Shown one piece after another: positions 1 to 37,217 of a DNA stretch of 37,217 nucleotides (the stretch's first letter is position 1; each line of letters begins with the position of its first letter). The notes below the pieces were generated by a model that worked only from the letters and a program-made list of their open reading frames with translations, had not been told where the DNA came from and searched no databases. The stretch lies in assembly GCA_023245145.1 (NCBI GenBank), contig JAHFKW010000004.1:1-37217 (forward strand), written 5' to 3'. A program made the translations under genes and the position numbers. The DNA comes from Candidatus Staskawiczbacteria bacterium. Lineage in GTDB: Bacteria; Patescibacteriota; Minisyncoccia; Minisyncoccales; Staskawiczbacteraceae.

Positions 1-130
1 TTTCGCTCACTTCAATGTTGGCGTTTTTTTCTCCGGGACCATAAACCACCGCAGGAATAACCCCTTCGGCTCGACCAACGTTGGTTCGTTTACCCAAATT
101 CTTCCTTAGTTTGGCTGGTAGTGAAATCAT
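1..130 (-). CDS. rplY: 50S ribosomal protein L25, N-terminal part (runs off window)
   Basis: This is an open frame of 43 codons starting at an ATG (128-130) and leaving the window at its left edge. The peptide has the L25/Ctc opening: a basic stretch with KLRKNLGKRTNVGR at residues 7-20, followed by IPAVVYGPGEKN at 25-36, which matches the family pattern of a short basic arm and then GxIPAVVYG. L25 binds 5S rRNA in the large ribosomal subunit. Only the first strands of the domain are visible, so it cannot be told whether this is the short form or the long CTC form. There is no clear Shine-Dalgarno sequence upstream. Confidence 0.85.
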   Translation of the reverse strand, partial: MISLPAKLRKNLGKRTNVGRAEGVIPAVVYGPGEKNANIEVSE

Positions 131-157
131 GTGATTATACTAGTATATTTTCCTAGA

Positions 158-187
158 AATGTAAATACCTGCCTACCGGTAGGTAGG
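158..187. repeat. Short intergenic palindrome downstream of the aldolase gene
   Basis: CCTACCGGTAGG is a perfect 12-bp palindrome, embedded in a longer imperfect one (CCTGCC..GGTAGG). It touches the stop codon of the aldolase gene and precedes the L25 gene. It could act as a hairpin between the two genes, but there is no U-tract, so a simple terminator is not well supported. It fits the general abundance of short palindromes in this window. Confidence 0.5.
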
Positions 188-188
188 T

Positions 189-1064
189 CTATGCCTTCCC
201 CTCGCTTCCAAATAGTTTGATATTCTTTTCTACCACGGCTTGTACGGCGTGGATAGCTTCCGGCAAATATTTATATGGCACGATTTCTCCGCCAGCTGAC
301 AGACTTATCACTCCAAGAGTTTTGCGGAGCGTATTACTAAACGCCAAGCGCGTTTCCGTATTAATATTGATTTTACAAATGCCCAGCTTAATCGCCTCTT
401 TGATATCATTTTCGGGAGTGCCAGATCCGCCATGTAAAACTAACGGCAACTCAATTTTTGATTTAATTTCTCGCAACCGATCCATACGTAAATTGGGCGA
501 AACTCCTGTCACGTCCATACCATGAAACGTTCCCACCGAAACTGCCAATACATCCACCCCTGCCTGTTTCACGTATAGCTCTGCGTCTTTTACCTGTGTT
601 AAATCTTCTTCTTTTATTTCAAACTTTTCCGTATACATTTTTGAAGCATCCGTACCAATCCGCCCCACTTCGCCCTCCATAACAACGCCCTTCCACCCAA
701 TCAGATTTTTAATTTTTTTACTCATCTTAATATTTTCTTCCAGAGAAAGTTTTGACCCATCAAAATGTACCATGTCGTAGCCCGCGTCAATCGCCTCTTT
801 TACATATTCAAACGATTTCCCGTGATCCAAATTTAAAAATATTGGTAAATTATATTTCTTACGCAGAACATTTCGCATGGCCACGGCTTCCTGCAACCCC
901 ACAAACTTACTTTCACCCTCGGAAGTACCCAAAATAACGGGTGATTTTAACACCTTCGCCGCTTCTAATATGCCCCTCACCTGCGACCAGTCAGAGAAGT
1001 TGAATTGCCCAATCGCCCACTTTTCTTTTTTCGCCCGGCCAAAGTAGTATTTTAATGTTTTCAT
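189..1064 (-). CDS. fba: Class II fructose-bisphosphate aldolase
   Basis: The product is a zinc-dependent aldolase that interconverts fructose-1,6-bisphosphate with GAP and DHAP in the cytoplasm. The class II set is visible in order: NLDHGKS with the catalytic Asp80 and zinc ligand His81, GEVG with Glu132, GTFHG with His181, LHGGSG with His211, and ININT at 232-236 for phosphate binding. Length (291 aa) is normal for the short GatY/KbaY-like subgroup, so a related ketose-bisphosphate substrate cannot be excluded. The leader is A/T-rich with no Shine-Dalgarno sequence. With PfkB, PPS, GAPDH, phosphoglycerate mutase and enolase nearby, a glycolytic or gluconeogenic role is most likely. Confidence 0.92.
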   Translation of the reverse strand: MKTLKYYFGRAKKEKWAIGQFNFSDWSQVRGILEAAKVLKSPVILGTSEGESKFVGLQEAVAMRNVLRKKYNLPIFLNLDHGKSFEYVKEAIDAGYDMVHFDGSKLSLEENIKMSKKIKNLIGWKGVVMEGEVGRIGTDASKMYTEKFEIKEEDLTQVKDAELYVKQAGVDVLAVSVGTFHGMDVTGVSPNLRMDRLREIKSKIELPLVLHGGSGTPENDIKEAIKLGICKININTETRLAFSNTLRKTLGVISLSAGGEIVPYKYLPEAIHAVQAVVEKNIKLFGSEGKA

Positions 1065-1065
1065 A

Positions 1066-1093
1066 TTTACTTTTTAATGAATTAAACTATAAT
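1066..1093 (+). promoter_or_regulatory. Sigma-70-like promoter for the 62-aa gene
   Basis: TTTACT (1066-1071) and TATAAT (1088-1093) are separated by 16 bp, about 40 bp upstream of the start codon at 1135. The -10 box is perfect and the -35 is poor. The position, in the divergent gap next to the aldolase start, supports use by the plus-strand small gene. Confidence 0.5.
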
Positions 1094-1134
1094 ATAAATT
1101 AGTTCACTTCCCAATCCTTTTTGAGGAATTTATA

Positions 1135-1323
1135 ATGCCTCAATCAGCTCAATGTACCGATCCTGCAACTGGCAGTAAATTAAGGCTGTTCTGCCTCGGC
1201 GAAATTGAAATAGAAGACGATAACGAACGACGCAGACTTCTCTTACATGGTACCGAATGTAAGCCTTGCCGTGATATCCTGCTCGAGCAAAAGGCAGAAC
1301 ATGGTAAGCCTTTCAAAAAGTGA
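1135..1323 (+). CDS. Small protein with an HxxxCxxC (zf-HC2-like) motif
   Basis: This is a 62-aa orphan on the strand opposite to its neighbours. A GAGG ribosome-binding site lies 9 bases before the ATG, a promoter lies upstream and a strong terminator follows. The sequence has Cys7, Cys20 and then His38-x3-Cys42-x2-Cys45 in LLLHGTECKPC, the spacing typical of the small zinc-binding anti-sigma (zf-HC2/ZAS) fold, with a charged C-terminal tail. There is no membrane segment. A role in binding a sigma factor is inference from the spacing alone; it could equally be a free-standing zinc knuckle. That it is a real gene is supported by its complete set of expression signals. Confidence 0.65.
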   Translation: MPQSAQCTDPATGSKLRLFCLGEIEIEDDNERRRLLLHGTECKPCRDILLEQKAEHGKPFKK

Positions 1324-1331
1324 TTTAGCTT

Positions 1332-1362
1332 AACCCAGGCACACTGACTGCTTGGGTTTTTT
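1332..1362 (+). terminator. Rho-independent terminator of the 62-aa gene
   Basis: AACCCAGGCA pairs with TGCTTGGGTT with one mismatch, loop CACTGAC, followed by a run of T. The U-tract runs into the stop codon of the convergent PfkB gene at 1361. Confidence 0.85.
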
Positions 1363-2362
1363 ATTGTACTACTTCTTTTATAACCTCCGCCTTCTCAAAC
1401 CCCTCACCCTTCTTCAAGAGCCCTTGTTTGGCTCCAATCTGCGACAAACAGCCCACAGAATTGGCCATCCCCAGCTGAATAGCTGATTCAATGCTCCCTG
1501 TCTTCATAAACTCTGAAACAAACCCCGACCCAAACGCGTCTCCAGCCCCCGTGGTATCCACAATATTCCTGTCAACGGGTGGCACAGCGGAATATAAATA
1601 TGTATTATCTGAAACAGTTACGCCCGAACCCCCCTTGGTCATCACCACCACCCCCGGGCACATGGCATCTATTTTTTGAAAAATCTCATGTTCTTGCTCA
1701 TACGGAATTTTGGTCAAAAAACTGGCCTCTTCTTGATTTAAAATCAATACATCAATTCGTTTAGTAATTTCTTTAAACCGCGTCAAGGAAAGTTGAGCCA
1801 AGCCGGGGTTGACCGCTATCTTTATCTTACGCTCAAAAGCAAAATTTACCAAATCTTCAAAACTATCGCAAAGCTGGCCTGATAACGGCGCCAAATACAA
1901 CCATTTCGTTTTTAGCTTTTTAAACGGAATTTGAGGCTTTTCCAACAATTCCGCCGCACCCCGATAGGCTAAAATTGTCCGGTCTTCTTTCATATTCCCC
2001 AGTACAACAATAGAATGATTGGTAGCTTTTTTTTCTGTTTTAACCACAAAACGTGTATCAATTTTCAAGCTTTTTAATTCATTGATTAGTTCTTGGCCAG
2101 ATAAATCCTGCCCCACCACCCCGCAAAAAGCTGTTTTAAAACCTTGTTTGGCAAACGTGGCCGCCGTATTGGTCCCCCCACCACCTGTATTAAAATGAAT
2201 TTCCTCAATGTCAATTTTTGACCCAAACGGAAAACAAACCTGCTGACTTACTTCGCCCGCCGTAGCTTTACGCGAAGGCGGGGTATATTTAAGCGAAGTT
2301 AAATTTTTAGGCTTGACCACAATGTCTTTCGTGGCTGAACCAAAGGTGATGATGTCAAACAT
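1361..2362 (-). CDS. PfkB-family (ribokinase-like) sugar kinase
   Basis: This is an ATP-dependent sugar kinase of the PfkB/ribokinase superfamily (333 aa, normal length). The first family signature is the Gly-rich substrate loop NTGGGGTNTAA at 58-68. The second is DTTGAGDAFGSGF at 269-281 with the catalytic base Asp275 and the anion hole. A segment at 25-50 is longer than in the smallest members. The start overlaps the end of the PEP synthase gene by 8 bp, so the two are translationally coupled. No PfkA is seen in the window, and the coupling to PPS and closeness to the aldolase make a sugar-phosphate kinase such as phosphofructokinase attractive. The motif set alone does not fix the substrate; adenosine or ribose kinase activity is also possible. 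Confidence 0.85.
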   Translation of the reverse strand: MFDIITFGSATKDIVVKPKNLTSLKYTPPSRKATAGEVSQQVCFPFGSKIDIEEIHFNTGGGGTNTAATFAKQGFKTAFCGVVGQDLSGQELINELKSLKIDTRFVVKTEKKATNHSIVVLGNMKEDRTILAYRGAAELLEKPQIPFKKLKTKWLYLAPLSGQLCDSFEDLVNFAFERKIKIAVNPGLAQLSLTRFKEITKRIDVLILNQEEASFLTKIPYEQEHEIFQKIDAMCPGVVVMTKGGSGVTVSDNTYLYSAVPPVDRNIVDTTGAGDAFGSGFVSEFMKTGSIESAIQLGMANSVGCLSQIGAKQGLLKKGEGFEKAEVIKEVVQ

Positions 2363-4766
2363 TTTTCTCTTTCTCCGCCACCAACATGGTGGTTTTAATA
2401 ATACTATCTGGATTTAAAGAAATAGATTCAATTCCAAGCCCCACCAAAAATTCGGCAAAGTCTGGAAAATCCGATGGGCCCTGGCCACAAATTCCCGAGT
2501 ACTTGCCCGCTTTTTTACAGGCCTCTACTGCGATTTTAATCAAAGCTTTAACCGCTTCATTTTTTTCATTTCCCACGGCCGCAATTTCTGAATTATCTCT
2601 ATCCAACCCCAGCGTAAGTTGCGTCAAATCATTTGAGCCAATGGAAAAACCGTCAAAGATTTCCAAAAATTGTTCTGCCAATACCACATTGGCCGGAATT
2701 TCACACATCACGAAAATCTTTAGTGGATTTTCGTGACCCTGAGCCACGTCGAAGGGTGACCCCCTCTCCAGCCCACATTCCTTCATAATCTCTAACACCT
2801 TTTGCCCCTCCTCCACCGTTCGGCAAAACGGAATCATCACCTGTACATTATCAATCCCCATTTCTTCGCGAACTTTTTTAATGGCACGGCACTCCAACAT
2901 GAACGCCTCTTTGAATTTTTCGTTGTAATACCTTGAAGCACCTCGAAAACCAATCATGGGATTGCGCTCATCATCGGCCTCATACAAATGCCCGCCGATT
3001 AATTCCCTATATTCATTCGTCCTGAAATCCGAAAATCGCACAATAACTTGTTTTGGGTAAAACGCCGCGCCGATTTTTCCTACCCCTTCAGCCAGTTTAT
3101 CAACATAAAACTCGGCCTTATTTTCATATCCCATACTCAATGCATCAATTTGTTTTTTTAGTTCGGATGATAGCGTCGCATAATGAATCAATGCGTTGGG
3201 GTGAATTTTTATGGTGTTAGCAATAATTAACTCTTCGCGCGCGAGCCCCACGCCGTCATTGGGAATAAAACTTAAATTAAAAGCCTGGCTCGGATCCGCC
3301 AAATTCATTTCTATTTTTGTGCGTGTTTTTTGGAGAGCCGAAATATCAGTTTTATTGATTTTAAAATCAATCAAGCCTTCATACACAAAGCCATGTTCGC
3401 CTTGACTGCAATCCACCGTCACTTCCTTGCCCGTTTTTAACACTTTGGTGGCATTACTCGCCCCCACAATACAAGGAATTCCTAATTCACGAGATACAAT
3501 GGCTGCGTGCGCGGTTCGGCCACCCTGATCAGTAATAATTGCCGAAGCTAACTTCATGGCCGGCACCCAATCTGGGTCCGTCATACCCGTCACCAACACT
3601 TCTCCCTTTTTAAATTTATTAATATCTTTGGCGCTTAAAATATTATTGACTTTTCCATGTCCAATTTTACTGCCCACCGACATGCCGCTTACTGTAACCT
3701 GTAACCTGGAACCTGTAACCTGTAACTTATATTCTTCCAATACATTCACATTTTTTTTGCTGGCCACCGTTTCAGGGCGAGCTTGCACAATATATAATTT
3801 TCCGGTTTGACCGTCCTTGGCCCATTCCATGTCCATGGGTTTTTGATAATGCTCTTCCACTAGCATGCTCCACTTAGCCAATTGTAAAATATCGTCATCG
3901 CAAAGCACAAACCTTTGCTGGTCTTTTAAGGCGGTTTTGGTGTTTTTTATGGGACTCTTGGGGTTGTTAGTGTAAACCATAGTCAACAATTTTGACCCCA
4001 TCTTTTTTTCCAAAATTGGTTTATGCCCTGTTTTTAAAGTTGTTTCAAATACATAATATTGATCGGGCTCAACTCTACCTAAAACCACATTTTCACCTAA
4101 TCCAAAGCTAGCGTTAATTAAAACCACATCACCAAAGCCCGATTCCGTATCGCATGAAAACATCACTCCACTGGCGCCCACGTCGCTTCTCACCATTTTT
4201 TGAATTCCGGCCGAAAGCCCCACCTTGGTGTGTCCAAATCCCATTTCTTGTCGATACGCAATAGCCCTGTCGGTAAATAACGAAGCAAAACATTTTTTGA
4301 CTGCTTCCAATACCTGCTTTTCACCGGTAATATTTAAAAAGGTTTCTTGTTGGCCGGCAAAACTGGCACCGGGCAAATCTTCCGCCGTAGCGCTGGATCT
4401 AACCGCCACATCCGTATTTTTTACCTCATAATTTTTAGATAATTCCTGATAAGCTGTAATAATATCCGCTTGCAAATCAGCGGGTAATCTAGCGCCTAAA
4501 ATTAACTTTCTCACTTGAAGCCCCTTGTGTTGTAAGCTTTTTAAATCATGTACATCCACATCGTGTAAAATGGCTTCAATTTTGGGAGTTAAGCCTGATT
4601 GAGTTAAAAAATAAAAATAAGCCTCGGCGGTGGTGGCAAAACCATTCGCCAAATTCACGCCTTTGGAAAGCAAATTATTATACATTTCGCCTAGGGACGC
4701 ATTTTTCCCGCCCACCACTGGCACGTCTTTAATTCCCAATTCCCGAAACCAAAGTATATTTTGCAT
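2355..4766 (-). CDS. ppsA: Phosphoenolpyruvate synthase
   Basis: The enzyme converts pyruvate, ATP and water to PEP, AMP and phosphate; in such organisms it may also run towards pyruvate. Order of domains: N-terminal ATP-grasp (about 1-340, with VGGKNASLGEM at 17-27 and RSSATAEDLPGASFAGQQ near 123-140), the swivelling phosphohistidine domain (GGRTAHAAIVSREL, His near 417), and the C-terminal TIM barrel with IGSNDLTQLTLGLDRDN and the catalytic Cys in SGICGQGPSD near 759. Length (803 aa) is usual. Two unusual insertions are present: a heptad array encoding LQVTGSRLQVT in the linker before the phosphohistidine domain, and a palindromic insert encoding SPFDVAQGH near residue 670. The gene follows gap by 9 bp and overlaps the kinase gene. 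Confidence 0.95.
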   Translation of the reverse strand: MQNILWFRELGIKDVPVVGGKNASLGEMYNNLLSKGVNLANGFATTAEAYFYFLTQSGLTPKIEAILHDVDVHDLKSLQHKGLQVRKLILGARLPADLQADIITAYQELSKNYEVKNTDVAVRSSATAEDLPGASFAGQQETFLNITGEKQVLEAVKKCFASLFTDRAIAYRQEMGFGHTKVGLSAGIQKMVRSDVGASGVMFSCDTESGFGDVVLINASFGLGENVVLGRVEPDQYYVFETTLKTGHKPILEKKMGSKLLTMVYTNNPKSPIKNTKTALKDQQRFVLCDDDILQLAKWSMLVEEHYQKPMDMEWAKDGQTGKLYIVQARPETVASKKNVNVLEEYKLQVTGSRLQVTVSGMSVGSKIGHGKVNNILSAKDINKFKKGEVLVTGMTDPDWVPAMKLASAIITDQGGRTAHAAIVSRELGIPCIVGASNATKVLKTGKEVTVDCSQGEHGFVYEGLIDFKINKTDISALQKTRTKIEMNLADPSQAFNLSFIPNDGVGLAREELIIANTIKIHPNALIHYATLSSELKKQIDALSMGYENKAEFYVDKLAEGVGKIGAAFYPKQVIVRFSDFRTNEYRELIGGHLYEADDERNPMIGFRGASRYYNEKFKEAFMLECRAIKKVREEMGIDNVQVMIPFCRTVEEGQKVLEIMKECGLERGSPFDVAQGHENPLKIFVMCEIPANVVLAEQFLEIFDGFSIGSNDLTQLTLGLDRDNSEIAAVGNEKNEAVKALIKIAVEACKKAGKYSGICGQGPSDFPDFAEFLVGLGIESISLNPDSIIKTTMLVAEKEKNV
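2710..2762. repeat. In-frame palindromic repeat inside ppsA
   Basis: ACGAAAATC (2710-2718) and GATTTTCGT (2726-2734) form a perfect 9-bp inverted repeat. Directly after it comes the element CCCTGAGC..GTCGAAGGG, read on the minus strand as CCCTTCGACGTGGCTCAGGG. It is translated as SPFDVAQGH within a loop where PEP synthases normally go straight from GLxRG to the strand before VMCEIPxN. The CCCTTCGAC..CTCAGGG pattern is a REP-like sequence seen in many environmental genomes (from memory). Confidence 0.7.
3693..3727. repeat. Five tandem heptamers TGTAACC inside ppsA
   Basis: These are exactly five 7-bp units: TGTAACC, TGTAACC, TGGAACC, TGTAACC, TGTAACT. They are translated on the minus strand as part of KLQVTGSRLQVTV, in the linker between the ATP-grasp and phosphohistidine domains. 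The total of 35 bp is not a multiple of three, so the surrounding bases compensate. Confidence 0.85.
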
Positions 4767-4775
4767 TGTTATATA

Positions 4776-5741
4776 TTATAACTTTTTTGCTACAAACTCG
4801 GTAAACTCGGCCAAACGACACGAAAAGCCCCATTCATTATCATACCAAGCCACCACTTTGATTATATTGCCCGATACCATTGTGAGATTCGCGTCCAAAA
4901 TTGATGAATAACTGTCGCCCTTAAAATCCATAGAAACTAATTCTTGTTCTTCTACCCTGAAAATTCCCTTAAAATTCTTATCTTTGGCAGATTTTCTGAA
5001 CACCTCATTTACTTCTTCTATAGTAGTTAATTTTTCCACTTCCACCACCAAATCCAAAACCGAAACCACCGGTGTTGGCACACGCATAGAAATTCCGTCC
5101 AATTTTCCATCCAATTCCGGGATTATTTTCCTGATGGCTTTGGCTGCCCCTGTGCTGGTGGGAATAATATTAAGTGCTGCGGCTCTGGCGCGCCTTAAGT
5201 CTTTGTGTGGCAAATCCAAAATTTTCTGATCGTTGGTGTAACTGTGAACCGTATTCATAAACCCTTTTTTAATCCCAAAGTTATCATGCAAAATTTTGGC
5301 CACCGGCGCCAAGCAATTCGTAGTGCAAGAGCCCATGTCCATTACATCATCTTGATCAATGTCAAAATTTTCGGTGTTGACGCCAAGCACATATCCGGCG
5401 CAATCTTTACAAGGCCCCGACACAATCACCTTTTTAGCTCCAGCTTTCAAATGTTTCCCCCCGCCGGCTTTATCTGTAAAAAGCCCGGTGCACTCAAGCA
5501 CAATATCAATACCCAAATCCTTCCAAGGCAATTTTTCCGGATCTTTTTCCGCAAAAATGTTTTTGGGTAATTTACCATCAAAATTTCCGTAATTGGAATC
5601 ATGTTGCAACAAATGCAACAGCGTTTTTTCGTCGGTTAAATCATTGATCGCCACTACTTCTAAATTTTTGTGGTTTTCCAAAATCCGCCGATACACTTGC
5701 CGGCCAATTCTCCCAAATCCATTGATAGCTATCTTTGTCAT
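4776..5741 (-). CDS. gap: Glyceraldehyde-3-phosphate dehydrogenase (type I)
   Basis: The enzyme oxidises GAP to 1,3-bisphosphoglycerate with NAD(P)+. Features: the Rossmann start MTKIAINGFGRIGR, the catalytic motif SCTTNCLAP with nucleophile Cys139, the glyceraldehyde-phosphate site around NIIPTSTGAAKA, and the ending WYDNEWGFSCRLAEF. I chose the ATG at 5741 because the family begins with this Met. The frame stays open to an ATG at 5762, but those seven extra residues are encoded by a heptad repeat and are unlike GAPDH. No Shine-Dalgarno sequence is visible. The segment SGPCKDCAGYVLGVN at 108-122 matches the usual SAPxKxxxxTxVxGVN only loosely. PPS follows 9 bp downstream. Confidence 0.95.
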   Translation of the reverse strand: MTKIAINGFGRIGRQVYRRILENHKNLEVVAINDLTDEKTLLHLLQHDSNYGNFDGKLPKNIFAEKDPEKLPWKDLGIDIVLECTGLFTDKAGGGKHLKAGAKKVIVSGPCKDCAGYVLGVNTENFDIDQDDVMDMGSCTTNCLAPVAKILHDNFGIKKGFMNTVHSYTNDQKILDLPHKDLRRARAAALNIIPTSTGAAKAIRKIIPELDGKLDGISMRVPTPVVSVLDLVVEVEKLTTIEEVNEVFRKSAKDKNFKGIFRVEEQELVSMDFKGDSYSSILDANLTMVSGNIIKVVAWYDNEWGFSCRLAEFTEFVAKKL

Positions 5742-5818
5742 GAAACTTGAAACATGGAACATGAAGCAAGCAACGACGTTGCGTTTTTTTGTTTCATGCT
5801 TTATGTTTTATGCTTTAT
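5741..5818. repeat. Inverted pair of heptad arrays around a palindrome (glutaredoxin-gap gap)
   Basis: Left array 5741-5768: TGAAACT, TGAAACA, TGGAACA, TGAAGCA. Centre 5770-5782: GCAACGACGTTGC, a palindrome followed by T7. Right array 5791-5818: GTTTCAT, GCTTTAT, GTTTTAT, GCTTTAT. The two arrays are inverted relative to each other and could fold into a long imperfect hairpin between glutaredoxin and gap. The array supplies the glutaredoxin stop codon and touches the gap start codon. The T7 after the central palindrome lies on the plus strand, so it is not a terminator for the minus-strand genes. Confidence 0.85.
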
Positions 5819-6045
5819 GTAATTTTGAGTATTTCATCAATGCGAGCCTTATCAAACCCAATCACCACTTCCCCATCCAAATCCACCACCGGCACACCCA
5901 TTTGTCCGGAAATCGCCACCATTTTTTCCAATTCTTTTTCATTGAGAGACACATCAATTTCCGTGTAATCAAATTTTTTCTCCGTCAAATATTCTTTGAG
6001 TGTTTTACAATAAACGCACGTGGGAGTGGAATAGATAGTTATCAT
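5815..6045 (-). CDS. Glutaredoxin / NrdH-like thiol-disulfide protein
   Basis: This 76-aa thioredoxin-fold protein has the dithiol site CVYC (Cys10, Cys13) after the first strand ITIYSTPT, the cis-proline motif GVPVV (Pro52), and FDKARIDEIL at the C-terminus. It is expected to reduce disulfides in the cytoplasm, possibly for ribonucleotide reductase or with the thioredoxin reductase encoded at 10.2-11.2 kb. It starts one base after the stop of the DsbA-like gene, so the two are co-transcribed. The stop codon TAA lies within a heptad repeat array. Confidence 0.9.
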   Translation of the reverse strand: MITIYSTPTCVYCKTLKEYLTEKKFDYTEIDVSLNEKELEKMVAISGQMGVPVVDLDGEVVIGFDKARIDEILKIT

Positions 6046-6046
6046 A

Positions 6047-7096
6047 CTATTTTGAATTTAGCACCGTCTCAATGGCGGCTTTGAAAACAGCGTAGGGTTC
6101 TGCACCATTAATAAATTTTTTACCAATAATACTTCCGGGAGTTCCATTGACCCCAAAACCGGTTCCTTCGGCCTTGTCAGCATCAATTAAAGCTTGATAC
6201 GCCACCACATTTTTCTTAGAAAGTGCCAGGGCTTTATTGGCATCAACCGCGCCAATGGCTTTGGTGGAAATTTCCATAATTTTAGCTTCAGTGGCCCAAC
6301 CGGTATTTTCCTGACCTTGATTGTCATACATAGCTTTATGCCAAGCCTCAAATTTAGCTGGCGCCGCTTCCCATACAGCACGACCGAACACCGCCAAGGT
6401 CTGTGAATCAGCTCCCAAAAATGCATAATCTTTATAAACAATCTTAACTTTTCCCGAAGCCACATATTCCGCCATCATTGGAGCAATCACCGTTTGAGCT
6501 GCTTTTTTACAAAACGGACACTGATAATCCGACCAAAAAGCTAACACTACGGGTGAATTAATGTTGCCCACATACGGATTACCATCAATTTTTACATCCG
6601 CAATATTGACGGGTTTCATAGCCGGATCGCGGCTATCATCAATAGTCAACACATTGGGGAATAAAAATTTTCCATCGTGAGTGGCAAAACTCTCAAAAGA
6701 ACCCCCGCCAATTTTTACTTCAAGTTTCACCAGTCCGTATTGTGTTGAAACCTTTCCCACCGTAGCTGTTTGACCTTGTAAATATTTTTTGTTGTTGGCA
6801 TTTAAAAAATCTACGGCTTTTTGGGCAATTTTTTGATTGCTGGCACCCAAAAATGGGATTTTATCTTTCAGGTTGGTTTGCGTCACCAGCACCGCACCCA
6901 AAATCAATACTGCCAGCACGGCTACTCCCACCAAAATAGTATTTTGGTTTATTTTCATAGTTGGCTTTTCTGGTTGACCGGGCCCGCCTGCATCGCTATG
7001 CGAAGCATTTCGGGCAGGCATTAATTCGTTTGAGGGAGTAATAACCGGCGCTTCTTGAACGGGTAAATTATTTGGTGAAAAATTTTGTTCTTCCAT
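6047..7096 (-). CDS. Membrane-anchored DsbA-like thiol oxidoreductase
   Basis: The protein has a cytoplasmic, Pro-rich N-terminus of about 50 residues, one membrane segment (about 53-73, NTILVGVAVLAVLILGAVLV), a linker, and an extracytoplasmic DsbA/thioredoxin_4 domain from about 165. The redox site is FWSDYQCPFC (Cys193, Cys196), and the cis-Pro loop is GVNGTPGSII near residue 320. This matches the DsbA-like proteins of Gram-positives and Patescibacteria that form disulfides in exported proteins. Residues 26-43 (MPARNASHSDAGGPGQPE) are encoded by a palindromic repeat inserted in frame in the cytoplasmic tail, where it should do little harm. The gene is followed directly by glutaredoxin. Confidence 0.88.
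   Translation of the reverse strand: MEEQNFSPNNLPVQEAPVITPSNELMPARNASHSDAGGPGQPEKPTMKINQNTILVGVAVLAVLILGAVLVTQTNLKDKIPFLGASNQKIAQKAVDFLNANNKKYLQGQTATVGKVSTQYGLVKLEVKIGGGSFESFATHDGKFLFPNVLTIDDSRDPAMKPVNIADVKIDGNPYVGNINSPVVLAFWSDYQCPFCKKAAQTVIAPMMAEYVASGKVKIVYKDYAFLGADSQTLAVFGRAVWEAAPAKFEAWHKAMYDNQGQENTGWATEAKIMEISTKAIGAVDANKALALSKKNVVAYQALIDADKAEGTGFGVNGTPGSIIGKKFINGAEPYAVFKAAIETVLNSK
6984..7022. repeat. In-frame palindromic repeat inside the DsbA-like gene
   Basis: GCCTGC (6986-6991) pairs with GCAGGC (7014-7019), and inside it ATGC (6998-7001) pairs with GCAT (7005-7008) around GAA. The stretch is GC-rich against AT-rich surroundings and is translated as PARNASHSDAGGPG, low-complexity residues typical of a read-through repeat and not of the DsbA family. 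Confidence 0.7.
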
Positions 7097-7156
7097 GTTT
7101 TAAAATAATTTAATTAATTTTTCTTTATTTTAGCATTGCACCTTTTTTATTGCAAC

Positions 7157-7840
7157 TTAGGCAAAATTCTTGGGACTTTTTAAGTTCATATTTTCATCAA
7201 ATTCATACTGTGTCAATGAGCCAAAACCCAATTCCACATTAATCATTTGCTCATCAGGAATATTTTCAATATATTTTACCATCGCCCGTAAACTATGGTG
7301 ACTAGCACAGACCAACACATTTTTACCATCTTTCAAATCTTTTTCAATGTGTTCTTGGTAAAACGGAATAACCCGTTTGTAAATATCGGGTCCAGCCTCC
7401 CCACCTGGCGGAGCGGATTTGTACGAAGCTCTCCATTCCTTGACCTGCTCTTCCCCATATTTTACTTTTGCTTCGGCTTTATTCATGCCCTGCAAATCGC
7501 CATAATATCTTTCGTTTAATGCTTCTGTCACATACACCGCTAAATAATCTCCAGCGCTACCATCCGTAAAATTTGCCCAATCCCTCATTTTGCCATCCGT
7601 TAAATATCTAAATAACGGATATCTTTCTGGAATATAATCGTAAATTCGTAGCAACGTTTCTGTAGCGCGAATTAAGGCGCCTGAATATGCCACATCAATT
7701 TTTTGTTTAGCGATTAACGGGGCAATTTCTTTGGCCTGCTCTTTGCCAACATCAGAAAGTGGATTATCGCACCACCCCGCCCAAATATCCAATTTATTCC
7801 ACTGCGATTTTAAATGTCTTTGTAAATATAATTTACTCAT
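7157..7840 (-). CDS. gpmA: 2,3-bisphosphoglycerate-dependent phosphoglycerate mutase
   Basis: The enzyme interconverts 3- and 2-phosphoglycerate. The family layout is clear: phosphohistidine His9 in RHLKSQWN, AGWCDNPLSDVGKEQA (21-36), LIRATET (57-63), acid-base Glu110 in NERYYGDLQGMNK (109-121), PPGGE (144-148), and the second His in ASHHSLRAMVKYIE (179-192). Two normally invariant positions differ: RHG is RHL (with Glu to Lys next to it) and the usual HGNS is HHS. Both catalytic His residues and Glu110 remain, so activity is plausible. The enolase gene lies immediately upstream, with 3 bp between them, as expected for consecutive glycolytic steps. Confidence 0.88.
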   Translation of the reverse strand: MSKLYLQRHLKSQWNKLDIWAGWCDNPLSDVGKEQAKEIAPLIAKQKIDVAYSGALIRATETLLRIYDYIPERYPLFRYLTDGKMRDWANFTDGSAGDYLAVYVTEALNERYYGDLQGMNKAEAKVKYGEEQVKEWRASYKSAPPGGEAGPDIYKRVIPFYQEHIEKDLKDGKNVLVCASHHSLRAMVKYIENIPDEQMINVELGFGSLTQYEFDENMNLKSPKNFA

Positions 7841-7843
7841 ATT

Positions 7844-9055
7844 TTATTTTTTATTTAATTCTTGTTCAATTGCCAACAACCGATCATATTTTACGATTCT
7901 GACATCTTTAGTATACGCTCCTGATTTAATAAAGTCAGCTCCAACTCCCACGGCCAAATCGGCAATAAAATTATCCATGGTTTCACCGCTTCGGTGACTG
8001 ACCATAATTTTCCAGCCATAACTTTTGGCTAAATTAACCGCGTCAATGGTTTCAGAAACCGTGCCAATTTGGTTGACCTTAATAATAATTCCGTTGCAGG
8101 CTTTTTTGGCTTCTGCTTCTTTAATTTTTTGGACATTGGTAGTTGTCAAATCATCTCCAATAATAATCGTTTCTGGTAAAGCCATTTTCATAGCCTTAAA
8201 CCCTTCCCAATCTTCTTCGCTAAACCCATCTTCAATAGAAATAATCGGAAAGCGCTTTACTAAATCCGCATAAAACTCCACTAATTGTTCACGGCTTAAC
8301 TGCATGCCTTCCTGCGGTTCATATTTTCCATCGCGGTAAAATTCCGAAGCTGCACAATCCAAAGCAATTTTTACATCTTCATGACCGCCAATGGCGCTTT
8401 TGATTAATAACAAAGCTTGTTCGGCTGTAGCAATGGCTGGCGCGTATCCGCCTTCGTCCCCCATTTCGGGTACTCCCGCTGGTGTGGCCTTTAGTAATTC
8501 AGTTAAAGCATTAAACACTTGGCTTCCCAAAACCAAATTTTCTTGAAACGTTTTTTTCATCGGCACCACCATAAATTCCTGCAATTCCAATTCATTTTTG
8601 GCATGAGCCCCACCGTTGAGTATATTAAAACTTGGCAATGGCATGCCAATTTTGTTTCTAGAAATATTTGAAAGATGCTGATATAAAGATATTTTTTGCG
8701 CTACAGCGCCAGCACGAGCCACCGCCATAGAAACCGGCAAAATAGCATTGGCTCCCAATTTTGATTTATTCGGTGTGCCATCCAGCGCAAGCATCAAGTC
8801 ATCAATTTCCTTTTGATTTGAAGGGTCCATTCCCACCAACTTTGACGCAATAATGTCATTCACATTCGCAATGGCTTTGCTGACTCCCCTTTTATCATCA
8901 TCCCGCAATTCCAAGGCTTCGTTAATTCCCGTTGAAGCCCCCGAAGGACATGAGGCAATAAATTCCCCATCTTTAGTTGTCAAAACCACCTCCACCGTCG
9001 GCTTCCCTCGCGAATCTTTTATTTCTCTGGCAATAATTTCTGTAATCTTACTCAT
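7844..9055 (-). CDS. eno: Enolase
   Basis: The enzyme interconverts 2-phosphoglycerate and PEP; it is Mg-dependent and cytoplasmic. Seen: DSRGKPTVEV (14-23), the mobile loop PSGASTG (37-43), GDEGGYAP, the metal ligand region SIEDGFSEEDW and GDDLTTTN, the catalytic Lys in IIKVNQIGT, and SHRSGET near the C-terminus. At 403 aa it is somewhat shorter than the usual 415-435. GNPT of the N-terminal signature is GKPT here. The leader has no Shine-Dalgarno sequence. Phosphoglycerate mutase follows 3 bp downstream, making a two-gene glycolytic unit. Confidence 0.96.
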   Translation of the reverse strand: MSKITEIIAREIKDSRGKPTVEVVLTTKDGEFIASCPSGASTGINEALELRDDDKRGVSKAIANVNDIIASKLVGMDPSNQKEIDDLMLALDGTPNKSKLGANAILPVSMAVARAGAVAQKISLYQHLSNISRNKIGMPLPSFNILNGGAHAKNELELQEFMVVPMKKTFQENLVLGSQVFNALTELLKATPAGVPEMGDEGGYAPAIATAEQALLLIKSAIGGHEDVKIALDCAASEFYRDGKYEPQEGMQLSREQLVEFYADLVKRFPIISIEDGFSEEDWEGFKAMKMALPETIIIGDDLTTTNVQKIKEAEAKKACNGIIIKVNQIGTVSETIDAVNLAKSYGWKIMVSHRSGETMDNFIADLAVGVGADFIKSGAYTKDVRIVKYDRLLAIEQELNKK

Positions 9056-9115
9056 GTTTTAATTTTTACTTTTTTTATAAGTTATTTTAACAAAATTAAA
9101 AAAGTGTGGCAACTA

Positions 9116-9144
9116 TTGACATATACTATTTAATAATATACTAT
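9116..9144 (+). promoter_or_regulatory. Strong sigma-70-type promoter
   Basis: TTGACA (9116-9121) and TACTAT (9139-9144) are 17 bp apart, the optimal spacing, about 47 bp before the start codon of the 83-aa plus-strand gene. The surrounding DNA is very AT-rich. Confidence 0.7.
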
Positions 9145-9191
9145 TAAATATGGCGGTAATTCAAGCCTTCTAAAATTGAAAGGGAATTAAC

Positions 9192-9443
9192 ATGAAAGCT
9201 TGGTTCTGGCATTTGGTTTGCGTCATCGTTATCGTTGCGCTCCTATCGGGATGGAGATGGGAGATAGGTAATCTAATGGAAAAAGAAGCTGAAATCACTC
9301 AGCTTAAGGCAACTGTAGATGCGCAGAGACGGGATATTGAAGATCGCAAAAAAGAAGCACATGAGGAAAGACAACGCATACTCAAGAGATATCAAGAGTA
9401 CGAGGACGAGATTGTCCGAATCATAGAGGGGAAAAAGAAGTGA
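9192..9443 (+). CDS. Small membrane-anchored coiled-coil protein
   Basis: This 83-aa orphan has a short cytoplasmic start, one hydrophobic segment at about 4-20 (WFWHLVCVIVIVALLSGW) and then a highly charged helical stretch from 28 to the end (KEAEITQLKATVDAQRRD and so on) that reads as a coiled coil. It may be a type II anchored protein or one with an uncleaved signal. It has its own consensus promoter, an AAGGGA ribosome-binding site 6 bases before the ATG, and a strong terminator. I do not recognise the family; phage spanin-like or FtsB/FtsL-like small proteins have a similar outline, but no specific match is seen. Confidence 0.7.
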   Translation: MKAWFWHLVCVIVIVALLSGWRWEIGNLMEKEAEITQLKATVDAQRRDIEDRKKEAHEERQRILKRYQEYEDEIVRIIEGKKK

Positions 9444-9459
9444 GGTAAAGAACCACAAA

Positions 9460-9498
9460 CCCCGAGACATGCGCAAGCAGACTCTCGGGGATTTTTTT
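9460..9498 (+). terminator. Rho-independent terminator of the 83-aa gene
   Basis: CCCCGAGA (9460-9467) pairs perfectly with TCTCGGGG (9483-9490), followed by A and T7. Confidence 0.92.
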
Positions 9499-9542
9499 AC
9501 GCTTCGACGTGACTCGGGGGCAGGCAAAACTCCAATTTATTA

Positions 9543-9580
9543 ATTCTCAATAATCATGCGGCCGCACGAAAAGCGAGAAT
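9543..9580. repeat. Dyad centred on TGCGGCCGCA, 3' side of the PaaX/Cas2-like gene
   Basis: ATTCTC (9543-9548) and GAGAAT (9575-9580) are inverted arms around a core containing ATGCGGCCGCACGAA (9556-9570). The same 15-mer occurs at 10125-10139 on the other side of the gene. The core TGCGGCCGCA is itself a 10-bp palindrome. It sits against the stop codon (9582) of the gene. Confidence 0.75.
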
Positions 9581-9581
9581 C

Positions 9582-10100
9582 TTATTTTATCTCTTCGATT
9601 ACAAAAATCTTTACGTATTCATCCAGTGCGTGCAGTGCCAATACTTTTTCCACCGCCTCCGATACATCATAGGGCGTAACCCAAACACTATGCTGAAACT
9701 TTTTAAATCCTAAATTCTGCAAAATACTTCTCAACAAATTACGCATCCCCCGCCTTTTCTCCGGCACATCAAACATCACCATTAGCCACTTACCATCCTT
9801 TCTCTTGGCGCGTAAACTGAAATGAGCACTAGCCATAAAAACCCTTTCCATCCCCCTTTTTGTAATTATAAAACCGTCCTTTTGTTCTAAACTCTTTATT
9901 TTAATATATCCGTATTTTTTAAGATAATAAATAAATTTACTAAATTGCTGACGTGAATACTTTTTAGCCAGCGGAGTATTGGGCGCAATCATACTTATAA
10001 TGCTTCGACGATATGGGTCAGCCACATCTGCAACATCGCGTACCTGACCCAAAAAATGATATACATCCCATAAAAATTGGTCGGTAACTGATAATTTCAT
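9582..10100 (-). CDS. PaaX/Cas2-like protein with N-terminal winged helix
   Basis: This 172-aa protein is in two parts. Residues 1-95 form a helix-rich DNA-binding-like region (KKYSRQQFSKFIYYLKKYGYIKI, then ITKRGMERVF). The C-terminal ferredoxin-like part, KWLMVMFDVPEKRRGMRN at 104-121, resembles Cas2 and the PaaX C-terminal domain; Asp111 stands where Cas2 has its metal-binding Asp after strand 1. Similar stand-alone proteins are common in Patescibacteria, where they are often labelled Cas2 without any CRISPR (from memory). No CRISPR array or other cas gene is present here, so adaptation is unlikely; a transcriptional regulator or nucleic-acid-binding role fits better. The gene is bracketed by two copies of a palindromic dyad that could be its binding site. 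Confidence 0.75.
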   Translation of the reverse strand: MKLSVTDQFLWDVYHFLGQVRDVADVADPYRRSIISMIAPNTPLAKKYSRQQFSKFIYYLKKYGYIKIKSLEQKDGFIITKRGMERVFMASAHFSLRAKRKDGKWLMVMFDVPEKRRGMRNLLRSILQNLGFKKFQHSVWVTPYDVSEAVEKVLALHALDEYVKIFVIEEIK

Positions 10101-10115
10101 AACGTATTTTAATTC

Positions 10116-10145
10116 TTAGAATCAATGCGGCCGCACGAATTCTAA
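10116..10145. repeat. Dyad centred on TGCGGCCGCA, 5' side of the PaaX/Cas2-like gene
   Basis: TTAGAAT (10116-10122) and ATTCTAA (10139-10145) are perfect 7-bp arms around CAATGCGGCCGCACGA. It shares ATGCGGCCGCACGAA with the dyad at 9556-9570. It lies 16 bp upstream of the start codon at 10100, an operator-like place. Confidence 0.75.
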
Positions 10146-10223
10146 AAATTTAACAATAAATAAAATCCATTAAATTTATTCACTCTTCTTAATACCACTC
10201 TATTTATATTTTCAATGTCTGGT

Positions 10224-10261
10224 ATCAGTGAAAGTTAGTGTTGCTAACTAACTTTCCTGAT
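10224..10261 (-). other. Long hairpin at the end of trxB
   Basis: ATCAG-t-GAAAGTTAG pairs with CTAACTTTC-CTGAT: 14 bp with one bulged base and a 9-nt loop containing the trxB stop codon. There is no U-tract on the minus strand, so it may be a transcript-stabilising 3' hairpin or a weak terminator. Confidence 0.6.
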
Positions 10262-11191
10262 ATAGTTATACGCGCTAAGGGCGGCTTTGGCGCCTTCGCC
10301 GGACGCCATGACGATTTGTTTGTACTTGCCCACATTGCAATCTCCCGCGGCAAAGAGGCCCGGGGTTTTTGTTTCCATCATTTCGGGCGTAAACACAATT
10401 TCTTGCTTATCGTTCAATTCAACTAAGTCACCCAGCCAAGAAGTGGAAGGACTATATCCGATTTCTACAAAAACTCCATTGACTTCTAATTTATTTTCCC
10501 TTGGCTCGCTGGAGCCTTGGGCGGAGGCGGCTTCTTTGCGATCCACATAATAAATCGCATTTACAAAAACCTTGCCTTCAATTCTGGTAACTTGTGCGTT
10601 GGTAATAATTTCAATATTTGGATTTTTGGCCACCAACTCCTGATTCTCTGCATCGGCGTTAATAGTTTCACCATATTCCAAAATCGTCACGTGTTTTACA
10701 TAATTAGATAAAAAGACTGCTGTTTCAAAACCGTTATTTCCCCCGCCCACCACCGCCACCACTTTATTTTTAAAAATCGGCCCATCGCAAAGTGAACAAT
10801 AGCTTACCCCCTTGCCCGAAAATTCTTCTTCACCCGGCACATTAATTAATTTTGATTTGGCGCCACTGGTCACAATCACCGCCACGGCTTCATGCGTTTT
10901 TCCCGATGCGGTTTTTATGGTAAAGACTTTTTCGTTCTTAGAAATTTCAACTACTTCGTCCACCTCAACCGAAAGTTCATTGGCGGATAACTGTTTTTTG
11001 TAAAGCTCAACCAAATCCGGCCCGGAGATTTTTTCAAACCCCGGATAATTTTCAATATCCACCGCTTTTTTGGCCACCTGTCCGCCAATATCCTTGGAAA
11101 TCATCAAGATATTCAACTTTTGCCGAGCCGCGTAAATACCCGCGGAAATTCCGGCCGGACCAGCGCCAATGATAATTAAATCGTATTGCAT
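10244..11191 (-). CDS. trxB: Thioredoxin reductase (NADPH, FAD)
   Basis: This flavoprotein transfers electrons from NAD(P)H to thioredoxin-type proteins. Seen: FAD-binding GAGPAGISAGIYAAR (9-23), redox pair YCSLCDG (Cys132, Cys135), the NADPH fold VVGGGNNGFETAVFL (147-161), and FAD-binding GLFAAGDCNVGKYKQIVMA near the C-terminus. Length (315 aa) is normal. Residues 219-233 (KEAASAQGSSEPREN) are an in-frame palindromic repeat insertion in the NADPH domain, placed between YYVDR and KLEVNGVFVEIG where homologues have a short turn. It probably supplies reductant to the glutaredoxin-type proteins at about 6 kb. The stop codon lies in the loop of a long hairpin. Confidence 0.93.
   Translation of the reverse strand: MQYDLIIIGAGPAGISAGIYAARQKLNILMISKDIGGQVAKKAVDIENYPGFEKISGPDLVELYKKQLSANELSVEVDEVVEISKNEKVFTIKTASGKTHEAVAVIVTSGAKSKLINVPGEEEFSGKGVSYCSLCDGPIFKNKVVAVVGGGNNGFETAVFLSNYVKHVTILEYGETINADAENQELVAKNPNIEIITNAQVTRIEGKVFVNAIYYVDRKEAASAQGSSEPRENKLEVNGVFVEIGYSPSTSWLGDLVELNDKQEIVFTPEMMETKTPGLFAAGDCNVGKYKQIVMASGEGAKAALSAYNYIRKVS
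10499..10541. repeat. In-frame GC-rich repeat inside trxB
   Basis: On the minus strand the core is GGCTC-CAGC-GAGCC, flanked by AA on both sides, within a GC-rich block. It is translated as EAASAQGSSEPRE, replacing a short turn of the NADPH domain. Confidence 0.65.
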
Positions 11192-11198
11192 ATGATAA

Positions 11199-11279
11199 TT
11201 TCTAATTTTAAATTTCTAATTTCTATTAAATATTCAATTATTAAAAATTTAATGAAAATTAGAAATTAGAAATTGAAAA
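11199..11279. repeat. Inverted pair of heptad arrays between ldhA and trxB
   Basis: Left array 11199-11226: TTTCTAA, TTTTAAA, TTTCTAA, TTTCTAT. Right array 11252-11279: ATGAAAA, TTAGAAA, TTAGAAA, TTGAAAA. There are four 7-bp units on each side in opposite orientation, 25 bp apart, able to fold into one long AT hairpin. The architecture matches the pair at 5741-5818 although the unit sequence differs. It fills the gap between the ldhA stop and the trxB start. Confidence 0.85.
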
Positions 11280-12281
11280 TTATATAACTATGTTAATTGC
11301 TTTTCCCTTTATAAATCCCCTGATATTCTCCACTGTGGTCTCCAATATTCTTTCCAGAGCTTCTTGGGAATTAAAGGCATTGTGAGGCGTAATAATCACA
11401 TTTTCCCGTTCCATTAAAATATGGTTTTGCAGAATTACTTTTACATCGTGCTTCTTTGAAACTTCCCGCGATAATAATTGACTATCTTCCCTTAAAAACT
11501 TTTCTTCTTCCAAAACATCTAATCCAACGCCCGCTAAAATTCCTTCATCCAGAGCCGTCGTCAAGGCTTGCGTTTCAATTAATCCGCCTCGAGCTGTATT
11601 AATCAAATAAGCACCCTTTTTAATCAACTTGATATTTTCCTTATTAATTAAATGGTGCGTGTGCGTATTATACGGCGCATGCAAAGAAATAATGTCTGAT
11701 TTTTTCAGTAACTCCTCCAATGTCGCATAATGGAATTCCAACTTTTTAGCCAATTTTTTGTCTTCGTGTGTGTCAAAGGCCATGACGCGCATTTCAAACC
11801 CATTGGCAATACGTGCCACATGCTGGCCAATATGCCCCATACCCACAATACCCAAGGTTTTACCCTTTAAATCAAAACCACGCAGTCCATGGACTGAAAA
11901 CCCCTCTTTTTTAACGCTTTCCACCGACTGGTGAATTTTTCGGGAAAGATCAAGCAGTAAAGCAAAGGCATGTTCGGCCACCGTGTTTTCGCCGTAGGTT
12001 GGCACGTTGCAAACGCTGATCCCATGCTGCTCAACTTCCTCCATATTCACATTGTCATATCCCGTAGCCCGCACCGCCAGCATTTTTAAATTTGGCAAAG
12101 CATCAAACATGGCGGGGGTTAATTCTGAATACACAAAAGTAGAAATAACTTGGCAACCTTTGATTTGTTCAATGTGCTCGGCCAAAATATGTTCAGGGAA
12201 AAAAAGTAACTCATGGCCTTTGAGCTTGTGCTGTAAATACGGCTTTTCCCATTCTTCAATCTCAAAAAACGCAATGTTCAT
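11280..12281 (-). CDS. ldhA: D-lactate dehydrogenase (D-2-hydroxyacid family)
   Basis: The enzyme reduces pyruvate to D-lactate with NADH, regenerating NAD+ for GAPDH. Seen: RATGYDNV (71-78), the NAD fold GIVGMGHIGQHVARI (144-158), catalytic Arg231 in NTARGG, acidic residues in LDVLEEE (254-260), and catalytic His300 in ITPHNAF. The insertion REDSQLLSREVSKK before the last strand is typical of fermentative D-LDH and not of phosphoglycerate dehydrogenase. Length (333 aa) is normal. The start has no Shine-Dalgarno sequence. The presence of D-LDH with no respiratory genes in view supports a fermentative lifestyle. Confidence 0.92.
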   Translation of the reverse strand: MNIAFFEIEEWEKPYLQHKLKGHELLFFPEHILAEHIEQIKGCQVISTFVYSELTPAMFDALPNLKMLAVRATGYDNVNMEEVEQHGISVCNVPTYGENTVAEHAFALLLDLSRKIHQSVESVKKEGFSVHGLRGFDLKGKTLGIVGMGHIGQHVARIANGFEMRVMAFDTHEDKKLAKKLEFHYATLEELLKKSDIISLHAPYNTHTHHLINKENIKLIKKGAYLINTARGGLIETQALTTALDEGILAGVGLDVLEEEKFLREDSQLLSREVSKKHDVKVILQNHILMERENVIITPHNAFNSQEALERILETTVENIRGFIKGKAINIVI

Positions 12282-12364
12282 ATTTGTTTATTGTACACCA
12301 CTGTCCTGAAAATGAAAAGTTTTTCAACAAAAAAGCCGTTATTAAGGCGGTTAAAATGATTTGA

Positions 12365-12390
12365 GGGCGAGCAACTTGCGTTGCTCGCCC
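12365..12390 (-). terminator. 10-bp GC-rich hairpin ending the 12.5-kb unit
   Basis: GGGCGAGCAA and TTGCTCGCCC form a perfect 10-bp stem with a 6-nt loop. On the minus strand it is followed by TCAAATCATTTT and, 30 bp on, by a T6 run at 12330-12335. It probably ends the transcript that starts near 12,753, although the U-tract is not adjacent. Confidence 0.55.
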
Positions 12391-12521
12391 CCGAAAATTT
12401 GCGCCGAAGCGCTTACCTACGGCCACGTCATGTGGCTACTCCTTTCTGAAGGGCCGGCGGCGTAGTGTGGTTACTAGCCGCCAATCGAACTCGATGGGTC
12501 GCGCGTGTGCCGCCGGCGATG

Positions 12522-12626
12522 TTAGCCAGCGACGACGCGGCGGCCGTTCGTGTTGACGCCGAAGAGGGGTCTCAAAAATTTTAGGGATTGGGGCGCCCGA
12601 CTGACCTTGTGTTGATGCTTGCGCAT
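12522..12626 (-). CDS. 34-aa basic mini-protein with a perfect Shine-Dalgarno
   Basis: AAGGAGG sits 5 bases before the ATG, the best ribosome-binding site in the window. The 34 codons show strong C/G bias in third positions (for example CTC TTC GGC GTC AAC ACG AAC GGC CGC CGC GTC GTC), which argues for real coding. The peptide begins MRKHQHKVSRAPQSLKFL and ends NTNGRRVVAG, rich in Arg, Lys and His with no hydrophobic segment. I do not recognise a family. An 83-codon frame overlaps it (12436-12687), but its ATG has no ribosome-binding site. Confidence 0.5.
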   Translation of the reverse strand: MRKHQHKVSRAPQSLKFLRPLFGVNTNGRRVVAG

Positions 12627-12675
12627 AAACACCTCCTTGCCTTTCGGCAGTAAGAGAAAAGGAACGGTTAGTGAA

Positions 12676-12727
12676 ATATAGAAACACGAAGCTAAACCCT
12701 TAAAGGAGCAACTTCGTATCTCTATAT
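12676..12727 (-). promoter_or_regulatory. Leader hairpin upstream of the 34-aa ORF
   Basis: The stem is ATATAGA/TCTATAT with an inner ACGAAG/CTTCGT pair. The loop carries CCTTTAAGG, itself a palindrome. It lies between the TSS and the Shine-Dalgarno sequence of the 34-aa ORF, so it may control translation or mRNA stability. Confidence 0.6.
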
Positions 12728-12760
12728 CTGTGAAAAGAGCTAATTTGACCCTAATAGTTC

Positions 12761-12788
12761 ATTATAGCATATCCAGAAACCTTGTCAA
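12761..12788 (-). promoter_or_regulatory. Near-perfect sigma-70 promoter
   Basis: On the minus strand TTGACA (12783-12788) and TATAAT (12761-12766) are both perfect consensus boxes, separated by 16 bp and with an extended -10 (TGC before TATAAT). It is the strongest promoter I see in the window and drives the 12.4-12.75 kb unit. Confidence 0.85.
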
Positions 12789-12828
12789 GCCCCCTTGGCC
12801 TTTTTGCTATATTCCCCAGCCTAGCACA

Positions 12829-13719
12829 CTACTTAATACTTTTCAAGTATTTTTTCAAATCTTCGCCAAACACCGGGTCCTTTAAAGCCAAGTACATAAA
12901 AGATTTGAGCCATTTGAGCTTGTCGCCACATTCCAACCACTCCCCTTTGACTTCATAGCCGTACAACGGCATACCATCGTTTAACATGGCATCAAACACC
13001 TCGCCCAAAATAATCTCGCCTTTTTCAGAAGGTTTGGCTTTTTTTAAATAATTAAATACCTCCGGAGTTAACACATATTTTCCAACAATCACTAAATTGG
13101 ATTGAATTTGGTCGGGGCTCGGCTTTTCAATAATTTTTTTAATTTTATATAAATTGCTGGAAATTTTTTCCACCGCCACATTGCCATAAGCTCCAATCAC
13201 TTCTTTGGGCAGAGATTTTAAAGCCATAACCGGCGCGTTAGTAGTTTTAAAAATGTTTATGAGTTGCTCTAGGGCGGGAATCGGAGAATCTATCACATCA
13301 TCACCAAAAGAGACTGCCATGGCTTCGTTAGTCACCAGTTTTGAGGCCTGTAAAATGGCGTGCCCATCACCTAGTGGTTGTTTTTGGGTCACAAAAGAAA
13401 TATCTAAACCCTCAAATAGCATTTCAAAACTTTTTAATTCAGCCAGTTGTTTATCTTTTTTTCTTTTGATGAGCAATTTTTCTAATTCGGGGGATTTTTT
13501 CAAATAACTCATGAGCATTTTTTGCTTGGGACTGACAACAAAAACAATCTCTTTGATACCGGAATTTTTCACTTCTTCTATAACGTATTGAATAATGGGC
13601 TTATCCACCAATGGAAAAAACTCTTTGGAAACCACCAAAGATAAAGGTAAAAAGCGCGTACCCAGACCGGCGACAGGAATAATTACTTTTTTAATCTCAA
13701 AAAGGCTGGAATCTCCCAT
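12829..13719 (-). CDS. galU: UTP-glucose-1-phosphate uridylyltransferase
   Basis: The enzyme makes UDP-glucose for surface polysaccharides. The nucleotidyltransferase signature is at the start: VIIPVAGLGTRFLPLS (13-28) followed by SKEFFPLVDKPIIQYV, and later QKQPLGDGHAILQA, VSFGDDVID, IVGKYVLTPEVF and the C-terminal GEWLECGDKLKWLKS. Length (296 aa) is normal for bacterial GalU. The ATG at 13719 is the only Met ahead of the nucleotide-binding loop, which leaves a 37-bp overlap with the end of the ftsZ-like gene; the first ten residues are therefore out-of-frame copies of the conserved FtsZ tail coding. No separate ribosome-binding site is needed if translation is coupled. Confidence 0.93.
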   Translation of the reverse strand: MGDSSLFEIKKVIIPVAGLGTRFLPLSLVVSKEFFPLVDKPIIQYVIEEVKNSGIKEIVFVVSPKQKMLMSYLKKSPELEKLLIKRKKDKQLAELKSFEMLFEGLDISFVTQKQPLGDGHAILQASKLVTNEAMAVSFGDDVIDSPIPALEQLINIFKTTNAPVMALKSLPKEVIGAYGNVAVEKISSNLYKIKKIIEKPSPDQIQSNLVIVGKYVLTPEVFNYLKKAKPSEKGEIILGEVFDAMLNDGMPLYGYEVKGEWLECGDKLKWLKSFMYLALKDPVFGEDLKKYLKSIK

Positions 13720-14966
13720 TCTTCTTCTTGTTTAGTTTTTTTATTTTCTTCTATTTCTTGCGCCTCCCTTACTTCCAAGGCACTCCTGCGAACTGGTTCG
13801 GGTTTTTGGTTTAGCACGTTAAAGACTGGCAACATCACTGGCAAAGGCGTAATCTTTTTTAACTTTTTCTTTTTTATTTTTTTAGACTTTTCTTTTTTTA
13901 CTTGTTGCTTTTTGACTACTGTTTTTTTAACTTTTTGTATTGGGATAGCAGGCTGACTCGTCATTAAAAGAGTGGTTTTTATTTTGTTTTTTAGGTGAGG
14001 CTCTTTGGAAATCCCAAAAATAATTTTGGCACTTTGATTGTCAGCGGCAATGCCCTTGCTGATCTTATCCACTTCAAACATGCTTAAATTACCGCCCCCG
14101 GCAATGTTAAATAACACCTTTTGTGCCTTAAAATTACTATTTTGATACAATGGATTATGTAAAATTTCCCGAACTACTTTTTCGGCTCTATCAGAACCAA
14201 AAGCTTCGGCAGTATTTAAAAATGCTTGACTGCCAGTACCACTTAAAATGGTGCGCAAATCAGCAAAATCAATATTAATGATACCGGGACTATAAATCAA
14301 ATCTATCAGACTCTCCAGTGATTCTATGAGACTTTTGTTGACCGTGGAAAATGCATCGGTGATAGCGGTGTTAGCCTGAATAACCTTAAATATCCTTTCG
14401 TTGGGAATAGTAATAGATACGTTAAGTGACTTTCTTAATCCTTTCAGAGCCTTGGTGGCTATTTTATACTTATTTTTTCCTTCAAATTTGAAGGGTAGGG
14501 TAAATATCCCAAAAGTTATGCCACCAAAATTTTTGGCAGATTCCACAAAAGTTTGTGTGGCGCCGGATCCAACACCTCCCCCCAACGAAGCAATAAAAAT
14601 AACTATATCTTGTCCCGAAAACAGCTTAGTAATTTTTTCTTTTTCAGATTCAGCGGCTTTTTTAGCCAAATCAGTGTTTAAACCCGTGCCCAAACCATGA
14701 GTTGCTTCTTGCCCGAATAAAAAGTATTTAATTCCTCGACGTTTTTTGAAAGCCCTTACATCGGTATCGGCAATAACAAAAGTGGCTCTGTTAAGAGATC
14801 TGCCAATTTCTGAAACTATTGATCCGCCACCGCCACCAATACCAATTACCTTTATCTTGGCTTTAAAAAATGATTCGGCGGGAAATGAAGCCGGTGCCAA
14901 AACCTTCTTTCGGTGTTTGACCAATTTTTTGACCCTTTTTGCCAATTTCTTTTTTTTAGACTTCAT
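13683..14966 (-). CDS. ftsZ: Divergent FtsZ / tubulin-like GTPase
   Basis: This cell-division GTPase homologue has 427 aa. A Lys-rich extension (1-36) precedes KVIGIGGGGGSIVSEI (39-54). The tubulin signature is altered: SLGGGVGSGATQTF (127-140) against the usual GGGTGTGAAP. The T7 catalytic loop NIDFADLRTIL (231-241) keeps both Asp233 and Asp236. After a low-complexity Lys/Pro linker (about 340-410) the protein ends WEIPAFLRLKK, close to the canonical FtsZ tail that binds FtsA/SepF/ZipA. So GTP hydrolysis and partner binding are likely kept, but nucleotide contacts differ. It may be a second FtsZ paralogue. It starts immediately after the yggU stop and overlaps galU. Confidence 0.88.
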   Translation of the reverse strand: MKSKKKKLAKRVKKLVKHRKKVLAPASFPAESFFKAKIKVIGIGGGGGSIVSEIGRSLNRATFVIADTDVRAFKKRRGIKYFLFGQEATHGLGTGLNTDLAKKAAESEKEKITKLFSGQDIVIFIASLGGGVGSGATQTFVESAKNFGGITFGIFTLPFKFEGKNKYKIATKALKGLRKSLNVSITIPNERIFKVIQANTAITDAFSTVNKSLIESLESLIDLIYSPGIINIDFADLRTILSGTGSQAFLNTAEAFGSDRAEKVVREILHNPLYQNSNFKAQKVLFNIAGGGNLSMFEVDKISKGIAADNQSAKIIFGISKEPHLKNKIKTTLLMTSQPAIPIQKVKKTVVKKQQVKKEKSKKIKKKKLKKITPLPVMLPVFNVLNQKPEPVRRSALEVREAQEIEENKKTKQEEEWEIPAFLRLKK

Positions 14967-15188
14967 TTAAGTACGGATTTCTATCACCTTGACTCTGGCC
15001 ATGTGTCCCGAAATGATTTCAACCAACGAAGGTGCTACATCAAAATAATCAGCCAACAGCTTAACAATGGCGGCATTGGCCTTGCCATCAATTGGTGGCG
15101 CTTTGACTGACACCGTATAATTTGCCTCATCAATTTTTTCAATACTATCCTCTTTGGCTCCCGGTTTGGCCTTGATAATTATTTTCAT
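14967..15188 (-). CDS. yggU: YggU / DUF167 family protein
   Basis: This 73-aa protein covers the whole DUF167 domain: IIIKAKPGAKEDSI (3-16), VSVKAPPIDGKANAAIVKLLADYF (26-49), and VEIISGHMARVKVIEI at the end, the family's SG..sR.K.v.I motif. The family is widespread and has no firmly known function. The stop codon directly abuts the ftsZ start (TAA-ATG), so these are co-translated. The gene is preceded by a Cys-rich mini-gene 3 bp upstream. Confidence 0.92.
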   Translation of the reverse strand: MKIIIKAKPGAKEDSIEKIDEANYTVSVKAPPIDGKANAAIVKLLADYFDVAPSLVEIISGHMARVKVIEIRT

Positions 15189-15191
15189 ATA

Positions 15192-15368
15192 TTATTTTTT
15201 ATGACCACAATTACACACCATGCAATCGTCCTCACATTCACAACAGTTATAGCACAACCATTCCTGACAAAGACACTTGTCCTTCAATGTAATAAACAAC
15301 TTACCGCATTTTTTACAATTTGCAGTTTCTTTAGGGAATGGCTGTTGCTTTTGCGTTTTAGCCACCAT
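15192..15368 (-). CDS. Cys-rich 58-aa mini-protein
   Basis: This short frame starts at an ATG (15366-15368) and ends with TAA at 15192, 3 bp before yggU. The peptide has 11 cysteines: Cys18/21 (NCKKCGKLF), Cys32/34, Cys39/42/43/45, Cys49/52/54, followed by GHKK. CxxC pairs followed by a hydrophobic turn suggest one or two zinc ribbons or knuckles. No membrane segment is seen. The dense CxxC pattern is unlikely by chance, and the spacing suggests an operon with yggU-ftsZ-galU. Function unknown. Confidence 0.7.
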   Translation of the reverse strand: MVAKTQKQQPFPKETANCKKCGKLFITLKDKCLCQEWLCYNCCECEDDCMVCNCGHKK

Positions 15369-15388
15369 ACCTCATCTTACAACTTAAA

Positions 15389-15420
15389 ACCGCCCTAGTA
15401 AAGGCGGTACAGTATTTTTT
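15389..15420. terminator. Hairpin between tRNA-Ile and the Cys-rich gene
   Basis: ACCGCC (15389-15394) and GGCGGT (15403-15408) form a 6-bp stem with an 8-nt loop. On the minus strand it is followed by TTTTAAG, so it may terminate the tRNA-Ile transcript; on the plus strand a T6 run follows 6 bases later. Confidence 0.65.
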
Positions 15421-15433
15421 CTCTCGTTTTATG

Positions 15434-15505
15434 TGGGCTCAGAAGGAATCGGACCTTCGACCTCTGTCTTATCAGGACAGCGTTCTACCACTGAACTATG
15501 AGCCC
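15434..15505 (-). tRNA. trnI: tRNA-Ile (anticodon GAT)
   Basis: A cloverleaf fits without mismatch: acceptor GGGCTCA/TGAGCCC with discriminator A, D stem GTTC/GAAC, anticodon stem CTGTC/GACAG with loop CTGATAA, T stem GAAGG/CCTTC with loop TCCGATT. It is 72 nt and CCA is not encoded. The T loop has C in place of the nearly universal U55, which would remove the pseudouridine-55 site. Confidence 0.95.
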
Positions 15506-15599
15506 CAATTGTCCCAATTAGATTAAATAGTAACAAATAAAGTATATTTGGTCAACAATAAAATAAAGCACCGCAACATATTCAGTGGGTCAAATTTTT

Positions 15600-16034
15600 T
15601 CAAACTCTAAAAAATATCCCTTTAACTATTTTAGTTCCTGAAAAAAGGGTTATCGGAAATGGCCCTCGATTACTGGTTTCCAACATTAACTTGCCATCAA
15701 AGCCACCTTCAGAACCCGGTTCACAAAAAATTTCACATTGCAAGGCATCCAATCCTTTTTGCGCCAGAGCCCCTTTCATACTTAAAAAACAGGCTACATT
15801 TTCTCCTAGCTTTAATGTTTCCGCAGTATGACAAATCACAAATTCACCTGGTTTTAACAAACAGCCCTCCTGCCCTATCTCAAACTCCTCAAACCCGACC
15901 TCCTTTAGTTTTCGGATTTTATTTCCCAGTGTAAATGTATAACTGGCCGGTTTTAAAAGCTCCTCATTAAATGGAGTAATCTTAATCTCGCCCACTTCAA
16001 CCGCCTTTTTAATTTGTTGTTTGGAAAGAATCAT
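15600..16034 (-). CDS. dCTP deaminase / dUTPase superfamily protein
   Basis: This 144-aa protein has the trimeric dUTPase-like fold: ILSKQQIKKAV and LKPASYTFTLGN at the start (as in DCD, ending of the first motif Pxx.D.xlG), GEFVICHTAETLKL, FLSMKGALAQKGLDA in place of the usual RSSLARLGL, then GFDGKLMLETSNRGPFPITLFSGTKI, which is the DCD motif GxxGxLxLEtxNxxxxPixLxxGxxI with the catalytic Glu in LMLETSN. The usual Ser-Ser-Arg of the phosphate loop is changed, and the C-terminus is short by about 30 residues against E. coli Dcd. Nucleotide deamination is likely but not certain. It lies downstream of an accessory stretch and upstream of tRNA-Ile. Confidence 0.8.
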   Translation of the reverse strand: MILSKQQIKKAVEVGEIKITPFNEELLKPASYTFTLGNKIRKLKEVGFEEFEIGQEGCLLKPGEFVICHTAETLKLGENVACFLSMKGALAQKGLDALQCEIFCEPGSEGGFDGKLMLETSNRGPFPITLFSGTKIVKGIFFRV

Positions 16035-16061
16035 ATATTAAAATTATAACACACTCTCCAT

Positions 16062-16094
16062 AAAAAAACTCGCGAAGCACAATGGCAACGCGAG
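16062..16094 (-). terminator. Terminator of the deoxyribosyltransferase-like gene
   Basis: CTCGCG (16069-16074) pairs with CGCGAG (16089-16094). On the minus strand a T7 run follows directly. Confidence 0.85.
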
Positions 16095-16103
16095 CATGAA
16101 TAA

Positions 16104-16562
16104 CTAGAACTTTTCGGGCAAATAGACAATGGCAATGTCCAGACGAAGGGCCTGTTCGTGCTCCCAACGCGCGCCAACCGAACTTTGCCATCCTTTGAGA
16201 AAATGCAGCTCATGGATGTGCCCCGATTCAAACACAGGCAAATAGAACTCGTTGAGCAAATCGTGATCATACCCAGGCTCAGTCCTGGCCTCCACTAATC
16301 GCGCCATAGCAATTTGAAAGGGCCGCTGGTCAAACACGGTCTTGCTTTGCCGTGATAGCCACTCGATTGCTTCACGAAACGCCTCCATATTTGCCTGAAC
16401 AGACCCTCGTCCGCCCGTTGAAATGGGGCCGCACACCTGAAGAACTGGTGTCCCCGGAAGTCTTTTCAGGAAATTCAACGCAAACTTTTTCATCTCTGTA
16501 TAGCTCGACATAGAGGCGACCAATTTAACCTCAGCCGGTGTCCAATGCAGATGAAAATCCAT
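16104..16562 (-). CDS. Nucleoside 2-deoxyribosyltransferase-like (DUF4406-like) protein
   Basis: This 152-aa orphan has a GGAG ribosome-binding site 9 bases before the ATG and its own terminator. Residues 40-60 (VLQVCGPISTGGRGSVQANM) followed by EAFREAIEWLSRQ have the pattern sGPxtg....N..aF..a...L of DUF4406 and 2'-deoxyribosyltransferases, and VGARWEHEQALRLDIAIVYLP near the end resembles their final DxxvalP strand. The assignment rests on this outline only. The function may be nucleotide salvage or base exchange, often carried by mobile elements. GC content and start signals differ from the AT-rich neighbours, suggesting a separate origin. Confidence 0.6.
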   Translation of the reverse strand: MDFHLHWTPAEVKLVASMSSYTEMKKFALNFLKRLPGTPVLQVCGPISTGGRGSVQANMEAFREAIEWLSRQSKTVFDQRPFQIAMARLVEARTEPGYDHDLLNEFYLPVFESGHIHELHFLKGWQSSVGARWEHEQALRLDIAIVYLPEKF

Positions 16563-16623
16563 GATGTTTTCTCCGATTCTAGTTGTTAGTGAAAGGTGCA
16601 GTGATTTTAAATTACATTAAACT

Positions 16624-16656
16624 AAAAAGCCTCGTTTTTCAAGAGAGCTTTTTATT
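16624..16656. terminator. Bidirectional hairpin terminator
   Basis: AAAAAGC (16624-16630) and GCTTTTT (16647-16653) with an inner CTC/GAG pair give an A-stem-T structure that can work in both directions. It lies downstream of the 70-aa zinc-ribbon gene on the minus strand. Confidence 0.65.
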
Positions 16657-16709
16657 TACAAAATAATTTACAACTTTTCTTAAACAACTTTTAATGTATT
16701 CCGTATATT

Positions 16710-16922
16710 TCATATCTTTTCATCTTTATCAGCCACGCCAAGATCTTTAAATGTCTTTTTACGACACTCTTCGCACATGGCATGCGTTATAATACCAGGC
16801 TTATCATCTTTCCAATCGGCTAACCCCATATCCCCATTACACCAACTGCAAACCTTCTTTACCGTGTATTTTCCCTCTGAATCTGGTATATCTGGTGTAT
16901 CTTGTGGTTCTTGTTCTGACAT
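16710..16922 (-). CDS. Small zinc-ribbon-like protein
   Basis: This 70-aa protein has an acidic Pro-rich N-terminus (1-16) and then KKVCSWCNGDMG (Cys25, Cys28) and ITHAMCEECRKK (His47, Cys50, Cys53), a CxxC..HxxCxxC arrangement typical of a single zinc ribbon. Very similar small proteins with CSWC and THGxCxxC occur in Patescibacteria and other anaerobes without known function (from memory). There is no membrane segment. The leader is AT-rich. A broken CYTH gene and a palindrome precede it. Confidence 0.65.
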   Translation of the reverse strand: MSEQEPQDTPDIPDSEGKYTVKKVCSWCNGDMGLADWKDDKPGIITHAMCEECRKKTFKDLGVADKDEKI

Positions 16923-16959
16923 AATAAATTTATATTAAAGCCCAGTCAATTGTTGTATA

Positions 16960-17008
16960 CGTTTTATAACAAGGACATAGCAACGACGTAGCAAGGACGG
17001 TCCTTGCT
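16960..17008. repeat. Palindromic repeat AGCAAGGAC-g-GTCCTTGCT
   Basis: The perfect 9-bp arms (16990-16998 and 17000-17008) are preceded by related degenerate copies (ACAAGGACATAGCAACGACGT). GCAACGACGT also occurs in the 5770-5782 palindrome. It creates the stop codon of the CYTH fragment. Confidence 0.8.
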
Positions 17009-17087
17009 AATTCTTCTTTTTGAATAATTCAACAAGATCTTCTCTTTCTTTTCTTGTAAGTTCTACTTTTATTTCTACTTCGTACAT
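17007..17087 (-). pseudogene. N-terminal stump of a CYTH-domain (CyaB-like) gene
   Basis: The 26 codons open MYEVEIKVELTRKEREDLVE, matching the hallmark ExExK start of CYTH proteins (class IV adenylate cyclase / thiamine triphosphatase), then stop at a TAG formed by a palindromic repeat. The catalytic barrel strands that should follow are absent, so it is a remnant. No trace of the rest is seen before the next gene at 16922. Confidence 0.55.
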
Positions 17088-17104
17088 ATTTATTTCTATA
17101 TATT

Positions 17105-17350
17105 TCAACGATTTTTATACAACCACCAGGACTTTTTCCATCCATTCGTCTTCCATCTGAAAAAGAAATGGACGCAAATGGCCAGTATCGCAAGAAACAG
17201 GAATACATACGCCGTGATTGCGAGCCCCTTCCAACTATACATTATAACTACGAACACGACTATTGTAATATATTTTATAACCCGGAACCGCACCGTTTGC
17301 CCGCGCACAATCACCTCTTTTTCTCTCTTTAAAATTTCTTTAAGCGACAT
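17105..17350 (-). CDS. Small two-helix membrane protein
   Basis: This 81-aa protein has a basic N-terminus (KEILKREKEVIVRGQTVRFR), then two hydrophobic stretches at about 27-43 and 46-64 separated by SWKG, and a Trp/Lys-rich C-terminus (RWKTNGWKKSWWLYKNR). Such short hairpin membrane proteins are common in Patescibacteria; I do not recognise the family. No Shine-Dalgarno sequence is visible before the ATG. It lies in a run of accessory and broken genes. Confidence 0.55.
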   Translation of the reverse strand: MSLKEILKREKEVIVRGQTVRFRVIKYITIVVFVVIMYSWKGLAITAYVFLFLAILAICVHFFFRWKTNGWKKSWWLYKNR

Positions 17351-17418
17351 TTTTATTTTTCTTTTCGTAGCGGCCAGGCCAACAAAATTGTGTCAATTTT
17401 CCTTTCTTTGTTTTCACC

Positions 17419-17499
17419 TTATTTCTTCCGCCTCACCGCCAGTTTGATGATTTTTTCGAGTTCTTTAATATTAATATCGGAAAGTTTGTTGATATACAA
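17419..17499 (-). pseudogene. Short C-terminal remnant, helix-rich
   Basis: This frame reads YINKLSDINIKELEKIIKLA then VRRKK and a stop. The amphipathic helix looks like the end of a real protein, but there is no good start: only a TTG right after a run of seven or eight G. Upstream the frame runs into the end of the VOC gene. It may be a remnant, or its start may have been lost through a homopolymer error at the C-run 17500-17507. Confidence 0.3.
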
Positions 17500-17508
17500 C
17501 CCCCCCCT

Positions 17509-17985
17509 TTAACCTCTTCGTGCAACGTCGATGACTGCAACATTTATTTTTTTCATAGTCATCATTGCGTCAAAAGCTCGTTTTACTTCTGCGCCACCAG
17601 CTGAGAGTGCTTCAGTTAGCGTACGTGGCGTGATTTGCCAAGATATTCCCCAGCGGTCCTTACACCACCCGCAGTCGCTCTCCTTGCCACCGTTATCAAC
17701 AATTGCATTCCAGTAACGATCCGTTTCCTCCTGGTTGTCCGTTGCAATCTGAAAAGAGAATGCTTCAGTTTGCTTAAACGCAGGACCACCATTCAGGCCA
17801 ATACAAGTAATTCCAAAGACCGTAAACTCTACCGTGAGCGCATCGCCTTTCTTGCCACCTGGAAAATCACTGGGTGCATAAAAGATGTTAATTAGTTTAC
17901 TATCTGGAAAAGTAGCTGCGTAAAAATTCGCCGCGCTTTCTGCATCTTTATTAAACCAGAGGCAAATGGTATTTTTTGGTGTCAT
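17509..17985 (-). CDS. VOC-superfamily protein (PhnB / 3-demethylubiquinone methyltransferase-like)
   Basis: This 158-aa protein has two beta-alpha-beta-beta-beta halves of the glyoxalase-bleomycin-VOC fold. It opens ICLWFNKDAESAANFYAATFPDSKL (7-31), the usual start of the PF06983-type family; the middle has GITCIGLNGGPAFKQTEAFSFQI; then DNGGKESDCGWCKDRWGISWQITP (102-125), where the second half's metal-side residues and the WG..WQ..P motif lie. These proteins are annotated as 3-demethylubiquinone methyltransferases by name only; the real role is usually unknown. Such genes are often acquired horizontally. Confidence 0.85.
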   Translation of the reverse strand: MTPKNTICLWFNKDAESAANFYAATFPDSKLINIFYAPSDFPGGKKGDALTVEFTVFGITCIGLNGGPAFKQTEAFSFQIATDNQEETDRYWNAIVDNGGKESDCGWCKDRWGISWQITPRTLTEALSAGGAEVKRAFDAMMTMKKINVAVIDVARRG

Positions 17986-18078
17986 ATTTATTTAGTATAT
18001 TAATATTAATTTCTATTTTGAGAAAGAATGCTGTGTTCCTCGGTCTATAACCAACATTTCAGGAATAAAAATTAAATA

Positions 18079-18516
18079 TTATAAATTTTTCATGAGACCC
18101 ACTCTTGCGTGCCCCGAAGGGTAAAAATTCTCAAACCTAGCAAAAACTTTATAGCCCTGTTTAACATAGAAAGCCTCTCCTTCATATGCCGCTGTCCAAA
18201 CCCAAATATACTTTATGCCAAACAACCTAATCTTATCCTCAAGCAACAATAATAGCTTTTTGCCATAACCATGCCTTCTGTATTCTTTTTCGACCAATAA
18301 ATCAGTTAAATAAAAATACGGCTGGTATCGATCACCGTTTTTGTTTGCTAATCCACTTGATGCTCCTACAAACTTTCCGTTATCGGTTGCGATAAAACCA
18401 AAGCGCTCTTGTTTTTCTGGCAGATTACCAAACTCTAAACCGTGCTCGTTAAAAGCTTCTTGTTCTCGCCTATACTCTATGTCGATCATATCACGAAACT
18501 CAAATGCTATAGCCAT
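18079..18516 (-). CDS. GNAT-family N-acetyltransferase
   Basis: This 145-aa GNAT-fold protein has the acetyl-CoA motif A at YLTDLLVEKEYRRHGYGKKL, with the Q/RxxGxG/A loop RRHGYG, then KLLLLLEDKIRLFGIKYIWV and the motif B strand AYEGEAFYVKQGYKVFARFEN. The substrate cannot be told. The family includes antibiotic- and protein-modifying enzymes. It is the last gene before the large gap that begins the accessory block. Its leader is AT-rich without a ribosome-binding site. Confidence 0.85.
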   Translation of the reverse strand: MAIAFEFRDMIDIEYRREQEAFNEHGLEFGNLPEKQERFGFIATDNGKFVGASSGLANKNGDRYQPYFYLTDLLVEKEYRRHGYGKKLLLLLEDKIRLFGIKYIWVWTAAYEGEAFYVKQGYKVFARFENFYPSGHARVGLMKNL

Positions 18517-18645
18517 ACAATAAATAGAAAATTAAATTTTATGCCTCTCGGTCACTTATAACCATATACTAAACTGCTGACTGACCCAGTCTAGAACCCC
18601 ACTTCCTAAGGGCAAACTGGGTATTATTGAGTATATTAAACATAG

Positions 18646-18656
18646 GCGTCTCAGTC
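18646..18656. repeat. Putative left attachment-site core (direct repeat)
   Basis: GCGTCTCAGTC occurs here and at 33877-33887 in the same orientation. The right copy lies 92 bp after the serine recombinase gene. The two copies bracket all the phage-like and exporter genes. An 11-bp match can also occur by chance in a window of this size. Confidence 0.4.
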
Positions 18657-18732
18657 GGGGTCATTATATCACAAAACGGAACAAATGGAACACTTTTTCG
18701 TGGTTTTCCAAGGGAGAATGAAGCTAAATTAC

Positions 18733-18767
18733 GGGACACGTGTTCCGAGTGTCCCACTCCCCTTTTT
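18733..18767 (+). terminator. Hairpin with T-run in the gap
   Basis: GGGACAC (18733-18739) and GTGTCCC (18749-18755) pair perfectly, followed by ACTCCCC and T5. No plus-strand gene is upstream, so it may insulate the following unit or be an operator. Confidence 0.5.
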
Positions 18768-18794
18768 AAGAAATATGGATAAAAATTGGTGCTA

Positions 18795-18822
18795 TTGACA
18801 AGGGTTTTAAAAAGCGTAGACT
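18795..18822 (+). promoter_or_regulatory. Sigma-70-like promoter
   Basis: TTGACA (18795-18800), a 16-bp spacer and TAGACT (18817-18822). It would start a transcript near 18,829 reading towards the long hairpin at 18982-19055 and the methyltransferase gene. Confidence 0.6.
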
Positions 18823-18828
18823 GGACAG

Positions 18829-19059
18829 TAGATCGTTCAAAATTTTACTGACTGAAACCGCCAGAGAGGTGTGACCTCTCATTGCACTCTTCCTGCAAAA
18901 CCAAGGAAGTAAAACAAATTACAAGAGTAGCGCTTTCAGCTAAATATAGCTCTCCGTTAGTTTGGAGTAAAATTACCACCTAGGAACTATTTAGAAAAAA
19001 GAAAATATCCGATGACATTTTTGTCGGCCTGTTTTCTCTTTTTTGAGTAGTTCCTTTTT
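18829..19059 (+). ncRNA. Candidate structured RNA or attenuated leader
   Basis: About 230 nt between a promoter and a terminator-like hairpin, with no ORF that has a ribosome-binding site. Possible stems: AGAGGT/ACCTCT at 18,874-18,888; CTTCCT/AGGAAG; ACTCTT/AAGAGT; TAGCT pair; CTCC/GGAG; and the terminal hairpin. It could be a small RNA, or a leader that controls read-through into the methyltransferase-terminase cassette. I see no known RNA family signature. Confidence 0.4.
18982..19059 (+). terminator. Long hairpin with U-tract (terminator or attenuator)
   Basis: AGGAACTA (18982-18989) pairs with TAGTTCCT (19048-19055); inside, GAAAAAAGAAAA pairs with TTTTCTCTTTTTT with one bulge; the tip is CCGA..TCGG. 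T5 follows. The stem is about 25 bp, longer than ordinary terminators. Confidence 0.7.
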
Positions 19060-19129
19060 GTTTTACCCAAAAGGTTAACAACTGGTCGACAGCCTCTATT
19101 TAAGAAATGGAACATGCCAAGACAATGCC

Positions 19130-19157
19130 GTCGAACGGTCTGAAATATTAACCTAAA
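19130..19157 (+). promoter_or_regulatory. Leader motif shared with the recombinase gene
   Basis: ATATTAACCTAAA (19145-19157) is followed by an A-rich stretch and the ATG at 19168; GTCGAA stands 9 bp before it. The same 13-mer with GTCGAA 7 bp before it precedes the recombinase start (32424-32449). Most likely a common promoter or operator. Confidence 0.5.
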
Positions 19158-19167
19158 TAAAACAAAC

Positions 19168-20502
19168 ATGAACGAGAAAATTGAAATTGTTTACGTGCCG
19201 ATTGAGAAGCTCAGGCCATCGGAATACAACCCGAGAAAAATTAGCCCTGAGTCATTTGAACAATTAAAAGAAAGTTTAAAACGGTTTGAGCTAGTGGATC
19301 CGCTTATCGTCAATTGTGCCGAGAATAGAAACGGCGTAGTTATCGGTGGCCACATGAGATTACGAGCCGCCATTGAAGTTGGTTTCAAGGAAGTTCCAGT
19401 AGTATACCTGAACATTCCCAATCTTGAAAAAGAAAAAGAGCTCAACATCCGGCTCAATAAAAATACGGGTGAGTTTGACTGGAACCTCTTGGCCGATTTT
19501 AACGAAACATTTCTCAAAGATGTTGGCTTTAACAGCGAGGAACTAGATAACGTGTTTGGCATCGAAGATACACCCGAGCAGTTTGATCTGCAAAAAGAAT
19601 TACAAAAGCTCAACATCCAAAAAATTGAAATTGAGAAAAGAGATGTATGGGATTTAAACGGAAGTCGGCTTATGTGCGGAGACTCTACAATTGAGTCAGA
19701 AATGTTAGCGTTGATGGACGGAGAAAAAGCGGACATGTGCTTTACCGACCCGCCATACATTTTAGATTATTTGCGTGGCAAAAAGAAGAAAAGCGGTGAA
19801 GCTGTCACTGGCTTTGGAGCCAAACGTGATCGCCGATACTTGGAAACTGATTCCCTGCCAGATAATTTCACCGAGCTTTGGATGAAAAATGTGAAAGCCG
19901 TGGCCAAAGATGACTTTCATATCATCGTATATGAGAATTGGAAAAATATCCGAACCATTTGGAATGAAATGGAAAAATACTGGAAGGTAAAAAACATGAT
20001 TGTCTGGCATCTGCCCAACCGCGTACAAGGATTTGCCGCCAAGTACAAGTTCTTTAACAAGCATGACATTGCCATGGTTGGAACGTCGCATAATGAAACG
20101 AAATTGAATGAGGAATCGGAAGAGGACTTACTCCAAAACGATTACGAAACCGCCCTCTACGCTATCTCCGGCAAACCACATTGGGAGGGTTATGAAAAAG
20201 GCAAAAAGATTTGCCCTACAGATTTTCTTGAATACAAAGCAGCCGATGAAAAATCCAGCGGACAAGGCATTATCTTTGGCACTAAACCAACTGAAATTCT
20301 CATCCCCTACATTAAAGTGCTCACAAAAAGAGATGATTTAATTTTGGAACCCTTTGGCGGATCAGGTTCAACACTGATCGCGGCCACTAAAATGAAGCGC
20401 CGATGCTATATTATGGAAAAGTCGCCCGTGTATGCTGAAGTTATACGGCAACGCTGGGAAAAGTTAACTGGTCTTAAGGCCGTCAAAATCCATGGCAAGT
20501 AA
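19168..20502 (+). CDS. ParB-domain DNA methyltransferase (N6-adenine/N4-cytosine type)
   Basis: This 444-aa fusion has a ParB/Srx-like nuclease-fold domain at 8-85 (VPIEKLRPSEYNPRK, VIGGHMRLRAAIEVGFKEVP) and a DNA methyltransferase from about 155. The target motif IV TDPPY is at 193-197 and the AdoMet motif EPFGGSGSTLIAA at 394-406, so motif IV comes before motif I, the beta-class order. Such ParB-methyltransferase fusions often sit beside phage terminase genes. No cognate restriction enzyme is present, so the role is probably protection or packaging-related marking. The next gene overlaps by 11 bp. Confidence 0.9.
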   Translation: MNEKIEIVYVPIEKLRPSEYNPRKISPESFEQLKESLKRFELVDPLIVNCAENRNGVVIGGHMRLRAAIEVGFKEVPVVYLNIPNLEKEKELNIRLNKNTGEFDWNLLADFNETFLKDVGFNSEELDNVFGIEDTPEQFDLQKELQKLNIQKIEIEKRDVWDLNGSRLMCGDSTIESEMLALMDGEKADMCFTDPPYILDYLRGKKKKSGEAVTGFGAKRDRRYLETDSLPDNFTELWMKNVKAVAKDDFHIIVYENWKNIRTIWNEMEKYWKVKNMIVWHLPNRVQGFAAKYKFFNKHDIAMVGTSHNETKLNEESEEDLLQNDYETALYAISGKPHWEGYEKGKKICPTDFLEYKAADEKSSGQGIIFGTKPTEILIPYIKVLTKRDDLILEPFGGSGSTLIAATKMKRRCYIMEKSPVYAEVIRQRWEKLTGLKAVKIHGK

Positions 20503-20881
20503 CCCTCGAGAAAAAAGTGACGGACGACATGAACGGCAAAAAGAAATCGTTGTGGAACAGCTTAAGAAAACACCTATTGTAAAACTGGTATGCGAGAAAG
20601 CCGGCATCGGTAGAACCACGTTCTACCGATGGCAGGACGAAGATGATGAATTTAGAAAAGCCGTCGATATGGCAACCCTAGAAGGAAAACTAACGATTAA
20701 CGACATGTCAGAATACCAACTCCTTTCCTTAATTCAGAGCAAACACCCTTCAGCCATTAAATACTGGCTTGAGCACCACCACCCTGATTACTTAAAGAAA
20801 GGTCGTATCGAAAAAGAAGACCCAGGGCCCAGCGTAATTATCCTGGGCGACGAAGAAGATGACTCCAAAAAAGACACTTAA
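20492..20881 (+). CDS. Terminase small subunit-like helix-turn-helix protein
   Basis: This 129-aa protein has a clear HTH at 28-52 (TPIVKLVCEKAGIGRTTFYRWQDED), a form seen in phage TerS proteins of the phBC6A51 type, then a helical middle (FRKAVDMATLEGKLTINDMSE, HPSAIKYWLEHHHPDYLKK) and an acidic tail. It sits between the methyltransferase (11-bp overlap) and the large terminase (23-bp overlap). Its probable role is recognition of the packaging site on phage DNA. A plain transcriptional regulator is the alternative. Confidence 0.8.
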   Translation: MASNPREKSDGRHERQKEIVVEQLKKTPIVKLVCEKAGIGRTTFYRWQDEDDEFRKAVDMATLEGKLTINDMSEYQLLSLIQSKHPSAIKYWLEHHHPDYLKKGRIEKEDPGPSVIILGDEEDDSKKDT

Positions 20882-22244
20882 CTTTGACGAACTCGCCCAC
20901 TTTACTCCAAAGCAAAAAGAAGCCAGTAGGGCCGTAAAAAAGTTTCGCTTTGTATTGTTTGGTGGCGCCATGGGTGGCGGAAAGTCCTACTTTCTACGTT
21001 GGCAACTCATTTATATGCTTCTGTCATTTCATCAGCGAGGCATTGATGGTGTAACAGTTGGTTTGTTCTGTGAAGATTACACCAACCTCAACGATCGCCA
21101 ATTATCAAAAATAAAAGCAGAATTTCCTGCGTGGCTAGGAGAATATAATTCTAGCGAACATAACTTTACTCTAAAAAAACGCTGGGGCGGAGGAATTATT
21201 GCTTTTAGGAATTTAGATGACGTATCAAAGTATCAGTCAGCTGAATTTGCAGTGATTGCGGTAGATGAGCTAACTAGAAACAAGGAGGAAATATTCAACG
21301 TGTTACGAACCCGCCTCCGCTGGCCGAAAGTTCCGGACACCAGATTTATCGCGGCTTCCAACCCTGGCGGAATTGGACACGAGTGGGTAAAAAAGCGATG
21401 GCTTGATGGAGTGCATCACGCAAATGAGAAAGAACCTGACCAATTTATATGCATTCCTGCTCTTCTCAAAGATAATCCTCATATTGACCCCTCCTACCTC
21501 GCCCAAATTGAGAGTATCCCTGACGAGAAAAAAAGAAATGCATATTTAAACGGTAATTGGGATATTTTTGAGGGGCAGTATTTTACCGAGTGGGATAAAA
21601 CCAAACATGTGGTTAAACCTTTTGAAATTCCCTACTCATGGTTTCGCTTTCGATCCATTGATATGAGTGGGCGGAATGGCACTACTTCATGCCACTGGTA
21701 CGCAATAGACCACGACGGTACGGTTTGGGTTTATCGCGAATACTACGCCAGCGGGTTAGACTCAGACCGCCATGCTATAAAAATTAATGAGTTAAGTAAA
21801 GATGAGGAATACAGATATACTACATTTGATAATTCTGCCCTGGCGCAACTGGGCTTACCAGAAACAACCTACGAAATTTATTGGCGACATGGGGTTGAAC
21901 TAACGATTCCGTCGATGAAAAATAGGATTATGGGCTGGGACATCGTGCATCAATATCTGCGCTGGGATGAAAAAAACGAACCACGGCTAAAAGTATTTGA
22001 TACCTGCCCAAATATGATTCGCACCCTACCCATGCTTATCCATGACGAGCTGCATCCCGAAGACGTGGATACCAGGGGCGAAGATCACGCCGCCGACGAA
22101 TTGCGATATTTTTTGCAAACCTTGCGGGAGCAAAAAACACCACGGCCACTGAATGCAGTACAAAAAAGAATGATGCAAATACGGAGGTTGCACGGGCTGG
22201 ATCCAAGCGAAGGACTTTATCCCGAAAGTAACGAAACTAGTTAA
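20859..22244 (+). CDS. terL: Phage terminase large subunit
   Basis: This DNA-packaging motor has 461 aa. ATPase part: Walker A FGGAMGGGKS (34-43), Walker B FAVIAVDE (130-137) and coupling motif AASNP (165-169). The nuclease part begins RFRSIDMSGRNG with Asp268 and continues WYAIDHDGTVWVYREYYASG, the RNase H-like fold; later GEDHAADELRYFL provides the last acidic residues (HAxDexRY). All key motifs are present, so it is likely intact. Yet no portal, protease or capsid gene follows: the next gene is convergent and unrelated. This points to a truncated prophage, a satellite, or a mobile element that keeps a packaging enzyme. Confidence 0.93.
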   Translation: MTPKKTLNFDELAHFTPKQKEASRAVKKFRFVLFGGAMGGGKSYFLRWQLIYMLLSFHQRGIDGVTVGLFCEDYTNLNDRQLSKIKAEFPAWLGEYNSSEHNFTLKKRWGGGIIAFRNLDDVSKYQSAEFAVIAVDELTRNKEEIFNVLRTRLRWPKVPDTRFIAASNPGGIGHEWVKKRWLDGVHHANEKEPDQFICIPALLKDNPHIDPSYLAQIESIPDEKKRNAYLNGNWDIFEGQYFTEWDKTKHVVKPFEIPYSWFRFRSIDMSGRNGTTSCHWYAIDHDGTVWVYREYYASGLDSDRHAIKINELSKDEEYRYTTFDNSALAQLGLPETTYEIYWRHGVELTIPSMKNRIMGWDIVHQYLRWDEKNEPRLKVFDTCPNMIRTLPMLIHDELHPEDVDTRGEDHAADELRYFLQTLREQKTPRPLNAVQKRMMQIRRLHGLDPSEGLYPESNETS

Positions 22245-22263
22245 GACAGCTTTCCTTAAAAAT

Positions 22264-24693
22264 TTAAAATAATACTTTGTATCCCTCAAAGTTTTCTGGT
22301 TTTTCGTATTCAAATCTTTCAAAGAGATGAATGCGCACTCGCTCTTTTAAATGTTCTCGCTGCTCTTTTTCGTCTCCAATTTCCTTAAGCCAAGTAGGCG
22401 GACTCTTAATGAAAAACTCCATCAGTTCACTATTTTCAGAAAAGGCTTGAATATCCATATAGAAAATATCTTCAATAAATTTTTCATTCTCACTTCCATT
22501 TAGTGGCGATAGCTGAATAAGCTTTCCCATCTTTTCTTTGTTGAAAATTAGAACCTGCTTGTCGACTCTTTGGTGATAAGTCTTAAATACAGGAACGAGC
22601 TGCCCATTCAAATCATACCAGCCATCAAATCCTTCTATCGTTAGTTGTTTAATATCTTTATTCCACTTTGGCCTATATTTTTTTGAATCTTCTAGAAATT
22701 GCCATATAGCAGTGCCGGTTGCAAAAATTACGATATTAGCCGGATCCTCAAAACTTAAAAGAGTAGATTCAAAGCTTTCTCTTGGAATTTCTTTACAATT
22801 TCTTGCAATGTCATCAAGGAGGTATGAATTTTCTCCAGAAGATAAGTCGTGACCATAATTTTCACCCCATCTGCCAAAACTAACATTCCATTCATCAAAA
22901 AAAGCAGCTTTATCATCCACGATATTCACTCCAAATCGCTCTTTTTTTCCGGGAATCTTTTCTTCTATTTTATTATCGTAGGATTCCAGATAATTAATAA
23001 AAATGTCTCTTAAAATCGCCCCTGTATAGAAGCTATCCATTACTTCTTTTTTGAATTCCTTGACTTTGGTTTGACTAATAGTTATTTCCTTGTGTTTTGT
23101 AGAAATTTGTTTAGTGGCTTCCTCTTTGACTCTTTTTAAAAATGGTACCAGTTTTTTATCAAAAAGTTCATCAATTTTACTCCTATCAAAACCAATTTCA
23201 GAAAGTAAATTTACGTCTTGCTTAAGATCATTAGCCATTACAACTAATCCATCTATAGAATATTCTATATTACTGAGGTTGTGTATATGCAGTTTTGGCA
23301 GACTATAATTCTCTACTTCCTGACACCCGCCGGCTCCGTCTACTGAAAAACCCTTTAGGGCACGGAGAAGTAATAATAAAAAGTATTGTTTATTGTATTT
23401 TTCACTGCCATGGTGGCCTTCCCAAAAATCCATGTTTTTATTGGACGGATTTTCTTTAAAATAGGATTTTATTACATCATTGAGTGTTCTTGGATTCACG
23501 TCATGTCCAAGCCAAGAAGCATCGGAATCTAATGGCTGTTTATATTCCCATAAGTATTTTATATAAGAATACTTTTGCTTAAAGAGAGAGTAAATACCAA
23601 TAGCAAATACAACTTCTAAAAGATTTTTATACTTAAGTTGTAAAGTTACAAAATCTATTATTTCCTCTTCAATCTTTTGAGCGCTCTGCTTTTGACTTTC
23701 GCCAATATTCGGCTCAACTATTCTTTTTAAATTTTCAAAACTTTCTAACCATGCCTTCAGCTCTTCTTGACTGTTTATGTCTTTCTCTGAATCAGTTAGT
23801 TCTGTAGCTTGTTTTTGAATATCGTGTTTTTGATTAACCTCATTGTATTTTTTAGTATCACTCTCTAAAAGAAGATGAGTATAATTCCAGACCTTACCTT
23901 CATTGTAGTCTGATATGTGAACGCCATCCACCAGCGTGGAAACTAAAGAATGGAAAAGAAATGTTCTACCCTCGGATATAATGTATCTAATAATTGATAA
24001 AAAATAATTGTTAAAAATACTGAGATAAGAGAGATTAAAATCTTTTGTCGTACTCCGACGCAACCCATTAAAAACTATATCTGTGTACCAATTAATTGCT
24101 AGCGAATAGATGGATGGACCAATAGTATTAGAATCACCACTTTCTTTAATGGCTTTATATGCCATCGAACTTGTTAATCTTAAAAATTGTTCAACAAAAA
24201 GCTGATTATCGGGCTCCTGGGAAATTTCGGCAAGTAAACTATTTAAATTATAGACTACATATCTACTTATTTCATAGTTACTATTTTTTATCGCTGCTTC
24301 ATATATCTTCTTATAAGAGTCCAAAAACTGGGTTAATCCCCTTAACTCTCGGTCTGGCGTAAATCCTAATAAAAGACCGGCCTCTTTTTTCAGATCTTCC
24401 ACGCTTTTTGTTTTACCATCTATCTCCGCACTTTGGTTTTTATTAATAGGAACAACGTATCTATTAAAAAAATCAGCCGACCATAATAAAGAGTCAAACT
24501 TTTCAGGATTATCTTTTTTTAATTTTAAAAATTGATTAAAGATTTTTCCAAATTCTTTGATAATATCTGAAACCGTTTCATTATCTCCTCTTTCTACTTT
24601 TACCAAAGCGATATTTACCATTTTTTCCAAAGCAAAAAGCCAAAGGTTGCGCTGCTCAGTAATTGTTTTATTTTTGGAAAATATCCTGAACAT
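22264..24693 (-). CDS. Large protein of unknown function paired with a membrane protein
   Basis: This 809-aa, mostly helical protein has no membrane segment or signal peptide. I do not recognise a family. Visible: helical repeats over about 1-380 (for example RNLWLFALEKMVNIALVKVERGD, in which residues recur every few turns as in TPR-like solenoids), a charged stretch near 290-320, WLGHDVNPRTL near 395, DFWEGHHGSEKYNKQYF near 420, and a C-terminal globular part (about 580-809) with GRWGENYGHDLSSGEN, NIVIFATGTAIWQFLEDSKK, FDGWYDLNGQLVPVFKTYHQ. The ATG overlaps the 3' end of the 186-aa membrane-protein gene by 26 bp in another frame, so the two act together or are a split single protein. Defence or sensing is a guess from its place in an accessory block. 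Confidence 0.8.
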   Translation of the reverse strand: MFRIFSKNKTITEQRNLWLFALEKMVNIALVKVERGDNETVSDIIKEFGKIFNQFLKLKKDNPEKFDSLLWSADFFNRYVVPINKNQSAEIDGKTKSVEDLKKEAGLLLGFTPDRELRGLTQFLDSYKKIYEAAIKNSNYEISRYVVYNLNSLLAEISQEPDNQLFVEQFLRLTSSMAYKAIKESGDSNTIGPSIYSLAINWYTDIVFNGLRRSTTKDFNLSYLSIFNNYFLSIIRYIISEGRTFLFHSLVSTLVDGVHISDYNEGKVWNYTHLLLESDTKKYNEVNQKHDIQKQATELTDSEKDINSQEELKAWLESFENLKRIVEPNIGESQKQSAQKIEEEIIDFVTLQLKYKNLLEVVFAIGIYSLFKQKYSYIKYLWEYKQPLDSDASWLGHDVNPRTLNDVIKSYFKENPSNKNMDFWEGHHGSEKYNKQYFLLLLLRALKGFSVDGAGGCQEVENYSLPKLHIHNLSNIEYSIDGLVVMANDLKQDVNLLSEIGFDRSKIDELFDKKLVPFLKRVKEEATKQISTKHKEITISQTKVKEFKKEVMDSFYTGAILRDIFINYLESYDNKIEEKIPGKKERFGVNIVDDKAAFFDEWNVSFGRWGENYGHDLSSGENSYLLDDIARNCKEIPRESFESTLLSFEDPANIVIFATGTAIWQFLEDSKKYRPKWNKDIKQLTIEGFDGWYDLNGQLVPVFKTYHQRVDKQVLIFNKEKMGKLIQLSPLNGSENEKFIEDIFYMDIQAFSENSELMEFFIKSPPTWLKEIGDEKEQREHLKERVRIHLFERFEYEKPENFEGYKVLF

Positions 24694-25228
24694 AACCTTT
24701 TAGTTTAGCAAGAAATAATTCATCAGTTTGCGTAGTATATTTCTCAACCAATTTAATAAATTTATAAAAAATTAACATATTAATAAAAAACCAAACTAGG
24801 ATAACCCATAACAGGCCTGAGTTTTGTTCGTCTGAAAAAATAAGAAAGATTGTGATTGTAATATTTGATAGGAAAAGTAAATACTGTATTTTGTATAGTA
24901 TTTCATTCGTAAAAAGCTTTGCAATCTCTTGGTCTCTATACCTCTCAGCGGCCCAACTGACTACCTGCAAGGTTATTGGAATTGATACGCCAATCAAAAC
25001 TCCTTCAACAGCCATCGCATCCGATAAGAAGCCGGTATTGGGTTTTATAGAAATTAGCCACAAAAACAACTGTGGAACGAAAACTGATTTTGGAAGAGTG
25101 TGATTAAGTAATACATGCACTTTAAATAATCCAAGCATGTAGCCAGAAAATAACCCCACCAAAAAACCAACTATTACTTGGAATTTTCTTAAGACGATAA
25201 TACCCCTTAACCAACTTGAAATTTTCAT
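24668..25228 (-). CDS. Integral membrane partner of the 809-aa protein
   Basis: This 186-aa protein has about four membrane segments: 12-34 (VLRKFQVIVGFLVGLFSGYMLG), 69-92 (AMAVEGVLIGVSIPITLQVVSWAA), 113-129 (YLLFLSNITITIFLIF) and 135-160 (LLWVILVWFFINMLIFYKFIKLV). A conserved-looking cytoplasmic loop AERYRDQEIAKLFTNEILYK lies between segments 2 and 3, and a cytoplasmic C-terminal helix leads into the overlap. The whole could be the membrane half of a bipartite sensor or effector. No channel or enzyme motif is recognised. The stop falls at an A5 run, so a frameshift fusing it to the next gene cannot be ruled out. Confidence 0.75.
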   Translation of the reverse strand: MKISSWLRGIIVLRKFQVIVGFLVGLFSGYMLGLFKVHVLLNHTLPKSVFVPQLFLWLISIKPNTGFLSDAMAVEGVLIGVSIPITLQVVSWAAERYRDQEIAKLFTNEILYKIQYLLFLSNITITIFLIFSDEQNSGLLWVILVWFFINMLIFYKFIKLVEKYTTQTDELFLAKLKGYVQDIFQK

Positions 25229-25279
25229 GATTTCAATAATTTATCTCACTTTACAATAAAAAGCACTATTCGTAAACAA

Positions 25280-25298
25280 AAACCGCATGGTGCGGTTT
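25280..25298 (-). terminator. Terminator after the 187-aa gene
   Basis: AAACCGCA and TGCGGTTT form a perfect 8-bp stem with a 3-nt loop; on the minus strand the sequence continues TTTGTTTACG. Confidence 0.75.
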
Positions 25299-25337
25299 AG
25301 TCATTGCCCATCTAGGCGATTCCCCTTTTCTCTTTTT

Positions 25338-25901
25338 CTATTCATTCATTAACACTTGTTTTTGCGCTTCAAAATCGGCGACTGATGCAGTATTAGAAAT
25401 TGCGTCAATTCTTACCAAATTACCGCTACTATCTTTCTGGGCAATGTAACTTAATATATATTTATTCGTAAGGCTATCCTTAACAAACATTTCCATATAG
25501 TCCGCCTTTTGACTACCAAAAAATCCTCCTGCGTAAAGGCAGGTATTAAGCCTGCTGTTATAAGAATAGCTTGGATTGAAAACTAATATTTTGCCTAAAG
25601 AAATAACTAGATTTTGATACATTTGCTCCCCCACTTGCTGGCAGTTTAATTTCACGGGCAAATCGGGTATGAAAGAATCTTTTTTAACTTCGTTTTTAGT
25701 TACCGTGGGTTTTTGCGGAACATTTTCTACCTTCTCAACGCTTACGATGTCTTTCCTATTATTCATGTATTCAGAAATGTCTTTTTGTTCTGTTGGTTTC
25801 GGTAATAAAAAGGAGAAATAATAAATAAGATAGATAACCAGCACTAGTGCAAGTATCAAGATTCCTAATTTAAACCAATTGTCTTTTACAAAGTTTTTCA
25901 T
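25338..25901 (-). CDS. Membrane-anchored extracytoplasmic protein, unknown
   Basis: This 187-aa protein has a short basic start, one membrane segment at about 11-32 (LGILILALVLVIYLIYYFSFLL), a Pro/Lys/Val-rich linker (35-75), and an exposed domain with CQQVGEQMYQNLVISLGKIL and NTCLYAGGFFGSQKADYMEMF; Cys87 and Cys120 could form a disulfide, which would suit the DsbA-like enzyme encoded at 6-7 kb. C-terminal KDSLTNKYILSYIAQKDSSG reads as strands. I do not recognise the family. A 13-bp element, AAAAACGCTATGA, covers its start codon and is repeated upstream at the start of a 36-codon ORF. Confidence 0.7.
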   Translation of the reverse strand: MKNFVKDNWFKLGILILALVLVIYLIYYFSFLLPKPTEQKDISEYMNNRKDIVSVEKVENVPQKPTVTKNEVKKDSFIPDLPVKLNCQQVGEQMYQNLVISLGKILVFNPSYSYNSRLNTCLYAGGFFGSQKADYMEMFVKDSLTNKYILSYIAQKDSSGNLVRIDAISNTASVADFEAQKQVLMNE

Positions 25902-25916
25902 AGCGTTTTTTTAATA

Positions 25917-26027
25917 TTATTTCTGGTTGGTAACAAAAAGCCCACCACCAGTTTGGCCTTGCGGCCCATACAAGTTTCCCTGTATGACGCTATGAACGCT
26001 CCCTGATGATGGGATCTTTATGTTCAT
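25917..26027 (-). CDS. Possible 36-aa Gly-rich mini-protein
   Basis: The frame opens AACGCT-ATG, the same leader as the following gene, and encodes MNIKIPSSGSVHSVIQGNLY then GPQGQTGGGLFVTNQK, ending 15 bp before the 187-aa gene. An in-frame ATG at 26048 would add seven residues. The peptide is Gly/Gln/Ser-rich. The DNA also folds strongly, with inverted repeats across the frame, so the signal may instead be a structured leader. No Shine-Dalgarno sequence is seen. Confidence 0.35.
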   Translation of the reverse strand: MNIKIPSSGSVHSVIQGNLYGPQGQTGGGLFVTNQK

Positions 26028-26066
26028 AGCGTTTTTAGCCATACCCATAGGGAATCTATGGGGTTA
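25970..26066 (-). promoter_or_regulatory. Structured leader region with multiple hairpins
   Basis: Perfect dyads: ACGCTATGAAC/GTTCATAGCGT (25987-25997 and 26022-26032) with an inner TCCC/GGGA; CCCATAG/CTATGGG near 26,044-26,062; CATAC/GTATG near 25,969-25,986; and GGCC-GCAA-GGCC near 25,955-25,966. The stems surround the start of the 36-codon ORF. I do not match it to a known riboswitch. Confidence 0.45.
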
Positions 26067-26166
26067 GGCAATCATTATTAAATTGTAGGTTTATGATAGC
26101 TTAAAAAATGATAATTGTGTAGTCTTTTTACCAACAGTTTACTGATTCCACCATTCGAAAATATAC

Positions 26167-26199
26167 AAACAGGGAGTGCGTAATGCACTCCCTGTTTTT
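26167..26199. terminator. Strong bidirectional terminator
   Basis: AAACAGGGAGTGC and GCACTCCCTGTTT form a perfect 13-bp stem with a 5-nt loop and T5 on the plus strand. It ends the 192-aa gene and hence the exporter-sigma region. Confidence 0.9.
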
Positions 26200-26235
26200 C
26201 TTTGTTAATTATATTGCGATTTTTTTCTAAGCTAT

Positions 26236-26775
26236 CTACTGAGCAGGAGCGATTGGTGTTTCACTTTCGAGATGCCCCATTTTGTGACCGAATCCAAAGC
26301 CTCCATGTCCCCTGAATCCTCCACCAAACATGAGATACTGCAATGGAATACTGTTATCAGTTGCCCATTGTTTTAGAGAATCCATTTGGGTTTTCATAGC
26401 AGCTTGAATTTCTGCTTTAGTTTTACCCTGTAAGCTGGCTTTGAAAGTAGCTTGTTGTGCCTCAAGTTCAGCTTTTTTGGCGATGATCAATGTTGCCTGA
26501 GCTTGAGTTAACTTACCATCAGTAACCGCTTGGTTAATGCGATCGGTTTGTTTTTGCTGCATCTTTACTTGCATTTGAGTTCTTTGATCATTAAACACCT
26601 GCTGAACATCTGCAGGATTTAAATTGAACTTTGTAGCAATAGCATTAACTAGATTGCTCATTGGGTTTGAAGTTCCCGTAATTGAAGCGGCTGAAACACT
26701 ACCAACAGCGATTACTCCTGCCGTAGCGACTGCTACGACTGGTAAGATTACGTATAAAAGATATTTTTTATTCAT
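26236..26775 (-). CDS. Secreted DUF2680-like protein
   Basis: I use the ATG at 26775 because it gives a standard signal peptide (MNKKYLLYVILPVVAVATAG, cleavage near VSAAS); an ATG at 26814 would add 13 polar residues ahead of it. The mature part is helical: NLVNAIATKFNLNPADVQQVF, then QKQTDRINQAVTDGKLTQAQA, the pattern of DUF2680-type proteins (short alternating helices with L-x-x-A-V-x-x-G-K-I-T-x-x-Q), and a Gly/His/Phe-rich tail (GGGFRGHGGFGFGHKMGH) that might bind metal. It lies downstream of the ECF sigma and its membrane partner and may be a member of their regulon. Confidence 0.8.
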   Translation of the reverse strand: MNKKYLLYVILPVVAVATAGVIAVGSVSAASITGTSNPMSNLVNAIATKFNLNPADVQQVFNDQRTQMQVKMQQKQTDRINQAVTDGKLTQAQATLIIAKKAELEAQQATFKASLQGKTKAEIQAAMKTQMDSLKQWATDNSIPLQYLMFGGGFRGHGGFGFGHKMGHLESETPIAPAQ

Positions 26776-26847
26776 TTGATTTTTTGTATTATTGTGTGAC
26801 GACCTTTCACCCATTATTACAACTCAAACTTATTTTTATTTCAAATT

Positions 26848-27594
26848 TCATCTTGGCATGGGGCGTCTCATCATTCCTTTGCGCGAAGAGAAAAAATTGG
26901 AATCCTCGTCTATTTTCCTCAATACATTAGCTTGTATAGTATCACCTTTTCTTTCCCCGATAACTAACACCTTATCATCTTCGCTAAGATCTTTTTTCAT
27001 CACATCACTAGTAACAACACTTAGCGTTTCTCCGTTTGGAGTTTCCATAGTAAAACCATCGCTAGTAATTTCAATAATACTTCCGTTGTGAAAATTATGA
27101 AATCTGGGAGCACCGTACCCACGATAAAGCTGTCCAATCAATGGTAATCTGCCTTCGCGAGCATTATGAAATAGGCTTGTATGAAAAGGACTAAAGCCAA
27201 TAATAAAACCTGTAATTAACACTATACCTATAATTCCAAGCAGAGAATACACCACCGGTCTTTTATAAACAAAAGAAACATGTTTAGCAAACACCTCCAA
27301 TACGATAACAAGTACTCCGGCAAGAATAATCAATAGCCAAGGCAAAGAACCTAATAATATCCTCAAGCCAAAGAAACCAAAACCCGGAAGAAATACTAAC
27401 CCGCTCACCCTTAAAGAAAAAACTATGAAACTAATAAGATAGATAACAAATAAAAACAAAACGCAAACACCCAGGGCGAATAAAATCGCCCTCATTACAA
27501 AATACGATCTGGATTTCATCTTTATCTTTCCCTCCTTGATCTTATCCAGTATTTCATTCCCTAAAGTATTGTTGTTATTTTTATTGGTTTCCAT
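26848..27594 (-). CDS. Membrane regulator, probable anti-sigma partner
   Basis: This 248-aa protein has a cytoplasmic N-terminus (1-30, ILDKIKEGKIKMKSRSYFVMR) followed by four membrane segments (about 33-60, 66-84, 86-108, 117-138), and an extracytoplasmic OB/DUF5666-like part (GSIIEITSDGFTMETPNGE, KKDLSEDDKVLVIGERKGD) ending in basic residues. Its start overlaps the end of the sigma factor gene by 14 bp, the usual arrangement for an ECF sigma and its membrane-bound anti-sigma. Similar proteins with an IxxGxIKMRPR-type start occur beside ECF sigmas in Patescibacteria (from memory). The classic zinc anti-sigma motif is absent. Confidence 0.75.
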   Translation of the reverse strand: METNKNNNNTLGNEILDKIKEGKIKMKSRSYFVMRAILFALGVCVLFLFVIYLISFIVFSLRVSGLVFLPGFGFFGLRILLGSLPWLLIILAGVLVIVLEVFAKHVSFVYKRPVVYSLLGIIGIVLITGFIIGFSPFHTSLFHNAREGRLPLIGQLYRGYGAPRFHNFHNGSIIEITSDGFTMETPNGETLSVVTSDVMKKDLSEDDKVLVIGERKGDTIQANVLRKIDEDSNFFSSRKGMMRRPMPR

Positions 27595-28162
27595 AGTGGT
27601 ATCCTTGTTTTTGAAACATGAATTTTAACATTTCTTTGGCCCGCTTAATTCTTACTCCTACCGTAGCAATAGGAATCTGCATAATTTCGGCAATCTCCTT
27701 GTAGCTAAATTCCTCTAGATAATACAGGGCTACTGGTTCCCTATACTTATCCTCCAATTGATCAAAACATCTGTCTATTATTTCTTTCATTTCCCCTTGG
27801 TCTATCTGGCGATTAATGTCATTACTATTTTTAGCGTATTGAGGAAAAAATACATCTAAGTCAAAGAGTGGTAAAAAGTTTCTCCGCTTGTTTTTCTTGA
27901 ATGCATTGACTATTTCATTGTGAGCAATGCGGTATAACCAAGAAGAAAACTTTCTCTTTATGTCAAAACTATTAATGTTAATATATGCTTTCGTAAGAAT
28001 TTCCTGAACTACATCTTGTATATCTTCATGACGATAAAGTACTTTGCTGGCATAGCGCATCATTTTCTTTTCATATCTTTCAATGAGGATACCAAAAAAT
28101 TCAACCTTGCCAGATTGAACCAAAGAAGCGACATCTTCATCGTTTTGTTCGAAATTATCCAT
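27581..28162 (-). CDS. ECF-type RNA polymerase sigma factor
   Basis: This 193-aa protein has region 2 at about 20-95 (FGILIERYEKKMMRYASKVL, DIQDVVQEILTKAYININSF, FSSWLYRIAHNEIVNAFKK) and region 4 at about 130-185 (IDRCFDQLEDKYREPVALYY, FSYKEIAEIMQIPIATVGVR, IKRAKEMLKFMF). Length and layout are those of the RpoE/ECF group. It sits downstream of the DUF5666 gene and the exporter operon and overlaps its membrane regulator. It probably controls this operon in answer to envelope stress or a toxic compound; the target promoter is not recognised. Confidence 0.95.
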   Translation of the reverse strand: MDNFEQNDEDVASLVQSGKVEFFGILIERYEKKMMRYASKVLYRHEDIQDVVQEILTKAYININSFDIKRKFSSWLYRIAHNEIVNAFKKNKRRNFLPLFDLDVFFPQYAKNSNDINRQIDQGEMKEIIDRCFDQLEDKYREPVALYYLEEFSYKEIAEIMQIPIATVGVRIKRAKEMLKFMFQKQGYHYGNQ

Positions 28163-28178
28163 ACCTTAATATACCATA

Positions 28179-28604
28179 CTACTGTCCATTACCTGCCGAA
28201 GGCTGAGGTAGTGCGGGTCTTAATTGGATTGATTGAGCGGTAACACTCCCATCAGTGTTCGTTTTGCCATTTACCATAACCGTTTTGCCAACCGTAAGAT
28301 CAGTTAGGGTTCCTGCAACAAATTTACTAACTTCGGTGCTGTCTGAATAAAATATAATCCTTGAACTGCCATCTCTCATTTTTATGGTCATACTTTGGTC
28401 ATCCTTAGAAATAATATCACCGGAAATAAAACTTGCTCCTGCGGCGAATCGGCTATTTCCACCAGCTCCATTTCGCATTCCAGTCAACCCTGCTCTTTGT
28501 GCCGACACTTGGCTGGTTTTATACAACATACCTCCATAAAAAGCCCCTCCCCCAACTACCGCCAAAGAAACAACGAAAATAATAATCTGTATTTTTTTAT
28601 TCAT
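28179..28604 (-). CDS. Exported DUF5666-like protein
   Basis: This 141-aa protein starts with a membrane anchor or signal ([24 protein letters not shown], 5-28), then a Gly/Asn/Arg-rich linker, and a small beta domain: [68 protein letters not shown], matching the DUF5666 pattern (G.I.s.d..s.ti....G and L..Gd.V.v.G....dGs..A..i). It starts 6 bp after the MacB-like gene. Possible role: accessory periplasm-side component of the exporter or sensor for the sigma system. Confidence 0.8.
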
Positions 28605-28609
28605 ATTTT

Positions 28610-29833
28610 TTATTCGTAACGCAATGCCTCAATGGGATTTAATTTGGCTGCCCTTCGTGCAGGATAGTAGCCGAAAATAATTCCTATTACTGCGCTTACG
28701 CCGAATGCTAATACTATTGATAATAATGAAACTTTCGTTGGGATTCCTGCCAATTTTGAAACGCCAAAAGAAATGAGCCAGCCCAATATAATCCCTACGG
28801 CCCCACCTAAAAAGGTAAGCATGAATGATTCGGCTAAGAACTGCCAACTAATATCTTTTTTGGTAGCCCCAATGGCTTTTCTTAATCCGATTTCTCGAGT
28901 TCGCTCTGTCACTGTCGTTAGCATCATATTCATAATACCAATACCCCCAACTACTAATGAAATACCAGCCACCGATGCAAGCAGGATAGTAAATATATTA
29001 GTTACCGAAGATGCGGTTGCAATAATGTCTTGCTGGTTTAATACCTGAAAATCAGCTTGCGCTGGGTCACCAATATTGTGCCTTTTCAGTAATACATTGG
29101 TTATCTGACTTTGTACTTGAACCATATCGTTCTGGCTAGTTGCTTCAACACTGATAGTGCTTACTCCATTATTTCCGGCTAAAAACTTTTGGGCGACGGA
29201 TATAGGAATATAAATTACATCATCCTGATTACCAAAACCAGTTCCGCCTTTAGATTTGGTAACTCCTATCACCTTAAAATTAATATTATTAATACGAATA
29301 CTTTCGCCAATAGGACTTGTGCCTACTCCAAAAAGATCATCTCTAGTGGTAGGACCAAGCACCGCTACTTTTGAAAGTTGCTGGACATTCTGATCAGTAA
29401 TAAATGAACCCGTATCAACCTCGACATTTCTAACTTCTGGATACGATTCATTAGTTCCGGTAATTTGCGTATTGGTATTAGTGCCTCTTGCCGTAACTTG
29501 GTAGCGACGTGATGTTTCGGGAGCTATAGCCTTGGCGCCAGTAACTTCTTTTTGTAGAGCATCAGCGTCTTCTTGCGTCAATGTTTGTGCTGATCCCCTT
29601 CCTGTGCTGATCTGAGTTCCTACTCCACGAGCAAAACCAGGCATTACCAATATTAAATTAGAGCCAATTGACTGAATACTGGATTCAATAGAACCTTGTG
29701 CCCCCTGACCGATAGAAATCATCGCAATCACCGAAGCAATGCCAATAATAATCCCGAGCATCGTAAGCCCGGAACGCATTTTATTTACCGTCAAAGCTGA
29801 AACTGTTTCTTCAAAAAGGTCTGTAATATTCAT
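28610..29833 (-). CDS. MacB-like ABC transporter permease
   Basis: This 407-aa protein has the MacB/FtsX layout: N-terminal membrane segment within [28 protein letters not shown] (20-47), a large extracytoplasmic MacB_PCD domain (about 48-270), then three membrane segments ending in the FtsX domain ([60 protein letters not shown]) with the [15 protein letters not shown] motif. The final [17 protein letters not shown] is diagnostic. It overlaps the ATPase gene by 4 bp. Together with the ATPase and the adaptor it forms a MacAB-type mechanotransmission exporter of peptides, lipids or drugs; no outer-membrane partner is expected in a monoderm-like cell. Confidence 0.95.
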
Positions 29834-30543
29834 TGGTTATGATTTTCAATTACTCGCCTTTTAATATTCTTCTCGTCTTTAATGATATCTCCGTCTTTAA
29901 TATGGATGATCCGGTCGGCATGCTCGGCCACATAGAGCTCGTGGGTAATGAGAATAATAGTGCATTTTTTCTCTTCATTTAATTTCTGGAATGTTCCCAA
30001 AACAATTTCTCCCGTTTTGGAATCAAGGTTGCCCGTTGGTTCGTCAGCAAGAATGAGCGACGGATTGTTTACTAAGGCCCGAGCAATGGCCACTCTTTGC
30101 ATTTGCCCTCCCGAAAGCTGATTTGAATGATGATGCCAACGATCATCGGGCATCCCTGCGGCAATTAACGCTTCTATGGCCTTTTCTTCTCTGGTTTGTT
30201 TTGAAACCCCCGCATACATTAAGGGCAGCATGACATTTCTTAAAACTGTCGCCCTGGGCAATAAGTTATACGACTGAAAAACAAACCCAATTTTGTTTTT
30301 TCTCACAGCTGCTAATTCGTCATCGGATAACTTTGAAACATCTTTATTGTCTAAAAAATACGTTCCAGTAGTAGGTGTATCTAAAGCTCCCAAAATATGC
30401 ATGAGGGTTGATTTACCAGAACCAGAAGGACCCATAATGGCCACAAATTCCCCATCTTTTATATCAAAAGAAACTCCCTTTAACACTTTTGTTTCATGGT
30501 CGCCACTTGTATAAATTTTAACAATATCTTTGCATTCAATCAT
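29830..30543 (-). CDS. MacB-type ABC transporter ATP-binding protein
   Basis: I use the ATG at 30543 ([20 protein letters not shown]), where the LolD/MacB family begins. The frame is open to 30633, but those residues would overlap the adaptor gene and read as unrelated sequence. Seen: Walker [16 protein letters not shown]-loop [15 protein letters not shown], signature [15 protein letters not shown], Walker [16 protein letters not shown]-loop ITHE. It energises the permease encoded next. It starts 5 bp after the adaptor stop and overlaps the permease by 4 bp. Confidence 0.95.
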
Positions 30544-30547
30544 GGTA

Positions 30548-32269
30548 TTATCTGCCAGTTGTTCTATTTCCTCCTCCACCAAAAGTACCCCCGCTTCCAC
30601 CACCTGTAATACCAGGAATTCTAATGCCGCCATTCTGTGTTTGCGTTGTAGTGGTTGCCGTACTCATAACAGTTTGAGTAATTACATTATCGCCTTCGTT
30701 AATTCCGCTGATAATTTCCGTATCGGTGTCATTTGAGATACCTACTTCTACTGTTTTTTGTTGGGGAATACCATCTTGCAATATTTGCACATATTTTTGA
30801 TTGCTAGAATTTTTTACAGCGGAATTAGGTACCATCAACACATTCTGTTTTACTTCGGTAATAACCGCCGCAGTAACCGACATGCCCGGTTTTACCTGAC
30901 TGCTTTGCGTATCAAACAGAATTTTTACATTGTAGTTAACTACTCCCTGCGTAACCGTTCCCAAGGTATCAATTTCAGCAACTTGGCCAACAATACTTAG
31001 ACCATCTATGGCATCAAATGTAAGTGTGGCTTTTTGTCCTACCTTGACCTTTGTTATATCTACTTCATTAAAAGGAATTTTAGTAATACTTTGGTTGGTA
31101 ATGAGGGTTATCGCTACCGCTCCCGAAGAAGCAGAATCTCCTTTGTTAAGTGCTACATTGGCAACTACTCCTGCGTATGGAGCATAGATATACGAATCGG
31201 CCAAAGTGGCTTTTGCATCGGCCAGCGAATTTTCGGCTTGTTGAATTGATAAATTCTGGGACCTGACTGACAAGTCCTGAGAATGCAAATCCAAATCGGA
31301 ATTAGCGATAGAGTCTTTAGCATTTTTAATAGTTGACTGCATTTGTAAAATATTAGAAAGAGCGACATTAGCTTTACCGGTATAGGTATTTAAACTAGCC
31401 AGATGCGTATCGGCAGTTGAGATGATATTCATTTGATATTTTGTAGTGAGATCTTTATAAAGTTGAATAAGGTTGTAGGCATCTTTAACACCATCAGCAA
31501 CCTCTTGAGTAGTATTGTAAGTCTCAGTTAACATCACCTCAATGGTTGCCGTATCAGAAGATCGAGTCATAGACTTATAGTCATCAAAATTTTTATCGTA
31601 ATCCACCTTTGCTTTAGTATAAGCATCACTAGCACTTTTTTTGTAAGCCTGAAGTCTGTCTACTTCTTGCCATGTAAAACCGTAAGCGCCGCTAGCATAG
31701 TAATCCATGTTCGGATTCCACTTGTTTATTTCGTTGCCATGCAACACATCATCCAGCCCCGTCATTACGTCGGGCAAATCTAAAAAAGCATTAGAAATCG
31801 TATTAAAACTATCTGTGTATGCTTTGGCAAGACTATCTTCGGCCTGCTGTTTATTTTGAGGGATGGTTATATTTCCGTTATCACTTAATTTCTCCAATGA
31901 AAGCTTGGCATTATCAAGAGAAATCTGGGCATTTCTGACTGCTTTTTGAGCATTAGTAGTGTCAAACGCCATAAGCAAAGTACCCACCCTTACTTGCTGG
32001 CTATTTTTAACTCCCACATACGTAACATTTTCTGAAACCTTGCTTTTTAAGTCTATCTGGTTTGAAGCCGAAACCTGCCCACTTCCCGAAATTGAAGATA
32101 CGATAGTTCCTTTTTCTACTGGGGCAGTTAGATAGCTAATTTTTCCAGAACCTGCGCTGAATGACTGGTACCACCAATATCCTCCTGCGACCAACACTAT
32201 AATTACTATGGCAGAAATGATTTTATGCGATATTAAGAATCTAGAAAATCTTTTAATTTTGTTGATCAT
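30548..32269 (-). CDS. HlyD/MacA-family periplasmic adaptor
   Basis: This 573-aa membrane fusion protein has a membrane anchor at 14-32 (HKIISAIVIIVLVAGGYWW), lipoyl-half motifs (GTIVSSISGSGQVSASNQIDLK), a long coiled-coil hairpin (about 95-360, much longer than in classic MacA), the second lipoyl half (IYAPYAGVVANVALNKGDSA), a beta-barrel (FNEVDITKVKVGQKATLTFD) and a membrane-proximal domain. The tail is Gly-rich (GGGSGGTFGGGGNRTTGR). It is the first gene of the exporter operon and links the ABC permease to an extracellular exit path. The divergent recombinase gene lies 193 bp upstream. Confidence 0.93.
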   Translation of the reverse strand: MINKIKRFSRFLISHKIISAIVIIVLVAGGYWWYQSFSAGSGKISYLTAPVEKGTIVSSISGSGQVSASNQIDLKSKVSENVTYVGVKNSQQVRVGTLLMAFDTTNAQKAVRNAQISLDNAKLSLEKLSDNGNITIPQNKQQAEDSLAKAYTDSFNTISNAFLDLPDVMTGLDDVLHGNEINKWNPNMDYYASGAYGFTWQEVDRLQAYKKSASDAYTKAKVDYDKNFDDYKSMTRSSDTATIEVMLTETYNTTQEVADGVKDAYNLIQLYKDLTTKYQMNIISTADTHLASLNTYTGKANVALSNILQMQSTIKNAKDSIANSDLDLHSQDLSVRSQNLSIQQAENSLADAKATLADSYIYAPYAGVVANVALNKGDSASSGAVAITLITNQSITKIPFNEVDITKVKVGQKATLTFDAIDGLSIVGQVAEIDTLGTVTQGVVNYNVKILFDTQSSQVKPGMSVTAAVITEVKQNVLMVPNSAVKNSSNQKYVQILQDGIPQQKTVEVGISNDTDTEIISGINEGDNVITQTVMSTATTTTQTQNGGIRIPGITGGGSGGTFGGGGNRTTGR

Positions 32270-32423
32270 AAGTAATAAAAAAACAATAATTATGGGTATT
32301 CATATTAATACAACAACAACCCTTAATTTATTTCATTAATCCGAGAAGCATTCTAATGAAAAGTTACCAACTGATGGGGTCTGGACTCCCTGGCGCCATT
32401 CTGTCATTCCTTGATGTAGAAAG

Positions 32424-32449
32424 GTCGAATATGAGCATATTAACCTAAA
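32424..32449 (+). promoter_or_regulatory. Leader motif shared with the methyltransferase gene
   Basis: GTCGAA (32424-32429), 7 bp, then ATATTAACCTAAA (32437-32449), 13 bp before the recombinase ATG. This is the second of only two copies I see; the other is at 19130-19157. It points to shared regulation of the recombinase and the methyltransferase-terminase cassette. Confidence 0.5.
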
Positions 32450-32462
32450 ACTACATAAAAAC

Positions 32463-33785
32463 ATGAATCAAGGAACAACGGCACAATTTAGAAATCCTCA
32501 GTCCCCTCCTATTGTAGCGGCTGAATTGAAATACTGCCTCTATGCTAGAAAAAGTACGGAGGCTGAAGATAAACAAGCTTTATCTATAGAATCGCAGGTA
32601 AAAGAAATGCTAGTACTTGCGGAACGAGAGCATTTGAATATTGTGGAAATAAAACGCGAAGCTCATTCTTCTAAAGAAGTTGGTCAACGACCAGTGTTCA
32701 ATCAGATGATTACGGAAGTCAGGGAAGGAAAATACAATGCGATACTAACTTGGGCGCCTGACAGGTTGAGCAGAAATGCCGGAGATTTGGGATCAGTAGT
32801 AGATTTAATAGATCAGAAACTGCTCGTGGAAATCAGAACTTACAGCCAAAAGTTTACCAATAACCCAAATGAAAAATTCTTACTTATGATTCTCGGGAGC
32901 CAAGCCAAACTGGAAAATGATAATAAGGCGGTCAACGTAAAACGCGGTCTTCGTACCCGATGTGAAATGGGATATCGCCCAGGAGTAGCGCCAACCGGCT
33001 ACCTTAACGAAAAGCATGTCGACAAAAAATGCCAAGCCAGATTAGATCCAAAAAGAGCACCGTTCATTAAACAGATGTTCGAAAAGGTGGCTAATGAACA
33101 GTGGTCTGGCAGGAAAGTATATAGATGGTTAATAGAAAATGATTTTAAGACTAAAACCGGAAAACCATTAGTACTGGCGAATATTTACCTGATATTACGA
33201 AATTCATACTACTATGGAGAATTTGAATTTCCTGTAGGAAGTGGAAATTGGTACACAGGAAAACATACTCCGATTATAGATAAAGTACTATTTGAAAAAG
33301 TACAAACGACGCTTAATGAAAAGTATGTGCCCAAAACTGAAAGTAAAGAATTCGCCTTCACTAAACTGATTAAGTGCGGATACTGCGGATCGGGGATATC
33401 GGCAGATGAGAAGTTCAAAAAGCTCAAAGACGGCGGAGTTAATCGACACGTCTACTACTTTTGCACCAAGGCCAGAAATATAGATTGCAAGAATGCACCA
33501 ATCAATGAACATGGCTTAATAGATGAGCTGATAGAACTGATGGATAAGATAAATTTAGATGAACTAGGTGTAAAAAATAGAATAGAACAAGAGATCGCAC
33601 GCTTCAATAAATTCAGAGTCGGTGTGTTGGGTCATAAAAAGGAAGCAGCTAACGATAGTGACGTGGACACTCGAAACTATGCAAAATACATTTTACGAGA
33701 AGGAACGCTTATTGAGAAACGAGAACTACTATTTTTTCTGAAAAGTAAATTAATACTGAAAGACAAGAAAATCACACTGGAGTAG
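32463..33785 (+). CDS. Large serine recombinase / integrase
   Basis: This 440-aa protein has the resolvase domain at 23-160 with catalytic Ser31 in YARKSTEAEDK and the DRLSRN motif; the Recombinase domain at about 170-270 (GYRPGVAPTGYLNEK, IYLILRNSYYYGEFEFP); the zinc beta-ribbon with CGYCGSG and two further Cys (YYFCTKARNIDCKNAP); then a coiled-coil-like C-terminus. It is on the short side for a phage serine integrase but in the range of those mobilising Patescibacteria and Gram-positive elements. Its position at the right end, 92 bp from a direct repeat copy, suggests it integrated the accessory block. Confidence 0.93.
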   Translation: MNQGTTAQFRNPQSPPIVAAELKYCLYARKSTEAEDKQALSIESQVKEMLVLAEREHLNIVEIKREAHSSKEVGQRPVFNQMITEVREGKYNAILTWAPDRLSRNAGDLGSVVDLIDQKLLVEIRTYSQKFTNNPNEKFLLMILGSQAKLENDNKAVNVKRGLRTRCEMGYRPGVAPTGYLNEKHVDKKCQARLDPKRAPFIKQMFEKVANEQWSGRKVYRWLIENDFKTKTGKPLVLANIYLILRNSYYYGEFEFPVGSGNWYTGKHTPIIDKVLFEKVQTTLNEKYVPKTESKEFAFTKLIKCGYCGSGISADEKFKKLKDGGVNRHVYYFCTKARNIDCKNAPINEHGLIDELIELMDKINLDELGVKNRIEQEIARFNKFRVGVLGHKKEAANDSDVDTRNYAKYILREGTLIEKRELLFFLKSKLILKDKKITLE

Positions 33786-33790
33786 CCAGC

Positions 33791-33830
33791 AGAACAAAAA
33801 ACCATCGAAATAATCGATGATTTTTGTTCT
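33791..33830 (+). terminator. Terminator of the recombinase gene
   Basis: AGAACAAAAA (33791-33800) pairs with TTTTTGTTCT (33821-33830); inner CATCGA pairs with TCGATG. It is a symmetric structure and may act in both directions. Confidence 0.88.
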
Positions 33831-33876
33831 GAATGCGGCGCTCGGCCGGTGTGCCATCAAAGGAAAAGTTCTCTAT

Positions 33877-33887
33877 GCGTCTCAGTC
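33877..33887. repeat. Putative right attachment-site core (direct repeat)
   Basis: This is the second copy of GCGTCTCAGTC, between the recombinase terminator and tRNA-Gln. Serine integrases normally sit beside their own attachment site, which makes this copy more credible than a random match. Confidence 0.4.
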
Positions 33888-33908
33888 ATTTGACTTAGCA
33901 TAGGGCTG

Positions 33909-33979
33909 CTGCGGGACTAGGATTCGAACCTAGATAAACAGATCCAGAATCTGTTGTCCTACCATTAGACGATCCCGCA
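33909..33979 (-). tRNA. trnQ: tRNA-Gln (anticodon CTG)
   Basis: Acceptor TGCGGGA/TCCCGCA with discriminator G, D stem GTCT/GGAC, anticodon stem ACAGA/TCTGT with loop TTCTGGA, T stem CTAGG/CCTAG with loop TTCGAAT. It is 71 nt; CCA is not encoded. U at position 1 is typical of bacterial tRNA-Gln. Confidence 0.95.
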
Positions 33980-33996
33980 ATAAAACGATCCCGCAA
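33970..33996. repeat. Tandem duplication at the tRNA-Gln 5' end
   Basis: CGATCCCGCAA occurs at 33970-33980 (inside the tRNA acceptor) and again at 33986-33996, 16 bp apart. It looks like a local tandem duplication. The second copy lies against the ftsX stop. Confidence 0.75.
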
Positions 33997-33998
33997 TT

Positions 33999-34913
33999 TT
34001 AGGCCTTCAAATATTTTCTTATCACAATAAAACTGGAAACGACGCCGAGGGCCACTCCCCCACCCAATTGGATTAAAATAATCAACAACATATTTTGCAA
34101 AAAATAAATAAATAAATTAAATCCGGGCATGATGATGGCCAATGTGGGCGCTAAGAAATAAGCTGTCAAACCCGCTATCAAAAAACAAATTACAAAAGAA
34201 ATAGCTCCAAACAATGCTCCCTCAATTACAAATGGCGCGCGGACAAACCAACTGGACGCCCCCACCAATCGCTGGGTGGCAATTTCATCTTTGGAGGCGT
34301 CAATGACTAACTTGATAGTATTAAACACTACTAAAATAACCACCAAGATAAGTAATATAGCCAATGCCAAACCAAATCGATTGACGATGGAGGTAATAGA
34401 GAAGACTTTTTCAATAGTATCCTTTTTCTGGGAAAAATCAATCTTTTCTATGAGATCGTTAAATTGAGGCTGGTTTAAAATATTGGCAATTTCCTGATAT
34501 TGAGCCGGGTCACCGCTGGTACGAATGTTTAACGCGGGTAAAAATGGATTATCCCCCACTTCAGTTAAAGCTTTGGATAAAACCGAATTGTCAGCGTGCT
34601 TTTCATTAAAAACTTTTAGCGCATCTTCTTTAGAAACATATTCAATACTTTTTATTGCCGGTGCATCTTTTATTAATTCATCTTTAACCTGCAAAATATT
34701 TTGCTCGAGGACATCGGATGTAAAATAAGCTGTGATGTCAATTTTTTCCTGAATGGTTTTAATCAGAAAAGTATTGACGCCATGCAGGAAAAATAATCCT
34801 GTCAAAAGCGAAATCGTAATCACTAACACAAAAATCGCCGCCACCGACATGCCTTTATTGCGATAAAAATCCATGAAAGCAAAATTAAAAACCCGTTTGA
34901 AGTTGGTTAACAT
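33999..34913 (-). CDS. ftsX: Cell-division protein FtsX
   Basis: This 304-aa permease-like protein activates peptidoglycan hydrolases with FtsE at the septum. Features: cytoplasmic start FKRVFNFAFMDFYRNKGMS, membrane segment 1 at about 23-45, an extracellular domain (50-160, ITAYFTSDVLEQNILQVKDE), then three membrane segments at about 185-207 (FGLALAILLILVVILVVFN), 230-255 and 270-300. The FtsX motif DEIATQRLVGASSWFVRAPF is present. It lies 17 bp after ftsE and is the last gene of the prfB-ftsE-ftsX cluster, an order common in Patescibacteria and Gram-positives. Confidence 0.95.
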   Translation of the reverse strand: MLTNFKRVFNFAFMDFYRNKGMSVAAIFVLVITISLLTGLFFLHGVNTFLIKTIQEKIDITAYFTSDVLEQNILQVKDELIKDAPAIKSIEYVSKEDALKVFNEKHADNSVLSKALTEVGDNPFLPALNIRTSGDPAQYQEIANILNQPQFNDLIEKIDFSQKKDTIEKVFSITSIVNRFGLALAILLILVVILVVFNTIKLVIDASKDEIATQRLVGASSWFVRAPFVIEGALFGAISFVICFLIAGLTAYFLAPTLAIIMPGFNLFIYFLQNMLLIILIQLGGGVALGVVSSFIVIRKYLKA

Positions 34914-34930
34914 AGTTGTGAAATTTCTAA

Positions 34931-35620
34931 TTAAATAAGAAACTTGCCCTTGGCTTCGTCCCTAATAATTTTACCATTTTCTATAGTAATAACACGTTTG
35001 CCCAGTTTATTAATCATTTCCCGATCATGGGTAGATAAAATCACTGTTTTTCCAGCCTTATTAATTTTTTCCAAAAGACTTAAGACTTCGTAGGCATTAT
35101 ACGGATCCAAATTTCCCGTGGGCTCGTCGGCAATAATCACGTCCGGATAGTTTACCAAAGCCCGCGCCACCGCCAAACGCTGTTGCTCACCACCGGAAAG
35201 TTGATCGGGAAAATTATTAGTTTTATCTTTTAAACCAATTACCTCCAATACTTTTGGCACTTCCTGCTCAATTTCTTCGTTGTCACGACCATTGACCTCC
35301 ATAATATATGCCACATTTTCAAACACCGTTTTAGTAGGCAATAATTTATAATCTTGGTAAATACCACCAATTCTGCGCCGAATTTTTTGCAGTTCCACCG
35401 AATCTATTTTGGCGATATCTTGTCCATTAAAAAAAACATGGCCAGTGGTTGGTGTTTCCAATCCCAAAATCATTCTTATCAGAGTCGTTTTCCCCGCGCC
35501 CGATTTTCCCACAATGGACACAAACTCTCCTTCCGCAATTTCAAAAGATACATCATCTAGAACTGTCACATCCGGCAGATAAATTTTAGTTACATTCTCA
35601 AATTTGATCATATTCTTCAA
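34931..35620 (-). CDS. ftsE: Cell-division ATP-binding protein FtsE
   Basis: This ABC ATPase (229 aa) powers FtsX. Walker A GKSGAGKTTLIRMILG, Q-loop IGGIYQDYKLLPTKTV, signature LSGGEQQRLAVARAL, Walker [15 protein letters not shown] and the H-loop STHD are all present. The best start could be the second Met (MIKFENVTKIY, 35611), where the family begins. It follows prfB by 3 bp. Confidence 0.95.
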   Translation of the reverse strand: MKNMIKFENVTKIYLPDVTVLDDVSFEIAEGEFVSIVGKSGAGKTTLIRMILGLETPTTGHVFFNGQDIAKIDSVELQKIRRRIGGIYQDYKLLPTKTVFENVAYIMEVNGRDNEEIEQEVPKVLEVIGLKDKTNNFPDQLSGGEQQRLAVARALVNYPDVIIADEPTGNLDPYNAYEVLSLLEKINKAGKTVILSTHDREMINKLGKRVITIENGKIIRDEAKGKFLI

Positions 35621-35644
35621 GTTTTAAGTTCCAAGTTTCAATTC
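35617..35644. repeat. Four heptamers at the prfB-ftsE junction
   Basis: TTCAAGT, TTTAAGT, TCCAAGT, TTCAATT: four 7-bp units. On the minus strand they encode the last prfB residues ELKLGT, its TAA stop, and the first codon(s) of ftsE. Same class as the arrays at 3693, 5741 and 11199. Confidence 0.85.
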
Positions 35645-36743
35645 CGCTTGGATAAATTCCTCTAAATCTCCTTCCAACACATCTTCGGCCTGGCTGGTTT
35701 CGTATTGGGTGCGCAAATCTTTGACCATTTTATACGGATGAAGCACATAACTTCTAATTTGGTTTCCCCAACTAGCGGAAAGTGTCCCCCCGCCCGCTGG
35801 CGAGGCTCGCCCAGCATCCTGGGCGTCTTTTATCTCTTTCAACTCTTTTTTGTGTTCTGATTCTTTGAGTACCAACAACTTTGAATACAAAATTTTCATG
35901 GCGTGCTCTTTATTTCTGCCCTGACTTCTTTCGGATTGACTAGCCACCGCAATGCCGGTTGGCAAATGAGTAATTCTAATAGCCGACTCAGTTTTGTTAA
36001 CATATTGCCCACCCGGCCCTGACGCTCGAAACGTATCCACTCTTAAATCTTCCGATTTTATTTCAAGTTCTGCAAATTCTTCAATTTCAGGCATAACTTC
36101 CACCAAAGCAAACGAGGTGTGACGCAACTTTTGAGCAGAAAAAGGTGACTGACGCACCAAGCGATGCACCCCGGCTTCTTTTTTTAAAAAACCATAGGCA
36201 TACGCGCCCTGCACCTCTAATGTCACAGACTTAGTACCAATTCTGCCATCCGGCCCGCCACCCTCACCAAAAGATTGATGTAAAACATGGTACTTCAATC
36301 CCCTTTTATCAAAATACTTTTGATACATTCTAAGCAACATCGTGGCCCAATCCTGTGCATCCACTCCACCCGCTCCGCTAAAAATTTCTATAATAGCATT
36401 ATGTTTATCGTATTTTCCTGACAGAAAAACTCTGAATTCTTCTTTGGATATATTTTTATCCAGTTTTTTGAGTGCAGTGTCATCCACTTGACCCAATTCG
36501 CTTAACTCTTTTACATCCTGTAATTCTTTTTTCAATCCTTCAATCGTTTCCAATTCTTCTTTTAAAGCGGATATATTTTGACTCACTTTTGCCGCCGTCT
36601 GATGATCGTCCCAAAAATCCGGGGCTTGTGTTTTTTCTTCCAGATCTTTTAATTGCTTTTCTTTGCCATCAACATCAAAGCCGGTCCACCAAATACTGGA
36701 CCTTTTGCTCAAGCTCTGCAATGCGCAAATTTACATCCGCCAT
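35624..36743 (-). CDS. prfB: Peptide chain release factor 2 with programmed +1 frameshift
   Basis: RF2 releases chains at UGA and UAA. The zero frame starts at the ATG 36743 (MADVNLRIAELEQKVQYLVD then RL) and meets TGA at 36675-36677 right after CTT; skipping one base (CTT-T-GAT) continues as DVDGKEKQLKDLEEK and so on to the end. This is the classical CTT-TGA shift site, with a GGTGG stretch upstream that can act as the internal Shine-Dalgarno. Seen in the main frame: SPF (recognition motif, in RQSPFSAQKLRHTSF), GGQ in ASGPGGQYVNKTESA, HLPTGIAVASQSERSQGRNK. An in-frame palindromic insert (AQDAGRASPAGGG) precedes SWGNQIRSYVLHPY. Confidence 0.92.
35788..35826. repeat. In-frame palindromic repeat inside prfB
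   Basis: GCTGG pairs with CCAGC and CGCCC with GGGCG in overlapping stems within a GC-rich stretch. It is translated as AQDAGRASPAGGGTLSA between the helix KKELKEIK and the conserved SWGNQIRSYV, where RF2 normally has only about six residues. Confidence 0.7.
36675..36689 (-). promoter_or_regulatory. RF2 autoregulatory frameshift site
   Basis: On the minus strand GACCGG-CTT-TGA-T, with GGTGG a few bases upstream. When RF2 is scarce, slow reading of TGA lets the ribosome slip +1 and complete RF2. Confidence 0.88.
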
Positions 36744-36791
36744 ACTTAGTGGAATTATTTTATAATTCATATTAACAGATTTTATAAAAAT

Positions 36792-36824
36792 AAAAAAGCG
36801 CCACACCCAGACCTGGGTTTGGCG
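36792..36824 (-). terminator. Terminator of the 81-aa gene
   Basis: CGCCACACCCAG (36799-36810) pairs with CTGGGTTTGGCG (36813-36824) with one G-T-type mismatch region; a T-run follows on the minus strand. Confidence 0.88.
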
Positions 36825-36839
36825 ACTTTTGTTGGTTGG

Positions 36840-37085
36840 TTAAGCCACAAGATATCCTTCAAAGAACTCGTTTTCACCCACCAGATACAGATCGAGTTGT
36901 ACGAGCACTGCTTCCGCTTGCCCAGTAAGCGGGGTTTCGTTCTCTCCAGTTTTTTTCGGCTCACAACGATTGAGGATTTGGGTAAGGAAACTGAATCCCT
37001 TGTCGATTTCTTCTTTCGTCAGAACCCGAAGAAACTTAAGTACGAAAGACTCCCACAGCCGCTTAACCTGCTCGAACGTTTGCAT
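36840..37085 (-). CDS. Small orphan protein of unknown function
   Basis: I use the ATG at 37085 because GAGGAG stands 7 bases before it; an earlier ATG at 37124 lacks a ribosome-binding site and overlaps the promoter. The 81-aa product begins MQTFEQVKRLWESFVLKFLR and is helical and charged, with FSFLTQILNRCEPKKTG in the middle and an acidic-hydrophobic end (AEAVLVQLDLYLVGENEFFE). No membrane segment or motif is recognised. It has its own terminator and an extended -10 element. It belongs to the same style of isolated small genes as those at 1.1, 9.2 and 16.1 kb. Confidence 0.65.
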   Translation of the reverse strand: MQTFEQVKRLWESFVLKFLRVLTKEEIDKGFSFLTQILNRCEPKKTGENETPLTGQAEAVLVQLDLYLVGENEFFEGYLVA

Positions 37086-37122
37086 GATGTGCTCCTCAAA
37101 AGAAGTGAAAAGGTCTAAATAC

Positions 37123-37131
37123 ACTATACCA
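37123..37131 (-). promoter_or_regulatory. Extended -10 element for the 81-aa gene
   Basis: On the minus strand TGGTATAGT (extended -10: TGN-TATAGT), about 38 bp before the start codon. No good -35 box is seen at the right distance. Confidence 0.4.
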
Positions 37132-37217
37132 CATTATCGTAAAGATTGATACCCTCCCTTCACCCCATTTTTACTCAATACTATTTGCCAAAGCTGAATG
37201 TTGCGAGCCCGAAATCC

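Follow-up and report, generated by a model that had tools for sequence, protein, structure and literature searches.

Mirrored heptad arrays between genes of a Candidatus Staskawiczbacteria genome probably belong to families of dispersed hairpin elements

Several families of repeat-armed elements, which differ in repeat unit and each have a fixed length, have been copied to new sites as whole units in the genome of a Candidatus Staskawiczbacteria bacterium. To judge from its sequence, the mirrored pair of heptad arrays that lies between an ldhA-like and a trxB-like gene is one copy of such a family (family B), an element of ~85 bases that is predicted to form a hairpin and to have spread through the genome. 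The pair is located in a 37,217-nucleotide stretch of contig JAHFKW010000004.1 (the window). We consider it probable that these elements are non-autonomous, REPIN/MITE-like palindromes with tandem-heptad arms, which survive where they can be accommodated between a stop and a start codon.

The ldhA-trxB gap in the window is 88 nt long and is exactly filled by the mirrored element (Table 1). The presence of TTTCTAA and TTAGAAA arrays filling this gap had been claimed from inspection of the letters, and the claim is confirmed by tandem-repeat detection (TRF), by the exact fill and by the predicted fold. The sense RNA of the gap forms a single long hairpin (−23.6 kcal/mol, z = −6.05 relative to dinucleotide shuffles) that was matched by none of 200 shuffles, and the gap folded as DNA gives z = −3.96. 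Of the proposed layout of four plus four units 25 bp apart, the mirrored arrangement holds, but the spacer measures 30 nt, with base pairing carrying on into it (TTAAAT/ATTTAA), and each arm has about four rather than exactly four units, which are degenerate (one left unit, for example, is TTTTAAA). No intrinsic terminator, meaning a GC-rich stem followed by a T run, is found at the site, and a search with the Rfam 15 covariance models matched no family over the element. A second pair with the same layout and a different unit had been reported at 5741; it is present, with 4+4 units of the CATGAAA/TTTCATG type, in a glutaredoxin-gapA gap whose length is 73 nt here and 23 nt in the complete genome of a relative (G004). 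Elsewhere in the window, a PaaX-like/Cas2-like domain protein is encoded at 9582-10100, downstream of trxB, and a LOOT RNA (Rfam RF03000) lies at 25955-26070 on the − strand (82.6 bits).

Table 1. Positions of repeat elements and adjoining genes in the window
Feature	Position	Strand	Evidence or remark
Single-arm array CTGTAAC x5 in PEP-synthase-like gene	3692..3726	-	TRF; in frame; G004 alignment
gapA-like glyceraldehyde-3-phosphate dehydrogenase	4776..5741	-	Pfam Gp_dh_N/C; start codon at edge of family-A element
Family-A element (CATGAAA/CATAAAG heptads), glutaredoxin-like gene/gapA gap	5738..5819	-	nhmmer E 2e-15
trxB-like thioredoxin reductase, downstream gene	10244..11191	-	Pfam Pyr_redox_2 1.6e-42; start at 11191
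Family-B element, whole, in ldhA-trxB gap	11196..11281	-	87% identical over 86 bp to C8:120956-121041
Left heptad array TAATTTC/TTTCTAA x ~4; 3′ hairpin arm of sense (- strand) transcript	11196..11225	+	TRF period 7, 4.3 copies of TAATTTC, 82% matches
Spacer and inner stem (TTAAAT...ATTTAA)	11226..11255	.	Core common to family-B copies
Right heptad array AAATTAG/TTAGAAA x ~4; 5′ hairpin arm of sense transcript	11256..11282	+	TRF 3.9 copies of AAATTAG, 85% matches; extends to ldhA stop codon
ldhA-like D-2-hydroxyacid dehydrogenase, upstream gene	11280..12281	-	Pfam 2-Hacid_dh_C 3.3e-57; stop codon 11280-11282

A scan of all 14 contigs of the source genome (G000, 626 kb) revealed 56 strong period-7 arrays, compared with 0-2 in each of three Markov shuffles. 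The only other periods clearly raised are 8 (15), 9 (11) and 14 (28), most neighbouring periods being near background. Under a strict scan, mirrored heptad hairpins number 13 in G000 and 73 in a second genome of the genus (G012, 655 kb), with none in G004 and none in a shuffle; such pairs are not due to chance. Grouping by profile searches (nhmmer) yielded at least five dispersed families in G000, with the units CATGAAA (A), TTAGAAA (B), the octamer CTTGATAA (O), the nonamer ATTAGAATA (N) and CTAGAAT (T), while family F has a single copy there. Family B, which includes the ldhA-trxB element, comprises four full copies and one partial copy in the nhmmer search. Element lengths are family-specific (A, 72-82 bp; O, 72-78 bp; B, ~74-107 bp; D, mostly 68-87 bp; T, mostly 99-135 bp).

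Copies of one family can be nearly identical at unrelated places. For example, a pair of family-N elements from different contigs share 97.5% identity over 120 bp and a pair of family-A elements 92.6% over 81 bp, in each case with unrelated surroundings, as is also true of the ldhA-trxB element and its 87% identical family-B copy on another contig; family-T copies in G012 reach 94.7% identity. The identity between dispersed copies ends sharply at the element edges, which have inverted-repeat termini and MITE-like borders. No target-site duplication was evident by eye among the dispersed copies, in a comparison that had no near-identical empty site to draw on. Ten of 13 co-directional gaps that are long in G000 and tight in G004 hold repeat-armed hairpins of 72-120 bp. 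Where a gap is tight in another species, the new sequence folds with z ≤ −3 in 10 of 11 cases, in 6 of 10, and in 42 of the 59 gaps that are long in G012 and tight in G000; a period of 7-9 is seen in 45 of these 59. The sequence left outside the fold in such gaps amounts to only 14-18 nt, close to a normal gap.

Comparison of 13 genomes of the genus reveals that families differ between sister species and that one gap may hold different families in different species. At ldhA-trxB, repeat-armed hairpins with other units are present in G001, G003, G007, G008 and G012, making six genomes with G000; the two genes abut in another six (G002, G004, G005, G006, G009 and G011), and in G010 there is another neighbour. 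The glutaredoxin-gapA gap carries heptads in G000 and G009 and nonamers in G003 and G012, and the genes abut in G002, G004, G005, G006 and G008. This recurrence of the architecture rather than of the sequence is the part of the original prediction, that the architecture is selected or produced by one mechanism, that stands; the compensatory changes between arms proposed along with it do not (see below). Two outcomes had been named as telling against that view: independently evolving arms, which were found, and plain AT-rich gaps in relatives, which were not, since the relatives have hairpins or abutting genes instead. Most mirrored heptad hairpins in G012 belong to four families (D, T, F and C). 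In a set of 164 orthologous co-directional gaps, G000 and G012 both have an element in 10, while 4 gaps are filled in G000 only, 51 in G012 only and 99 in neither; most of the gaps filled in both species hold different families. A survey of 333 genomes of the phylum with exact patterns was near-negative because the units are lineage specific, and it therefore says little about the architecture.

Arms of individual elements were compared in sets chosen by profile (HMM) rather than by their folding: 30 T, 26 D and 12 F elements from G012, and families A, B and O from G000. Complementarity within elements (cis) is no higher than that of shuffled pairings (trans) in five of six families, and T and D fall significantly below the shuffled level (position-wise p = 0.0002). 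Left arms resemble other left arms, and right arms other right arms, more than they match their own partner, with only a slight difference in family O. Moreover, 82-94% of arm pairs in T, D and A have a mismatch at one particular phase of the heptad; both the below-trans pairing and this regular mismatch may owe something to subfamily structure or inversions. The exception in direction is the small family N, which gives only a non-significant cis excess. When G012 T and F elements were instead picked by hairpin scan, cis exceeded trans, but that set is biased by its selection, and the HMM-selected sets replaced it for this reason. The same kind of test does detect covariation in a different hairpin family, of G004, used as a positive control (cis 12.8 of 16 versus trans 9.2). 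The heptad arms, in contrast, do not covary and thus lack compensatory change, the mark of a functional RNA hairpin. The members of the G004 family are intercistronic hairpins in which the flanks AATAAGGTGTCGCAA ... AAGTGAATT are constant and the stem varies, at C1 near 401623, 421414 and 450103 (+) and at 23131 and 563194 (offsets on the − strand).

Surviving mirrored copies are almost exclusively intergenic, mainly between tightly packed co-directional genes, and their ends adjoin the upstream stop and the downstream start codon; in G012, co-directional genes flank 66 of the 71 elements that were placed. Among 26 hits in coding sequence, where one arm of the mirrored form would introduce stop codons, only one is a mirrored copy; single arms within genes are in frame. 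Two of the in-gene single arms are 7-residue insertions relative to G004. Rickettsia palindromic elements are repeat insertions that are tolerated in frame within genes; here, unlike in that case, the in-gene copies are single arms and the mirrored form is confined to gaps. Single-arm arrays occur at ~25 places in conserved genes of G000 and encode peptides such as KLSSYQVIKLSSY. The CTGTAAC array in the PEP-synthase-like gene falls in the linker between the PPDK_N and PEP-utilizers domains (Pfam domains 16-343 and 385-456). Two further ideas were rejected: G-U pairing on the sense strand, considered as proof of an RNA role, shows no bias, and a pattern in which the heptads place stop codons in every frame of the 5′ arm, and ATGs in every frame of the 3′ arm, is seen in A and D but is not general, as B, O and N lack the ATGs.

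The hairpins might have arisen locally, through tandem slippage of 7 nt followed by a template switch that writes the reverse complement, a route proposed for RNA hairpins and for the P6b heptanucleotide hairpin of Nostoc introns. Heptads are the commonest class of 5-11 nt repeats in many genomes and are ascribed to polymerase slippage in work cited in PMC4679880, and template switching can create hairpins (PMC8794818). The units often contain the stop codon of the host gene itself, and the same site has different unit sequences in different species, which would fit such an origin. However, dispersed copies of one family have both arms, core and length in common, and the failure of cis pairing to exceed trans in unbiased sets is contrary to the expectation from template switching. 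We therefore regard a local origin as unlikely; the suggestion that the pairs were made on the spot was not borne out, and they are instead copies of dispersed, sharply bounded families.

Another reading is that any sequence able to fold suffices as an operon RNA device, whether a translation-coupling staple, a barrier to RNase III or exonucleases, or a terminator, so that selection maintains the hairpin while families are replaced over time. The predominance of tight co-directional gaps and the near-normal length left outside the long stem would suit such devices, as would the bias in orientation relative to transcription that most families show (for example, D 15:3, A 6:0, O 7:1). Orthologous gaps are also co-occupied by different families more often than expected (10 versus ~5, p = 0.008, odds ratio 4.9), although permissive sites could explain this excess as well as function could. 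Against devices speak the lack of a terminator at ldhA-trxB, the arms without covariation, the many orthologues that have no gap at all, and the finding that the sense-strand RNA does not exceed the antisense in stability (42 versus 50), which together make this reading quite improbable. REP/REPIN elements mobilised by a RAYT (Y1) transposase have the same layout of two inverted units in a hairpin, occur as singlets and doublets and are mostly extragenic (PMC3116915). Yet Y1_Tnp has no match in the element carriers G000, G003 and G012, and the arms are tandem heptads rather than a single REP, so that RAYT-driven movement is extremely improbable.

Non-autonomous palindromes remain the explanation that we favor, and their copies would move as folded single-stranded DNA or RNA by means of a putative enzyme. 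A search for such an enzyme that covered Y1_Tnp and RVT_1 found no mover. Reverse transcriptase was rejected as the mover: it is encoded in 10 of the 13 genomes, but its presence does not track the elements, being absent from the element-bearing G007 and present in G004, which has no elements in the strict scan. The heptad period could reflect a 7-nt slippage ruler, or a paired core of 5-6 bp plus an unpaired linker of 1-2 nt. The hairpin form may be tolerated between abutting genes because folding would reunite the stop and start codons. That unrelated families have a common 7-nt period and a CpG-containing tip counts against ordinary MITEs. It is conceivable, though rather unlikely, that the elements constitute a new class of mobile element defined by geometry, with tandem 7-nt modules in which 5-6 nt form the paired core and 1-2 nt are kept mismatched, with families that are rapidly replaced, and with insertion between stop and start codons such that folding holds the two codons near each other and the hairpin itself keeps operon translation coupled. 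At the tips of unrelated heptad hairpins in G000 and G012, CpG-containing motifs (ACG/CGT) occur in 55 of 86 loops, with ~30 expected.

ERIC and NEMIS are intergenic palindromic repeats comparable to the elements described here. REPINs and BIMEs (PMC3116915) are likewise short, non-autonomous and dispersed, and their inverted arms fold into hairpins in mRNA or single-stranded DNA; they are mostly extragenic, several families may occupy one genome, and singlets occur too. Indeed, the present elements are inverted doublets that form a hairpin and have many dispersed extragenic copies. No GTAG- or CGTC-type REP foot was noticed among the dispersed copies that were compared. Unlike in REPINs, each arm is a run of 4-5 degenerate heptads in tandem and not one REP, the genome lacks a RAYT, and several unrelated families of the same design are present per genome, with different ones in sister species. 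In stem P6b of the Nostoc tRNA-Leu intron, a site of cyanobacterial heptanucleotide repeats (PMC3488679), degenerate heptads also pair across a stem, and one family here is similarly found at a group I intron (in 16S rRNA); there, however, repeat number varies at one locus, whereas here copies of fixed length occur genome-wide and mainly between genes. The TAACTGA heptamers of Beggiatoaceae and cyanobacteria resemble our arrays in being intergenic and shortly upstream of start codons, but they repeat one unit in direct orientation and almost never in inverted orientation (PMC4679880), whereas here the arrays are mirrored and the units many. None of these three systems unites mirrored arrays of tandem heptads with dispersed copies and the replacement of families.

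Open-access papers on Patescibacteria yielded no description of such elements. Genomes in this phylum are reduced and most genes abut, yet G012 carries such a hairpin in 61 of the 164 comparable co-directional gaps. Either these genomes are home to hairpin elements of an undescribed, very active family, or their operons tolerate only insertions that fold back. Both readings matter for how spacers evolve in dense genomes, for the in-frame insertion of peptides into conserved enzymes, and for the annotation of genes in the phylum.

Family N also occurs within the rRNA genes of G000. In the 16S rRNA gene on contig C9, Rfam matches a group I intron at 676-1144, and at the edge of this intron lies a hairpin of the family with nonamer arms (C9 583-716; stretch 579-719). 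Further copies are found at C9 7067-7138, 8978-9045 and 9348-9421, the last two inside the 23S rRNA match (8267-11753). Beyond the genus, period-7 arrays per 100 kb number 5.6 in Omnitrophota and 4.8 in other Patescibacteria loci, compared with 0.7 in other sampled bacteria and archaea, and their frequency in the first two groups suggests that the phenomenon may extend to other lineages.
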